In this document: piece after piece, positions 1-53,958 of the stretch
Layout: the number at the start of each line of letters is the position of its first letter
How positions within the stretch are numbered: position 1 is the stretch's first letter
Virus record (IMG/VR): IMGVR_UViG_3300008448_000114
Location: 1 to 53,958 of that record
DNA length: 53,958 nt
DNA from: a virus
Strand: one strand, 5' to 3'
Notes under the pieces: model-generated
What the model was told of the DNA's origin: nothing
The model's input: the letters and a program-made list of their open reading frames with translations, nothing else
Database searches by the model: none
Made by a program: the position numbers and the translations under genes

Positions 1-735
1 TGTTGTAGCAGTGACAGTAATAAGGTTTGTAGCACCTGCTGATAGAGATGCTGAAGTGGATGTACAAGTTACAGTTACACCTGCTGTGTTGAAGTTGAAA
101 GAACCTCCTGCTGCAAGTGCTGCTGTGCCTGGTTGGTAGAGTTCGAGTTCAGTGATAAGTATATTCCCAGCTCCTCCGTTTAATGTTATATTTATTCTAT
201 AATATCTATATGATGTTGTATTTCCTATAGAACCGCTTGAATAAGAACTACCTACCCCTATAGCAGATGGGAGTGTTACAGTATGAAGCGTTGTCCAAGT
301 AGTATTATTAGCACTTCCTTCTAATGTCCAGTTTCGGGGATTTTGAGTTTGATTATTAGAGCCAAATATTGTATAAGCGTCTATTATAACACTTGCTCCA
401 AAATCCATAGATAGCCATGCAGGTGTTGTTGTTGAAGCCCAAAAATTACTTGAAGATGCATAATTTCTATCAAAAGCATTCCAAGGAGATGCGCCTGTAC
501 TCGCAGCAGCAACATACGGACTTGGAGCATTATTAGCTGTCATAGCAGGTGTAGCAATATCCCTTGCTCTTGCAGTGTTATTCATGCTAATATAAGTAGC
601 ATCAGCCACCATATTAACATTAAAGCCATTAGTAAATACAGAGTCAGCAGATGTAGGTAAGCCTAATGTTGCCCCATCATTCCATGTACTCACGTTGTTA
701 TTATCTCCCGATGCTATTGCCCATCTAACTGCCAT
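1..735 (-). CDS. Tail fibre/adhesin with discoidin-like domain (3' end outside window)
   Basis: An open frame runs from the ATG at 735 to the left edge, giving 245 residues with no stop, so the C-terminus is missing. Residues about 80-205 read as an F5/8 type C (discoidin, CBM32-like) domain: an N-terminal segment with a WNAFD motif, a central PAWLSMDFG strand, a WTLEGSANNTTW strand and a closing YRYYRINIT strand followed by ITELELY. Such domains bind glycans, so a receptor-binding tail protein is the natural inference. The start shares its A with the stop of the upstream gene (TAATG), so translation is probably coupled. It is the last visible gene of a run of fibre genes. The exact ligand cannot be inferred. 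Confidence 0.8.
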   Translation of the reverse strand, partial: MAVRWAIASGDNNNVSTWNDGATLGLPTSADSVFTNGFNVNMVADATYISMNNTARARDIATPAMTANNAPSPYVAAASTGASPWNAFDRNYASSSNFWASTTTPAWLSMDFGASVIIDAYTIFGSNNQTQNPRNWTLEGSANNTTWTTLHTVTLPSAIGVGSSYSSGSIGNTTSYRYYRINITLNGGAGNILITELELYQPGTAALAAGGSFNFNTAGVTVTCTSTSASLSAGATNLITVTATT

Positions 736-1037
736 TAGCTATATGTATGAGTTAAATAATTTGTCCAATCTACACCCCCAGCAGGCTGTGCTGTTGCTGT
801 TGCACTAACACTACCATCTGCTGCTATTGTAAGCCTTGTAATAGTCCACACCGTAGCAGCCTCACTACTTCCTACAAGAGCAACACCACAGTATAAATAC
901 ACACCACTCGCAGCAAACCTCCTTATTGTATTGTAAGGATTGTAAGCATCCCAAGCATAACCATTCCACTTCCAAGATGTTCCTGAAGAAGTGTACACCT
1001 GATTAAGCGTTGGACTGGATGGAAAATCTAATGCCAT
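735..1037 (-). CDS. Small tail fibre-associated protein, 100 aa
   Basis: This short protein begins with a motif often seen in phage fibre proteins (hydrophobic start, then SSGTSWKWNGYAW), which forms a small beta element. The rest is Ala/Thr/Ser-rich with a repeating polar beta pattern (VWTITRLTIAADGSVSATA). There is no signal peptide or membrane segment. Its start and stop both overlap neighbours by one base in TAATG form, placing it in the coupled fibre operon. A structural or fibre-tip accessory role is inferred from context and composition; I do not recognise a named family. Confidence 0.7.
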   Translation of the reverse strand: MALDFPSSPTLNQVYTSSGTSWKWNGYAWDAYNPYNTIRRFAASGVYLYCGVALVGSSEAATVWTITRLTIAADGSVSATATAQPAGGVDWTNYLTHTYS

Positions 1038-1579
1038 TAAATATCTATTTGATAAGCGTTAATGAATATATCATCCACCTCACTATCTGTTAATCCTAAC
1101 ACCGCCTGAATCATACTCACTGTAGGACTTGTTCTTTCGATGTTATTAGAATAATCCCAAGCGTATTGAGCCTTAATCTTAAACTCCTGTTCTGCTTGTG
1201 TGCTGTCAGGAAGAGCATTAATAGCTGCTGTAACATTAGCCTCAAGTCCTTGAATAGCTAACTGCGCTCTCAGCTGCCACCTTGTAACCCTAACAGGAAC
1301 ACCATCCACAACATCCTGAACAAGAGGGAAAACAAGCTTACTCTTTGCATAGTTGTCTATGTTTAGGGAGAGGAGGACATTTAATAGATGCAGTCTTTCA
1401 TCCTCAATAAGAGCTGTTTCTCCTGTTGTTTCAAGGTCTGATGCTATCCTTGCTTCGAGCAAAGGTTTGTCAGATGACACTCTTGAATAGAGAATATCGC
1501 TGATGTATTTAGCAGCCTTCTCTGTTGTCAGATAGGGTTTGCTGTCTTTCTCAATGTAAAAGTCAAAGTTGTATGTCAT
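1037..1579 (-). CDS. Tail-associated helical protein, 180 aa
   Basis: The second half has a pattern common in proteins encoded at the end of phage tail modules: a helical segment (RWQLRAQLAIQGLEANV), an AINALPD turn, an acidic helix, then an ERTSPTV segment and a final helix reading LGLTDSEVDDIFINA. In related phages such proteins sit beside tail fibres and are thought to help fibre assembly or attachment. The N-terminal half is mixed charged helix. It starts one base after the stop of the 313-residue fibre protein upstream and overlaps the next gene by TAATG. The role is inferred; the gene itself is certain. Confidence 0.75.
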   Translation of the reverse strand: MTYNFDFYIEKDSKPYLTTEKAAKYISDILYSRVSSDKPLLEARIASDLETTGETALIEDERLHLLNVLLSLNIDNYAKSKLVFPLVQDVVDGVPVRVTRWQLRAQLAIQGLEANVTAAINALPDSTQAEQEFKIKAQYAWDYSNNIERTSPTVSMIQAVLGLTDSEVDDIFINAYQIDI

Positions 1580-1580
1580 G

Positions 1581-2522
1581 TTAATAAATTCTATAGTAGT
1601 TATTTATGTTTTTTTCAATGCTTGTTCGTTTTAATGACTGGTCAGAACCATAAATGATAAGTTCAGCTATACGGCCATTCAATTGATAACTTCCTGCAAT
1701 AGGAGAAGGATTCCCTCTTAAATTACCTATCGCTAAACCATTCAATCCATTAGTTCCTGCATTACCACTTGCATAAGATTGGCCATTAATATGTATAGAT
1801 GAAGATGCACCATTATGCAAAGTAGAAAATAAATTAGGATTTGTATTGCCAGATGTTGTACCATATAATGCAGTACCTGTGCCAATACCCCATCTATTGT
1901 TTGGAAGTTCATTTGTTCCAGAGTAAAGCAATATTGATTCAGTATTATTATATGAATCATAATAAACTCCTGCAAGTGCAGTTGTTACGTTATCTTTTCT
2001 ACCGTATGTAAATGCGCTTATAGGTTGTGATATAGTTGTAAAATTAGATATTAACCTCCAATTTAATTGATTAAAAATAATCGCTTTTTCAGCTGTAGCA
2101 GTTGCATCAATCGTAGCAAATTCAAAATTCAACGCCATTAATAAAGGCTGACTTGCCGCAGTTGATTGAGTTGCATTCCTCCCGTTCCCAGATTGGTCAT
2201 ACCATGTTACAACAAAAGCCCCAGCACCACTACCAGTAAATCTTTCAACTTCATTTGTATCTACATAATTATTAACAAATCCAATATCAGTTTCTGCATT
2301 ATCTGAACTACGTCTAATTCTTATGCAACTGCCATTATAAGATGTTCTTAACTTACGTAAAGAATAAGCAGCAGCAGCTCCTGGGAATAAATCCAATATT
2401 AACGGATTCAATCTTTTAGTTTCATTTGAAACAGCACCATTACCCACACCACTATTAACACCGTTATACACACCGTTAACAGTACCTAATTCTAATCCAC
2501 TATATAGTCCGTTTGCATTCAT
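1581..2522 (-). CDS. Tail protein with arabinofuranosidase-B-like/lectin-type domain
   Basis: Residues 1-35 contain a degenerate Gly/Asn repeat (GLYSG, GVYNG, GVGNG). Residues about 45-135 match the pattern of the arabinofuranosidase B catalytic-like domain that recurs in phage structural proteins: AAYSLRKL, SYNGSCIRIRRSSDN, ETDIGF, then TWYDQSGNGRNATQ. Residues about 140-310 look like a concanavalin A/LamG-type beta sandwich ending in NGRIAELIIYG. In phages this combination usually marks a carbohydrate-binding virion protein, and enzymatic activity is not assured. It overlaps its upstream neighbour by TAATG. Confidence is high for a virion role and moderate for the fold. Confidence 0.8.
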   Translation of the reverse strand: MNANGLYSGLELGTVNGVYNGVNSGVGNGAVSNETKRLNPLILDLFPGAAAAYSLRKLRTSYNGSCIRIRRSSDNAETDIGFVNNYVDTNEVERFTGSGAGAFVVTWYDQSGNGRNATQSTAASQPLLMALNFEFATIDATATAEKAIIFNQLNWRLISNFTTISQPISAFTYGRKDNVTTALAGVYYDSYNNTESILLYSGTNELPNNRWGIGTGTALYGTTSGNTNPNLFSTLHNGASSSIHINGQSYASGNAGTNGLNGLAIGNLRGNPSPIAGSYQLNGRIAELIIYGSDQSLKRTSIEKNINNYYRIY

Positions 2523-2980
2523 TATGGAGCTAAATAATCTAATGCCATTGCCTGAATAAAGCAGGAAGTAGATGCTGACAAGTTTGCTAATGTTGTCGCT
2601 CTAAGCACATCCCCTGCCAACAAAGGTATGTACTGCCTTCCTGTATTATCCAAAGGAAGTCCTGGAATATTCGTGCCATTCAAGAAATCCACCGCAAACC
2701 TCGCAGCAAACGTGTTACCACTTGAAACAGGTACGTTCACAAGACCCAAAGGAACTACCGTACTACCACCTCTTAAAATGTAAAGAAACACGTTCACAGT
2801 AACTGTATCATTGGTAGTGGCTGTAAGAGCAATAACCCTTGTGCCATACGTTCCTGCTGTCTCTATTGTTGTTCCGTTAGTATTGCTGCCAAGCGTACCT
2901 ATTGTTGTGCCTGTAAGCACCGCAAAACCTGCTGCCGGCTGATTTGCCACTCTAACTAATGAACCTGAAGGTAAAGCCAT
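2522..2980 (-). CDS. Small beta-rich virion protein, 152 aa
   Basis: The sequence is almost entirely short alternating strands rich in Thr, Val, Gly and Asn, with few charges. This is the profile of a small jelly-roll or Ig-like structural protein. There is no signal peptide. The start lies four bases after the stop of the 534-residue collagen-like fibre gene and the stop overlaps the next start by TAATG, so it is translated within the fibre operon. I do not recognise a named family. A fibre-decorating or adaptor role is inferred only from position. Confidence 0.7.
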   Translation of the reverse strand: MALPSGSLVRVANQPAAGFAVLTGTTIGTLGSNTNGTTIETAGTYGTRVIALTATTNDTVTVNVFLYILRGGSTVVPLGLVNVPVSSGNTFAARFAVDFLNGTNIPGLPLDNTGRQYIPLLAGDVLRATTLANLSASTSCFIQAMALDYLAP

Positions 2981-2984
2981 AATA

Positions 2985-4589
2985 TTAAAAATTAAATAGT
3001 ATTCTTTGATTAACCATTATCGCATAATCCACATCATCCGCAAAGCTATCCAAATTAGTTTTAACTAAGTTATTTGTAGGATATTTTGTTGACGAATTGT
3101 CTAATGTTACATTCTCCTTATTAGCCACATTCTCAGGTGTGAATCCAAGTTCTGTAACTACCGTTGTAGCACTTATAGTACTACCATTACCTTTCAGAAG
3201 TCCTGTAAAGGTAGTAGCAGTTGAGCCATTAACCACATTCGTACCGTTAGCACCTTGTGGACCTTGTGGCCCTAATGGCAATGTCTCCTGAGTCCATTGA
3301 TACGTGTTACCATCGTAGTAGTACGTGTACTGAATCCCGGTGTCAGAATGAAACCACAAAGAGCCAATGGGTATGCTACTCGTTCCTGTTCCTGTCGGAG
3401 TAGTATTCTGATTGTAAGTTCTCGGAGGGGTATATCCTAAAATAGTAGTAACGCTACGAGGCTTCCAAAGATTCGGACTACCCGTAACATAAGTCAATAC
3501 ATCATTATTTACGGGAGCAGTAGATATAAGGTCTATGTCGTGAATCTCATCGAGCTCATAACCGTTTTGGCATCTAACAAATATCTGCCCGTTTCCTGCG
3601 TTTGCTCGCTCTACTATGCCAACGTACACAAGATGATTCGGGGCATAAGGCTTAACCTTTGTGTAAGTTCCCGGAGTTGAGCCAAGATAAAGCGTATCTC
3701 CTGCATTATAAGCGCCTAAGTTAAGATTCTGTATAACACCTTGAGTGATAATAAAACCTGTTCCGTTAGGGGCTATTGAAGAACTGTACACAAGACCTAT
3801 CGTCTTTGCAGATGTAGGGTCTCCTAAGTTACTGGCTAACTTAACAGACATCCTATCCCCTGCTGCACCAAAAGCATAAACTACCTGACCTTTAGTTATT
3901 GTCACAGAATCATCATTCGTAACAAAGGCAAACATCTGATTAGGAGCAATACCTAATACCTGAAAGTTTGTCCCGTCGTAGATGATAATCATCTCCTGAC
4001 CAGCCTGAATATCTCCACCAACCAAAGTTGACGACACGTTCTTTACAAGCGTCTTAGCACCTAACCCATTTATGTTAATAGTACAAGCACCTGTGTTAGC
4101 ATTTACAAACTTTATAACATAGGTATCATTGGTAACATATCCTGTTACATTTGCTATTGTTGTAGTATATGTATCTGTTCCTGATGTAATACCAGATGCT
4201 AGACCAACAGATGTAGAGCTTAAAGTTCCGGCAGTAAGAGAAAGCCCAGTACCTATTGACAGCTCCTCTATGTCGCCAACCCCGGCAGTACTTCTACCCA
4301 ACAACTTGTTGGTATTCATTTGAGCCTCTTGAACCGTAGTTCCATTACCTGCAAGGATTCCCGTAATATTAGTTGACGTAGATGTAGAAACCGTATTAGG
4401 GCCAGCAGCGCCAGCAGGTCCAGTAGGTCCAGGGATGCCTTGAGAAGCAGCGATACTTACATTTGTAACATCGCTATCTACGATGACATTCATCTGTACC
4501 TTAGAGCCACCTGATATGATTACTTCAGCTGGCTCTTTTGAGCTTACTTCTATGAGCGGTTGTTGTCCTATGATTTCTACAAATGCCAT
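2985..4589 (-). CDS. Collagen-like tail fibre protein, 534 aa
   Basis: Two short collagen-type Gly-X-Y stretches are visible: GIPGPTGPAGAAGP near residue 52 and GPQGPQGANG near residue 440, typical of trimeric phage fibres. Between them are Thr/Gly/Asn-rich beta repeats, including an ILAGNGTTV and LLKGNGSTI pair. Near the C-terminus is the module FTPENVANKENV followed by YPTNNLVKTNLD, which recurs in the head-side fibre protein at 39419-40453. No enzymatic domain or chaperone domain is evident. The gene is coupled to its upstream neighbour by TAATG. The role as a tail fibre is well supported by composition and position; the receptor is unknown. Confidence 0.85.
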   Translation of the reverse strand: MAFVEIIGQQPLIEVSSKEPAEVIISGGSKVQMNVIVDSDVTNVSIAASQGIPGPTGPAGAAGPNTVSTSTSTNITGILAGNGTTVQEAQMNTNKLLGRSTAGVGDIEELSIGTGLSLTAGTLSSTSVGLASGITSGTDTYTTTIANVTGYVTNDTYVIKFVNANTGACTININGLGAKTLVKNVSSTLVGGDIQAGQEMIIIYDGTNFQVLGIAPNQMFAFVTNDDSVTITKGQVVYAFGAAGDRMSVKLASNLGDPTSAKTIGLVYSSSIAPNGTGFIITQGVIQNLNLGAYNAGDTLYLGSTPGTYTKVKPYAPNHLVYVGIVERANAGNGQIFVRCQNGYELDEIHDIDLISTAPVNNDVLTYVTGSPNLWKPRSVTTILGYTPPRTYNQNTTPTGTGTSSIPIGSLWFHSDTGIQYTYYYDGNTYQWTQETLPLGPQGPQGANGTNVVNGSTATTFTGLLKGNGSTISATTVVTELGFTPENVANKENVTLDNSSTKYPTNNLVKTNLDSFADDVDYAIMVNQRILFNF

Positions 4590-4975
4590 TAAGGTATAGT
4601 TATTTCTTTTTGTACTTTAAACTTGCCTCCAATCAGCGTCTTTCTAAGGCCGCTTGCAAAAGTGCATTGCAGGTCGTAGAAGTACGTATCAATGGTAAAC
4701 GTAGGAGAGCTTGGAATATAATTAAATGTAACAATATTTGAAGATACAGTAAATCCTGCCCCTGGTTGTAATGTGGCGATAAGAGCATCCGCTTCGTTTC
4801 TAATGTGCATAAGTAGCGTAGCTCCTGTAAAGTTAAGAGGCTTTTGGTCAGCATCTTTAAATGTTACAACAGCATCAAAAGTATCTCCTTTCAGTACCGT
4901 AAAGTTTACGTCTGCCTTTATTACGTTAGAAACCTCTGTTGGTTTAGTCGTTGTAGTATCGTTGCAATTTGACAT
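4589..4975 (-). CDS. Baseplate/fibre-base Ig-like protein, 128 aa
   Basis: The protein has the layout of the N-terminal domain found in phage baseplate upper (BppU-type) and related fibre-anchoring proteins: KGDTFDAVVTFKDADQKPLNFTGAT, a strand LLMHIRNEADA, a PGAGFTV turn, then YFYDLQCTFASG and a final GGKFKVQKEI strand. This fold typically tethers a fibre to the tail. The first 20 residues are Thr/Asn-rich and probably disordered. It sits between the large adhesin upstream and the collagen-like fibre downstream, overlapping the latter by TAATG. Family assignment is by motif only. Confidence 0.75.
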   Translation of the reverse strand: MSNCNDTTTTKPTEVSNVIKADVNFTVLKGDTFDAVVTFKDADQKPLNFTGATLLMHIRNEADALIATLQPGAGFTVSSNIVTFNYIPSSPTFTIDTYFYDLQCTFASGLRKTLIGGKFKVQKEITIP

Positions 4976-4979
4976 ATTA

Positions 4980-6791
4980 TTAGTTTAATTTAACCCATGT
5001 TGAGCCATCATATCCCCACCAACCCTTTGATGTTATTGTAGCTCCGCTTCCATCTGTAGAGTATATCATCAACCCCTCTGCCGGACTTCCAATCAACTCT
5101 GCCTGAGCACCTGTCATTCTCGGCGGAAGAAACCCTTTTGTTGTAGATGATATATTTACTATAGCAGATGAGTTATCCGTAGGTGTACCTACCAAAAGAT
5201 TACCATTTGGTGTAACTCTTGCTCTTTCTGTTAGAGTTTGTAATGTAGTTCCTGCTGTAGTGGTATCCGATGTTCTGAATATAACCGAACCACCTAGCCC
5301 CTGACCAGTACCCCTACCTGCATTGATAGTAAAATTACTACCTATCGTATCGACAGCAGTAGGATACCCAGAAGGAGCAAAAAAGCTTATATTGCTAAGG
5401 TCTGGTTTGCGAACTCTATTTCCGCCTCCAAAATAATAATCCTTTACATATCCATTGCTAAAATTTCCTCCACCAATAAAAGCGTATTGAGTAGTAAGTC
5501 CTAATAGTGCAGTGTCGGCTTTATTACTCTCATGGCCTCCTGCTATGAGTTGTATGGAACGAGATGTGTTAGAAGGAAGATTTCCCCATCCGTCACTTGA
5601 GCCTATCATTGTATTGAAAGAAGAAGTAATACTCGTTCCTGTATTATTCCCAACAAAAGTATTCCCATTTCCTGAAATTAAGTTATTGCCAGTTCCTCTT
5701 CCTATTAATACGTTTTCAAAACCAGTAAGGTTTGAAAAAATTGCAGTAGGGTTAATAATAACATTTCTTGCCCCTAAGTTAGAAGGCAAACTCAAAGCAT
5801 TTCCAGCCCAAACAAGGCTACCATCGCCGCTATTTTGATTGATTATAACAGCTGCATTTGAAGGACTTGACGGAGCTAATCTTAATATGCCATTAACCCT
5901 TGTATTACCATTCACATTAAATACATTAGCGCTGTCAGGAGTTCCACCTATGCTTACCCTTCCGTTTGAAAAGAACCTTGTAGTATCACTACCTCCGATT
6001 ATATTCAATCTCCTACTTGACAGATTAATATTAGTATTCTCTGTTAAAGAGCCCCCTAATTTAATAGTCTTATCAGTTGCCGTAAGTCCATTGGTCGCTA
6101 CTGAAATACCAATGCTGTCCTTTATAGACAGCGTAGTATCTGATGTAGAGAAGAATATGCTATCCACCCCGGGTCTTCTGAATATGGCTTCTATGCCATT
6201 TCCAGATATGGTAGGAAGGCTATCAAATGGAGGGTAATATACAAACCCAATCTTGATTCTATTATCACTTACGCTTGGACTAACCGGGTTTAATGCTTCT
6301 GTCCCAGGTATAACCACCGGACCGGATGCTTCTAAAGCAATAATATCTATCCTTCCGTTAGCGTTAGGCGTTTTAGTAACTCCAAGCAATAGCGATAGTA
6401 CCGAGCTGTAATATTGGCCTTTGATGTAATAGGTAGAGGCCTCTACGGTGAATCTATTTAGAGTAGCACTTCTTGTAAAGCCGCCACCTGTAATAACTTG
6501 AGTGAATTTATTCTCGGCAGCACCACCTATCCTCTGCCATCTTTTCCCTGTATAGTGCCACACCGTAGTGTCGTTAGCTTTAGTTACATGCACGATATAA
6601 CCCTTTTCTGGCCACGGAGTACCCGTGAGGGGGGCAGCAGGAGTATCTATCATAACAGGGATTGATAACCACTGCTCTGCAAGTACTCTTTTGGATGAGA
6701 TGCCTTGAGGACCACCAAGTACCATAGGAGGAACCTGAGCCGTAGCAAACACACATAAAAAGACCAATAAGAACGATAAAACAAACTTCAT
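4980..6791 (-). CDS. Trimeric adhesin-like fibre protein with signal peptide, 603 aa
   Basis: Residues 1-19 form a textbook signal peptide: Met-Lys start, a long hydrophobic core and an ATAQ cleavage site of the Bacteroidota type. This is unusual for a virion protein. Residues about 350-400 contain YadA-head-like repeats (NVLIGRGTGNN, NTFVGNNTGTS, NTMIGSSDG). The C-terminus carries the KGFLPPRMTGAQ and GSPAEGLMIYSTDG module common in Bacteroidota surface and fibre proteins, ending in GWWGYDGSTWVKLN. No S74 chaperone triad is obvious. Its place in the fibre operon suggests a virion fibre; alternatively it is exported and displayed on the infected cell. Domain reading is firm and localisation is open. 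Confidence 0.8.
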   Translation of the reverse strand: MKFVLSFLLVFLCVFATAQVPPMVLGGPQGISSKRVLAEQWLSIPVMIDTPAAPLTGTPWPEKGYIVHVTKANDTTVWHYTGKRWQRIGGAAENKFTQVITGGGFTRSATLNRFTVEASTYYIKGQYYSSVLSLLLGVTKTPNANGRIDIIALEASGPVVIPGTEALNPVSPSVSDNRIKIGFVYYPPFDSLPTISGNGIEAIFRRPGVDSIFFSTSDTTLSIKDSIGISVATNGLTATDKTIKLGGSLTENTNINLSSRRLNIIGGSDTTRFFSNGRVSIGGTPDSANVFNVNGNTRVNGILRLAPSSPSNAAVIINQNSGDGSLVWAGNALSLPSNLGARNVIINPTAIFSNLTGFENVLIGRGTGNNLISGNGNTFVGNNTGTSITSSFNTMIGSSDGWGNLPSNTSRSIQLIAGGHESNKADTALLGLTTQYAFIGGGNFSNGYVKDYYFGGGNRVRKPDLSNISFFAPSGYPTAVDTIGSNFTINAGRGTGQGLGGSVIFRTSDTTTAGTTLQTLTERARVTPNGNLLVGTPTDNSSAIVNISSTTKGFLPPRMTGAQAELIGSPAEGLMIYSTDGSGATITSKGWWGYDGSTWVKLN

Positions 6792-6792
6792 A

Positions 6793-7362
6793 TTAATAGA
6801 ATTGTATTACAAACTCATCACCAGCAACAACAGCATCTCCTACTCCTGTAAGGAAGATAGAGTTACCGCTTCTATACCAATCGTAGAAATTTATGCTGTT
6901 TCTAACTACCCTGTATCTAAACGCAGTAACCATACGAGCATCCGTAAATGATGTTACTCCGGCAGTGATGTCAACACCACCAACAAGCGTAATATCATCA
7001 GGAGGAGTGCTTCCGCTTCCTGGAGTACTTGGAACAACAGGAACACCTAAATAATCTGTATTAAGTCCTACATATACATTACTTCCGGTATTGTACATAG
7101 GCACTTGCTTGCCAAAGTCGTACAGAGACAGCCTACTAACGAGAAGCGATACTACCGCAGCTAAATTAGTAGCTGTTACGCTATTCGATGTATATACAAA
7201 AGAAACGGCCTTTTTGAGGCAGTATATCAAGACCTTCTCATCCTCGTATGAGCTATCCTCCTCAAAGAAGCGCTCATCGGTGGATTTAGTTCCGAGCTTG
7301 TAGAGGGTTTTGTTAGCCCTGCTAATCCATAACTCTATTTCGGTTTGACTATACTTGGGCAT
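6793..7362 (-). CDS. Tail structural protein, 189 aa
   Basis: The N-terminal 90 residues are helical and charged (WISRANKTLYKLG, EDEKVLIYCLKKAVSFVY). After a Pro/Gly/Ser linker near residue 115 (PSTPGSGSTPP) a beta domain follows, with GGVDITAGVTSFTDARM and VVRNSINFYDWYRSGNSI, ending VIQFY. This two-part shape, with a helical anchor and a small beta tip, fits a tail connector or short fibre, but I do not recognise a named family. It overlaps its upstream gene by TAATG and is followed one base later by the adhesin-like gene. Confidence 0.7.
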   Translation of the reverse strand: MPKYSQTEIELWISRANKTLYKLGTKSTDERFFEEDSSYEDEKVLIYCLKKAVSFVYTSNSVTATNLAAVVSLLVSRLSLYDFGKQVPMYNTGSNVYVGLNTDYLGVPVVPSTPGSGSTPPDDITLVGGVDITAGVTSFTDARMVTAFRYRVVRNSINFYDWYRSGNSIFLTGVGDAVVAGDEFVIQFY

Positions 7363-7874
7363 TATAATCCGTCGTTATCGGTGATGAATTTGATTCTGTC
7401 AATAGCGTTCTGGGCATTCAGCACATCGGTATCTACTGCTGCGTTATTAGCCGCTTCTATATCCAAAAGTATCCTCATGCTATCCTTTAAGTATTCTGTA
7501 CTTACAAGGAGAGATGGCTCGATGACCATTTTATTCTGACGCTCGAAGAAAGCCACCTTAGAGTAGCAGGTTAGTGCTACCACCTTGCTGGCAGTATATA
7601 CGCTTCCTACTACCACCGAAGCAGGAGTAATCTCCATATTTACCTTAAATCCATAATCTTGGTCTATGCCGGTGATGGTAATTACATCAGTAGGATAGGT
7701 GGCGTATGAGAAATCTACTGTTTTATACAGCGTTCCGTCTGCTTTATACATGTATAAGTAACGGCTTGTCATAGCCGCCTTTGTTTCGGGAGCTGAATAG
7801 TTGGTAGTATCTGTTACCTGAAAGGTAGTACAGTCCGAACTTTGGGATGCTGTAAATGACGCTGTTATTGGCAT
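7362..7874 (-). CDS. Tail structural protein, first gene of the fibre operon, 170 aa
   Basis: The ATG at 7874 is preferred over an in-frame upstream start because it follows an A-rich leader and lies about 15 bases after a TATTTTTG promoter-like element (7890-7897). The product starts MPITASFTASQSS and has a beta-rich first half (TTFQVTDTTNYS, RYLYMYKADGTL) and a helical second half (TEYLKDSMRILLDIEAANNAA). No known enzymatic motif is present. As the first gene after a terminator it probably opens the fibre transcription unit. Its stop overlaps the next start by TAATG. The function is unknown. Confidence 0.75.
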   Translation of the reverse strand: MPITASFTASQSSDCTTFQVTDTTNYSAPETKAAMTSRYLYMYKADGTLYKTVDFSYATYPTDVITITGIDQDYGFKVNMEITPASVVVGSVYTASKVVALTCYSKVAFFERQNKMVIEPSLLVSTEYLKDSMRILLDIEAANNAAVDTDVLNAQNAIDRIKFITDNDGL

Positions 7875-7889
7875 CTTATATCTTTTTAA

Positions 7890-7926
7890 CAAAAATAGTT
7901 AATAGCCTCCATAAAAAGAGGCTATT
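7890..7926 (-). terminator. Terminator fused to a TAnnTTTG promoter element
   Basis: Reading leftwards, AATAGCCTC pairs perfectly with GAGGCTATT (9 bp, 7901-7926) just after the stop of the giant gene. The following U-rich run contains TATTTTTG (7897-7890), which matches the Bacteroidota -7 box TAnnTTTG. So the end of one transcript and the start of the fibre operon share the same few bases. The hairpin is clear; promoter activity is inferred. Confidence 0.7.
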
Positions 7927-7957
7927 TATATAAACACTTTCTATTACTGACCCATGT

Positions 7958-10900
7958 TTACCTTCCTCCACCACCTCTACCGCTACCACCTCTTCCTCTT
8001 CCGCTTCCGCCACCTCTTCCACTACCTCCGCGGCTTCCTTTTTTACCTCCACTTTCTCCAGGCTCAAAAAACATCGTAAATCCTCTGCGCGTTTTCTTTT
8101 CTTGTTTTCTTTCTTCTTGAACAACCTCAGGCCTTTGCTCTTTAAGTATTTTAGTTCCAATATTTCTTAGGTCTCCACTCACCATATTTAAGAAAAACCC
8201 GAATTTCCCACCTATCATCATATTGGCAAATATGTACCCGTAAGCAGTAAGCCCTGCTGCAATAGCCGTCTCTTTGCTGTCAACTTTAGTGTCTTCACCT
8301 GATGCAGCATAGTATCTGCGTATATCGTTAACTGTTGTAGATAACCCGTGAATTGCAGATATTCCCGAGAACGAATTAACCAAATCTTCCCATCCCTTTG
8401 TTGGCTCTTCAGCACTATAGAAAGCTCTTATTGCCTCGTCATACGTCTTGCCTCCATAAATCTCAATAGGTCTTACGTTGTACATATTAAACCAAGACGC
8501 TTCTTTCTGCCTCATCTGCATCATAGCCTTTTTCCTTTGACGCTTATCCATCGTCAATAACCTCTCAGTAGCACCTTCTTTGTACATGTAAAATGCTGCC
8601 ATCCCTAATGCTGTCCTCCAAAAGAAACTTGTTTGAGGGTCTATTGCTGTTGACGCTATGCCATTAATTATAACTTCATTTACAGCTTTACTTTTAGCTT
8701 TAAGACCAGTCTTTATTGTTTCAATATACTTGTCCCATCCCTCTTTCTTGTCAAGTTCTTTAATCTTGTTTTCAACTGCTTTTGGGTCGTCATCATCTCC
8801 TGCCGCAGCATATACCGCTGCTGCCGTGCTTAGATACAGCACACCCATGTAAGACCTGAAAATAGAATAGGTTATTGACGGAACTATACCCTCAAGGACA
8901 GCCCTTGTTAAGTACTCGGCTCTTTTACCTAAAGAAAGGCCGCTTCTAGTTGAGAAGGCAAGCTTTATGTATGAGTTATACAACTGATGCTGGGTAGTTG
9001 GATACCCTTGAAGAAACCCTGTTAGAATAGCTAAAGGGTTATCTTTTGCAAGAGATATTTTACGTTTATCAGTATCAAACATATTCCTGATTCCTCTACC
9101 TAAGAACGGAGCTAAAAGCTGTTTTCTAAGAGGCTGCCTTGTAAATGAAGGCAAGGAGAATTGTCTGTCAGTAAACGAATCGGCTACCGAAGAAGCTTGA
9201 AGTACAGCATCCATATTAGATGCTCTGTAAACGCCTCTCTCATCTTTAAACTTTTGATGGTCTAAATACTCGCCTGTTATACGCTTAAACGCTTCCTCAA
9301 ACCTTGACATCCACCCGTGTTTCTTAACAGCCATATCCTGCCATGACGCTACTCTTTGCTGTCTTTGTAATTCCTCAGGAGTTTTCTTAAATTCATACAG
9401 GAAGTTATCAGCATACAAAGACATTACCTTATAGACAGGAGAGCCTGTCAAGTTAGCTATCTCTACATAGTCGTCCCATTTGTACGTTCCTGTATCTGTA
9501 GTATATCTTGATTTTTTAGGAGAAAGAAGTTGCAATATCTGATTTCCAAACTTTTTATTTTCAAAACCTAATGCAGACGTAAGTTTTCCAATATTTGCAG
9601 GGAAGTCGGCAAACAGCTGTCTTGTTACAGATATAAGCCATACCCTTGCAGCAAACGACTGAGCAGAACTCATCAGCCTAAAAGTATATCCAAAGTCATC
9701 ATTTACTACCCTTTCATTATGTGACAGATTAGCCTTAAGTCTTTCTGTAAGATTTTTATCAACACCTTCAAGATACGCAGCAGAGAACTCATTAACATCC
9801 TTAGCTGTCTTTACATCGTTGATAGCATCACCAAGACCTTTTATCTGCTGAAGGAATGGCATTACCTCTACCATTAGATTCAATGCCTTCATATTATGAA
9901 GGAGGACTTTGTTTGCGTCAAGGTCTATCGTTCCAGTCTCTCCTGACCGTGATATGGTCTGCCCCTTATCAATACCAAGATTTGAGAACTGGCCATTTAG
10001 GTACGCCATAGGGTCTGTTACCTCTGTTACTGTCTTATCCCCGTAAACTCTTATTGGGAAATAGTTTTTAACAGAAGCTCCCATATTGCCTACTATAACC
10101 TGTGCAGCCTCAAATGTTTCTCTATTTTGATTGATATGCTCTCTCCATCCGGCTAATCCTTCTTTTTGCTTATCTGTAAGCAAGTCCATAAGCTTACCCT
10201 CTGTCAGGTCTTTAAGCGTAGTTGTGCCTCCATTCGTAAGGGCAGCATAAGCTATCGCATCCATAAACTTATTGTTGTTTCCTTCAAGAGATTTAAAGGA
10301 TACGCCACCCTTAGTGAAGTAATCGAACATCGTACCTTCCATGAACGTTACCCCTTTCTCTCCAGCCTTAACTTCAAATATGTTCCTCTGAAGAACTCTG
10401 TCAATAATCTGAGCAGGGTTATTTGAGATATGGTCTATCTGATGGGCAACAATAGCTGCCATCCTTACCGATATATCATTCAAGAATGAAGCAGCACGAC
10501 CTTCTCTTAATTTGTTCCTAAGACTCATTCCAAGTATTGAGCCGGACACATCGTATGTCTTCAGAACTTGACCTATCGCCTTTTTGATGGTTGCATGGTT
10601 GCTTTTATCAGAAAACGCAATCATTGCCGTTTGAAGCTGACCAAGTTTTGATTGAGTCTTAACCATAGCGGCATCAATAGATGCAGCCATAGGGCCAAAG
10701 ATTTCTCTTTCAAGGTATCCCATATTAAGGCGGTCAAATTCGTTATACAACTCGTAATCAAGTGCTGTTATCTTTAGAAGGTCTAAATTACGAGATATGG
10801 CATCAGCCGAAGGTGTTGCTCCCTCTACATCAGTAAACGTTCTTGCAAAGTTTCTGAAAGCATTTTGTACAAAACCTGTTAATCCTGTTGCTGTTATTTC

Positions 10901-13900
10901 ATTTCTTCTTGCAGCAATTTCAGTACCCCACTTGTATCCACCATCTCTTTGTTTCCATCTTAATGCTTTAACATACTCGGTATATACCATATTGCTATAG
11001 TTTCCATAGTCGTACACCTGAGATAGCGCAGACGACAGGCTAAGCATATTTGCCGGACTTAAATTGCTTAAGTAATCATCCGACAGAGACGTCATAAAGC
11101 TAAGGAACTGCTGATATAGCACTCCGTTTGGTATTTTATTTCTTATATCGGAAAGCTCATCTGCTAGCTCTGTTTTTATCTTACCTACAAGAGCTGTTGT
11201 TTCTATTTTAATATCCTGCTCTTTATCAGCAATTATTCTGTTTATATCCCCTAAGTCTGTAAGCATCAGTACACCATACTGTTGCATGATGTCTGCTTGT
11301 TGCTGTGGAGTAAGCGCGGATATATTGTTCTTTCTTTCTTGTACATCTTCAACAGCTTTTTTAAGCTCCATCATCTTCTTGTAGTCAAGCATTGACAAAG
11401 TCTGCGTATTAGCCTTATTTATAAGGTCTTTTATTTTAGTCAACAGACTCTTATGCTCGTCGGCTATTTTTTGCTGATTAGACGGAGATATTGAATTAAG
11501 TATATCTATCGCATCTTGTATTGACCCTAATTTTAGAGCAACAATATCTTTGATGTGTCCGTTTAGTTTTGACAATTCCTCAAGAGATGCACTGCTATCA
11601 GGAAGTTCAGATAAAGGGAATCCAAGTATAGCTTTTACCTTATCAAAATACTCTCCAGAATACTTTGTAGATGAAGCTGTTTCAAGTCTGTCAAATGACT
11701 TTTGCACATCAGCAAGAACTTTTTTTCTGTATGCTTTTTCTACGACTTTTGATATTTCAGTAGCTCCTTTATCTACTGCTGTCATTATATCGTCTCTTGA
11801 GAAAATATTATCATTTAAGTCTTTGATAATTGCTTTTATCTGCCCTGTAGTAAGTTGAGCTCCTCTTCCATATCTATTTTGGAAATCTTTAAGTATCAAC
11901 TTAACAGCATCTTCAATCTTTTTAGCTCTGTCTTTTACATCCTTTATAGCACGTATCTGATTGGATACAGCATTTTTAATCCATTGAGAACTGGTCATAT
12001 TAACCATATCCTCTCCTTCAAACATTTGTCTATTAGCAGCAGGGAATGAAGCCCTTACGGCATCAGAAGCGATAGCAGGAGCAAGGCTCATCATGTCTAT
12101 CCAGGACACTCCGGCAGGAACAGTTCCGTTTGCATACATCCTGTCAATGGATGCTTTTACCTGACCAAGTACGGTATCGTATGCCTGTTTTGCTGTAGTC
12201 TTTGTTCTGCTGCCTACATTTGCATTTGCTATATTTTGAGCCGCCTGATTTGCGCCAGTTACAATAGCTTGGGTGCTTGGGGACGCAAATGCTTGGCTTA
12301 TCCTGCGCTGTCTTGCTGCCGCTTGCTCTGCTATCTTGCGCTCATTATACGCCTCTCCTACATAATTCTCTATTTGCTTCTGTACAGCATTATTATTGAA
12401 CTTTCCTGTTGCATTTGCTATAACAGCAGCAGATACTTCTGATGTAGCTATAGTTCTTGCTTCTTCAAGTGTTCTGCCTTTAGACAGCTCTCTTTGCATT
12501 ACAGCATTAGCAAGGTCAATCATTTGAGACTTAAATGATGGCTCTTGCTGTCTTGCCATGAATTGAGTTTGCTGCTCTATCTCCACAGCGTTCTCATCAA
12601 ATACCACATAATTGGACCCTCTTGATGTTGCTGATGTTGCTCCACGAGATATGCTTTCTGCTGGATATTTTATACCATCAATCCCGTTTTCAAGAAGTAA
12701 TAATGACGCCTCCTTATCGCTACCAATAGTTCTAGACAACTGTAAATATATGTTTTCTCCAGTTGTTTTTAATCCTGGCGTGTCTTCTGTTTTAAATCTA
12801 TTTTTAAATCCATCAACTTTTTTATCTATCTTTTCAATTATATCATTAAATCCTTCCTTATCCCACTCCAGCCAATTATATTCAGATGGCTGTTTGCCTT
12901 TATGCAGTGTAACATCATATAGAGAACCTCCTTCTTTAATAGAATACCTGCCTGATTTAAAGTCGTTTATTACATCCTCAAGCGAGTTTAATCTATCGTT
13001 CTTTATCTCATCTGTCCATGAAGTGTCTTCTATTACTTGTTTATGGTCTTCTAGGCTTTTAAGTATTTTGTTTTTATCAAAACCTTGATAAAGCCCAACT
13101 GAAACTTTATAAAGTCCTTCTCCTTCATTATATCCTTTTTTATAAGCACCAATTGTCGCATACAATTCATCATCAACTTCTTTCCCATCTTTTAATAAAT
13201 TACTTGAAGATAATGTCCTCCTATAAGTTTCTGCAATATCTTTTACATCCGTAAAGTATAAACCCCATCCAAAAGCCTGCACTCCTTCGCCTGTTCCTAT
13301 CTTTTCTGTAGTAAACTTACCAAAGCTATAAGGGCTTCCGTGATATGCTTTTACCTCAAACAGCTTATCCCTGTCCGACATCTTATTGAAAGTAACAGCC
13401 TCTCCTGCAAGTAATGATGCGTTGGCTCGGTTAAGGAACTCATCAAGCGTAAGCAGGTCTAACTCTACCTTGCTAAGATTAAATATTCCTACATACTGAG
13501 ACAGCTTACCTATCAACCTCCTTAACCAGTTTCTAAACCCTTGCTTCTGCACCTCATTAAAAAACTGCTCTCCTCTGTCACCAATAGCGGTAGCCAAAGC
13601 CTCGTTCTCCATCTCTTCAGTAGATAATCCTTCATACAACGGGTCTGCTTGCAGCTTATCCATGTATTCACTATCACGAATCAGCTCACGACCACGATTG
13701 TAAACCTCAGGAGCAATCTCCTTAGCAGCATTCAACCACAGATGCCCGAACTCATGAATAGGCGTATTATAGTTAGCGTAGTCAGGATTCAGATACACGT
13801 CACCATTCAATACCCTACCATAAACCACACCACCCTTCGTCATCAGGTCCCTTGCAGCTTCATCTTTTAATGCTGCCTGGAAGCCTTTCTTATCCATTAT

Positions 13901-16900
13901 AACCTTGACATTAGGGAATGCTTTTTTAAGCCTATCTGTAAGCGTTTTAACGGCCTTTTTATTTGCTGTATTTGCAGGTGCGTTGGATTTGTTAATCGCA
14001 TCAATTAAGGCGTTTCTTGCCTCTACTACGCGATTATTTGCTTCTGATATGACAGGAGGTATAACAGGAATAGGAGCTGCGTAATTAGTTCCAGTCATCC
14101 ATTGTTTAACCTTGTCAACAACTTGTTGCCCCATCTGCCTAACAGCACGCTCTTCTCCTTCTGTTACCTGCTGAGCCAGTTCATCCATTAACTGAACTTC
14201 CTGACCAGGATTTATTGTCCTTGTATAGTTCTGTATTACGGGAGTATTGTCGGGGAGTCCTGTTATTTCTTGGACTGCTTGCTGCGCTTGGCTGCCGAAA
14301 TTGCGATTGCGAGCATCTGCTGCCTGCTGCGTGGTTTGCCCGACGCCCCCTTCTCCTTGCCCGATTTTTTGTTGTCCTTGCTCAACTCCCGTAGGTTGTA
14401 TGAGATTGCTTGGTTGACCGCCTTCTTGCTGCGGCCTTGTGCTGATTTCAGTGGCATATTGTTGTGAATTTAAGTAACGTGATTTTAATGTTTCAAGGTC
14501 ATTTAACCTTTGTGTAAGATTTTCTACATCTGCCATCCTGTTAGAGTAAGGCATATCATTCTGTAAGGCAAACTCATAATCTACTTTAGCCTTCTCTATC
14601 AGGTCTTTAGTGTTCTGTATTTTGGTAGCTAAAAACATTTCAGGATTAGATACAATAGACGCTTCATTAGCCCTAGCAGCATTGCTGTTCTTCTCATTAG
14701 CTACGTACAAATCCCTTAATCTGTTAGAGAAACTCATCCTGTCAATAGGAGTCATATCCACCTCTTCAGCTTGAGCTGTTTGCTTTTGTTCTTCTGTCCT
14801 TGCATCAAGGATGCCATTATTCCCTATCATCGTATCAGACAAGCCAAAATAGTCGTAGATAAGCGTCTTCATTTCAGTAGGCTCAATAGCAAACTGCTGT
14901 TCAGCATATTCTACATCATTTAAAGCCTTATCAGCGTTCTGCATATATGTCTCTATTACTTGAGCAGACGCTTCAGGAGACACCTGTCCGTTCTCTACCA
15001 TTGTGCTTATCTCCTTAGCCTTAACAATATTATCAAGAGCTATTGTCCTTTGTTGCATCGTAGTTTTAGGACTAAAGTTCATCGACATAGCCGTAGGAAG
15101 CCATACGTCTCTTACCATCTCATAAACAGGAAGATTAAGCTCGGACTCTTTTATATTGCCGGACTCTACCTCCTGAATGACTTTAAGTATAGGTGCTATG
15201 TTTTCTTTTTGAGTAAGAGCAGATATAACAAAAGCCTCTTCCTTTGTAATGTTAAGTTCTTTGTTTTTGACAAGCTGTTTCCTTATCTCCTCTTGTGCCG
15301 TATTCCTGTTCTTCATATTTTGGGCAAGTTTTGTACCTCCCCTAAATATGGCAGATGTGCCTATCATTGTAATCAACATATCAAGACTCTGCTGTGCCGT
15401 AAATACCGTAGGATTAAACGTAGCATTCGTCATTGTGTTGAACGTGCTTTGCAATATTGCATTGCCTTTATCTGCAACCTCTTCTTCTAAATATTCAAGA
15501 GAGCCTGACTTTAAAACCCTTCCTGTTCTTTTTGCAAATAACCTGGCATACTCTTTAAATGCTTGAGCCCTTGTTTGCGGAGACATGATACGCTTAATCA
15601 AGTCTTTCGTAAGAACAGACTTACCCCTTCTTAATCCAAGAAGAGATGTTTCTCTTGTAATCATTTCGGAGAAAAATTCAATCCCATTATAAAGCTGAGA
15701 ATAAACTATCTGTTCTATCCCCGTTAATCCAGCATCAGCAGCTTCTCTCATGGCTCTACCTGTTCCTGTTGCAGCAAGATACGCATATCCTCCTGCCGGT
15801 CCACCTGCGATAAAAGCTCCTGAAAATGCCAGCATTTGAGGAAGGGCTTCTCCAATTTGTCCTACAATCTTTCCAGCATAACTATCAGCCTCTATATTTG
15901 TTTCAATCCTATTTTTATACTCTCTTATTGATGCTGATACGTTTGCAGCATTAGGGTTGTATCCACTCCAGTCAAAAGATGAAAGCTTATTGCCTGTTTC
16001 GCGAATACCTTCCATCATCCCTCTTATAGTATTTATAGACTTAATAGCAAATATTATATTTTTAGGAGTGCTTTTATTAAGTGTAGTTACATCCTGCGTT
16101 AATGGTGACAGCAAAGGAAAGCTGTACATATTAGTGTCGGTAAACTTGCTATTGTAGTTATCGTCAATCTCATGAAGTCGGTTTAACACAAATTTGCCTC
16201 TTTCGCTAAAAAGAGCACTTTCGTTAAATATCTTTAAACTTCCATTGTAAGAGTTTACCTTCTTTTCAAAGTCAGGCATATTCTCACTCAAAAATGCTTT
16301 AAGTTCTTTTTCAGGGAAAAGACTTTTAGCTCTTTTAGCTACCTGGTCAAGTTTTAATAACTGCTCATTTGTGCTTTCTATAACCTCTGGATTATTCAAC
16401 ATCAAATCCTTACCGGTAGTGTTTAAGAACTCAATATCGTCTGGCTTAAGGTCTGCATATCTATCTTTGTAGTTGCTCCCTTTCTCCATAAGGAACGACT
16501 TAAGTTTAATGTATCTTACAGCATCTCTAACGTTCTTATCATCGCTATTTTCAAGTGCATTGTATCCGTCATTTAACTCTTTAAGCGCAACTGTATATCC
16601 TGACTGATTATTTATCTTAAGTATTCCTGCTTCTATCAATGACTGGCTTATTTCAAGGTCTATTTTAGCGTCTTTAAAACCGCCTATAACTCCTTCTACT
16701 TCAGGAAGGAAATCTTTTAAAGTAGCATATATTGTTTCAATATCCTTGTTGTCAAGTTTTGTTTTAGCGGCATCTACAAGACTTGCCATGCCCTCTATGC
16801 TGTTAAGATACATGCCCTTTCTTCCGCCTGCCTCATCAAGTATCTGTTGCATAGCAGGTATAAGTTGAGGATTCTTTTTTACCTCAAGAGCAAGAACACC

Positions 16901-18337
16901 ATTATTTATCTTTTGAACTTCCTTACCAAGACCAGTACGCACAAGCTCCTTAAGTAAGAACTCGCCACCTTCAGCAGTTTTAGATAGTAGTGTAAATGGT
17001 GATGTCGCAATACCACCAACAGCCTCCAATAATCTTTCATACGCATCATCGTCTGATTTGCTTTGCTGTCTTATTTCTGCCCATTTCTGTTCAAATTCAT
17101 TTGTAAAGGTAGCCGCTGTCAATACCAACTTAAACCAGTCGGGTGTCTTTTTATCAGACATTAATCCTGTATAGGCAGAAGCAACATTATTCATTTGCTT
17201 GTTTCTATCATCTCCAAGCGTTTTTATCTTAATGTCGGCTTCAGCTCTTGTTAATGAACCTTCTGTTACTTGAGTCTCTATGTCAGATACTCGGTCATCA
17301 AAGTTTACAATTAAGTCGTAATCATATTTAATGGATATTGGCGTTACTTTTTTATAGTTTGCTACAGGAATAAACTGCCCTGTAGATTGGTCATATACTC
17401 CATCTATATCTTTAACTTTCTCTACAATCTTAACTTGCTTTCCTTCGCTGTTAAGTACCGGATTACCTTGCTCATCTACCTTGTTGGTAGCCCTATAATA
17501 CATAGGCTTTGCAAAAGGGGCCATTGTATTTGAATTATACCCATACAATGTAAACCCTCTGAATATGTCACCATCTTTTACTTTATCTTTTTCAAAAGCA
17601 TCTACAAATCCTTCAAATGTATTTATGCCTTTTTGATAGGTCTTCTGTGCCATATCCTCGTACTCAGGAACCGTGTCATCTCCCTGGTGAGTAGAAACCC
17701 TCTCCCATAACTCTCCATTCAATAAACGTCTCCATCTTTCAGTAGAAGCCTTTAGATTTCTTTGTACAATATAGTCAGTAGCCTTTACCTGCTTTATAGT
17801 AGGATTATTATCCTTTATGTAAGACATATTGGTATCTTTCTGATATGTCTCATATTCCTTTTTATACTTTTGTTCAATATCTCTTGTGCCTTGTCTTATT
17901 TGTCTATCCCTTCTTCTTTGGCTCTTTTTATCATTGCCTGGGTTGCGCTCAAAGGCCTGCTGTTGTAAAGTTTCTATTTCAGCGTCTTTCTGAACCTTTA
18001 ACTCTTCTGCCTTCTTTAACTTCTCTTCCTCTGTTGGAGGGTCAGGCAACTTCTCATTCTGTATTGTTTGTAAAGCGTCTTTAGGAAGCTCTGTATAAAC
18101 TTTGTCATCAACAACATAACCCTCTGCTTTCGTTTCTGTTGCTACAGGCTTTAATGACTGATAGATGTCCTTTGCCTGCTTGTCCTGCATGAAGGTTTCA
18201 TCTTCTTCTACTTTACCAAACTCTGTATTGGTAATAGAATCTAATTCAAATAAAGACGCTTCCGATGGTCCGACAAGAGGTTCTTGAATATCTTGTAATT
18301 CAGGATTGATGAATTGTTCGTTTAAGTCTTGAGTCAT
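7958..18337 (-). CDS. Giant polyvalent internal virion protein (metallopeptidase + ART-like), 3459 aa
   Basis: One uninterrupted frame encodes 3459 residues. Residues 1-800 are mostly charged helix. A Gly/Ala-rich hydrophobic stretch lies near 830-860. A zincin-type metallopeptidase motif, HEFGHLW, sits at 1528-1534 with a preceding VYGRVLNGDVYLNP strand, as in the peptidase domains of phage polyvalent proteins. It is followed at about 1665-1850 by an ADP-ribosyltransferase-like domain: AYHGSPYSFGKF (His1666), FGWGLYFTD and a late SNYVVFDENAVEI motif. Long helical regions follow, then two hydrophobic segments near 3160 and 3240, and a Gly/Arg (RGG-type) tail from about 3420. Size and place suggest a protein packaged and injected with DNA. 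I see no RNA polymerase DxDxD-type motif. Confidence 0.9.
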   Translation of the reverse strand: MTQDLNEQFINPELQDIQEPLVGPSEASLFELDSITNTEFGKVEEDETFMQDKQAKDIYQSLKPVATETKAEGYVVDDKVYTELPKDALQTIQNEKLPDPPTEEEKLKKAEELKVQKDAEIETLQQQAFERNPGNDKKSQRRRDRQIRQGTRDIEQKYKKEYETYQKDTNMSYIKDNNPTIKQVKATDYIVQRNLKASTERWRRLLNGELWERVSTHQGDDTVPEYEDMAQKTYQKGINTFEGFVDAFEKDKVKDGDIFRGFTLYGYNSNTMAPFAKPMYYRATNKVDEQGNPVLNSEGKQVKIVEKVKDIDGVYDQSTGQFIPVANYKKVTPISIKYDYDLIVNFDDRVSDIETQVTEGSLTRAEADIKIKTLGDDRNKQMNNVASAYTGLMSDKKTPDWFKLVLTAATFTNEFEQKWAEIRQQSKSDDDAYERLLEAVGGIATSPFTLLSKTAEGGEFLLKELVRTGLGKEVQKINNGVLALEVKKNPQLIPAMQQILDEAGGRKGMYLNSIEGMASLVDAAKTKLDNKDIETIYATLKDFLPEVEGVIGGFKDAKIDLEISQSLIEAGILKINNQSGYTVALKELNDGYNALENSDDKNVRDAVRYIKLKSFLMEKGSNYKDRYADLKPDDIEFLNTTGKDLMLNNPEVIESTNEQLLKLDQVAKRAKSLFPEKELKAFLSENMPDFEKKVNSYNGSLKIFNESALFSERGKFVLNRLHEIDDNYNSKFTDTNMYSFPLLSPLTQDVTTLNKSTPKNIIFAIKSINTIRGMMEGIRETGNKLSSFDWSGYNPNAANVSASIREYKNRIETNIEADSYAGKIVGQIGEALPQMLAFSGAFIAGGPAGGYAYLAATGTGRAMREAADAGLTGIEQIVYSQLYNGIEFFSEMITRETSLLGLRRGKSVLTKDLIKRIMSPQTRAQAFKEYARLFAKRTGRVLKSGSLEYLEEEVADKGNAILQSTFNTMTNATFNPTVFTAQQSLDMLITMIGTSAIFRGGTKLAQNMKNRNTAQEEIRKQLVKNKELNITKEEAFVISALTQKENIAPILKVIQEVESGNIKESELNLPVYEMVRDVWLPTAMSMNFSPKTTMQQRTIALDNIVKAKEISTMVENGQVSPEASAQVIETYMQNADKALNDVEYAEQQFAIEPTEMKTLIYDYFGLSDTMIGNNGILDARTEEQKQTAQAEEVDMTPIDRMSFSNRLRDLYVANEKNSNAARANEASIVSNPEMFLATKIQNTKDLIEKAKVDYEFALQNDMPYSNRMADVENLTQRLNDLETLKSRYLNSQQYATEISTRPQQEGGQPSNLIQPTGVEQGQQKIGQGEGGVGQTTQQAADARNRNFGSQAQQAVQEITGLPDNTPVIQNYTRTINPGQEVQLMDELAQQVTEGEERAVRQMGQQVVDKVKQWMTGTNYAAPIPVIPPVISEANNRVVEARNALIDAINKSNAPANTANKKAVKTLTDRLKKAFPNVKVIMDKKGFQAALKDEAARDLMTKGGVVYGRVLNGDVYLNPDYANYNTPIHEFGHLWLNAAKEIAPEVYNRGRELIRDSEYMDKLQADPLYEGLSTEEMENEALATAIGDRGEQFFNEVQKQGFRNWLRRLIGKLSQYVGIFNLSKVELDLLTLDEFLNRANASLLAGEAVTFNKMSDRDKLFEVKAYHGSPYSFGKFTTEKIGTGEGVQAFGWGLYFTDVKDIAETYRRTLSSSNLLKDGKEVDDELYATIGAYKKGYNEGEGLYKVSVGLYQGFDKNKILKSLEDHKQVIEDTSWTDEIKNDRLNSLEDVINDFKSGRYSIKEGGSLYDVTLHKGKQPSEYNWLEWDKEGFNDIIEKIDKKVDGFKNRFKTEDTPGLKTTGENIYLQLSRTIGSDKEASLLLLENGIDGIKYPAESISRGATSATSRGSNYVVFDENAVEIEQQTQFMARQQEPSFKSQMIDLANAVMQRELSKGRTLEEARTIATSEVSAAVIANATGKFNNNAVQKQIENYVGEAYNERKIAEQAAARQRRISQAFASPSTQAIVTGANQAAQNIANANVGSRTKTTAKQAYDTVLGQVKASIDRMYANGTVPAGVSWIDMMSLAPAIASDAVRASFPAANRQMFEGEDMVNMTSSQWIKNAVSNQIRAIKDVKDRAKKIEDAVKLILKDFQNRYGRGAQLTTGQIKAIIKDLNDNIFSRDDIMTAVDKGATEISKVVEKAYRKKVLADVQKSFDRLETASSTKYSGEYFDKVKAILGFPLSELPDSSASLEELSKLNGHIKDIVALKLGSIQDAIDILNSISPSNQQKIADEHKSLLTKIKDLINKANTQTLSMLDYKKMMELKKAVEDVQERKNNISALTPQQQADIMQQYGVLMLTDLGDINRIIADKEQDIKIETTALVGKIKTELADELSDIRNKIPNGVLYQQFLSFMTSLSDDYLSNLSPANMLSLSSALSQVYDYGNYSNMVYTEYVKALRWKQRDGGYKWGTEIAARRNEITATGLTGFVQNAFRNFARTFTDVEGATPSADAISRNLDLLKITALDYELYNEFDRLNMGYLEREIFGPMAASIDAAMVKTQSKLGQLQTAMIAFSDKSNHATIKKAIGQVLKTYDVSGSILGMSLRNKLREGRAASFLNDISVRMAAIVAHQIDHISNNPAQIIDRVLQRNIFEVKAGEKGVTFMEGTMFDYFTKGGVSFKSLEGNNNKFMDAIAYAALTNGGTTTLKDLTEGKLMDLLTDKQKEGLAGWREHINQNRETFEAAQVIVGNMGASVKNYFPIRVYGDKTVTEVTDPMAYLNGQFSNLGIDKGQTISRSGETGTIDLDANKVLLHNMKALNLMVEVMPFLQQIKGLGDAINDVKTAKDVNEFSAAYLEGVDKNLTERLKANLSHNERVVNDDFGYTFRLMSSAQSFAARVWLISVTRQLFADFPANIGKLTSALGFENKKFGNQILQLLSPKKSRYTTDTGTYKWDDYVEIANLTGSPVYKVMSLYADNFLYEFKKTPEELQRQQRVASWQDMAVKKHGWMSRFEEAFKRITGEYLDHQKFKDERGVYRASNMDAVLQASSVADSFTDRQFSLPSFTRQPLRKQLLAPFLGRGIRNMFDTDKRKISLAKDNPLAILTGFLQGYPTTQHQLYNSYIKLAFSTRSGLSLGKRAEYLTRAVLEGIVPSITYSIFRSYMGVLYLSTAAAVYAAAGDDDDPKAVENKIKELDKKEGWDKYIETIKTGLKAKSKAVNEVIINGIASTAIDPQTSFFWRTALGMAAFYMYKEGATERLLTMDKRQRKKAMMQMRQKEASWFNMYNVRPIEIYGGKTYDEAIRAFYSAEEPTKGWEDLVNSFSGISAIHGLSTTVNDIRRYYAASGEDTKVDSKETAIAAGLTAYGYIFANMMIGGKFGFFLNMVSGDLRNIGTKILKEQRPEVVQEERKQEKKTRRGFTMFFEPGESGGKKGSRGGSGRGGGSGRGRGGSGRGGGGR

Positions 18338-18341
18338 AGAA

Positions 18342-18349
18342 CAAATATA
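18342..18349 (-). promoter_or_regulatory. TATATTTG element four bases before the giant gene's ATG
   Basis: Reading leftwards TATATTTG is followed by TTCT and then the ATG at 18337. The -7 box of Bacteroidota promoters normally lies about 5-8 bases before the transcript start, so the mRNA would begin at or beside the start codon (leaderless). No TTTG is found at the expected -33 spacing. The same octamer recurs before other left-going genes (28431, 38764, 40927, 49004). Confidence 0.5.
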
Positions 18350-18428
18350 AGAATTGTTAAGAATATAGTATATGGATTATTTAAACACAATGGAGGTTTT
18401 TCCCTGCACTTAACAGCGCGGCGACCAA

Positions 18429-18452
18429 AAAAGCGTGAGTCGTTGCTTTTTA
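18429..18452. terminator. Possible bidirectional hairpin AAAAAGC/GCTTTTT
   Basis: AAAAAGC and GCTTTTT flank about ten bases and form a hairpin whose A/T arms would supply a U-run in either direction. It lies between the small-RNA terminator upstream and the giant gene. This is weak evidence, since a 7-bp A/T-rich match can arise by chance in such DNA. Confidence 0.3.
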
Positions 18453-18534
18453 GCTCATCCAACCAAAGATTCCCTACCCCTGCTACTCCAATACTAACAA
18501 AAAAATACACGGGCTTGTCAGTATCAGTAATTAT

Positions 18535-18657
18535 TTATAGGAGGAACAGCTTTTGCCCATATATCATCATGTGCAGGTACTCGTTGTCACCTCTAAGACA
18601 GAGCGAGATATTTTCTGTTCCTATCACCACCAAGCCCTTCCTGAAAATTAACTTCAT
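18535..18657 (-). CDS. Possible 40-aa ORF in the intergenic region
   Basis: A left-going frame from the ATG at 18657 encodes 40 residues beginning MKLIFRKGLVVIG and ending YGQKLFLL. Its ATG overlaps the stop of an 11-codon His-rich frame (MKHIHEDSHRQ) in TAATG form, as elsewhere in the late region. Against it, there is no A-rich leader. The same bases also form nested helices (GGGCTTG with CAAGCCC; AGGAACAG with CTGTTCCT), so a structured RNA is an equally good reading. After its stop the frame stays open for 66 more codons. Confidence 0.25.
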   Translation of the reverse strand: MKLIFRKGLVVIGTENISLCLRGDNEYLHMMIYGQKLFLL

Positions 18658-18730
18658 TATTGCCGATGGCTATCTTCATGGATATGTTTCATTGTACTCA
18701 TGTGGGTGAAACACGGAAAAGACCACAATT

Positions 18731-18832
18731 AAAAAACCCTTGCAGGGAGCAACTACAAGGGCTAATTTAAAAGGGTCTTAATCCTTAAAGATTAACCCGA
18801 TTACGTATTGCTCCTACCTAATCGGATTCTCT
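18731..18832 (-). ncRNA. Candidate small structured RNA with kissing loops
   Basis: Reading leftwards from the promoter at 18867-18837, about 100 bases fold into three hairpins. H1 pairs 18828-18819 with 18803-18794 (10 bp with one G-U) around a 15-base loop. H2 is a 6-bp hairpin at 18795-18778 that shares two bases with H1. H3 pairs CCCTTG with CAAGGG (18761-18756 with 18742-18737) and ends in six U. The centre of the H1 loop, GGAGCAA (18814-18808), is the exact complement of TTGCTCC in the centre of the H3 loop (18752-18746). That gives a possible 7-bp kissing interaction. Its own promoter and terminator support an independent RNA. The function is unknown. Confidence 0.55.
18735..18763 (-). 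terminator. Intrinsic terminator ending the small RNA/upstream operon
   Basis: AGCCCTTG pairs with CAAGGGTT around a 13-base loop and is followed leftwards by six T. It would end both the internal virion protein transcript coming from 19-21 kb and the short transcript started at about 18831. The loop carries the TTGCTCC half of the kissing pair. Confidence 0.75.
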
Positions 18833-18836
18833 AACA

Positions 18837-18867
18837 CAAATCTATAACAGATTTATCAAACCACAAA
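18837..18867 (-). promoter_or_regulatory. Bacteroidota-type promoter TTTG-N19-TAGATTTG
   Basis: Leftwards, TTTG at 18867-18864 is followed after exactly 19 bases by TAGATTTG (18844-18837), a full match to the -33/-7 consensus of the Bacteroidota housekeeping sigma factor. It lies just after the stop of the 197-residue gene and about 75 bases before a terminator, so its main product should be a short non-coding RNA. Confidence 0.65.
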
Positions 18868-18874
18868 ATATTTT

Positions 18875-19468
18875 TTATTTTTTCTTCAAAGAAAATTTAG
18901 GACCAGCTTTAACAGCACCTTGTACTTCAGCTGTTTTAGAAACAATATCAGCGGTTTGAGTAGGGCTTAATGGATTAAATCCTACCCTTCCTGCCACCTC
19001 ACGACTATTTACTTTACTCATAAATTCAGAAGAGAATTTAGTACTTGTAGTAAACTGACCAGGAAACTTATCAACAGCAGTCTTTGCTATCTTACCCATA
19101 TAGTTATCATCAACATCTTTCTGCTGAGCAGGAGTTAATTGATTGTAAGACATTTCTTTTCCACCATAGCTAATCTTCATCTTGCCCTGCTTTATACTAT
19201 CTAAAGAAAAGTTTCTGTAATCCTGTAATTGTTTCTGAATCGTTCCTATATCGTCTTTTTTAATAGTAAATGAAGGATTTATTTTTCTGTACTCTTCCAT
19301 CATTTGGAATCCTTTATCTCCTTTATCAAGTTCAGGACTACCCTTCATCCCTTTAGAATCCAGCCAATCAACATAACTGTTCCATTGCTGCATAATATTC
19401 CCATCCATATTATTTACTGGGCTTGCTGTAGGCGTTACAGGATTGTTCTTTTTCTTTAAAAATGCCAT
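18875..19468 (-). CDS. Internal virion/injection-associated protein, 197 aa
   Basis: The ATG at 19468 (MAFLKKKNNPV) is chosen because a longer frame would overlap the upstream gene deeply, while this start leaves a 10-base gap. The protein is Lys-rich at both ends (the C-terminus is FSLKKK) and otherwise helical and polar, with YVDWLDSKGMKGSPELDKGDKG near residue 32. It lies between a 520-residue predicted internal virion protein and the giant polyvalent protein, so a role inside the virion or in the ejection apparatus is likely. I do not recognise a domain. Confidence 0.7.
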   Translation of the reverse strand: MAFLKKKNNPVTPTASPVNNMDGNIMQQWNSYVDWLDSKGMKGSPELDKGDKGFQMMEEYRKINPSFTIKKDDIGTIQKQLQDYRNFSLDSIKQGKMKISYGGKEMSYNQLTPAQQKDVDDNYMGKIAKTAVDKFPGQFTTSTKFSSEFMSKVNSREVAGRVGFNPLSPTQTADIVSKTAEVQGAVKAGPKFSLKKK

Positions 19469-19478
19469 ATTATATGTA

Positions 19479-21041
19479 TTATTCGTTATCAGGTATAAAC
19501 TGTTTAGATTCTTTCCATTTTTTTCCTTTTCTACCTTCTTTAAATTCTGTTTTAGCAGCATCAATAGGAATGGCATCCTGAACGTACGAGTTCATATTTG
19601 AAATAGATGGAGCTAAATTAGCAGCTTTAGGGTCTAATATAGTTGTTCTTTCCATTTGAGCATACCATATACCGTCTCTTGACAGCTCGGCTTTTACGTT
19701 TGTAGATGCACTTCTAAGTTTAGAATTTCCTCTTACATTTTGGTCAGCCTGAGCTTTTGTAATACCATTAGCAGATGTAAGATTCTTTCCTTCTGCATCT
19801 TTTAATGGAACTTGCGTATAGTAAGTAACAGTAACCTTTCCATTGGAATCAGGAGATGAAAATTCGTATCCGCCTGCTCTAACTCCACTTGCTCCTGGGT
19901 GGTCTATGTTTGACCAACCATTCATATAAGCATTCCATTCATCTTTATTGAACTTACCGCTTTTAATTGCTTTAGTAAGTGTAGCATCAAATCCTTCTTC
20001 CTCAGATTCTTTTTCTTTTTGGAAAGCAAATCTGCTTCTAGACAAATTTAACTGCCATTGTTTTAATAAGATGCTCTGCGTTCTGTAATCATAAGTATCC
20101 TTGATAACCTGAGGCATTTTTGCTTGAAGCTTTTTAAAAGCAGCTAATTCAAGTTCGTTATCTATAAATTGACCGTCTCCTTTCTGAAACCAAGGCCTCA
20201 TATCTACTCCTGACAAATCTTTATAGGCATCCATTACGCCATTAAATTCGGATTGTCTTTCCCATTCAGGCAATGATTTATATACAGCTAATTGAGGAGA
20301 ATAATGCCTTAAAAATCCTTTTGGCTGAGTATTAGCAAAAGATTCTGTTTGGCCTACAATTCCATAAGGGTCGTAAATACGTGTTTCAGTAAGCTGGTCT
20401 GCATATATCCCTAATTTAGGGTTATTCGTCAAAGTCACTACATCAGGAGTATAAGGTTTTACATTCCTTGTAATAGCGTCATCAAGTTTTACTTCATCAA
20501 ACTTTTTCATGTACTTTAAGTCTGTTACATTGAACTGGTCAATAGGCGTAGCAACACCATTACGGTCAAATGTAAGGCCTTCGCGCTGGTCTAAAGGAAG
20601 CTCTCTTTTTCTTATTAATTCAACTAAGTCGTCTTCATAATAATTAGCATCCTTCATGGCCTCTTTTAATACAGGAAGTGTTTTTTCATCTTCTATTCTT
20701 TCACTAACAGATTTTGTTATTAATGAAGTTGCTTTAGCCATCTTTTCATTTAACTGTTTTCTTTTTGCTACATCGCCTGCATCTAAACTTGGCTTATTAT
20801 TATAATAAAAATCGTTTGCTTCTTTACGCGCATTAAAAATAACATTATCGTCTTGACTTCTTGTTGTTCTTTTGTCAACCATCATTAAGTCTAACTGCTT
20901 CTCGATGTCCTTTTGAGCCTGTGCCTGACGCTTTCTGATAGCAGCAGCGTTCTGGACAATAGCATTGTACGTCTTATTAAAATCTATTACCTGTGCTTCA
21001 AACGCGCCTACCGCCGATGGTATTGGTCTAACTTCTGCCAT
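19479..21041 (-). CDS. Predicted internal virion protein, 520 aa
   Basis: Residues 1-130 are a long charged helix region (KTYNAIVQNAAAIRKRQAQAQKDI onward), and the remainder is mixed polar with no signal peptide or membrane span. The order tail stabilisation protein, Ala/Gly-rich hydrophobic protein, long helical protein, giant protein is the layout of podoviral internal-core proteins (compare T7 gp14-gp15-gp16 by position). That comparison is positional, not by sequence. No catalytic motif is visible. It follows the upstream gene by 12 bases. Confidence 0.7.
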   Translation of the reverse strand: MAEVRPIPSAVGAFEAQVIDFNKTYNAIVQNAAAIRKRQAQAQKDIEKQLDLMMVDKRTTRSQDDNVIFNARKEANDFYYNNKPSLDAGDVAKRKQLNEKMAKATSLITKSVSERIEDEKTLPVLKEAMKDANYYEDDLVELIRKRELPLDQREGLTFDRNGVATPIDQFNVTDLKYMKKFDEVKLDDAITRNVKPYTPDVVTLTNNPKLGIYADQLTETRIYDPYGIVGQTESFANTQPKGFLRHYSPQLAVYKSLPEWERQSEFNGVMDAYKDLSGVDMRPWFQKGDGQFIDNELELAAFKKLQAKMPQVIKDTYDYRTQSILLKQWQLNLSRSRFAFQKEKESEEEGFDATLTKAIKSGKFNKDEWNAYMNGWSNIDHPGASGVRAGGYEFSSPDSNGKVTVTYYTQVPLKDAEGKNLTSANGITKAQADQNVRGNSKLRSASTNVKAELSRDGIWYAQMERTTILDPKAANLAPSISNMNSYVQDAIPIDAAKTEFKEGRKGKKWKESKQFIPDNE

Positions 21042-21053
21042 AATGTATTATAT

Positions 21054-21776
21054 TTATCCTATTCCTGGTATTCTAGGTGTAAAAGAAATTGGTTTTACAT
21101 TTCCAGAAAGGAATTTTTGCTGTGGGTTATATGATGTTTGTCTAAGTGAAGGATTTGTTGTAGTCCCTCCACCTGTCATAGCATCAATATAGTTCTGTTG
21201 CAACATTCCACCTGTAAATGTATCAATACCTCCAGCTATGTTCTGTATTCCAGCTCCTATCAACGCTCTGCGCTGTTGCTCTGTGTTCATCCAAGACTGA
21301 AACTTATTAGCAAAAGCCTTGTCTTGATACTGAGCACCAGCCATCAAAGCAGAATATAAAAACCGTTGATTCTGCATACGAGCAGCAGCATCCTGTGCAG
21401 CTAAACCTACAACAGACCTGTCTTGTTGCGCTTGTACATTACCTTGCCCAGCTAATGCAGAACCTCTTCCAAGAGAAGCTATATTTCTACCTGACTGTAC
21501 AGCTGATTGTTGTATGTTCTGCAAAGCAGCCATACGCTGAGCTTCTGGCATACCTTCAGCAGCCATACCCCTAGCTAAATCAATAGACTGCCCTACCTCT
21601 TTTGGTATTTCATATTTAGGTTCAGGCTTCTTCTTAGGTGCAAATAACATTTGTCCTGCGCCTAATAACGCTTTTGCTCCTGCTCCTATTGCTAATGCTG
21701 CTAACGGAGCAATAGAGTAATACATGCCATCGCTATTCGGAATTATTTTTAAGAAATGTAAGATAAGACCTAACAT
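21054..21776 (-). CDS. Internal virion protein with hydrophobic N-terminus, 240 aa
   Basis: The start at 21776 follows the upstream stop by a single base; an alternative start is at 21725. Residues about 18-45 are a hydrophobic Ala/Gly/Leu segment (IAPLAALAIGAGAKALLGAG) that could insert in a membrane. Residues 60-190 are Ala/Gln-rich helix with repeated AAQDAAARMQNQRF-type text, and the C-terminus is Gly/Thr/Pro-rich. This profile matches small ejection proteins that form a channel across the cell envelope in podoviruses, T7 gp14 being the functional analogue. The assignment is by composition and gene order. Confidence 0.7.
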   Translation of the reverse strand: MLGLILHFLKIIPNSDGMYYSIAPLAALAIGAGAKALLGAGQMLFAPKKKPEPKYEIPKEVGQSIDLARGMAAEGMPEAQRMAALQNIQQSAVQSGRNIASLGRGSALAGQGNVQAQQDRSVVGLAAQDAAARMQNQRFLYSALMAGAQYQDKAFANKFQSWMNTEQQRRALIGAGIQNIAGGIDTFTGGMLQQNYIDAMTGGGTTTNPSLRQTSYNPQQKFLSGNVKPISFTPRIPGIG

Positions 21777-21777
21777 A

Positions 21778-24700
21778 CTACATATTTGTTAAAGGTGATT
21801 GAATATATTTCAAAGATACAGAAATTAAGCGTTGAGACGTAGAAGAACTGTTATTAAGTTCAACACGTGCAAAAAGACCCTTCATTGACTCCCCGAAGAA
21901 CTTACCTCCAGGCTTGTTTGTGGCTCTTTTAATAGTAGCATTAAACTTATTCTCCATCGCATTATAAGTAACGCTACCAGCCACTTTTTGGAAGTCATTC
22001 GCCTCGATGCTTGTTGTCTGATTTGTTAGTGGTCCGGTAGCTAAAAACCCTGTCCAAAGACCATTAGCCAACTCCTCTATTGCCACATACGTCTTTTTCA
22101 GCTGGAAATTGCCATTGAAGTGCGTATGGATAGATGAACTTTGCTGTTCTCCGTAGAAGTTGTTTCTGACGATATTGTCATGCTTATACAAGTGCCATCC
22201 CTGATTTACCTGAGCCGTTGGGTCAACATATAAAGTATAAATAAGCCCATTTATGAACAGCATAGCATTAGCCTTAGTAAACCCATAAAAGCTTTCAAAG
22301 TTCTTATCAGCCTCGCTGTAAGCTATTATATTGTTGGTAATAATACTTGTATCAGGGTCAATGCTTCCAATAAGCATAACCACATTCCTGTTCTCGTAAT
22401 TAAAACAGCCGTATCCGTATGAGTTAACATTTATATTTTCATTGGCCCATGTAGCCATATTATACGTGTCGCTGATATTAGTAACGCCATCTAAACTAAC
22501 CCTTACAATAGCCTTATTTAAAGAGTCTATGAAGTAATCGCCGTAATCTGTTGATATTAAACTACTTCCATATTTATCTATACCATATTCTCCGGAGTAG
22601 TAGTTAGGCTTATTCAATAGCTTCTCTGATAAAGCCACCTGAGTAGATGTAGCATTGTCCACGATGATGCTACGATATATAGGTATCATAGCCACCTTAA
22701 ACCGCTGGAACATACGTATGAAGTTCTCACGCGTCTTTAAACGTAGAATATCCCCAAAGCTGTTATCTGCTTCCTCCTGATTTTCAGGATAGAATCTGTT
22801 AAGGTTGTTTATGTTAGAGCCTTGCAAATATGAATTAGAGAAACGTAGTAATGCCGGGAAATACTGAGATTTAGCAGATTCGTCAATAACAAGAGGTCTG
22901 CCTTGACTCCAAACAGCACTCTCCCAAAAGTCGCTGAAGTTAGCATCCATACATGTGTATTCTGTATATTCATTAGCAGAACCTGTAACAAGCCTTCTTA
23001 ATCTTGTGTAGTAGTCTCCATCGCCAAGTCTTATTATAGCAGATTGAGAACCAGCCCCAATTATTTGATTTTGAGCAGAACCGCTATGAACAAGATTTCC
23101 ATTAACGTCATTAACAATATTAAATCTTTCCCCTATTTCATAATAAACATTTTCAGTCTCGTCTGAAATAACTGGAGCAGGCCTTAATATTTCTATCAAA
23201 TATTGGTGACTTGTATTAGAGCTTATATTCATTCCTGCTACAAACGCTAACTTAAGATGAATGTCTGTTCCTCCTTTGGCTAGTACGCCAAGTATCTCAT
23301 GGTCTTTTTGACCTACAACTACAGAGCCAGATGTCATATTTTTTATAATACGCACCCTGTCGCCTTTTACAAAAGATGTAGTTCCGTAGTTAACTATTGT
23401 TGAAGAAGCAGGTACTTCTTGCCCATGAACAAGTATATTTTGAATATTTAAATATATGTATGGAGCAGGAGTTTGACTAGTTTCGTTTACTATAGAAGCT
23501 TTTGTTATTAAAAACTTTGAAAACGAACTTGTAAGCTCTTTACTTCTTACGATATGATAATAGCTTGCCCAAGATGGAGGAGCATGATTAATATTTAATT
23601 GAACAGTAAATATTTTTGGCTGACCTGTTACTTCTTTATATTCAGGTATATCGACAGTTAAATTCTTATTGTTCCCAATATAAACGCCATTAGTTTTACC
23701 ATCATGACTATAATAAGCTATCCCATATTTATATCTTCCTTTCCATTTCAATGAAGATACAGAATCTGTTGAATTGCCTGTAGCTCCAGTAAATGGCTCA
23801 AAAGTATTTGTAACGCCGCCTCCAAGAAAATCACTCGAAATAAAATAATGGTCAGAACTAATAAGATTAAAGCGAATTATAACATAGCTCCCAAGATTAT
23901 AATCTATAAACATCTCAATATTAGAACTTGTTGAGTTTATAAGATTCCTTATACTTATAAGAGCATCATATAATGTTTGACCTGATGTTACTGTATAGTT
24001 TATTGGAGGTTCAGAAACCGGATTTAAGTTATTTATGTCTAATGGGTATGATTGATATATATAAAAACCAAAACTTATAATATCTCCAGCATTTACTGTA
24101 CCAGTTACTTCTACTACCTGTTGCGTATTATAATAAAGATATGGAGGATTTGGCTCAAAAAATGAGTTATTATAAGATGCAGGGTCAAACGTAACGCTAC
24201 CTGGTATAGCAGGGTTTACTTCATATATTGATGATGTTACATCAAAATTTGTAAGTCTTGGCAACCCTTCTTTAATCCCTCCATAAACCAAAGTGCTACC
24301 ATTAGCTAGCTCCAAAGCATTAGCCTCATCAGGAACATAATCGAACAGCAAGTTCCCTTCTTCTATGTCAATAGGAATATAAGAGCCATCATTAAAAAAA
24401 GAATACTGATATGATGTATTATTCCCTAAGGATAATTGAGCTTTGTCAAGTGTTTCTATAAGGAAGAAATCACTCCATACAGATTCTATGTTTACCCTTC
24501 CGGCAATCTCTATCTTTTTAACTAACTTGTTACCTGTTTGAACGTTTACGTAAATACCATTTGCTTTTGTTCCGTCAGCATAATAAGCATCATCATTAGC
24601 CTTTGTTGGCAATGGGACTTTGCTTATTGCGCTCCATACGCTTTTCTCCTCATCATCAAAAACAAACCTATACTTAAACTGGAATAGCTTCTTTCTTAAG

Positions 24701-25287
24701 TTGTTTATGCTTCTTCCGGCAGCATCATAATAACTACATATTGGCTGGCTTGTAGAAGGAGCTTTGATTACCTTAAAATAATCAAACAGCACATCGTTTG
24801 TAGCTGATAACGTAGGGAGAGTAGAAATATTAAACTTTAAAGGCCTTTTCAACGGGTCTATAAAATAAACCAAATCTCCTCCGTTATCCTTATATACAAC
24901 CTTAATATCCTTGATAATCTTATTTGGATTGTACTGCGAATCTGTCCCCCAGTTAAGTATAGTTCCTCCACCTGTATCAGCCCTATCCTCAAATAAAACA
25001 GTATGAACCTCTGTAGCTACATCTACAACAATTATTCTATGATTTTGGGTTGCATTAAATGTAAAGTAGATAATACGCTGTCTTGTCTTATCAAAGTGAG
25101 CTCCACAAATCCATTCTGAACCATTGGCAGGAGGAGGTGCACCTGCTAAAAGAGTGTTCCCCAGCAGGTTAGTTATACCCTCAGAACCATTAGTAACATT
25201 CATGGCATAGATATAATCTCCGGCAGGCAATAACTCAGGCGCTGCATCGGTATTCATCCCACCATTAAAACCTCTTACATCTACCAT
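21778..25287 (-). CDS. Tail stabilisation (muzzle-like) protein, 1169 aa
   Basis: The N-terminus has the signature of the tail stabilisation or muzzle protein of crAss-like phages and of P22 gp10-type needles: FNGGMNTDAAPELLPAGDYIYAMNVT. Next come repeated beta-propeller-like blades (RIIYFTFNATQNHRIIVVDV, LVYFIDPLKRPLKFN, FKYRFVFDDEEKSVWSAIS). A long beta-rich middle follows, and then a final KGLFARVELNN segment. In those phages it closes the tail tube at its outer end. The length is in the usual range of about 900-1300. It is the largest tail-tube gene, three bases from its upstream neighbour. Confidence 0.8.
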   Translation of the reverse strand: MVDVRGFNGGMNTDAAPELLPAGDYIYAMNVTNGSEGITNLLGNTLLAGAPPPANGSEWICGAHFDKTRQRIIYFTFNATQNHRIIVVDVATEVHTVLFEDRADTGGGTILNWGTDSQYNPNKIIKDIKVVYKDNGGDLVYFIDPLKRPLKFNISTLPTLSATNDVLFDYFKVIKAPSTSQPICSYYDAAGRSINNLRKKLFQFKYRFVFDDEEKSVWSAISKVPLPTKANDDAYYADGTKANGIYVNVQTGNKLVKKIEIAGRVNIESVWSDFFLIETLDKAQLSLGNNTSYQYSFFNDGSYIPIDIEEGNLLFDYVPDEANALELANGSTLVYGGIKEGLPRLTNFDVTSSIYEVNPAIPGSVTFDPASYNNSFFEPNPPYLYYNTQQVVEVTGTVNAGDIISFGFYIYQSYPLDINNLNPVSEPPINYTVTSGQTLYDALISIRNLINSTSSNIEMFIDYNLGSYVIIRFNLISSDHYFISSDFLGGGVTNTFEPFTGATGNSTDSVSSLKWKGRYKYGIAYYSHDGKTNGVYIGNNKNLTVDIPEYKEVTGQPKIFTVQLNINHAPPSWASYYHIVRSKELTSSFSKFLITKASIVNETSQTPAPYIYLNIQNILVHGQEVPASSTIVNYGTTSFVKGDRVRIIKNMTSGSVVVGQKDHEILGVLAKGGTDIHLKLAFVAGMNISSNTSHQYLIEILRPAPVISDETENVYYEIGERFNIVNDVNGNLVHSGSAQNQIIGAGSQSAIIRLGDGDYYTRLRRLVTGSANEYTEYTCMDANFSDFWESAVWSQGRPLVIDESAKSQYFPALLRFSNSYLQGSNINNLNRFYPENQEEADNSFGDILRLKTRENFIRMFQRFKVAMIPIYRSIIVDNATSTQVALSEKLLNKPNYYSGEYGIDKYGSSLISTDYGDYFIDSLNKAIVRVSLDGVTNISDTYNMATWANENINVNSYGYGCFNYENRNVVMLIGSIDPDTSIITNNIIAYSEADKNFESFYGFTKANAMLFINGLIYTLYVDPTAQVNQGWHLYKHDNIVRNNFYGEQQSSSIHTHFNGNFQLKKTYVAIEELANGLWTGFLATGPLTNQTTSIEANDFQKVAGSVTYNAMENKFNATIKRATNKPGGKFFGESMKGLFARVELNNSSSTSQRLISVSLKYIQSPLTNM

Positions 25288-25289
25288 AT

Positions 25290-26051
25290 TTATCCTTTAA
25301 CAGCAAGAACTTCTCCGGCTCTGATAATATCATTAGCCTCCCAAATTCTTACAGGGTTTATTCTGAATTTTGCTTTCTTTTTCTCTCTTACGTAGTTCAC
25401 TCTGCGCTGTTCCTTGCCCATCTCCTGGAACCTTCTGCCAACCGTCTTATACTCATGGTCCTTCCAAGCTATCCAGGAAATCAACGCCTCCTTAACAATA
25501 ATAGGAACCTTATACTCTTCATCCTCTCTTGGAGAAGATACGTATTCAAGTATTACATATTCGTACGCAAACTGATTATCAAGGATAATAACACCAGCAT
25601 CCTCGTCAATATTAAAGTTGCCGGCACTCATTAAAAACCCTCCTAATCCATACAGATTAAACAGCGAACCATTATTATCGTAGTTCAGATAAACAAAGTC
25701 GCGAATGTTTGTAGGGTCAACAGGGGCATCCGTATTCAAATCAGTTCTGTTAGTTAACTCACTAGCAAACAATGACAGATTTGGGTTTTTTGATAATGTA
25801 GCCACTTCCCCTTCGCTGTTCAATACACCAATCTTAGCATAAGATACGTAGTCTCCGGGAAGCTTTACCGTCTTATTAGGAAGTACAACTAATTTAGCCG
25901 TCTTAGGAGTCTGATAGATATTAAATGACATATCCTCCAGTCCTCTAAAAGCTATATTCCACAGCCTTCTGTAGTGAGCCATATTAAGCTCTGCTTGGGA
26001 GATATACTCCTTTACAACCTCCTCCAAAGTAACATATCGAGCTGTATTCAT
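25290..26051 (-). CDS. Tail tube/ring protein, 253 aa
   Basis: The protein opens with ARYVTLEEVVKEYISQAELNMAHYRR and has a beta middle (KTVKLPGDYVSYAKIGVLN). It ends in a basic helix, GRRFQEMGKEQRRVNYVREKKKAKFRINP, then RIWEANDIIRAG. In crAss-like phages a protein of this pattern directly precedes the stabilisation protein and forms part of the neck or tail ring. Neighbour order here is the same. No enzymatic motif is present. The ring-protein label is inferred from order and pattern. Confidence 0.7.
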   Translation of the reverse strand: MNTARYVTLEEVVKEYISQAELNMAHYRRLWNIAFRGLEDMSFNIYQTPKTAKLVVLPNKTVKLPGDYVSYAKIGVLNSEGEVATLSKNPNLSLFASELTNRTDLNTDAPVDPTNIRDFVYLNYDNNGSLFNLYGLGGFLMSAGNFNIDEDAGVIILDNQFAYEYVILEYVSSPREDEEYKVPIIVKEALISWIAWKDHEYKTVGRRFQEMGKEQRRVNYVREKKKAKFRINPVRIWEANDIIRAGEVLAVKG

Positions 26052-26058
26052 CTAAGTA

Positions 26059-26673
26059 TTATTTAATATCTGTTCCGTCGTTTGCAATATCAATCACGTT
26101 AGCTCTGCTCTTCAGCCTTCTGATAACCAAATCAGCAGCCTGCGTACCAACGTTATCGGGGATGTCATCGTTATCTTCAATCTTTGTAGTAACCATCCGT
26201 ACGATAGCTTTTAAGTCCTTGATGTTCTTATAGCTCATCATATAGAACTGGTCGCCCTCTGCCCATCCGTAAATCTTGTTTTTAGGCATCGGAATACCTC
26301 TCATAATGTCAATCTCCTGAGGGGCAATCTGTACAACAGTTTCGGTGAGCTGTCCTTCAGCACTCTTAAAGTAAACACCTGCGATAGAAATACCTCTCGG
26401 AAGACCAAGTGGAACTTGGGGAAGACAGAAATAATAGTATCCGGTATCAGTATCTTTACTTACACTACGATTCTTAAAAGTAGCATAGTAAAAGTCATTC
26501 ATATAAGTAACACTCTCAAGCTCTGCGGAAGCCTTATATCTTTCTTCCATAACAGTAGCTATGGCCTGACTGAGCCATAACCCTATCTCATTATCAGATA
26601 CTTGTGCATCATCATGCGGCAACCCGTTGTTCAGGTCGCGCTGTATAAGTTCTATCAGTTGAGCTCTTGTCAT
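26059..26673 (-). CDS. Head-tail adaptor/tail tubular protein, 204 aa
   Basis: The start MTRAQLIELIQRDLNNGLPHDDAQVSDNEIGLWLSQA and the central FKNRSVSKDTDTGYYYFCLPQVPLGLPRG segment fit the helical-then-beta profile of podoviral gp4-type head completion and tail tubular proteins. It overlaps the upstream gene by four bases (ATGA) and is followed seven bases later by the ring protein. Length and order agree with a connector between portal and tail. Family assignment is by pattern only. Confidence 0.65.
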   Translation of the reverse strand: MTRAQLIELIQRDLNNGLPHDDAQVSDNEIGLWLSQAIATVMEERYKASAELESVTYMNDFYYATFKNRSVSKDTDTGYYYFCLPQVPLGLPRGISIAGVYFKSAEGQLTETVVQIAPQEIDIMRGIPMPKNKIYGWAEGDQFYMMSYKNIKDLKAIVRMVTTKIEDNDDIPDNVGTQAADLVIRRLKSRANVIDIANDGTDIK

Positions 26674-27356
26674 TCGCCTTGTTGTTTAACAGTCTGAGAC
26701 ATTCTTATCAAGTCGGCATCTTTAAGATTGATACCTATAAGTCCAAGCTGTATGAATATAAGTTCGTTTATCTCCTGGTCTCTCCACTCAGGATTCTTTA
26801 ACGTAGGGTCTGCCGGATTAAATGTAGGCACACCTCCTGATATAGTAAATGGCCAAGTAATGTCCTGTGGCTTTCTGATATACGTCATAATCATCCTATC
26901 CAAATCATCAACACCTGACAGAATCCTAAAACCTGCATCGTACTCATAATAATAGGGATTTGTAGCAGAAGGAGGGTCAATCGTAGAACTTATAGCACTA
27001 TGTATCTGCTCGTGGCGTACACGTCTTACCCTTCCTCCATCTTCCGTATTGAGACTTAAAAGTTTCAAAAAGTCGGTAAATTGTGTCTTTACTGACGCAA
27101 TTTCATTTGCAGACTTAAGCGTTACTCTCTTAGTAAATGGAGCAAGCTTTTCCTCTACAACCTGCGTCATGTGACTTCCAGTACGAGCAACAGGCCTTCC
27201 TGGCTGATACTCCTGTACCTGACCTAAAATCCGGTTAATGTATATCCTTTGAGCCGTATTGAATGTACTGACAAACTCATCAGGAGCTACATATCCGTGA
27301 TGATACTTATTGCAGAGGAATTGCACTTCCTCATATACCGAGTTAGAAGTAGCCAT
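26670..27356 (-). CDS. Neck/tail adaptor protein, 228 aa, probably leaderless
   Basis: The ATG at 27356 (MATSNSVYEEVQFLCNKYHHG) is chosen over a longer GTG-initiated frame. It begins four bases after TATCTTTG (27368-27361), itself directly after a terminator hairpin. The product is helical with YINRILGQVQEYQPG and a later RVRHEQIHSAISS segment, plus a Pro-rich turn region near residue 175. It ends with a helix around LIFIQLGLIGINLKDADL. This is typical of crAss-like neck proteins encoded just before the tail-tube genes. No enzymatic motif is seen. Confidence 0.7.
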   Translation of the reverse strand: MATSNSVYEEVQFLCNKYHHGYVAPDEFVSTFNTAQRIYINRILGQVQEYQPGRPVARTGSHMTQVVEEKLAPFTKRVTLKSANEIASVKTQFTDFLKLLSLNTEDGGRVRRVRHEQIHSAISSTIDPPSATNPYYYEYDAGFRILSGVDDLDRMIMTYIRKPQDITWPFTISGGVPTFNPADPTLKNPEWRDQEINELIFIQLGLIGINLKDADLIRMSQTVKQQGE

Positions 27357-27360
27357 ACAC

Positions 27361-27399
27361 CAAAGATAAAAATAAAAGGCCACTGTAGAAACAGCAGCC
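27361..27399 (-). terminator. Terminator running into a TATCTTTG promoter element
   Basis: Leftwards, GGCTGCTGT pairs with ACAGTGGCC (nine pairs including two G-U) around TTCT at 27399-27378. The U-run TTTTATTTTTA then continues straight into TATCTTTG (27368-27361), and the ATG of the next gene follows four bases later. One 45-base segment thus seems to end one transcript and start another. No -33 TTTG is present at normal spacing. Confidence 0.65.
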
Positions 27400-27439
27400 T
27401 AAACCTAAAACATGAAAAAATCAAACTTTATATCAACAC

Positions 27440-28414
27440 TTATTCAGAAACTACGTTTTTAAGGGTTTCGTAAAATTCGTTAGCTTCCTTCGTTTTTGTC
27501 ATCGCAAACTCGGTAATAGACTCATACGCCTTCTTACCCAAAGGAATCTCACAAATCACCGCACCATCCTTCCAGCAGGCATATCCTTTCTTCGTAGATA
27601 CATCAATATGCCCATCGTCAATCCCTTTCTTTACAAAGAACTGAACTTTGGAGATAGTGGTTCCGGCAGACTTCATGAAAGCGTCAGGATTAGCACCGGC
27701 CTTATTAGCGTACTCTACACGTACTTTAGCTATCGTTTTCTGCTCTCCGTACTCGTTTGTCATACCAATGCCTAAGTACTGGGCATGAATCATCATATCC
27801 TCTACAGAAGCGTTCATAGAGAAGTTAATAGCCCTTAATCTTGCTTCTTCTTTTTTCAGCTCATTAGATTCGTTTTCTGCTGTATTTACAAGGGTATATC
27901 TTGCTTTCTTATTACGCATACGGTTCTCCTTCTTATCGTAATCGTCGCTGTTAAGTAAGAAGTTCAACAGCGTTCTATTGGTACGAGGAACGCGCAGTAT
28001 CCCATTGTTAAAGATAATATCCTGCTTGTTACGCTGGATGTACTGAGGAGTAAACCCTTCCTGCTCATCCATCCAAATAGAACTTGCTCCACGGATAAGA
28101 CGAATCGTTCTTACGGAGTTGCTTTGTACGTCAAATACAGGCATCTCATTCACCAAAGACTCATAAGACTTAGGCTTAACATCAGATGGCAATAACAGCT
28201 TAAAGACGTACATATCCGGCTCTTTCTGTTGCACCTTAATCTTTTCTTCTGTCCTCTTAATCATGCGTTTTAGCTGTAAAGAATCATCATCTTCAAATTC
28301 TTTAATAGTAGCTTGAGAGGTTGTTCTCTCTTGAGTAACAGCACCTGTGCTGTCATCAAATGCGTTCAATACGGGTAGTTGAACTTGTTGTTTTACCTGT
28401 TTTTTCTCTGACAT
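27440..28414 (-). CDS. Conserved-type structural protein after the capsid gene, 324 aa
   Basis: The ATG at 28414 (MSEKKQVKQQVQLPVLNAF) is preferred because the longer frame would start inside a terminator-promoter unit. Residues 1-75 are polar and probably disordered. The middle has mixed alpha/beta text (RTIRLIRGASSIWMDEQEGFTP, FNNGILRVPRTNRTLLNFLL) and a charged helix (KKEEARLRAINFSMNAS). No membrane span or catalytic motif is evident. It is a single-gene unit with its own promoter element and a terminator after it. In related phages a gene at this place encodes a virion protein of unknown role. Confidence 0.65.
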   Translation of the reverse strand: MSEKKQVKQQVQLPVLNAFDDSTGAVTQERTTSQATIKEFEDDDSLQLKRMIKRTEEKIKVQQKEPDMYVFKLLLPSDVKPKSYESLVNEMPVFDVQSNSVRTIRLIRGASSIWMDEQEGFTPQYIQRNKQDIIFNNGILRVPRTNRTLLNFLLNSDDYDKKENRMRNKKARYTLVNTAENESNELKKEEARLRAINFSMNASVEDMMIHAQYLGIGMTNEYGEQKTIAKVRVEYANKAGANPDAFMKSAGTTISKVQFFVKKGIDDGHIDVSTKKGYACWKDGAVICEIPLGKKAYESITEFAMTKTKEANEFYETLKNVVSE

Positions 28415-28430
28415 ATTACTTTGTTTGATA

Positions 28431-28469
28431 CAAATATATAAAAAAGCCCTCAATTTAAAAAAAGAGGGC
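28431..28469 (-). terminator. Terminator (third in tandem) overlapping a TATATTTG element
   Basis: GCCCTC pairs with GAGGGC (28469-28464 with 28451-28446) and six T follow, merging into TATATTTG at 28438-28431. The start codon of the 324-residue gene is 16 bases further on. This is the last of three intrinsic terminators between the capsid gene and that gene. Confidence 0.7.
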
Positions 28470-28504
28470 GATGATTAACTCTAAACAAAACTTTATGAGA
28501 TACG

Positions 28505-28556
28505 CAAATATACGATTATATACGAAACAAAAACCCCCGAGTATAAACAAGGGGGG
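28505..28556 (-). terminator. Terminator (second in tandem) with TTTG and TATATTTG elements
   Basis: CCCCC(C) and GGGGG (28556-28534) form a hairpin. It is followed by TTTTTGTTT, whose TTTG (28531-28528) could act as a -33 box for TATATTTG at 28512-28505 with a 15-base spacer. Any transcript from it would meet the next terminator about 50 bases later. A related hairpin with the shared middle CAAGTA/GAGTA...AAACAAGG lies at 40962-40985. Confidence 0.6.
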
Positions 28557-28645
28557 CCAGTAATAGAAAACAGGTAAATCCAATGCTGTAAAATTACTCC
28601 TATATCAACTATTATTTCAATCTATCAATCAACACATAGCAAAAG

Positions 28646-28667
28646 AAAAACCCCTCTTTTGGAGGGG
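28646..28667 (-). terminator. Terminator of the major capsid gene
   Basis: CCCCTC pairs with GAGGGG around a five-base loop at 28667-28651 and five T follow leftwards. It stands 25 bases after the capsid stop codon and is a strong classical intrinsic terminator. Confidence 0.85.
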
Positions 28668-28691
28668 CCTTCTTTCTATGCTTAGTTAAGA

Positions 28692-30056
28692 TTAAGCACT
28701 GATACGAACGAAGCGGTTTGCACCGAATACGCGCAGACCTGCATAACACAGGTGGTGTACGTTCAGTTCAGCCACATCGCTGGTAGGACTCTTAGCGAAA
28801 GCACCAGTTTCCCAAATATGAAGGTCTTTACCATTCACGTTGTTGTAAGTGATTTCGATTGAGTTGTAACGCTCTCCAGTTTGAGGGTCTTTACCTTGAG
28901 CCATCGGAACCACGATACCGTAGTTTTTGTACTGATGGTCAGCAGGAGTAGCACCATAAACAGCTTCAGGAGAGAACGGCAGGTACTTCTTAATGTGGAA
29001 GGTATAACCATCCATAGTGATAGAACCGAAACCGTACATAGCAGCAGCTTCTTTGCTACCACCTACAGTACCCCAAAGGATAGCACCGGCATCGTACAGG
29101 TCGAACAGTTCGTCATCCAACTCTTGACGTAAGAAAACGTCAGCAAGAAGGTGATTCTCCATAGAACCTCCGTTGAAATCCAAAGCACGAGTTACTTCGT
29201 GAAGCTTAGCTCTGTCTAAAGAACCAGCAGTATAAGATACGCCAGTACCACGGTTTTCGATTTGATTCAGAAGACCGATAGTGTTCTTAGAAGTAGCAGA
29301 AGCGTTTGTGTTAGTAACGTCTTTACCGAACATCAGAGTAAACTCTTTGTTGTTCATATAACGCTTAACAGCTTCGTCAAGACCTTTGTAAGAGTAGTTC
29401 TCACCAAACCAGATTTCTTCAATCATAGCACGGTCAGTTACTCTCCAGTCTTCACGGATTTCAGAAACGTAGTTCAGAACTTCTTCAACGCGGGGAATCA
29501 GAGCATCTCCTTTAGAAGAAGCTTCACCTACCGCAGCTTGTCCACGGAAGAGAATCCACTCGTTAGCATCCAAACGACCATCAACAGCAGCAGACTCAAA
29601 TTGTTGAGTAGAGCTAAGAGGGCGTACAGTTGCCTGGTGAGCGCCAGCAGAAGTTTTATCAACTGAAACTACTTTACCTTGAATACCGGTAGAAGCGATT
29701 TCAACGATTTCACCAACACGAATAGGAGATTTAGAACCGCTATCGTAGTGAGAGCCGGAAGTCAAAGTGAAAGTAACAGCAGAACCATTGGTTGCGCCAG
29801 TTACGTTAGCTTGAACCTGAACAGCTTGGTGCATTTTACCCAAATCTTCCCAGTGACGGATAGTTTGAGATTTCACCTGTCCTTTAAACCCAAGCATTTC
29901 CAACAGCATAGTGTAGTTTTGAGCACCATACTTGCTGATGAATTTAGGGTAGTACTGAGGCTTTAAGATACTAAGGTCACTAACGATGCCTCTCGTTAGG
30001 CCTGCGCCAGGATTTACAAACGCTGACGGTTTCTCTGAGGCTGAATTGTATGCCAT
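28692..30056 (-). CDS. Major capsid protein, 454 aa
   Basis: Position after portal and scaffold, a strong terminator behind it and the content support a HK97-fold major capsid protein of the crAss-like/Bacteroidota podovirus kind. Visible segments are GIVSDLSILKPQYYPKFISKYG near the N-terminus, an Ig-like insertion of about residues 80-150 (GSAVTFTLTSGSHYD), then VTDRAMIEEIWFGENYSYKGLDEAVKRY and a C-terminal HIWETGAFAKSPTSDVAELNVHH strand. The codons are noticeably more GC-rich and regular than in neighbours, as expected for the most highly translated gene. The start follows an A-rich leader 26 bases from the scaffold stop. Confidence 0.85.
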   Translation of the reverse strand: MAYNSASEKPSAFVNPGAGLTRGIVSDLSILKPQYYPKFISKYGAQNYTMLLEMLGFKGQVKSQTIRHWEDLGKMHQAVQVQANVTGATNGSAVTFTLTSGSHYDSGSKSPIRVGEIVEIASTGIQGKVVSVDKTSAGAHQATVRPLSSTQQFESAAVDGRLDANEWILFRGQAAVGEASSKGDALIPRVEEVLNYVSEIREDWRVTDRAMIEEIWFGENYSYKGLDEAVKRYMNNKEFTLMFGKDVTNTNASATSKNTIGLLNQIENRGTGVSYTAGSLDRAKLHEVTRALDFNGGSMENHLLADVFLRQELDDELFDLYDAGAILWGTVGGSKEAAAMYGFGSITMDGYTFHIKKYLPFSPEAVYGATPADHQYKNYGIVVPMAQGKDPQTGERYNSIEITYNNVNGKDLHIWETGAFAKSPTSDVAELNVHHLCYAGLRVFGANRFVRISA

Positions 30057-30082
30057 TTTTGTGAGATTTTAAATTTTAAAAA

Positions 30083-31201
30083 TTAAGTGTTACCAAAAAA
30101 GAAGTTTACCATTTCATCTTGCGAAGCTTGCTGCTCGTCTGGTAAACGCCTACTTACCGATTCCTGGAAGTTAGCGTTCTTCAAACCCTTAACGAAAAAT
30201 GACTTTGCCTGATTTACAGCCTGACTTACGTGTGCTTCAACAATCTTATCAAAGTTCTCCAACACGTAGAGGTCGTGAGCTATGGACTCTGTATCAAAGT
30301 CTCCATTCTCGTCAATGTAGCGCGGCATAAAGTAGTCCTGTAATGTAAAGTTCTCCATCTTATCTTTCAGTGAAGCCTTTTCGTTGGCATCAATGACATA
30401 AGTCGTATTGAACTCTAACTCACTGTCCTTGTACTTGCTTTCAAAACCTACAATTTCATCAATGGTTGCAGGAATCGCTTGCATGTACTTGTCTCTGAAC
30501 TCCTTGATTGCCGCCTCTTCAGCTTCATTTGAAACCGCCTGTTGCTGTTGAGGAGCGCTCGTTTGAATATCCGGTAAAACTATCTCCTGCTTTTTGCTGT
30601 TCAAGAACTCTTTCGCCTCCTTTAAGTCCTTCTTCTTCAAACGCTCCATGTTGATTTTCTCACGCTCAAACTTCTTCTTCTCTTTTGCAATCTCCTCTGG
30701 AGTGTCTAAATCCTCATCAATATCCGGCTCTTGAACACCGTACTTAAAGTTGAACTCATCATCTACTTCCTCGCTTGACAGCTCAGGGTTTTCTTGCCTT
30801 ATCTTAAGTTTAAGCACATCGTCTGCGCTCATCTTATCAAGTGAAGCAAGTTGTTGCTGTTGCTGATACACGTTTACTACCTCATCTATCTTTCCTTCCT
30901 TTAAGTACTCGAATACTTTCTTTGCAGTATCATTAGCAAAATTAATCTCTTGATTAACAGGTTTATCAGCTAATTGAAGTAATTCATCAACACTTTTAAA
31001 TTTTCCGCCTGTTCTTTCTGCTAAAAGGGCTTCAAAGTCTATACCTGTTGAAGAATCATTGTTTGCTGTTTGCGAATCAGAAACTGATTGCTGTTGTTGT
31101 TGAGGTTCTGCCGGCTGAGATTGTGGCTGTCCTTGCGGTGCTTCGCCCATCTCACCAGACGTGATTAAATCCTCAAACATCGAAGATGTTGAATTACTCA
31201 T
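30083..31201 (-). CDS. Capsid scaffolding protein, 372 aa
   Basis: The composition is that of phage scaffolds: a Gln/Ser/Pro-rich disordered N-terminus (QGQPQSQPAEPQQQQQ), a long acidic coiled-coil region (EEIAKEKKKFEREKINMERLKKKDLKEAKEF at about residues 165-195) and a C-terminal helix likely to bind capsid protein. It immediately precedes the capsid gene and follows the portal block. No protease motif is visible, so it does not look like a protease-scaffold fusion. The assignment rests on composition and gene order. Confidence 0.8.
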   Translation of the reverse strand: MSNSTSSMFEDLITSGEMGEAPQGQPQSQPAEPQQQQQSVSDSQTANNDSSTGIDFEALLAERTGGKFKSVDELLQLADKPVNQEINFANDTAKKVFEYLKEGKIDEVVNVYQQQQQLASLDKMSADDVLKLKIRQENPELSSEEVDDEFNFKYGVQEPDIDEDLDTPEEIAKEKKKFEREKINMERLKKKDLKEAKEFLNSKKQEIVLPDIQTSAPQQQQAVSNEAEEAAIKEFRDKYMQAIPATIDEIVGFESKYKDSELEFNTTYVIDANEKASLKDKMENFTLQDYFMPRYIDENGDFDTESIAHDLYVLENFDKIVEAHVSQAVNQAKSFFVKGLKNANFQESVSRRLPDEQQASQDEMVNFFFGNT

Positions 31202-31221
31202 TGTTTTCTATTTTATTGTTA

Positions 31222-31353
31222 TTAATACTTGGTCTTACCTTTCATCTTACCCATAGCAGTGTTTGCTTTTTTGGATACAGGTGAGGCTTTACCTTGCTTT
31301 TTTGCCATTTTCTCTTGCATTGCTTTAAATGCTTCGTTCTTTTTTGCTTTCAT
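31222..31353 (-). CDS. Very small Lys-rich protein, 43 aa
   Basis: The frame runs MKAKKNEAFKAMQEKMAKKQG to KMKGKTKY and is almost all Lys, Ala, Met and Gly. The ATG follows an A-rich leader (AATAAAAACAAAATAAA), which supports translation. It sits in a group of five short, strongly basic genes between portal and scaffold. A DNA-binding or capsid-interior role is plausible but only inferred from charge. Confidence 0.55.
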   Translation of the reverse strand: MKAKKNEAFKAMQEKMAKKQGKASPVSKKANTAMGKMKGKTKY

Positions 31354-31384
31354 TTTATTTTGTTTTTATTAATTACGAAGATAC

Positions 31385-31774
31385 TTATTTTCTGAATCTT
31401 GCTGTCTTTTTTGCAACAGATTTTGGTTGGCTTACGAATTGCTTACCCTCTTTATTTCCTTCTGCCTTTGCTTTATTAGTAGCTGATTTCTCAGATGATG
31501 ACAATGCAGCCCAAGCAGCTTTAGGTAAATACCTACGCTTACCTTCTGATGGTTTGCCGGATGATGTAGTCCACTCCTGCTTACTCCATTTAGATAAGCT
31601 GTTAGATTCTGACTTAGCCCCTTTATATCCACCTCCTGCATCCTTGTATCTTTTAACAGCTATCTGTGCTTTGCGAGCTGACCACTCTCCACTATCGCCT
31701 CCTTTGCTTCCACTTTTAACAGATGCAACTATTCTTTTCCAAAGTCCTGGATTTGTTTTTGTAGCAGTACTCAT
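31385..31774 (-). CDS. DUF5872-like basic protein, 129 aa
   Basis: The text TNPGLWKRIVASVKSGSKGGDSGEWSARKAQIAVKRYKDAGGGY, followed by SLSKWSKQEW, RYLPKAAWAAL, ATNKAKAEG and KQFVSQPKSVAKKT, matches a small basic family known to me as DUF5872. It occurs in phages, giant viruses and some algae, and its function is unknown. The protein is rich in Lys, Trp and Gly and may bind nucleic acid. It lies between another basic family member and the 43-residue gene. The family name is from memory; the repeating motif pattern is visible. Confidence 0.7.
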   Translation of the reverse strand: MSTATKTNPGLWKRIVASVKSGSKGGDSGEWSARKAQIAVKRYKDAGGGYKGAKSESNSLSKWSKQEWTTSSGKPSEGKRRYLPKAAWAALSSSEKSATNKAKAEGNKEGKQFVSQPKSVAKKTARFRK

Positions 31775-31787
31775 AAATTATTGATTA

Positions 31788-32081
31788 TCACCATTTTACA
31801 CGATTCGCCCAGTAGGCCGCGCTCATCTTTCCTTTATTGATATTACGTGCGTGTCTTGCTTTAAATGATGCTCTCTTTTTCTTCATGCGCTCAGACTCTC
31901 CAGCTTTAGGTTTGCCGGCAGTTTCTGCTCCTTGCTCCCCGAACCGTATTGTCTTTACTTGACTGCCTTCTTTAGCAACTACAATATGTGATTTCTTTGG
32001 ATGATTAGGAGTACGTTTAGGTTTATTATATCCCGATACTCCTGCTCTTTCAAGTCTTGAATCTTTCTTTATAAATGGCAT
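31788..32081 (-). CDS. DUF6321-like basic protein, 97 aa
   Basis: The protein reads RAGVSGYNKPKRTPNHPKKSHIVVAKEG, then IRFGEQGAETAGKPKAG, ESERMKKKRASFKARHARN and a final KMSAAYWANRVKW. This is a compact pattern shared by a widespread phage family (DUF6321, name from memory) of unknown function, typically encoded in the head gene cluster. It is strongly basic (Lys, Arg, His). The gene stands two bases after the stop of its upstream neighbour. A structural or DNA-contacting role in the capsid is an inference. Confidence 0.7.
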   Translation of the reverse strand: MPFIKKDSRLERAGVSGYNKPKRTPNHPKKSHIVVAKEGSQVKTIRFGEQGAETAGKPKAGESERMKKKRASFKARHARNINKGKMSAAYWANRVKW

Positions 32082-32082
32082 A

Positions 32083-32469
32083 TTATTTAACTTTTTTAAC
32101 CAGTCTTGGTTTTGTAATAGTTTCGTAAAGTTCTCCTTTTCTTTTTTGTTTTGGTATTATTCTACTTGCAAATTCAGCAGCTAAAGCTTGGGCTGCTGGT
32201 ATATAAGGAGTTGCAACTGAAGCTATAGGCATCATTGACATCATTGCCCCACCAACTCCAACAGCTAAAGACCTTAATAATCTTTCTTTTTTCTTTGCTG
32301 TTTGCTGTTTAATAAATTCAGGAGTATTAAAATCAGCACCATCTTCTTCAGCCTGTCTTTTTTTAGCCTCAAATAATGATTTTGCTTTTGCCTTTTCTAC
32401 ATCTGTTCTGGTATCTTGACTAATTGTAGCCATTTTACCACCACCATTATTTTTTTTCTTTAATGGCAT
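32083..32469 (-). CDS. Basic protein with hydrophobic middle, 128 aa
   Basis: The first six residues, MPLKKK, are shared with the 52-residue gene just upstream, suggesting a common short anchor or recent duplication of the 5' end. A charged helix (VEKAKAKSLFEAKKRQAEED) is followed by a hydrophobic stretch at about residues 69-95 (LAVGVGGAMMSMMPIASVATPYI) and a basic tail. This could be a membrane segment or a buried helix. No family was recognised. It is part of the basic gene group between portal and scaffold. Confidence 0.65.
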   Translation of the reverse strand: MPLKKKNNGGGKMATISQDTRTDVEKAKAKSLFEAKKRQAEEDGADFNTPEFIKQQTAKKKERLLRSLAVGVGGAMMSMMPIASVATPYIPAAQALAAEFASRIIPKQKRKGELYETITKPRLVKKVK

Positions 32470-32474
32470 ATTAT

Positions 32475-32633
32475 TTAACTTTTTTCTTCCATTTTAGAAT
32501 CCTCTTCCTCCTCATCTTCATCTTCTCCCATATCCTCCATCTCTTTCAGAGCTTTATATAAGGCCATAAATTTAGCCATTTCTAAAGCTGTTAAGCTATA
32601 CTTCTTGTCTTTGCTTTTTTTCTTTAATGGCAT
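32475..32633 (-). CDS. Small charged protein, 52 aa
   Basis: The product starts MPLKKKSKDKKYSLTAL and ends in an extremely acidic stretch (GEDEDEEEEDSKMEEK), with a helix in between (MAKFMALYKALKEMED). It begins two bases from the portal stop and five bases before the 128-residue gene's start. The split basic head and acidic tail resembles small chaperone or scaffold helpers, but nothing more specific can be said. Its A-rich context and tight packing support that it is real. Confidence 0.6.
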   Translation of the reverse strand: MPLKKKSKDKKYSLTALEMAKFMALYKALKEMEDMGEDEDEEEEDSKMEEKS

Positions 32634-32634
32634 A

Positions 32635-35025
32635 TTACTGATTTTGTTGTTGTTGCATCATTTGATTCTGCATCATTTGTTGTTGTGCTGCATCATTCTC
32701 ATCTACCATACCTTGTAGCTCATCTACCTGGTCAGGAGTAATACCTTGTTGTGCTAAAAACTCCATCTGAGCCTGTTGTTGCTGTTGTGCTAACGCCTGC
32801 TCTTCCATCTGCTTCTGACGAGCCTTCTCAGCAAAATACCCATCCACTATATCCTTCACATATCCAGTAAGTTCTTTACCCTCCTTGAATGACATCAACA
32901 GCACATCATGTACAAATTTCTGCATATTTTCGTCATTCTTAAATCTTGATGACGATTCATCAATCATTACCTGCATCTTAGCCTTAGCCTCCTCAATAGC
33001 AGCATCTGCCTGCATCTTAGCCTGTGCTGAACGTTCTTGTATCTGTGCGTTCATCTCCGAGTTCTGCTGAGCCTTCTGCATCTCGGTTTGCATGCGTTTG
33101 TTCTTAGCTCTTGTAAGATACAACTCCTGCAACTTCACATTGTCAAGCCTTCTGATTTTAAACGCATCATCAAAGTCAATCATGTTATTTGATATAGCGT
33201 TGTTTGTCATCGACTCAACATAAGCCTTTTCAACATCATCAGGAAGCATCTCTATCTTAAACTCAAAGAACATATTCGCAAGCTCTTTATTGCCGAAGAA
33301 CTCACGATACGCTGTACCACCATACACCACAGAATCATGAAGCAAGATGCCTATTTTCGAAAGCGTCTGCTCAGTAATCTCCAAATAAGAGTCATAGATA
33401 AAATCAGTAGCATTGTTAGATTCGCGGATTTGAGATTCTAAAACACCTAATCCCATCTTGGGATTAACACTTGAGCCTTCCCTGTATTCATTGATACCTA
33501 CCTCATCACGTATCTTAGCCACATAGAAATTATAGACCTGTATAGACGCATTAATTTGGTTAATATTACCAATATTTGGTAATTCATTAATCGGCAAAGA
33601 CCTTCTTTCACCATCCTCATCTACACTATTGTAATATATGTTACCAGTCTGGTCGTAAACCCTTTGAATCTCAAGAGGCTTGACTTGTCCTTGACCTAAA
33701 TCTACTTCCTTCAATCCGGATATGTCAACAGCAATACCAGATGGTCTCATCTTAGCTATTAGTTGCTGTATCTTCATGTGGGTAAGCGTAATCATACGAA
33801 CCGAAGAACTAATCCTTTCAGCAAGAGGGGTATTATTCATACCTATGTTATTAGGCATATACACCGAATAGCTGAAGTAAGCTTTAGACAGCTCTTTAGG
33901 ATTAGAAGGTCTAATCATAGGACTGTTAGGCTGGAACTTCAGCAAACGATTTGATTGAGGAAGATACACACCTGCGTATATAACCTCCATCTCTTTCTGT
34001 ATAACCAATTTATCCTCTCCTACGTTCTCAGGTCTTCCCTTCTTGCGTTCTACATACTTTCTGTTCTCCCTGTTCTTCTCTACCCAAAACATTGGTCTAA
34101 CGGTCTTCGCCTCAAAGAACAGCACCTCTATGGCATAATCGTCATAAGGTCTTGAACCAGGATTCATGTACTCATTCTTCCACTTAAACGTATATGGGCT
34201 AACGCAATCCTTAGATGTCTTAGCTATTTCAAATAGTTGTTCTTCTGTAAGTCCAAATCTCTTACGCAATTCGTACAACTTCATCGACTTACGATGCCCC
34301 ATAACTGACGCATCTGCCATATCGTTCCTCTCTGAATAAGAACAGAAAAAGTCTATCGGATTGATAGCTTCTACGATTACTGTTCCGTCTCCGTCAGCTC
34401 TTGTATAAGTGACTCCATATCCTCCATCTCTAATGTGGCAGAGTAGATTACGTTTAATGTCATTCCAGTTGTTGTTGTGCAGTACCATTGATGCACCTCG
34501 CTCCATGAGTATCTCTTCGGGAGTTCTGTAATCAACGTTGAAGAAGATGTCCAGTTCGTCATAACTTTCAGGTTCAAAAGTTTCTCTGTTTTTATACGTT
34601 CCTAATGCCTCATCAGCCATCTTATTAAACTCAGGCTCAAGCATACGGAACTCAGCCATAGCCTTATCATACTTCTTCTTTTTTATGCTAACAGGGTCAA
34701 CAGCAGTACATCTTGGCTTCTCTCCTCTTTTCATAAAACCACCAATAAGCACCTCCATGAATTTAGGTGCAATCATTGGAGGAGTCCAGTCAAGGTTGAC
34801 ATAAGACTGCTTGCCATCTATATTAAGAAACTGCATGTAGTCTCTCATGTCCTGCCTTCCTGTGGACAGCTTCATGTTCTTAGCTATCTCTACGTTTCTT
34901 TTCTCAAAGTATTCATTACTAACAATAGAATGAACATACTTAGCCATTTTCTCACCAAGTTCGGCATCAGAAACGCCATCCAGGTTGAGCTGAAACTGCA
35001 ATGTTGGATTATAAAATGGAGTCAA
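32635..35025 (-). CDS. Portal protein, 796 aa
   Basis: Length and position directly downstream of TerL fit the large portals (about 750-850 residues) of crAss-like phages. Visible are a long mixed N-terminal half, a wing/stem region with PNNIGMNNTPLAERISSSVRMITLTHMKIQQLIAKM, a conserved-looking EVGINEYREGSSVNPKMGLGVLESQIRESNNAT segment (from about residue 515), and a Gln-rich coiled barrel at the C-terminus (repeated AQQQQQ, MMQQQQN). The C-terminal barrel and Gln tail would project into the capsid. The assignment is mainly by order, size and layout. Confidence 0.8.
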   Translation of the reverse strand: MTPFYNPTLQFQLNLDGVSDAELGEKMAKYVHSIVSNEYFEKRNVEIAKNMKLSTGRQDMRDYMQFLNIDGKQSYVNLDWTPPMIAPKFMEVLIGGFMKRGEKPRCTAVDPVSIKKKKYDKAMAEFRMLEPEFNKMADEALGTYKNRETFEPESYDELDIFFNVDYRTPEEILMERGASMVLHNNNWNDIKRNLLCHIRDGGYGVTYTRADGDGTVIVEAINPIDFFCSYSERNDMADASVMGHRKSMKLYELRKRFGLTEEQLFEIAKTSKDCVSPYTFKWKNEYMNPGSRPYDDYAIEVLFFEAKTVRPMFWVEKNRENRKYVERKKGRPENVGEDKLVIQKEMEVIYAGVYLPQSNRLLKFQPNSPMIRPSNPKELSKAYFSYSVYMPNNIGMNNTPLAERISSSVRMITLTHMKIQQLIAKMRPSGIAVDISGLKEVDLGQGQVKPLEIQRVYDQTGNIYYNSVDEDGERRSLPINELPNIGNINQINASIQVYNFYVAKIRDEVGINEYREGSSVNPKMGLGVLESQIRESNNATDFIYDSYLEITEQTLSKIGILLHDSVVYGGTAYREFFGNKELANMFFEFKIEMLPDDVEKAYVESMTNNAISNNMIDFDDAFKIRRLDNVKLQELYLTRAKNKRMQTEMQKAQQNSEMNAQIQERSAQAKMQADAAIEEAKAKMQVMIDESSSRFKNDENMQKFVHDVLLMSFKEGKELTGYVKDIVDGYFAEKARQKQMEEQALAQQQQQAQMEFLAQQGITPDQVDELQGMVDENDAAQQQMMQNQMMQQQQNQ

Positions 35026-35056
35026 GTTATGTATTATTTTATCAAAAATACGAAAT

Positions 35057-37093
35057 CTATCTTATGTTACTAATGTCATACGTCTGAACGAACCCCACAG
35101 AGTCCTTCTTTTCTTTCAACACATTCCGTACGTCACCAGCTGCCGCAACAAGCGCAATCATAAAAGCAACGGTAATATCCGACTTGGTTCTGTTGAAATG
35201 GTCGTACTCAAGCATATCCTCAAATATTTCCTTAAAGAACATTTTTTCAGAATAATTATCAACCCAAAACTGGGCCAGCTCAAGCTGTTTATTCAGCGAG
35301 AACGGGTCTTTTGGTGATACACCCCACGTCTGCACCGTCTTGGCTTTCCTGTTAGGGTCAAGCACCGACTTAGGCGTTTTAGTGATAAAGTTCTTATGCC
35401 CTTTGTCAATAAACCACTCAAAATAATCATCATTGGCGTTCTCGTACGTAGCCTTACACCCGAAGTAGTGACAAGCATACAACACCTCTGTATGAAACAG
35501 ATTCTTCGTTTTAGGTCTTCCTACATACATAGCCACCGGCATGCCCGTGTTCTCCGGGTCGGTAGGGTCGTACTGCTCATATACCACAATAACGCCATTA
35601 GAACCCTTACCAACAATAATAGTAGAGGCAAAGGGGTCAACTCCTATCTTATACTGATGCGTGTTGGCCGGCTTCTTACCTGAATCATCATAAATAATTC
35701 CATTAGGGAATCTAGGTTGCTTTAGTAGCAGCCACTTGCCATTCGGGTCATCTCGGTAGTCCACCTTATTTTTTTCATCCCATCCAAACGTAACCCTACG
35801 TATTGATGGCTTATTATCTTTAAGATAATCTAACTGCTGCCTAATCATTTGGATATTAAAGAAAGACTCGGACTCATCAGCAGCAAATGCCTCTTCCTCA
35901 TTAAATGGCATCATCCGTTTCTCCTCCAATCTCATCTCATCATCCTCTATCTTTTCTATCCGCTGACGCAAGTATTCCTTTGCCCCAATCCGTATCTCTT
36001 CAAGCGTAAGCGTAGTGGTCTCTTGCAAAAACTTCTCCTGGTCTTTAGTAGGAGTATCTATGACAGATATGCCATATTTATCAATAAATCCTTCGTACCC
36101 GTCGTATGCCGGTTTAAAGTATCTGTACAGCCCTGATGGAGTTGTCTTATGGAGCAACTGGTTTGATTCGTTCCATAGCGTCTTATATCCTGCTCCTCCG
36201 TCTTTCATCTTGTTAACGGTAGATGGCAGTTCAGCAAACCCTACCTTCCTACTACCTTTCTCCAGCGTCTTTCTCACAATCGACCAATACCGTTGTATAG
36301 GTACATCTGTCGGGAACTTACCGCCCTCATCGACTAACAGCCTTGTATTTCTTTTAGAGTCATAGCTATTTAGCTTTGTATTTTTAAAATCTATCTGCGA
36401 GTTCAGCCCTTCCGGTTTCTCCCTGATAGATGTCTGCTGCTTCTTTTTAACCCTTGACACTTGTTTCATGAACCTAAGTATCTTTTCGGGGTCATCACCG
36501 GCTGCAATATCCGGCTTCATAAACAGCGGCAGGTTACGAAACGCATACACCACCATCTCCTTAAATACAGACTTGGCATCATCACCCGTTTTGGAAACAA
36601 TACCGCACTTGGCCTGCTCGGTAGTAGTGGCTGTATATAGCATATTGGAGGATGCCTGGGAGGTAGCACCTTCCCTACGTGACTTAACGCGTATCACTCC
36701 AAGAACATTAGAAGACTTCTCGCAGTGGTCGAGGAACAGATACCACCTCCTGTCGCAGTCGCGATACTGAGGCTTATCTCCATTTTCAAGGGTGAAATAA
36801 TTTAAGAAGTAGTAGTATTTACCGGTAATATAAGTAGGTTCTCCGCAGTTCAAGAACCAATGCCCATCACGACATTTGACAAGTTCTTTCATGATAAAGT
36901 CCCACTGCTTATCTGTCCATAGTGGGTTGCCATTAGCATCATACTCCAACTCATCAAAGTATTCGGGTATATCGGTATAACGGAAGTATTGTTCTTTGCG
37001 GCTGTACTTACAGTTCTCCATCGTGTACGCTGCCGGTTGTTTCGGCAGGGAGTACTGGATTCCGTACAAACTTACGCTTTCGTTTTTTTGCAT
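35057..37093 (-). CDS. terL: Terminase large subunit, 678 aa
   Basis: The ATPase domain shows a Walker A-type segment, RVKSRREGATSQASS (residues 135-149), and a Walker B strand, RLLVDEGGK (251-259), whose Glu would be catalytic. The nuclease domain begins with YKIGVDPFAS, with Asp486 as a first RuvC-type acidic residue, and further acidic candidates lie in the 545-560 region and near FNRTKSDITVAFMIAL close to the C-terminus. The N-terminal HWFLNCGEPTYITGKYYYFLNYF segment is typical of Bacteroidota podoviruses. The enzyme would package DNA through the portal encoded next. It overlaps the upstream wHTH gene by 86 bases. Confidence 0.9.
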   Translation of the reverse strand: MQKNESVSLYGIQYSLPKQPAAYTMENCKYSRKEQYFRYTDIPEYFDELEYDANGNPLWTDKQWDFIMKELVKCRDGHWFLNCGEPTYITGKYYYFLNYFTLENGDKPQYRDCDRRWYLFLDHCEKSSNVLGVIRVKSRREGATSQASSNMLYTATTTEQAKCGIVSKTGDDAKSVFKEMVVYAFRNLPLFMKPDIAAGDDPEKILRFMKQVSRVKKKQQTSIREKPEGLNSQIDFKNTKLNSYDSKRNTRLLVDEGGKFPTDVPIQRYWSIVRKTLEKGSRKVGFAELPSTVNKMKDGGAGYKTLWNESNQLLHKTTPSGLYRYFKPAYDGYEGFIDKYGISVIDTPTKDQEKFLQETTTLTLEEIRIGAKEYLRQRIEKIEDDEMRLEEKRMMPFNEEEAFAADESESFFNIQMIRQQLDYLKDNKPSIRRVTFGWDEKNKVDYRDDPNGKWLLLKQPRFPNGIIYDDSGKKPANTHQYKIGVDPFASTIIVGKGSNGVIVVYEQYDPTDPENTGMPVAMYVGRPKTKNLFHTEVLYACHYFGCKATYENANDDYFEWFIDKGHKNFITKTPKSVLDPNRKAKTVQTWGVSPKDPFSLNKQLELAQFWVDNYSEKMFFKEIFEDMLEYDHFNRTKSDITVAFMIALVAAAGDVRNVLKEKKDSVGFVQTYDISNIR

Positions 37094-37925
37094 GCTGATG
37101 TTCTTTTTTCACAAATTCTATAATAGGCTCTACAAAGTTCCTTCCTCTTTCTGTCAGGTCGTACCTATTTCTCGAACCTACTTTTGTTATCCTCATCAAA
37201 TTAAACTGAATCAATCGTTTTGAAAACTTTAAAATAGACGGAATACTTATGCCGGTATCTTCTGTCCACTTTCTTGACGTAGCGTCTCCTTCCTGATGAG
37301 CGCTAATCCACAACAAAAGTATGATTTCAGTATTTTTTAATTTTGTTCTTTTTCTTACAAGTCCTAACTTAGCATATATTCGAGTCCACGTGATTATATT
37401 GTAATTACGCGGATTCGTTTTGTCATTTGGGACCTCCCAGTAGTACTTAGCCCTGTTCCACTCGGTTTTCCGCATTTTTTTTATCTCTTCCTTTTGGAAC
37501 TTCTCGCGTTTGTTTTTCTCTGTTTTAAGCTTCTCTTCCCACTTAGCCATCATTACTCTATAGTTCTTTGCAAGCCCGTTGTTGCGAAGTGTTAATATGC
37601 TAGCCTTTTTGATATGCTTCTGCATCTTCTTCATGTTCCTGTCACGCATATTCTTATTCGTCTTCAGCAGACTTCTTGACTTGGCTCTTTCAACAGCAAG
37701 CTTATAGCGTAACTTATTGAGCATTTCCATGACCTTCTCTCCGCTATATGTGCGGCTGGCCTTTACGAATATGCGTTCACACTTCTTTACTTTTTTAGGA
37801 ACGTCTCCAGCGGATTCCTCGATACTAACGGCTTCTCCTCCTCCTTCGACTCTCCCACTTTGAGTTCCTTCTTTAACCACAGCAGGTTTTGTGCTACGTC
37901 TTTGCTGTCCACCATTGCTTTCCAT
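37008..37925 (-). CDS. Winged-helix basic protein, candidate small terminase, 305 aa
   Basis: The C-terminal 100 residues read as a winged helix: NTEIILLLWISAHQEGDATSRKWTEDTGISIPSILKFSKRLIQFNLMRITKVGSRNRYDLTERG, very like MarR-type or replication-initiator wHTH text. Before it is a strongly basic coiled region (MKKMQKHIKKASILTLRNNG, KLKTEKNKREKFQKEEIKKMRK). Location just before TerL suggests the DNA-recognition (small) terminase subunit, though a late-gene regulator is also possible. The start is uncertain: from 37925 it overlaps the upstream gene by 139 bases, whereas the in-frame ATG at 37730 would not. Confidence 0.65.
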   Translation of the reverse strand: MESNGGQQRRSTKPAVVKEGTQSGRVEGGGEAVSIEESAGDVPKKVKKCERIFVKASRTYSGEKVMEMLNKLRYKLAVERAKSRSLLKTNKNMRDRNMKKMQKHIKKASILTLRNNGLAKNYRVMMAKWEEKLKTEKNKREKFQKEEIKKMRKTEWNRAKYYWEVPNDKTNPRNYNIITWTRIYAKLGLVRKRTKLKNTEIILLLWISAHQEGDATSRKWTEDTGISIPSILKFSKRLIQFNLMRITKVGSRNRYDLTERGRNFVEPIIEFVKKEHQHAKKRKRKFVRNPVLPAETTGSVHDGEL

Positions 37926-38110
37926 ACGCGTTCAAATGTTTTATCGTTTTTAGATTTAAAGGATACGTATTCTCCGTTTAGCTCTTCTGCAAGCTTTACT
38001 ATCTGATAGTTCAAGGCATGGTACAGTCCTTGCAGTCCGTCTGCCTTATAGGTCTCCAACTCCTTTTCGAGTTCCTCTATCCTTTGTTTCAGTTTTACTA
38101 TATCTGTCAT
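37787..38110 (-). CDS. Coiled-coil protein, 107 aa
   Basis: Residues 1-25 form a heptad-rich coiled coil (VKLKQRIEELEKELETYK). The middle is helical (GLYHALNYQIVKLAEELNGEYVSFKSKND) and the tail is charged. The start overlaps the stop of the GroES-like gene by four bases (ATGA). The last 139 bases overlap the next frame if that gene starts at 37925. No family was recognised. Its place among packaging and assembly genes suggests an assembly helper. Confidence 0.6.
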   Translation of the reverse strand: MTDIVKLKQRIEELEKELETYKADGLQGLYHALNYQIVKLAEELNGEYVSFKSKNDKTFERVWKAMVDSKDVAQNLLWLKKELKVGESKEEEKPLVSRNPLETFLKK

Positions 38111-38745
38111 ATTCCAATACGCATTGTTTCGTTTATTTCAAATGTATGGTCTATCGCCATAATGTCTTGTTCTTTGATACGGATGATACGATGCTCACGA
38201 CCTTCATGCGCATACACAACCTCATAGTCAGCCATAGTCTCTGTAATAAGCACATCTCCTATGGCAAATATGTCATATCCTGATGGTGTACCCTTAACTA
38301 CAACCCGGTTGTTTTCTTTCTGTTCATTGATGTCTGTCAGTATAAGAGATGACTTCGGTTTGTAATATATCCTGTCAACTAACAGATAGCCTTCCATTGG
38401 TATTGGATTGCCATTATCAATGTAAAAGAATATCTTATCGGGTCGAAGGATATGTACTTCCAGTTTCTTTTTACCTCCATATACAGAATCTTCATCGGTG
38501 TCGATGGTATCTACGAGTGTATGTTCGGTAAACGAGTTGTGCCAGCAGACGATAGGAGTACCTTCTTTGAGGCTAGTCTTTCCTGGACTTTTGACGATGG
38601 CATTGACAGCATTCTTCTCTCTTTCGTTCCATCCAAAGTCTTTGTCGATAAATAGTTTGATGTCGGTTCCTGCGATGGTGTGGGTGTACTTATCCTCTTT
38701 ATCTACAATAACGATAAGCTCCCCTCTGATTGGTTTGGGATTCAT
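38107..38745 (-). CDS. GroES-like co-chaperonin (possibly duplicated fold), 212 aa
   Basis: The last third reads like the C-terminal half of a Cpn10/GroES subunit: IGDVLITETMADYEVVYAHEGREHRIIRIKEQDIMAI resembles the GroES pattern in which a glycine-rich barrel turn is followed by an EEYLILRESDILAI-type strand. The first half also opens barrel-like (GELIVIVDKEDKYTHTIAG, LKEGTPIVCWH), suggesting two GroES-like halves in one chain. Phage T4 gp31 is the known precedent for a phage co-chaperonin that works with host GroEL to fold the capsid protein. Here the gene opens the packaging operon, 19 bases after a TATATTTG element. Confidence 0.55.
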   Translation of the reverse strand: MNPKPIRGELIVIVDKEDKYTHTIAGTDIKLFIDKDFGWNEREKNAVNAIVKSPGKTSLKEGTPIVCWHNSFTEHTLVDTIDTDEDSVYGGKKKLEVHILRPDKIFFYIDNGNPIPMEGYLLVDRIYYKPKSSLILTDINEQKENNRVVVKGTPSGYDIFAIGDVLITETMADYEVVYAHEGREHRIIRIKEQDIMAIDHTFEINETMRIGI

Positions 38746-38763
38746 TGCTGTTTCTATTTGTCA

Positions 38764-38815
38764 CAAATATAGGAAATTTTGTGACTAAACAAAAACCCCG
38801 CCTAAAAAGACGGGG
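38764..38815 (-). terminator. Terminator followed by TTTG-N18-TATATTTG promoter
   Basis: CCCCGTC pairs with GGCGGGG (38815-38796) and the following TTTTTG supplies both the U-run and a -33 TTTG (38793-38790). TATATTTG lies 18 bases further on (38771-38764). The hairpin ends the fibre-like operon from 40.9 kb and the promoter would start the co-chaperonin-terminase-portal operon. Confidence 0.7.
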
Positions 38816-38853
38816 CGTGTGTTAACCAATTAAACAAACCAAACTATGAAAAG

Positions 38854-39393
38854 TTATGGGTAAACCAAGATTTCGATAGCGTATGCGCTAAGGATACCAT
38901 CTGCTGCCGTACCTGCTGCGCCTGTGTTAACAGTAATTACATCGGCAGATGTTCTTGCTGTTACTACATCTTTTACAGCAGTGATAGCACCAGTGCTACC
39001 AGAAGACATAACAAATGTTTTGTCAGCTGTAAATGCTGCCGCAAGGGTAGCTGTGTAAGTGCCTGTAGAGCCACGAGCCCATACTACAGTACCACCTAAG
39101 CTGTTCTCAAGAACAGTAGCTGTAGGAGCTGAAGTAGATGACTGAGTTACTAATGCACGATAAGCTTTAACTGCTACGTTACCAGCAGGAGCAGAGCTTG
39201 TAACAAGCGACCATACACCTGTAAGTCCAGGGAAAACATCAATGCTATTTGCTGTTCCTGCGCCTAACCATTCAAATATTCCGTAATCTTTTACAAGTAC
39301 GGTATAATTTTCACGACCTGAAATTGTAGCCAGGTCAGCTGTTGTGTCCACGAATCCTTGTTTGTTAGAACGTGGTTTAAATTGTACTGCCAT
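38854..39393 (-). CDS. Fibre-like virion protein, short paralogue, 179 aa
   Basis: The first 65 residues (MAVQFKPRSNKQGFVDTTADLATISGRENYTVLVKDYGIFEW) closely match those of the next gene upstream (39419-40453), and both end in EI-x-VYP. Between these ends is an Ala/Thr/Ser-rich beta region. The shared N-terminus is presumably a common attachment domain and the differing body a variable tip. Being encoded upstream of terminase rather than with the tail, it may decorate the head, but this is inference. It is followed by a strong terminator. Confidence 0.75.
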   Translation of the reverse strand: MAVQFKPRSNKQGFVDTTADLATISGRENYTVLVKDYGIFEWLGAGTANSIDVFPGLTGVWSLVTSSAPAGNVAVKAYRALVTQSSTSAPTATVLENSLGGTVVWARGSTGTYTATLAAAFTADKTFVMSSGSTGAITAVKDVVTARTSADVITVNTGAAGTAADGILSAYAIEILVYP

Positions 39394-39418
39394 TTTTTTT
39401 TGTTTTTAAATTTTAATA

Positions 39419-40453
39419 TTATGGGTAAACACGAATTTCTACAGAAAAGTTTCCGCTAAATGTTACGGAACTTGAATTATCTGCTGCTTTTATTGAAGTA
39501 TATCTTACGACAGTATTGCTGATTCTTCTTCCCCAATAATTAAATGCTTCTCCTCCACCTATTGAATTTGATGGCATAACCCATGTTTTCCCAGAAGGAA
39601 ATGCTGTACTTCCTGTCATTGTAAAATTAAAATCAACTTCATCTCTTGTTATTACAATATCTGTAATACCATCTTGGTTTCCATCTCCTATTGTATTTTG
39701 CAATACTGACCAACCTACACCTGGAGAACCTGCTCCTGCTGTCAATATAGCTGTATACACTTTATATGGGAGTCCTGCATTGTTATCTACGTAAGTTTTA
39801 ACAGCATTTTGAGTAGGGTATAAAGTATTGCTAGTACCTAAAGAAGTACTTGTAGATTTATTAGCTACATTTTCAGGAGTATATCCAAGTCCTGCATCTA
39901 AAATATTCCAGTTACCTGCTGTTTGACCAGGAGCATCAGAAAGTGCACGGAAGCTAGTTCCTGTAACTACAGCTGTTGTACCTAAGAATCCATTAGCAGC
40001 ACAGAACCATAGGTCTCCTTTTTTAATAGCACCAGCAGTACCGCTACCACCAGTAGTAGGCCAAGAACCTGGAGAACTTACACTTGGCGTGAAGTTACCT
40101 CTGTCATTTAAAAGACCTACAACTAATGAATCTGCATAAGTTTTAGCGGCTTTTACTGAAGGGTACTTAGTATCACTTGCAGCATCAGCTGTAACAGAAA
40201 TAGACTTGTTTGCAGAATCTTCTGGAGTAAATAACAAATTAGTTCCTTCGCCTGACTGAAGCACTCTGCTCCAGAATCCGTTCTTACCTGCGAAGATATT
40301 TGTGCTGTCAACAGTACCAGTTGGAACCCACTCAAACAATCCTAAGTCTTTTACGAGTACGGTGTAATTCTCTCTGCCTTCTACATTAGCTAAGTCAGCA
40401 GAAGTATTTACGATACCTTGCTTGTTACTTCTAGGCTTTAATATAACTGCCAT
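39419..40453 (-). CDS. Fibre-like virion protein, long paralogue, 344 aa
   Basis: This protein shares its 65-residue N-terminal domain with the 179-residue neighbour. It then contains two copies of a fibre module, one reading FTPEDSANKSISV...KYPSVKAAKTYAD and one GYTPENVANKSTS...LYPTQNAVKTYVD, which also occurs at the end of the tail fibre at 2985-4589. A unique beta domain of about 100 residues closes it (WSVLQNTIGDGNQDGITDIVITRD, then GEAFNYWGRRISN). It is translated from a leader rich in AAAACAAAA. A head or tail fibre role is well supported; where it sits is not known. Confidence 0.8.
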   Translation of the reverse strand: MAVILKPRSNKQGIVNTSADLANVEGRENYTVLVKDLGLFEWVPTGTVDSTNIFAGKNGFWSRVLQSGEGTNLLFTPEDSANKSISVTADAASDTKYPSVKAAKTYADSLVVGLLNDRGNFTPSVSSPGSWPTTGGSGTAGAIKKGDLWFCAANGFLGTTAVVTGTSFRALSDAPGQTAGNWNILDAGLGYTPENVANKSTSTSLGTSNTLYPTQNAVKTYVDNNAGLPYKVYTAILTAGAGSPGVGWSVLQNTIGDGNQDGITDIVITRDEVDFNFTMTGSTAFPSGKTWVMPSNSIGGGEAFNYWGRRISNTVVRYTSIKAADNSSSVTFSGNFSVEIRVYP

Positions 40454-40513
40454 TTTGTTTTTTTTGTAAATTTAAAACTAATCCAACCTATTTATCTGTC
40501 AATCCTTCAACAC

Positions 40514-40912
40514 TTACTTGTCCTTACGAGGCAAATACCACAACTGAGGCCACATACGTACCGTTCCGGAGCTGATAAATGTAATACGCCAGTTCGTACA
40601 TACAGGAGTAATCTTACTGATAAATGCTGTATTTGTAACCGCATTTGTAAGGGCAATGCTGTCAGTAGAGATATAGTTCACCCCATCAAGGCTTTGAGCA
40701 AACACTACCTTGCCGGCAGCAGTACCTGATACGCGACTCAGCACAGGTTGAAATATAACTCCATTCAAAGAACTGGACAGCGTAAGGTTTACAACAGCCG
40801 TATCTGCGTTGATTAAGCTGTCAACACCTACAAATGGTACTGAAATAGCTGCCTGGCTATAACAGAAATTAATTGCAAAAAGTAATACAATAGTGGAAAA
40901 AATCTTTTTCAT
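40514..40912 (-). CDS. Small protein with signal peptide, first late gene, 132 aa
   Basis: The N-terminus, MKKIFSTIVLLFAINFCYSQA, is a clear Bacteroidota-type signal peptide with cleavage expected after SQA. The mature part is a small beta protein (STDSIALTNAVTNTAFISKI, CTNWRITFISSGTVRMWP) with two cysteines. It is the first gene leftwards from the divergent region, 15 bases after a TATATTTG element, and lies directly before the two fibre-like paralogues. It might be a periplasmic or surface protein made by infected cells, or a virion protein with an odd export signal. Confidence 0.75.
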   Translation of the reverse strand: MKKIFSTIVLLFAINFCYSQAAISVPFVGVDSLINADTAVVNLTLSSSLNGVIFQPVLSRVSGTAAGKVVFAQSLDGVNYISTDSIALTNAVTNTAFISKITPVCTNWRITFISSGTVRMWPQLWYLPRKDK

Positions 40913-40926
40913 TTAAAATGTTTTTA

Positions 40927-40985
40927 CAAATATAATGGAAAATACTTTACCAAATAAAAGTCCCCCCAAGTAGAAACAAGGAGGG
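40927..40985 (-). terminator. Hairpin with TTTG and TATATTTG elements before the first late gene
   Basis: CCCTCC pairs with GGGGGG (40985-40962, one G-U) around a TTGTTTCTACTT loop. It is followed by a T-rich stretch containing TTTG (40954-40951) and then TATATTTG (40934-40927) after 16 bases. It resembles the unit at 28505-28556 in sequence and layout. It would stop left-going transcripts from the 41-42 kb region and begin the first late operon. Confidence 0.55.
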
Positions 40986-41044
40986 AACAGCTTACTTTTT
41001 TATAGACACAATCAAATGTACAACAAAAGTGTTGATAAAACAAA

Positions 41045-41076
41045 TTTGGATAAAATATTTTCTGTTACTAACTTTG
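41045..41076 (+). promoter_or_regulatory. Bacteroidota-type promoter TTTG-N20-TAACTTTG
   Basis: TTTG at 41045-41048 is followed after exactly 20 bases by TAACTTTG (41069-41076), a full consensus match. A transcript would begin near 41081-41084, at the ATG of a 60-codon frame or at the 5' end of a structured RNA. Confidence 0.7.
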
Positions 41077-41080
41077 GTAC

Positions 41081-41263
41081 ATGGTATTAAAGCAATTTTA
41101 TATCAAGACACCGAACCCTCTCAGGTTCGTACAGCTTTCCAGAGATAGAGATTTATCCTATCAATCTAAAGCTCAGAAGTCGGATGGTAGCTGTCACCAC
41201 AACATAGACAGTAAGATTTCTCCGATAGTGTCGCAAATGGTTCAGAAACATAAAGACCCTTAG
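41081..41263 (+). CDS. Possible leaderless 60-aa ORF
   Basis: The frame MVLKQFYIKTPNPLRF to MVQKHKDP begins four bases after a consensus -7 box, the same spacing seen at three left-going genes. The residue content looks ordinary for a small basic protein. However, the same bases form several perfect hairpins (CGAACC with GGTTCG; AGCTTT with AAAGCT; CTGTC with GACAG), so the region may equally be the 5' part of a non-coding RNA. No family was recognised. Confidence 0.3.
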   Translation: MVLKQFYIKTPNPLRFVQLSRDRDLSYQSKAQKSDGSCHHNIDSKISPIVSQMVQKHKDP

Positions 41264-41760
41264 AGGTAACAGCTGTTAAGGATAGAGTAACCCTTACAGG
41301 ATATCAGGGCTGTTACGAAGGTGTACTAACCACGGTTAGCAACGTACGGTCTAAGGCATAAATTCTGAACTAATGTAAACGAAATTCATCCCGTATCTAA
41401 GGGGATACTATGCGCCTACACCAATACCGTATCTAATAACACCCCATCAAAGCTGTTATTAATACCATCACCCGGTTAGCAGCATCACTACACATAAACC
41501 CCCTAAATTCACCACCCCTCCGCACACATAACAGCTACCCCACACATTAGGTTTTTGTAAAAAAACCGGGTAGGTACGCTGTTAAACAATGGGATTGTTG
41601 GAATTTAAGTGAAATACATGAAGGTTCAGGATAACCCCCTCCCCTCTACCAACATTCCGAATCGGGGAAACGGATTCCGCAGACTGTGTACCTCGTTTTG
41701 CTTCGTTTCGGTTATGCTTCCCCGTTAGCTTCATGCTACTTTGTTAGCTGAAAAAAATCA
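41082..41760 (+). ncRNA. Candidate structured RNA or replication origin region
   Basis: This 1.2-kb divergent gap (40913-42089) lacks a convincing gene but folds densely. Pairs seen include GTAACAGC with GCTGTTAC (41267-41274 and 41307-41314 approximately), TAATAACA with TGTTATTA near 41434-41461, and CTAAC-CACG-GTTAG near 41326. A nested three-step hairpin near 41529-41582 combines AACAGC/GCTGTT, TACCC/GGGTA and GGTTTTT/AAAAACC. CGGGGAA pairs with TTCCCCG near 41663-41724. TAACAGC or its complement recurs at least five times. The stretch 41760-42010 is very AT-rich. A consensus promoter precedes it. Either a long RNA or an iteron-bearing origin fits. Confidence 0.4.
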
Positions 41761-42019
41761 AACTGATTTTGTATGGCTGATATGTCATGCGGGATGTTTT
41801 GTTATCCCCCCCGCCTAATTAGTACTTTCGTTCTTTTGCATCTCATTAATTTATTAGTGTTTTATTTTACGGGATGTTATGCCATGTCAGGAAGTTATTT
41901 TTTTATGTTTGTTTATTGGATAAATACAGCTAATTATTTTAGTATTATTTGCTAAATAATTTAGTTAGATATTTTCTAATAAAACAGCTTAAAATTTAGA
42001 AAACATTTAATGGCTTTTA

Positions 42020-42052
42020 TTTGGAATGTAGTACATATACTCCTTATCTTTG
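42020..42052 (+). promoter_or_regulatory. Early promoter TTTG-N21-TATCTTTG
   Basis: TTTG at 42020-42023 and TATCTTTG at 42045-42052 are separated by 21 bases, matching the Bacteroidota consensus. A start near 42058 gives a leader of about 30 bases containing CAAAACAAAACAAA before the ATG at 42090. This is the best candidate for the main early promoter of the right-going genes. Confidence 0.8.
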
Positions 42053-42089
42053 TATCGTTAATTTAATCACTCAAAACAAAACAAATTTT

Positions 42090-42557
42090 ATGAGCACACA
42101 AAAAAACGCAGTTAATCAGGAGCAAACAATTAGCGAAGGTAAAAAAGTAATTAACTTGACGGGCAAAGATGGTAAATTATCGGGCAAAGGTTTGACAGCT
42201 AAACAGGAACGCGAAGCAAAAAAAGCCCTCCGCAAAGAAACGAACGAAGCCAGGAAGGAAGCCATAAAGGAGCGCAAAGATGAACAAAAAACGTTATCTT
42301 ATCAATTTAAGGAGCTTCAAAAGTACGGGCAAACATACGCGGATAAATTAAGCAAAGAAACGGGAGCAAATGTTACCCTTGCCAATATTCAGGCGTTAAA
42401 ATATCGGGACTTTTTGCCTTTCCTTACCATGTCCGAAGATTATTCAAACACTGCGAACGGCTGGACCTTTGCCCGTCTGTTGTCTGTTGTTGCCCGTTAT
42501 TACAGAAACGAAGCAAAAAAGCAAATTACAGATTCTATCTTATTGGATATAGAATAA
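42090..42557 (+). CDS. First early gene, Lys/Glu-rich helical protein, 155 aa
   Basis: The ATG at 42090 is chosen because it follows an AAACAAAACAAA leader and lies downstream of the promoter; a longer TTG frame would begin inside that promoter. Residues 20-90 are a highly charged helix (GLTAKQEREAKKALRKETNEARKEAIKERKDEQK). The C-terminal half is a compact helical domain (LANIQALKYRDFLPFL, ANGWTFARLLSVVARYYRNEAKKQI). Nothing resembles an enzyme. Its place as the first early gene suggests a takeover or regulatory factor. The coding text also contains CGGGCAAA words that recur in the non-coding region after it. Confidence 0.75.
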   Translation: MSTQKNAVNQEQTISEGKKVINLTGKDGKLSGKGLTAKQEREAKKALRKETNEARKEAIKERKDEQKTLSYQFKELQKYGQTYADKLSKETGANVTLANIQALKYRDFLPFLTMSEDYSNTANGWTFARLLSVVARYYRNEAKKQITDSILLDIE

Positions 42558-42684
42558 GACAAGGCACGCCCGTATACGTAAAAACGTACAGATAAAATTT
42601 TGCTTATCTACGGGTGCAATATGTCGACAAAAAATGAAGATAGTCGACAAGCATAGGCAAAAAATAACCATACATGAGGGTAAA

Positions 42685-42851
42685 AAATTCAGTGAATTTC
42701 CTCAGGTAGCTTCACAAGTTGTGAACGGGCAAAGATATGTCAATGTCATCTTCAGTTCTTTGACATAACAGAATAAAGTAAGGGTATTAAGTACTTATGT
42801 ATGAACGGGTAAAAGTTCAGTGAACTCCGTTTATATTCGGCAAAGTTTGCC
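42685..42851 (+). repeat. Cluster of short hairpins with AGT triloop
   Basis: Four perfect odd palindromes centred on AGT lie at 42685-42699 (AAATTC/GAATTT), 42711-42725 (TTCACA/TGTGAA), 42814-42826 (AGTTC/GAACT) and 42839-42851 (GGCAA/TTGCC). A fifth, with GGGCAA/TTGCCC, is at 43379-43395. The first and third have similar flanks (GGGTAAAA before, TCC/TCCG after) and differ by a paired A-T to G-C change in the stem, as expected for a conserved hairpin. Confidence 0.6.
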
Positions 42852-43378
42852 CAATAATCTATTTAATATCTGTAAAGCATAAATTTACTTTATTTAGCGT
42901 TAAGGGTTAACTACATTCTATAAAAACATAATTTAATTATGTTCAGGAAAGGAAAGGTATTTTTATACCTTATCAATCTTTGTGGTAAGTCGATACCAAG
43001 ACCCAAACCTTAAACAAGTTTGCTAATTGATTCGCTCCGGTCGTTTGACTTTTATAGATTAAAGATTATTTGTAGTTAACACAAAGTAGCCCTGCATGAT
43101 GCTGATGCAGTAAAGTTTTTCTGTTTAGGCGAAGGTGCATGAAAGTGTACCTATAAACGAACTATAAAACAGATGTAAGGATTGCCAAAAATATATCTCG
43201 ATTTATCATTTATATATCCCCACACACCGGACAGCCGGAAGAGTCTGCATAAAACAGATTCGACAATTAAGGCATGAAAGTACTTTGCTACTTCGATTTA
43301 TTCATTTAGTAAAGGCGTGACTACTTTCATAAAGGTACAAATGTCTGCAAAAAAACAACCAATATTTAAGTAATGGCA

Positions 43379-43395
43379 AGGGCAAAGTTTGCCCT
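43379..43395 (+). repeat. Fifth AGT-triloop hairpin
   Basis: AGGGCAA-AGT-TTGCCCT is a perfect 7-bp palindrome with the same AGT centre as the cluster at 42685-42851 and nearly the same sequence as the copy at 42839. It lies 64 bases before the tRNA-like element. Confidence 0.6.
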
Positions 43396-43458
43396 ATACC
43401 TATACTCGCCATGATATTAAACAAATGGTATTGCTTAAATATTTTTAATAATAACAAA

Positions 43459-43514
43459 GGGAAATGGCATGGTGCATGCAGTAATGTAGTCCGGTTCGAT
43501 TCCGGGCTTTCCCC
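43459..43514 (+). tRNA. Truncated tRNA-like element (56 nt)
   Basis: GGGAAA (43459-43464) pairs with TTTCCC (43508-43513) like an acceptor stem. A canonical T arm follows the middle: TCCGG-TTCGATT-CCGGG (43490-43506), directly joined to the acceptor strand as in real tRNAs. Only 25 bases lie between the 5' strand and the T arm, with one hairpin (GCATG-GTG-CATGC). One cloverleaf arm is therefore missing and no anticodon loop is recognisable. A decoding tRNA is unlikely; a processing signal or tRNA mimic is more plausible. Confidence 0.45.
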
Positions 43515-43542
43515 TATTTATTCACTCTAAACACTAAACACA

Positions 43543-43728
43543 ATGAAAGGGACAAAAGTATGCTCGGCAAAGCCCGGCAAAAATGTACGCATGAACGTAC
43601 ACACAAAGCGTGAAGCCATACAGCTCATGCAGAAACTGACAGCACTCGGAAAGGACATAAAAACTTATGTCCGCGAAGTGCAAATCAGACAAGAAATCAA
43701 ATTAATAAACCTAAACATTCATCCATGA
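43543..43728 (+). CDS. Small basic protein, 61 aa
   Basis: The frame begins MKGTKVCSAKPGKNVRMNVHTKREAIQLMQKLTALGKDIKTY and follows a good leader (CTCTAAACACTAAACACA). It is basic and probably helical after residue 20. The stop overlaps the ATG of the next small membrane protein (ATGA), so the two are coupled. No family was recognised. It heads a cluster of tiny early genes that ends at the terminator at 44343. Confidence 0.65.
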   Translation: MKGTKVCSAKPGKNVRMNVHTKREAIQLMQKLTALGKDIKTYVREVQIRQEIKLINLNIHP

Positions 43729-43829
43729 AAAAAAGAAAATGTACTGACGCTGAATTACAGCGCAGACTGGAATTTTGCGTAGGAGTAATAATATCATTAT
43801 TAGCCATCGCAATATTGCAAAATATATAA
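43725..43829 (+). CDS. Single-span membrane peptide, 34 aa
   Basis: MKKRKCTDAELQRRLEFCV is followed by a hydrophobic helix (GVIISLLAIAILQNI) to the C-terminus, giving a basic cytoplasmic head and one membrane span. The start overlaps the upstream stop by four bases. Such tiny membrane proteins in early phage operons often modulate host envelope functions or superinfection, but no specific role can be assigned. Confidence 0.6.
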   Translation: MKKRKCTDAELQRRLEFCVGVIISLLAIAILQNI

Positions 43830-43838
43830 ATGTAGTAT

Positions 43839-44141
43839 ATGGAAGGATATAATAAATGGGCAAATGAAATGAATGTAGGTGCATACTATGTACCGCCCAC
43901 ACCTCCGGCAAATGGTCACTACTTTGACGCAAAAGTTTATACTAAATCTAAAAAACAAAATATAAGCATCGTAAAACGCTTATTAAAGCTACTCAGCTTT
44001 TTTCTGTTCACTCTCATCATGTCATCCTGCTCACGTTACGTTAATTCCGGAGGTGGAGGATGCGGAGTATGGCATCCAAAGAAATACTCCGGAGCTGCGC
44101 CTAAGATGCGCTCAGGGGCGAAACTTGTATCCATTCACTAA
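43839..44141 (+). CDS. Predicted small lipoprotein, 100 aa
   Basis: After 45 polar residues comes a hydrophobic segment, LLKLLSFFLFTLIMSSC, that ends in a lipobox-like Ser-Ser-Cys. A short mature tail follows with GGGGCGVWHPKKYSG. Bacteroidota phages commonly carry small lipoproteins with a CGVWxPKK-type ending. The long polar N-terminal part before the hydrophobic segment is odd for a signal peptide, so a later start is possible but no good ATG is present. Outer-membrane exclusion or lysis roles are guesses. Confidence 0.6.
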   Translation: MEGYNKWANEMNVGAYYVPPTPPANGHYFDAKVYTKSKKQNISIVKRLLKLLSFFLFTLIMSSCSRYVNSGGGGCGVWHPKKYSGAAPKMRSGAKLVSIH

Positions 44142-44153
44142 ATAAAACTTAAT

Positions 44154-44333
44154 ATGAAAAAGATTTTAACAGCGGGCATAATGCCATTAGTTCCGTTCGT
44201 ATTCGGGATATTCCTGTTAGCATTTTCGCTAAACCCATTTAAGTCTTATGTATTCTGGGCAGTCACTTACGTGTACTTAGTTGTATGCCTAGTAATTGTT
44301 CTAGTAATGCAGACAGAAGAAAACAGTGTTTGA
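44154..44333 (+). CDS. Two-span membrane protein, 59 aa
   Basis: MKKILTAGIMPLVPFVFGIFL and a second hydrophobic stretch (VFWAVTYVYLVVCLVIVLVM) form two membrane helices joined by a short loop, followed by an acidic tail. The leader AATAAAACTTAAT precedes the ATG. It ends ten bases before an intrinsic terminator and so is the last gene of the small membrane cluster. The function is unknown; holin-like size is noted but holins are usually late genes. Confidence 0.65.
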   Translation: MKKILTAGIMPLVPFVFGIFLLAFSLNPFKSYVFWAVTYVYLVVCLVIVLVMQTEENSV

Positions 44334-44342
44334 GTGAGGATA

Positions 44343-44378
44343 GCCGGTAACAGGTAACGCTGACCGGCTTTTTTATTT
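44343..44378 (+). terminator. Intrinsic terminator after the small membrane gene cluster
   Basis: GCCGGT pairs with ACCGGC around a loop containing two TAACAGG/TAACGC-type words and is followed by TTTTTTATTTT. It is a strong classical terminator ending the 43.5-44.3 kb unit. Confidence 0.85.
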
Positions 44379-44408
44379 TACACTATTGTAAACTTTCAAT
44401 TTACATTT

Positions 44409-44645
44409 ATGAAAATGATACCATGCAAACGATGCTCCGGACCAATGCCGGAACTACGCCTGACTAGATGCGGATTCAATACGTGTATTACATGTGCATC
44501 TACGCAGAAGGTAGGTTGCATCCCCGTAACTAATCATAAGACGGGCAATACTATTCAGGTCGTACCAATGGAGACAGCTAATAGAGTAAACCGCCTGGCT
44601 CAACGCAAAGGGTATGGCGTAATGTCAGGAATGAAACACAATTAA
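44409..44645 (+). CDS. Small zinc-ribbon protein, 78 aa
   Basis: CKRC (residues 6-9) and CITC (26-29), with the intervening GPMPELRLTRCGFNT, form a four-cysteine zinc-ribbon of the kind found in small phage proteins (PMPELR is a recurring text). The remaining 45 residues are basic and polar. It could bind nucleic acid or a host polymerase, but this is only a family-level guess. It starts a new unit after the terminator at 44343. Confidence 0.7.
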   Translation: MKMIPCKRCSGPMPELRLTRCGFNTCITCASTQKVGCIPVTNHKTGNTIQVVPMETANRVNRLAQRKGYGVMSGMKHN

Positions 44646-44656
44646 ATCAATCTACA

Positions 44657-44800
44657 ATGAGACAGATTAAAAAGCATTTCGATACGCAGAGACAAGCGGA
44701 GAACTATTTGAATATACTCTACGGAGTGTACGACTATGTTAAACTCATCCGCTTTCCAATGCTCACTGAATCAGGCACTTATATATTTGAAGTTCACTAA
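44657..44800 (+). CDS. Small protein, 47 aa
   Basis: The frame MRQIKKHFDTQRQAENYLNILYGVYDYVKLIRFP to YIFEVH follows an AAATCAATCTACA leader. It looks like a compact helix-strand-strand fold, with an amphipathic helix and two aromatic-rich strands, common among small uncharacterised phage proteins. It is 11 bases after the zinc-ribbon gene and so probably co-transcribed. Confidence 0.6.
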   Translation: MRQIKKHFDTQRQAENYLNILYGVYDYVKLIRFPMLTESGTYIFEVH

Positions 44801-44826
44801 TTAATTAACCAATAAATCAAATCACA

Positions 44827-45297
44827 ATGACAAAGCAAGAAAAACTCGCTGTTAAAAGCAGCCTGCTGTCTATAAAGGACAGCTTATTCAGAGACGCATG
44901 GGAAGATATTGTATCTGACCATCCGTATGTAGAACAAGACGACGACGACATCGAAGATGATGTGTTAGTTATAGCAGATGCACCGGAGAAACCATCTTGG
45001 AAAATAGGTGAGGAGAAGATTCAGCGTAGGCGTAACGGATTTAGCTTTAATGACATGGAGAGTGCAATAGATGAGTTAGTGAGACTATGGGGCGTGGAAT
45101 CATTTACTCAACCTCTAATGTCATATACTCTAGGCGAAGAAGAAGGCATGGGGCTGTACTTTAAATCTAAAGATACATTCGTGCGTAGTAGCGATGCGTC
45201 TCTAGGTATCGTCAATACTAATGACGAAGACGAACAAGCATACCTTCTGCATATAGGATATAAAAGATTCTCCGATATAATTATAAACGATAACTAA
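44827..45297 (+). CDS. Acidic protein of unknown function, 156 aa
   Basis: Residues 35-50 are a run of Asp/Glu (EQDDDDIEDDVLV) between two helical parts. The C-terminal half has mixed alpha/beta text (SFNDMESAIDELVRLWGVESFTQPL, GMGLYFKSKDTFVRSSD). No domain is recognised. The leader AACCAATAAATCAAATCACA is a good example of the local initiation signal. It is the first of several larger early genes. Confidence 0.7.
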   Translation: MTKQEKLAVKSSLLSIKDSLFRDAWEDIVSDHPYVEQDDDDIEDDVLVIADAPEKPSWKIGEEKIQRRRNGFSFNDMESAIDELVRLWGVESFTQPLMSYTLGEEEGMGLYFKSKDTFVRSSDASLGIVNTNDEDEQAYLLHIGYKRFSDIIINDN

Positions 45298-45311
45298 TTA
45301 CTCTAAACAAA

Positions 45312-45326
45312 CGTGGAGTCACCACG
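45312..45326 (+). promoter_or_regulatory. Hairpin in the leader of the 129-aa gene
   Basis: CGTGG-AGTCA-CCACG forms a perfect 5-bp hairpin between a CTCTAAACAAA element and the ATG at 45347. Placed in the 5' untranslated region, it could modulate translation or bind a protein. Similar leaders elsewhere lack such an insertion. Confidence 0.4.
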
Positions 45327-45346
45327 ATAAAAACTGAACATTCGAT

Positions 45347-45736
45347 ATGTCACAAGTAACATTAGACCGCAGCACGCTCAAAGCAATGTACAATGCCGAC
45401 CAAAACGGAGACGTACAATCCATCATCCTTAACGCTGTCCCTGACCTGCTATCAAAGCAAGGCTTCGTGCTTGACATTGACTCGGGTTCACTCTCACAAT
45501 TCGTTGATACGCTTGATATCTCCGATTGCAATGACACGAGGCTCATCGAGGTAGTCAATCGTACTGCATCCGGAGACGAAGCAGGCAAAGGTTTCTACCT
45601 GCACAAGCAAGGAGGCGACGTCGTATGGTACGCATCACCTACTAAGAAAGGTAAGGCAGTGCGTCTAGTTCCGGTGTTTGCAAACAGCGAAGCAGAGCAT
45701 CACCTCGTTGACCTCGGATACCTTCCGCTTGGTTAA
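45347..45736 (+). CDS. Protein of unknown function, 129 aa
   Basis: The product starts MSQVTLDRSTLKAMYNADQNGDVQSIILN and shows alternating helices and strands with KGFYLHKQGGDVVWYAS and a final strand-rich end. There is no signal peptide, membrane span or known motif. Codon use is richer in G and C than the small genes before it, matching the following larger genes. It is followed by an intrinsic terminator and precedes the 534-residue acidic protein. Confidence 0.7.
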   Translation: MSQVTLDRSTLKAMYNADQNGDVQSIILNAVPDLLSKQGFVLDIDSGSLSQFVDTLDISDCNDTRLIEVVNRTASGDEAGKGFYLHKQGGDVVWYASPTKKGKAVRLVPVFANSEAEHHLVDLGYLPLG

Positions 45737-45764
45737 TTAGGTAGCACTAAAATGACATCATCAT

Positions 45765-45795
45765 GGGAGGGGCGTAACAACTCCTCCCTTTTACT
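45765..45795 (+). terminator. Intrinsic terminator
   Basis: GGGAGG pairs with CCTCCC (45765-45770 with 45783-45788) around a 12-base loop and is followed by TTTTACT. The short U-run makes it moderate in strength, so partial read-through into the next gene is possible. Confidence 0.6.
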
Positions 45796-45818
45796 AATCT
45801 CTCAACAAATCAAACATT

Positions 45819-47423
45819 ATGTTTACATTACGTACAGAAGCCATCATCGAGAACGCAGCACACTCTATCTACGGAGCAGAACTTCCAGGCATTGAACACG
45901 TGCACCTAAGGGGTGCTATGTTCGGCTACTACAAAGCAGGTAGCGGAGCAACAATAATAAACGGCAGGTGGCAGGACAAGGGACTGCAACTAATAAAGCC
46001 TGGCAAGTTTATCAAGATGATTAACAAGGATATGTCCGACGATAAGGTAGAGCGTATGGTTAACCGCATCAAGTCATACGTATCAACCTTTGGCGACGAG
46101 CATGGCGAAGGTATCGAAGCTCCGTTCTTCAGTGTCGCATCGGGAGAGATGATAGGGCACTACTACCTCGACAAGAACTACGCTGAAAGCGATGGAAATT
46201 TGGGCAATAGCTGTATGCGTAGGCCTGAATGTCAGCCGTATTTCAAGCTATACGAACAGAATCAAGATGCTGTCAGTATGCTAGTGTTACGTAACAGCGA
46301 ACACATTATCGTAGCACGTGCGCTGCTGTGGTTCGATGGTACAGATACCTACATGGATACTATCTACCGGATAGCTGACAAGTTCGAGACAAGCATGATT
46401 GAGTACGCCTGCCGTCATGGTATATACTACAAGCGTCAGCAGTCGTGTCATTACTTCGCATTCGATATGTTCAACCGCGAAAAGATAGAGCCTAAGATTC
46501 TCAACATACATATCGACAAGGTAGATGTGGTAAAATGGGAGTTCCCGTGGCTGGATACGCTGATGTATATGTACATGAACAGCGGTAAATACTATCTGAC
46601 TAACTGCCCTACTCCAGGAATCAACGGAACAATATTGCAACTGCGTAGCACAAGCGGTAGTATATACGACCACAATATCAACGACGACAGACTACTGCAC
46701 ATGGAGACAGCGTTCACCTTATTGTACGGAGGTAAGCGTAGCCCATCGGTCACTAAGTTCTTAGAAGATAGAGAGGCGTTAGTAGAAGCTGTCGAAGGAG
46801 ATGAAAATAGTATCGTAAGCAACTGGAATGGTAGCTTCCTTGCAACCATTATCAAAGAGCCGAAAGACATACCATTAGGATACAAGCGTCTGTTCATAAA
46901 CAATCAGCCGGAGGAAGGACAGGTAGAGATTAACGGAGAGTTCTACGATGAAGATGATTGTGTTATAGATATACATGGCAACTGGGTGCATATTGACGAT
47001 GCAGTAGAGGTAGATGGAGACTGGTATCATCATGAAGACGGTAGAATCAGGTACTCTGAACACTACGGAAGACATTACCACGAAGATGATGTTACGTATG
47101 TGGAAAGCAGAGACGACTACTATCCTAATGATGATACTGTATGGGATGAATACACTAACGAGAATATCCTTGAGAGATACGCGGTATATGTACAAGACTA
47201 TGGATATATACACGAAGATGATGTACACGAGGTAGCCGTAGAGGTTAATGGAGAATACCACAAGACAGAGAGATGCTTCCAATGTGAGATAACAGACGAG
47301 TGGTATCTGAACGATGAAAAGTGCGAGCTTCCTGATGGTAGGGTGGTATGCCAAGAAGCGTATGACGAATGGATTGAAGAGAACGATACTGACGAACAAG
47401 AAGTAGAAGAAGAGCAACCTTAA
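45819..47423 (+). CDS. Large acidic protein with H/D/W-rich repeats, 534 aa
   Basis: The N-terminal 250 residues are a mixed alpha/beta domain containing a GNLGNSCMRRPECQPYFKLY segment and a following strand (SMLVLRNSEHIIVARALLW). Such text recurs in large phages without known function. From about residue 365 to 490 the chain is a series of 10-20-residue repeats built on Y/W/H plus D/E: NGEFYDEDDCVID, HGNWVHIDDAVEV, DGDWYHHEDG, YGRHYHEDDVTYV, RDDYYPNDDTVW, YGYIHEDDVHEV, which suggests metal binding or surface mimicry. A CxxC...C end (CFQCEITDEWYLNDEKC) may bind zinc. It is next to an M20-type peptidase. The function is unknown. Confidence 0.75.
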   Translation: MFTLRTEAIIENAAHSIYGAELPGIEHVHLRGAMFGYYKAGSGATIINGRWQDKGLQLIKPGKFIKMINKDMSDDKVERMVNRIKSYVSTFGDEHGEGIEAPFFSVASGEMIGHYYLDKNYAESDGNLGNSCMRRPECQPYFKLYEQNQDAVSMLVLRNSEHIIVARALLWFDGTDTYMDTIYRIADKFETSMIEYACRHGIYYKRQQSCHYFAFDMFNREKIEPKILNIHIDKVDVVKWEFPWLDTLMYMYMNSGKYYLTNCPTPGINGTILQLRSTSGSIYDHNINDDRLLHMETAFTLLYGGKRSPSVTKFLEDREALVEAVEGDENSIVSNWNGSFLATIIKEPKDIPLGYKRLFINNQPEEGQVEINGEFYDEDDCVIDIHGNWVHIDDAVEVDGDWYHHEDGRIRYSEHYGRHYHEDDVTYVESRDDYYPNDDTVWDEYTNENILERYAVYVQDYGYIHEDDVHEVAVEVNGEYHKTERCFQCEITDEWYLNDEKCELPDGRVVCQEAYDEWIEENDTDEQEVEEEQP

Positions 47424-47449
47424 TCATTAAAAATCAAAACAATTAAACA

Positions 47450-48718
47450 ATGGTAGAACAATTATTCAAGGACATCCTGAGTACGCAGTCGCACTCAGGT
47501 CATGTCGAACGCATGACGCAACTTATCGCAGACTACGCCACATACTTCGGAGCAGATGTACGTATCGAGAGCAACAATATCTACGTCACCAAAGGTATCC
47601 CACTTCCTAATGGCTATCCATGTATCGTATCCCATACCGATACTGTCCACGCAATAGTACCCGACGACGAGTTCAGGGTAGGCTATGACCACGACAACCG
47701 CATCATATACGGATACAATCCTATCAAGCGCGACTTCACCGGCATAGGAGGTGATGACAAGGTAGGCATCTACATCGCCCTCGCTGCTGTCCGTGACTTC
47801 ACAAGTATCAAGGCCTGCTTCTTTCGAGACGAGGAGATAGGTTGCGTAGGTAGTGGAGAGGCCGACTTATCCTTCTTCTCCGACTGCATGTATATCCTGC
47901 AATGCGACCGCAAAGGTAACAAGGACTTTGTCAATCGTATATCATCAACGCCTATATCCTCCAAAGAGTTCCAGGATGACGTAGCTAACATCATCAAGAA
48001 CTATGGCTATGACTTCCACGACGGTGGTATGACAGATGTGTACAAGTTAACAACTCGGCAGGTAGGTATCAGCACAGCCAATATGAGCTGTGGCTATTAC
48101 AACCCTCACTCATCAGACGAACTTATATCTGTCGATGATGTTGACAACACACTGCGTATGGTATATGAGATACTGTGGACACTAGACAAGAGGTACGAGC
48201 ATAAGGTAGAGACTCCGGTATATACTAATAAGAAATACTACTACGACTATGACGATTGGTACACGCCTAAGTTTAATACGCCATCTGCCAAGATAGATAC
48301 TATCGACTCAGTTGATGACTTCGGAGACTACTTAAGTATGCAGGATATGCCGACGGATGAAGACATGAAGAAGATGTCTTATGATGATTTCTACTGCCAT
48401 GCCTTAGCTGTCATGTTCGGATATGAGTACACAGGCAATGGCATCTATTCATTTGAGTCAGGAAGGATTACAAGCTATACATCACTGGCTAAGATAGACA
48501 TTAAGGAGCTAGAGAAAGAGATAGATGACAGCGCTATATGGGAGGCGGTAGAGTTCGCGTCATTCTGCGAAGAGCAAAGGGATATATTGATGGAAGATGA
48601 TAAGCCTAAGTCTGAGTGTAACTGTCAGTCATGTGGTACGGGAATAACTAAAGACCAGCAGAGATGGTATGATGGTGTGTGCGAGGGTTGCTTCCGTAGC
48701 TACCATACGATTCTGTAG
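47450..48718 (+). CDS. M20-family metallopeptidase with C-terminal zinc ribbon, 422 aa
   Basis: The metal-ligand set of M20-type di-zinc peptidases is complete. HTD (His62, Asp64) lies in IVSHTDTVHA, followed by GGDDKVG (Asp102/103) and the catalytic and bridging Glu128-Glu129 in FFRDEEIG. Asp153 is in LQCDRKGN and His220 in NPHSSDE. Members cleave peptides or amide bonds, PepT-like aminopeptidases being the closest in look. After residue 245 the chain departs into an acidic Tyr-rich region and ends in a zinc-ribbon (CNCQSCG, CEGC). A phage carrying an intact amidohydrolase-type enzyme among early genes is unusual; the substrate cannot be predicted. Confidence 0.85.
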   Translation: MVEQLFKDILSTQSHSGHVERMTQLIADYATYFGADVRIESNNIYVTKGIPLPNGYPCIVSHTDTVHAIVPDDEFRVGYDHDNRIIYGYNPIKRDFTGIGGDDKVGIYIALAAVRDFTSIKACFFRDEEIGCVGSGEADLSFFSDCMYILQCDRKGNKDFVNRISSTPISSKEFQDDVANIIKNYGYDFHDGGMTDVYKLTTRQVGISTANMSCGYYNPHSSDELISVDDVDNTLRMVYEILWTLDKRYEHKVETPVYTNKKYYYDYDDWYTPKFNTPSAKIDTIDSVDDFGDYLSMQDMPTDEDMKKMSYDDFYCHALAVMFGYEYTGNGIYSFESGRITSYTSLAKIDIKELEKEIDDSAIWEAVEFASFCEEQRDILMEDDKPKSECNCQSCGTGITKDQQRWYDGVCEGCFRSYHTIL

Positions 48719-48730
48719 CAGTGTTCACTC

Positions 48731-49000
48731 TCACGATTTTTTGGTTGACTTCCCGTTAGCGCCATTACGAGCCCGGTTTTTGTGTTTTGATTCCATAACG
48801 AGCTTACCATTCTTGGTATGGCTCATATCTTTATTATCACCATTACCGTACGTTCCGGCTTCGCGATTAGCTTTATTCAGCTTGGAGCGATATGCTACAC
48901 GTTCAGGAGCTTTGTTATACAGCGCATCGTACGCTGCCTTACGCTTCCTTGCTTCGGGATTCTTATCGTAATACTTTTGAGTTCTTGACTTCTTAACCAT
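48731..49000 (-). CDS. Small very basic protein, lone left-going gene in the early region, 89 aa
   Basis: The start at 49000 (MVKKSRTQKYYDKNPEARKRKAAYD) lies three bases after TATATTTG (49011-49004), so the mRNA should be leaderless. The chain is rich in Lys, Arg and Asn, with YRSKLNKANREAG, KDMSHTKNGKLV and a final KNRARNGANGKSTKK. This pattern recurs in small Bacteroidota phage proteins of unknown role. Opposite orientation and the late-type promoter element suggest a late, DNA-binding or virion protein embedded among early genes. Its stop is 12 bases from the convergent peptidase gene. Confidence 0.7.
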   Translation of the reverse strand: MVKKSRTQKYYDKNPEARKRKAAYDALYNKAPERVAYRSKLNKANREAGTYGNGDNKDMSHTKNGKLVMESKHKNRARNGANGKSTKKS

Positions 49001-49003
49001 ACA

Positions 49004-49011
49004 CAAATATA
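49004..49011 (-). promoter_or_regulatory. TATATTTG element three bases before a left-going ATG
   Basis: The same octamer that precedes several late genes occurs here before the only left-going gene of the right half. There is no TTTG at the usual -33 distance. Its presence supports a late programme shared with the structural genes. Confidence 0.5.
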
Positions 49012-49031
49012 ATAATTTAAAACAAATCAAC

Positions 49032-49391
49032 ATGGAAGGAAAATTAATCTTCAAGTATGACAGATGGTATGTTGACAAGGTTGACGAAGACCTGCTCATA
49101 CCACTATGTAAGACAGATGATGACTTTATCAAATCCCTTGACGATGAGTATATTGTAAAAGCTGTTACGTCTAGATTGGTAGAGTTTACCATCATTACCG
49201 AGTTCAGCCATCCTGAGCAATTCGAGGGCGTAGCATGGGGTGACGGAGAAATCCAGGCGCTACTCGTGAATAATAGGCGCAATGATACATGGGATGACAT
49301 ATATATGAAGCACCGGCATCTTTCCGATGGCGACTTCATTGATATGCTGTACAGAAACTACTACCCACCTAGAACAAAAATGCCATTTTAA
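49032..49391 (+). CDS. Protein of unknown function, 119 aa
   Basis: MEGKLIFKYDRWYVDKVDEDLLIPL opens a small mixed alpha/beta protein with several Asp/Trp clusters (SHPEQFEGVAWGDGEIQALL) and an RHLSDGDFIDMLYRNYYPP end. The leader TTTAAAACAAATCAAC is typical here. It is divergent from the basic gene at 48731-49000, with only 31 bases between the two starts. No family was recognised. Confidence 0.7.
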   Translation: MEGKLIFKYDRWYVDKVDEDLLIPLCKTDDDFIKSLDDEYIVKAVTSRLVEFTIITEFSHPEQFEGVAWGDGEIQALLVNNRRNDTWDDIYMKHRHLSDGDFIDMLYRNYYPPRTKMPF

Positions 49392-49445
49392 TTTGGTGGA
49401 TTCAACTATATGTAGTATATTGCATAACAATTTAAACAAAACTAT

Positions 49446-49541
49446 ATGGAATTTGTCATCATCACAATCGGCATGTTTGCAGCAGGATGTTACGTATGGT
49501 CTCTAATCCTGGAAATTATTGAACACGAACAAACCAAATAA
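49446..49541 (+). CDS. Single-span membrane peptide, 31 aa
   Basis: MEFVIITIGMFAAGCYVWSLIL is a hydrophobic helix followed by a short charged tail (EIIEHEQTK). A leader with TTTAAACAAAACTAT precedes the ATG and the next gene starts one base after the stop, both supporting expression. The function is unknown. Confidence 0.55.
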   Translation: MEFVIITIGMFAAGCYVWSLILEIIEHEQTK

Positions 49542-49542
49542 C

Positions 49543-49788
49543 ATGACTAAGCAAGAGTACCTAATCTACAAGCAGTCCGACCAGATGGCTGTCCTTTACG
49601 AATACTACAAGGAGAGATTCAATAAGTTCAAACACAAGCCCTTCCTTACAAGGAAAGAGTTTGACACATTCGCTCCCATGTGCATGGATGTAAACCAAGC
49701 CTATCATAAGGTATGCCAGCACTACGACAGCGAACTTAACTGCATAGAACTAAGGAGTAAAGAAGGTAAAACATTAATGATTTATTAA
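49543..49788 (+). CDS. Small helical protein, 81 aa
   Basis: The start at 49543 (MTKQEYLIYKQSDQMAVLYEYYKERFNKF) follows the upstream stop by one base; a longer frame from 49519 would overlap the membrane peptide. It is largely helical with two Cys in the second half (FAPMCMDVNQAYHKVCQHYDSELNC). No family was recognised. It leads into the recombination genes. Confidence 0.65.
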   Translation: MTKQEYLIYKQSDQMAVLYEYYKERFNKFKHKPFLTRKEFDTFAPMCMDVNQAYHKVCQHYDSELNCIELRSKEGKTLMIY

Positions 49789-49798
49789 ACAAACAACT

Positions 49799-50431
49799 AT
49801 GACAGCAAATGCAAAGTTCATCAGCGAACTAACAACCAATCTATCCAAGCCAATGCCATACCAATGGCGTGTGCAATCCTTCAACAAGAACAATACAAAG
49901 TGTACCTGCGTAGCGTACATCGACGCAAGACAGGTGATGGATACGCTTGACAAGTACTGTACCTACGGATGGGTAAAGAAGTACTACGACATCAAAGGAA
50001 GCATCTACTGCTCCATCGGTGTAGTAATGCCTGACGGAACTATTATGGCGCGTCAAGACGTAGGCTCAGAAGGTAACTTTGAAGCCGAGAAGTCAGCAGC
50101 ATCCGACGCTTTCAAACGTGCAGCCGTTAACTTCGGAGTAGGCAGATTCCTATACGACCTGGAAATCGTTGACCTGAAAGCAGGAGTAAGCGAGTTCAAT
50201 GGTAAGCAGTATCCATTCCCGGCAGATGATAAGGGTAATAAGATATGGGATATTACGGAGTACATTAACAATATGCAGGGCGTAGTTAATGGCGTACATC
50301 CTCTGCAAGAGGCTTTGTCGAAGCTGTCAGGTATGACGGACAAGGCTAAGGCTATCGAGTGGGCGAAGACTCTACCGGACAGCGTAAAGACGCACGCATC
50401 ATTCCGTCAATCATTCGCTAAACAATTTTGA
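49799..50431 (+). CDS. Rad52-like single-strand annealing protein, 210 aa
   Basis: The Rad52/Rad22 core pattern is clear: WRVQSFNKNNTKCTCVAYIDARQVMDTLD at residues 23-51, IYCSIGVVMPDG at 69-80, RQDVGSEGN at 85-93, then AEKSAASDAFKRAAVNFGVGRFLYDLE at 96-122. The basic KSAASDAFKRAAV helix is the hallmark DNA-binding segment. Such phage proteins anneal complementary single strands during recombination-dependent replication and work with a 5'-3' exonuclease, which is present at 51438-52229. The last 60 residues are a short helical tail. Leader and spacing are normal. Confidence 0.88.
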   Translation: MTANAKFISELTTNLSKPMPYQWRVQSFNKNNTKCTCVAYIDARQVMDTLDKYCTYGWVKKYYDIKGSIYCSIGVVMPDGTIMARQDVGSEGNFEAEKSAASDAFKRAAVNFGVGRFLYDLEIVDLKAGVSEFNGKQYPFPADDKGNKIWDITEYINNMQGVVNGVHPLQEALSKLSGMTDKAKAIEWAKTLPDSVKTHASFRQSFAKQF

Positions 50432-50432
50432 T

Positions 50433-50636
50433 ATGACAGCAGAACAAAAAGCACATAGCCTCGTTAATCAGTTTATGCTGATGCCTCCGACAAAGCTGTC
50501 CGACTATTCAAAGATATACATGCCGACCGCCAAGATATGTGCCTTAAAGGTAGTAGATGAGGTACTTGAGACATGCAGTATAGGAGATACGTATGAGTTC
50601 TATGAGCAGGTTAAAGAACACATTGAAAAGATATAA
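50433..50636 (+). CDS. Small helical protein, 67 aa
   Basis: MTAEQKAHSLVNQFMLMPPTKLSDYSKIYMPTAKICALKVVDEVLETC is a pattern common in tiny phage proteins of recombination and replication clusters. It consists of three amphipathic helices. Its ATG follows the annealing-protein stop by one base, so translation is probably coupled. The function is unknown. Confidence 0.65.
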   Translation: MTAEQKAHSLVNQFMLMPPTKLSDYSKIYMPTAKICALKVVDEVLETCSIGDTYEFYEQVKEHIEKI

Positions 50637-50640
50637 AAGC

Positions 50641-50703
50641 ATTGCCGCTTGTAATTATTATTAATCGTTAGTGAGTAATTGGTTACTTAAAGGGGGCGGC
50701 AAT
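50641..50703 (+). ncRNA. Stem domain preceding the tRNA-like element
   Basis: ATTGCCGC (50641-50648) and GCGGCAAT (50696-50703) are perfect 8-base complements enclosing an AT-rich branch in which GTAA...TTAC can also pair. Two bases later the acceptor strand of the tRNA-like element begins, so the two may form one composite RNA. Confidence 0.45.
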
Positions 50704-50705
50704 AT

Positions 50706-50798
50706 CCCGGAAGGCGTATGGAAAGCCGACAATGAGGGTGAACGTGGCCCGTCTGTAAACTCAGTAAATTGTATCAGGTTCGACTCCTGATTCCGGGG
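50706..50798 (+). tRNA. Atypical tRNA-like element with expanded anticodon domain
   Basis: CCCGGAA (50706-50712) and TTCCGGG (50791-50797) make a perfect 7-bp acceptor stem. The T arm TCAGG-TTCGACT-CCTGA (50774-50790) is canonical and abuts it, and a D-like arm GGC-N9-GCC lies at 50713-50727. ACAAT with ATTGT (50729-50733, 50768-50772) could be an anticodon stem, but it encloses 34 bases instead of 7. These include CTGTAAA, which resembles a Tyr (GUA) anticodon loop. There is no variable loop room. It may be a decayed or interrupted tRNA-Tyr or a tRNA mimic. Confidence 0.5.
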
Positions 50799-50843
50799 CA
50801 TTTTGGTACTTATAGTACCAATACAAGTCAAAAAATAAACTAA

Positions 50844-51113
50844 ATGGACTATATAATCAATGACCAAGACAAATCAATAGAGCATAACGGAGTAAAGGTA
50901 TTCCCTCCAAGAAAGGAGTTTATGATGTTCTGTTATCTTTTAAACAATCCTAACAGAATCATAAGCAGAGATGAGTTGCTGAAAAATATATGGGATGACG
51001 GCATCATTGTAGAATCAAGAACAATAGACGTACACATGAGGAGGATTAGGGAAAAGCTACCTCACGCACCAATAATAACCAGGAGGTGCTACGGATATAT
51101 GTATAAAAAATAA
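50844..51113 (+). CDS. OmpR/PhoB-type DNA-binding domain protein, 89 aa
   Basis: The whole chain is a winged-helix output domain of response regulators, without a receiver domain: VFPPRKEFMMFCYLLNNPNRIISRDELLKNIWDDG, then SRTIDVHMRRIREKL (recognition helix) and a wing with PIITRRCYGYMYK. Such stand-alone domains act as transcription regulators; host two-component systems supply the family knowledge. In a phage it may redirect host or phage promoters. It follows the tRNA-like element and has a normal A-rich leader. Confidence 0.85.
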   Translation: MDYIINDQDKSIEHNGVKVFPPRKEFMMFCYLLNNPNRIISRDELLKNIWDDGIIVESRTIDVHMRRIREKLPHAPIITRRCYGYMYKK

Positions 51114-51147
51114 TAAAACGATTTACTCACTATTAAACAAAACAAAC

Positions 51148-51426
51148 ATGACATCAGAAACTCGCGGTCTATTCGTTGACGACCCATCAAAACTCAACGA
51201 GCTTACTATTACAATCCATAAGACGTACTTGGATGCCTGGAAGTCTATCGACAAAGACTATATCCACTTCATCGACATTCAAATCTATAAAGAAGATATG
51301 GTAAATATTACATTCGAATACAACCCTAACTTCATATCTTACTTGCTTAGAGGTATATTCTCGGCAGGATTAAGATACGGTATGGATACAGCATTCGGCA
51401 TATCTAAAAAAGCAATAAACCAATAA
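51148..51426 (+). CDS. Protein of unknown function, 92 aa
   Basis: MTSETRGLFVDDPSKLNELTITIHKTYLDAWKSIDKD starts a small mixed fold with a strand-rich middle (HFIDIQIYKEDMVNITFEY) and a final mildly hydrophobic helix (LLRGIFSAGLRYGMDTAFG). The leader TATTAAACAAAACAAAC is typical. It stands between the regulator and the exonuclease and may be co-transcribed with both. No family was recognised. Confidence 0.65.
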   Translation: MTSETRGLFVDDPSKLNELTITIHKTYLDAWKSIDKDYIHFIDIQIYKEDMVNITFEYNPNFISYLLRGIFSAGLRYGMDTAFGISKKAINQ

Positions 51427-51437
51427 ACCCATATAAC

Positions 51438-52229
51438 ATGACAATCACAAAGGAGTACTTACAGGAACGCCCGCTGTCGTTCAGCTCACTGAAACAGTTT
51501 ATCAAGTCCCCTCAGCACTACATCCAGTACCTGACGCAGGACAAGAAGCCTACCGAATCAATGATTATCGGCTCTCTAATCCACAACATGCTACTGGAGC
51601 CGGATGGGTTTGACTCCAAGTTCATCATCGAGCCGGACATTAACAAGCGTACCAATCAAGGCAAGGAAGACTATCAAAAGTTCCTTGAATCAGTAGCAGA
51701 TAAGAAGCTACAAGTGGTAGAGCCTAAGACCTTCATCAAGGCGAAGGAGATTGTAACGCAGGTAATGTACAGTCCAACGTACAACTACATCAAGCAGATG
51801 ACAGAAAAAGAGGTACGCTTTGACAAGTACTACGATGGCATACCTATATGTGGTTATGTGGATGGCATGGACCCGGTGTACAACTTCGAGATTAAGACTA
51901 CATCATCCTCTGACATTGACGACATCAGACGTGACTTCTACAACCTAAAGTACTATCTGCAGGCAGCTATGTATCAGTGGTACAATGGTAAGAAGATGAT
52001 ATACATCGTCATCGAAACGTCTGCGCCATACCTCAGCCGTGTATTTGTAGCATCCGATAGCTACATGAAGGAAGGGCACAAGCTGTTCGAGAAAGCTATG
52101 ACCGACTTCTCCTATTGCCTGAGCATGGACCAGTTCGATATGGGGTACGAGTTCTATGGAGGCTCTGACCTGAATGCTCTTGACCTGCCTGCATGGGCTA
52201 AAAAGACGACCGATGATATGGCTACTTAA
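51438..52229 (+). CDS. RecE-like PD-(D/E)XK exonuclease, 263 aa
   Basis: The RecE/AddB-type nuclease motifs are visible in order: GSLIHNMLLEP with His49, then GYVDGMDP with Asp142, FEIKTT with Glu151 and Lys153, and the late helix YYLQAAMYQ around Tyr172-Gln175. Together these give the catalytic His-Asp-Glu-Lys set of exodeoxyribonuclease VIII-like enzymes. It would resect double-stranded DNA 5'-3' so that the Rad52-like protein can anneal single strands. Length is normal for the nuclease-only form. The last codons overlap the next small gene by 17 bases. Confidence 0.85.
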   Translation: MTITKEYLQERPLSFSSLKQFIKSPQHYIQYLTQDKKPTESMIIGSLIHNMLLEPDGFDSKFIIEPDINKRTNQGKEDYQKFLESVADKKLQVVEPKTFIKAKEIVTQVMYSPTYNYIKQMTEKEVRFDKYYDGIPICGYVDGMDPVYNFEIKTTSSSDIDDIRRDFYNLKYYLQAAMYQWYNGKKMIYIVIETSAPYLSRVFVASDSYMKEGHKLFEKAMTDFSYCLSMDQFDMGYEFYGGSDLNALDLPAWAKKTTDDMAT

Positions 52230-52389
52230 GGACCAAATATATAATGTATTTGGCGTTAAGATGGCATTGATTTATGCTTTAGGGACAATACTAATGGCAA
52301 TTTATTTGTCATTAATTTTAATAGCAAATCTTCTGTACGCCATAGAAGATATAAAACAATATTTAAAAAAGAAACAATGGATAGAGTAG
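52213..52389 (+). CDS. Small membrane protein, 58 aa
   Basis: The core is a hydrophobic span (MALIYALGTILMAIYLSLILIANLL) followed by a charged helix (YAIEDIKQYLKKKQWIE). The start is uncertain: ATG at 52213 overlaps the exonuclease gene by 17 bases, whereas ATG at 52261 gives 42 residues and a 31-base gap. The end overlaps the next start by 13 bases. The role is unknown. Confidence 0.55.
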   Translation: MIWLLKDQIYNVFGVKMALIYALGTILMAIYLSLILIANLLYAIEDIKQYLKKKQWIE

Positions 52390-52757
52390 AAGACCTAGTG
52401 ATGATTCCGCTGATGTGGCTACCGCCTAAGGTGCTAAGGCTTATCAGCTCCAAAGAGAAAGCCCTTCGTAACGATGGGATGCACGACTTCTTTACCGATG
52501 AGATGTCAGGCGAAGGCGACATATACTACATTGATACTGTCGGCAGGCTCATTGTAGAGCGTATCAAAATGTCGGTTGTAGAAGATGCTGTTCTTACCGG
52601 AGTGTCAACCACGATGCTGGTATGCGACATCAAGCACAACCAAATCATGTTCCCTATGCTTGAAAAAGTATATTGTGAAATTCGTGGGAAAAGATGTACC
52701 TTAGAGCTGTCATTTGATGACGGACTATTATCACAGGTAAATTCAATTATTGTATGA
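52377..52757 (+). CDS. Protein of unknown function, 126 aa
   Basis: The chain starts MDRVEDLVMIPLMWLPPKVLRLIS, has a polar middle (HDFFTDEMSGEGDIYYID) and a strand-rich end. There are no recognised motifs. It overlaps the small membrane gene upstream by 13 bases and the DnaA-like gene downstream by four (ATGA), so it is part of a tightly packed operon with the replication genes. Confidence 0.65.
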   Translation: MDRVEDLVMIPLMWLPPKVLRLISSKEKALRNDGMHDFFTDEMSGEGDIYYIDTVGRLIVERIKMSVVEDAVLTGVSTTMLVCDIKHNQIMFPMLEKVYCEIRGKRCTLELSFDDGLLSQVNSIIV

Positions 52758-53191
52758 CACCCGTAGGAGTGCTTATAGAATCCACGCTCAAAGAACTCTC
52801 CGAGAGAACAGGTATAAAGTGGACAGCTCAACTGACATCGAAGGGATTTATAGTATATCGTAAACAGACGAACGAGGACTATGTTGCATCCGAGTACAAC
52901 AAATGGCGTGATGCCTGCTGTGTTATCTTCAACATAGGATACGATACTCTCGACAACGATATAAGAAACGGCAAGAACGTCAACCCTCGTCATTGGTGCT
53001 GGTACATGATGTTTGCTATCTCAGGAGTTAATATTGACAGCATCGTTAAGCTACTCAACGGGCAGAAGAACAGGACATCTGTCCTGCATGCAATCAGAAA
53101 GATACACAACTTCTTGTATCGCAAAACTCCAGACAGGAAGTCGGTAGATGTGTATGGTAAACTAGTGGAGTATTATCAATCTTTAAAATAA
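52754..53191 (+). CDS. DnaA domain IV-like DNA-binding protein, 145 aa
   Basis: Residues about 80-120 (HWCWYMMFAISGVNIDSIVKLLNGQKNRTSVLHAIRKIHNFL) follow the layout of the DnaA C-terminal domain, where a helix-turn-helix is followed by the DnaA signature ending STVLHA..KI. Here RTSVLHAIRKI keeps that signature. No AAA+ ATPase part is present. It may bind DnaA-box-like sites at the phage or host origin, or be a stand-alone regulator. The adjacent SSB-like protein and primase support a replication role. Confidence 0.65.
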   Translation: MTPVGVLIESTLKELSERTGIKWTAQLTSKGFIVYRKQTNEDYVASEYNKWRDACCVIFNIGYDTLDNDIRNGKNVNPRHWCWYMMFAISGVNIDSIVKLLNGQKNRTSVLHAIRKIHNFLYRKTPDRKSVDVYGKLVEYYQSLK

Positions 53192-53196
53192 AAACA

Positions 53197-53475
53197 ATGG
53201 CAGATTTCGTAAAAGGAATGTTCGTAAAGCAAGGAAAGTACGGAGTAAAAGTATCTTTCAAAGCAACTGAGTTCATCGAAGAACTTAACTCAAAGAAAAA
53301 CAAAGATGGTTTCGTTAACGTAGAAATCAAGACATCTAAATCAGGCGACAAGCTGTACGCTCAATTTGATACATGGGAACCAACAAGCAAGGGTGGCGCA
53401 CCTGCTCCTAAGCAGGCGTATTCGTCTAAGCCAAAGGTGCAGGCGAGTAATGATGATGACGGCCTCCCGTTCTAA
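53197..53475 (+). CDS. SSB-like single-stranded DNA-binding protein, 92 aa
   Basis: This short protein has a strand-rich body (VNVEIKTSKSGDKLYAQFDTWEP), a Lys/Pro/Ser linker and ends in DDDGLPF, the acidic-aromatic tip typical of bacterial SSB proteins that recruits partners. It is shorter than host SSB (about 170 residues) but matches small phage versions in crAss-like and related phages. It stands five bases after the DnaA-like gene and directly before the primase gene. No other function fits as well. Confidence 0.75.
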   Translation: MADFVKGMFVKQGKYGVKVSFKATEFIEELNSKKNKDGFVNVEIKTSKSGDKLYAQFDTWEPTSKGGAPAPKQAYSSKPKVQASNDDDGLPF

Positions 53476-53497
53476 TCTGTTCTTTTGAAACCAAAGA

Positions 53498-53535
53498 TAG
53501 TTGCCCCTCGCAATTCGGGGGGCATTTCTATCTGC
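53498..53535 (+). terminator. Hairpin after the SSB-like gene
   Basis: AGATAG pairs with CTATCT and, inside it, TGCCCC with GGGGCA. The resulting two-step hairpin has an internal loop and lacks a clear U-run. It may be a weak terminator or attenuator between the SSB-like and primase genes. Confidence 0.4.
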
Positions 53536-53569
53536 ATGAATTTTCCCAAAAAAACCATTCACTCTCACG

Positions 53570-53958
53570 ATGCCAAACGTAACACTATTCAAAACAATAA
53601 CCGATATATCAAAGCCGGTACTACAGCCAGTAGATAAGGTGCTTGAGTATATCAGGGATGGCAGGTGGAAGGATAAGATAGAGCACATAAGAGAATCGAG
53701 CGATGAGGATGAGATTAACAGCCTTAAATCACAACTGCCCTGCATCCTGTATGCCGGAGAGTTTACCATAGAAGTAGAGAACGATAAAGGACAGCCAACC
53801 TACCGCAAAGACGAGTGCCTATCCAAACACAGCCACCTAGTACCCATAGACATAGACGATGTAGATAATATTGACGATGTTATAGAAAGCCTCAAGCAAG
53901 ACCAGTTCATCCATGCCCTATGGAAATCTCCATCAGGCAAGGGCTGTCACGGACTAAT
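53570..53958 (+). CDS. Primase-like protein, BT4734/VirE_N-type domain (3' end outside window)
   Basis: The visible 129 residues match the N-terminal domain of BT4734/VirE-like proteins. These belong to the archaeo-eukaryotic primase-type superfamily often fused to helicase or DUF3987 modules. LPCILYAGEFT (residues 56-66), a PIDIDDVDN acid motif (93-101) and LWKSPSGKGCHG (115-126) show the key D-x-D and Ser-x-Gly-type positions. Such proteins are frequent in Bacteroidota phages as replication primases. The rest of the gene is outside the window, so a helicase domain cannot be checked. Confidence 0.75.
   Translation, partial: MPNVTLFKTITDISKPVLQPVDKVLEYIRDGRWKDKIEHIRESSDEDEINSLKSQLPCILYAGEFTIEVENDKGQPTYRKDECLSKHSHLVPIDIDDVDNIDDVIESLKQDQFIHALWKSPSGKGCHGL

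Follow-up and report, generated by a model that had tools for sequence, protein, structure and literature searches.

A 53,958-nt stretch of viral DNA (IMG/VR record IMGVR_UViG_3300008448_000114, hereafter the window) encodes a large untranslated RNA that is structured and conserved among related phages, and of this structural conclusion we are highly confident. Very large structured RNAs known from phages are few, to our knowledge, and their roles are not settled. A preliminary description of the region had proposed a large ornate RNA with a tRNA-like end, either a Bacteroidota counterpart of GOLLD and ROOL or a new class. Comparative evidence upheld the large RNA with its tRNA-like end and supports its placement as a new class among the large ornate phage RNAs, an additional one in phages that probably infect Bacteroidota. 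Membership in GOLLD or ROOL was not supported, as neither an Rfam match nor adjoining tRNA genes were found. The features of the locus are as follows.

42020–42052, plus strand: promoter of Bacteroidota type (TTTG-N21-TATCTTTG), preceding both the small gene and the RNA
42090–42557, plus strand: gene for a basic, mostly helical protein of 155 aa, directly upstream of the RNA in all nine genomes
42558–43514, plus strand: structured non-coding RNA, supported by folding, covariation and helix tracing; ends approximate
42567–42616, plus strand: 5' three-way junction, from the fold, with covariation in both 5'-domain alignments
42622–42649, plus strand: long-loop hairpin TGTCGAC...GTCGACA, with both-sided change in four of seven pairs
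42671–42708, plus strand: recurring module, a hairpin bulged by five bases on its 5' side (GTAAA type), with both-sided change in nine of 15 pairs
42754–42773, plus strand: boxA-like element AGTTCTTTGACATAACAGAA, matching the host rRNA-spacer motif at 17 of 20 bases
42798–42838, plus strand: second bulged hairpin module, common to the window and L008, from sequence and alignments
43361–43443, plus strand: 3' core junction, from the alignment (canonical cells: outer stem 75/75, P3 45/45)
43361–43374 with 43430–43443, 43380–43394, and 43408–43412 with 43425–43429: outer stem, inner hairpin and P3 of the 3' core
43400–43407, plus strand: invariant strand CTATACTC of the 3' core
43459–43514, plus strand: tRNA-like 3' domain, with an acceptor-like stem, a D-loop-like linker, a TTCGATT T-loop and no anticodon arm
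43515–43542, plus strand: leader of the next gene (TATTTATTCACTC...), seen in the sequence, starting directly after the tRNA-like domain and the same in relatives

The gene-free stretch of about 1 kb that was described earlier is real: the open reading frame list of the window holds no frame of at least 60 aa between 42557 and 43543, and a coding gene at 42558–43514 was rejected on this basis. The three-way junction placed after the stop codon is likewise present, about 10 bases downstream of it, as are the short hairpins reported for 42558–43516. A structured RNA occupies this gap, bounded by the small helical-protein gene and the gene that follows, in nine distinct phage genomes; it ranges in length from ~0.55 kb (L013) to 0.96 kb (window). 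Its placement is constant among the nine distinct RNAs, directly 3' of the same small gene and 5' of the leader of the next. The genes directly downstream are on the same strand, and the RNA lies near the start of a rightward operon. The promoter pattern has eight matches in the window against 2.04 expected and, as read by eye, TTTG...TAnnTTTG also precedes the same small gene in relatives. The 155-aa protein belongs to a divergent family whose gene is always directly upstream of the RNA. It has no convincing Pfam family, and its structural model, which is helical and of modest confidence (mean pLDDT 65), had no PDB match at E ≤ 0.001. Accompanying the RNA in all members, the protein is a possible partner of it.

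The terminase of the window belongs to PHROG 6681, is 79–95% identical to the terminases of eleven IMG/VR contigs, and is distantly similar to those of Flavobacterium and Cellulophaga phages. Given this relationship and the promoter type, the host is probably a member of the Bacteroidota; the group itself consists of freshwater bacteriophages. Relatives of the RNA were collected by searching IMG/VR with a DNA pattern built from the conserved 3' core, which identified ten contigs, all from this phage clade. Nine of these are related to the window by terminase, and L015, the tenth, has the same small gene and RNA. Together with the window they yielded nine distinct RNAs. The pattern was found in none of the bacterial genomes, and isolated phages, searched at the DNA level with the RNA region as query, gave no match. 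The single hit (L210) of a looser core pattern was discarded, as that pattern was mis-specified and could not match known members.

The whole 959-nt segment folds below its dinucleotide shuffles (z = −3.43), with none of 20 shuffles as low. In 120-nt windows of the plus strand, the mean z was −1.60 in the RNA region versus −0.37 in the rest of the window, and the lowest plus-strand stretches at the kilobase scale were the RNA region and what follows it. The reverse strand of the region also folds, and the strand cannot be told from folding energy alone; we assigned it from the T-loop, boxA and promoter, which point the same way. The same shared orientation counts against the hairpins acting as DNA, for instance in a replication origin or packaging region, with the RNA-like conservation being incidental. 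An AT-rich region with many short palindromes that folds on both strands would suit such an element, but compensatory changes that preserve three-way junctions and bulged hairpins are typical of RNA, and we consider this explanation very unlikely.

RNA structure is supported by compensatory change. For the 5' domain of the window, L012 and L008, 172 of 175 cells in 59 predicted pairs were canonical and 20 were compensatory, against one to three with a slid partner. An independent tool found 21 pairs with both-sided change in the same domain; it counts against the commonest pair, while our script counts against the pair of the window. The 5' domains of L013, L014 and L003, whose sequences are unlike those of the first set, contained 27 compensatory cells versus one to three in slid controls. 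The neighbouring coding gene, used as a control, gave 0–11 compensatory cells and 13–18 broken ones where a fold was predicted. Tracing helices by hand (5' junction, core junction, acceptor and T-like stems) resulted in seven helices that are fully canonical across eight to nine divergent sequences. All 386 of their cells are canonical despite differing sequences, a count that shows consistency rather than an unbiased test, as the tracing picked pairing strands. The closing helix of the 5' junction is canonical in 62/62 cells in nine sequences with nine different helices, arm b in 54/54 and arm c, in eight sequences, in 47/47.

These comparisons revealed a common plan. The 5' part comprises the three-way junction, the hairpin with the long loop, hairpins whose 5' bulge is A-rich and five bases long, and boxA; the bulged hairpin recurs in L013, L014 and L003 with the same shape and another sequence. 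The 3' part comprises variable modules, the core junction with its invariant strand and a hairpin RCCNT/ANGGY, and the tRNA-like domain. Which modules a member shares depends on the partner with which it is compared; conservation is highest in the 3' core. The first 216 nt of the window RNA are 89% identical to L012, and its nt 609–974 are 87% identical to L015. L003 is the closest to the window by terminase, yet their RNAs share little besides the core. The simplest reading of this mosaic would be the exchange of modules by recombination.

Like boxA and the mosaic make-up, a second RNA upstream had gone unnoticed in the preliminary description. This structured RNA of ~300 nt (41115–41420, plus strand; promoter at 41045–41076) is conserved in all seven relatives aligned, and better conserved than the RNA at 42558–43514. 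Its 78 predicted pairs have 600 canonical cells out of 621, with 124 compensatory cells in 37 pairs versus zero to two in slid controls. It had no Rfam match up to an E-value of 10 and none in isolated phages. Between the two RNAs, an intergenic stretch at 41580–41760 (CCGAATCGGGGAAACGG...) is also conserved, being similar in L013, L008 and L015, and is perhaps another structured element or a regulatory site.

We next turn to the 3' end. The window element has the acceptor GGGAAA/TTTCCC and the T arm TCCGG-TTCGATT-CCGGG. Elements this loose are not rare by chance, as a simple scan found three in the window against 4.7 per shuffled window, and comparative evidence is therefore needed to decide. 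This evidence confirmed the tRNA-like 3' end of the earlier description: seven of the nine members have the element in the same place, with changed stems that still pair (60/60 and 43/43 canonical cells). In these seven, a 6–7-bp acceptor-like stem and a 4–5-bp T stem with the loop TTCGANT conform with the tRNA-like arrangement of ~12 bp of stacked acceptor and T stems capped by TTCRANY. As read from the sequences, their linker of ~17–27 nt usually contains AAG-N(3–6)-GG, D-loop-like but stemless. All nine members end in a ~12-bp stack followed by the leader of the next gene. In L010 and L003, the T-loop element is replaced by another three-way junction, and the 12-bp stack is kept directly before CTATTT.

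The element does not qualify as a tRNA gene. ARAGORN called no tRNA or tmRNA in the window and no tRNA genes in the relatives, and at gathering score Rfam found no family, tRNA included, anywhere in the window. The element fell below the tRNA cut-offs in every member searched; the best match to the cloverleaf model (RF00005), in L012, reached 25.9 bits (E-value of 0.0057) against a cut-off of 29. The notion that the region is a tRNA array in decay, or non-coding sequence left over by chance, would gain some plausibility from the sister phages (~40% terminase identity), in whose partial loci we found no core, only tRNA-gene-like sequences, and from the phage tRNA arrays that carry the same boxA. 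Decay would not keep compensated helices, however, and no tRNA genes were recognised in members; covariation largely refutes this idea, the least probable of those that we weighed. Another tRNA-like element (acceptor CCCGGAA/TTCCGGG, TTCGACT T-loop) lies at 50706–50798 on the plus strand, in a 207-nt intergenic gap, and was called by neither ARAGORN nor Rfam.

At 42754 the window reads AGTTCTTTGACATA, which we took to resemble the boxA of E. coli and then tested. The element is the sole match with at most three mismatches in the window, where 0.01 would be expected. Scanning bacterial genomes with AGTTCTTTGACATANNGGAA gave mostly Bacteroidota matches, and the motif was in the 16S-23S spacer at 64 of the 80 bacterial loci examined and before 16S at one. 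By its sequence, the window element thus qualifies as a boxA antiterminator of the host rRNA-operon type. In six members it lies 197–217 nt from the 5' end of the RNA despite differing flanks. It is partial in a seventh (L003), interrupted by an insertion in L008/L009 and absent from L015. In the 5' domain of the window, boxA could be masked, as part of it can pair with TATGTCAA immediately upstream.

In other phage contigs, a tRNA starts within 300 nt downstream of boxA in 24 of 42 distinct contexts. There, boxA commonly heads tRNA arrays (L159, L171, L172, L175, L194, L199 and others); at the sites in L183, L190 and L192, ARAGORN recognised no adjoining tRNA. In L189 (4305–4400, reverse-complement coordinates), boxA is directly followed by a ~60-nt tRNA-like element without an anticodon arm, and the unit is preceded by ~400 nt of non-coding sequence. 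The same context recurs in L207; both are unrelated phage contigs. We suggest boxA as a search rule for stable-RNA units in contigs of Bacteroidota phages: most of the units so marked are tRNA arrays, and some have no explanation yet.

Where transcription has to cover long untranslated RNA, as in CRISPR leaders, boxA is employed. The best explanation of the locus, which we hold with moderate confidence, is that the RNA is made through the host stable-RNA pathway with rRNA-like and tRNA-like signals. Transcription would start near 42020 and pass through the small gene into the RNA, where boxA at 42754 would load the NusB/S10 antitermination complex, as in rRNA operons, allowing the polymerase to cross the untranslated kilobase without a Rho stop. 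The tRNA-like domain would then fold, with RNase P cutting on its 5' side and a 3' tRNA-end nuclease on the other; this would release the RNA, and the next gene would keep its usual leader. During infection, the mature RNA might act in trans as a folded structure that serves for scaffolding or sequestration. boxA thus offers a clue to how long untranslated RNA is transcribed by a phage, and the 3' end looks made for tRNA-processing enzymes; through these two elements the biogenesis is directly testable. Against this explanation stand the missing or partial boxA in some members, the pairing of boxA with upstream sequence, the scores of the tRNA-like element below tRNA cut-offs and the missing T-loop in two members, because of which cleavage by tRNA enzymes is possibly not general.

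The main rival to the stable-RNA reading is an element that works in cis as a leader or antiterminator, much as HK022 put or the EAR element do; with boxA, the folded RNA would modify the polymerase so that it reads through the long downstream operon, and would yield no separate RNA. The position near the start of a rightward operon, the presence of boxA and the same-strand genes that follow at once are all consistent with it. Known cis antiterminators, however, need far less than 0.96 kb, a tRNA-like end hints that the RNA is separated from the mRNA, and the structure stays though boxA is lost in two members; we regard a cis-acting role as rather unlikely. An rRNA signal and a tRNA-like element joined in one RNA could also point to a decoy, a mimic of pre-rRNA and pre-tRNA that ties up NusB/S10 or tRNA-processing enzymes, or absorbs a defence nuclease that targets tRNA or RNA. 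Variable modules exchanged between phages would suit such an arms race, but each signal is single, not repeated as in a sponge, and each is missing in some members, leaving the decoy only a slim chance. More speculatively, and in our view less likely than not, the stable-RNA reading might be widened: a giant phage RNA may pose as both pre-rRNA and pre-tRNA, recruiting the rRNA antitermination complex and tRNA-processing enzymes of the host to become an abundant modular machine (cage, scaffold or decoy) whose modules are swapped among related phages by recombination.

We finally compared the RNA with known systems. The Rfam families named in the preliminary description (GOLLD, ROOL, raiA and tmRNA) gave no match, nor did OLE or introns; for GOLLD (RF02032) and ROOL (RF03087), this held up to E-values of 5–10 in the window, L014 and L012, and tmRNA was likewise absent from the weak hits. 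Hits to rli45 (E-value of 0.0075, minus strand, 29.8 of 60 bits) and to DUF2693 RNA (16.4 of 81.3 bits) were judged to be chance. The RNA is not described in the papers accessible to our literature search.

Regarding the rRNA-operon boxA, the window and L012 match the Bacteroidota 16S-23S spacer motif at 17–18 of 20 bases; the difference is that the phage boxA, known from its sequence, lies inside a phage RNA, ~200 nt from the 5' end. The tRNA-like end of MALAT1 is cleaved by RNase P. Like this mascRNA-menRNA (RF01684), the phage element is short, tRNA-like and devoid of a proper anticodon arm, and it sits where a long non-coding RNA ends on its 3' side. The mascRNA-menRNA family was the only one listed by Rfam at E ≤ 10 in L014, where the hit was not significant (E-value of 0.93) and, at 17.9 versus 42.5 bits, falls short of membership. 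mascRNA-menRNA is an animal element, whereas ours is from a phage and its cleavage is a prediction. Like tmRNA (RF00023), the element has an acceptor and T arm, a stemless D-loop-like stretch and no anticodon arm. Unlike in tmRNA, its acceptor strands are local, not at the two RNA ends; neither Rfam nor ARAGORN matched it to tmRNA, and there is no tag reading frame.

Among the closest parallels are ROOL and GOLLD, likewise large, elaborately folded phage non-coding RNAs linked to tRNAs. Ours differs from them in lacking an Rfam match, in its junctions, in the tRNA-like element that is part of its own 3' end, and in the presence of an rRNA boxA. ROOL is typically, if not strictly, sited beside tRNA islands, and neither the window nor its relatives have an adjoining tRNA gene. 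Cryo-EM work covers GOLLD, ROOL and OLE, and has shown that GOLLD, conserved towards its 3' end and variable towards its 5' end, forms a closed 14-mer nanocage (PMC12286853). In our RNA, too, the 3' core is the best conserved part and the remainder is mosaic. By analogy, it plausibly works like other large ornate phage RNAs, perhaps as a folded scaffold of the ROOL or GOLLD kind.
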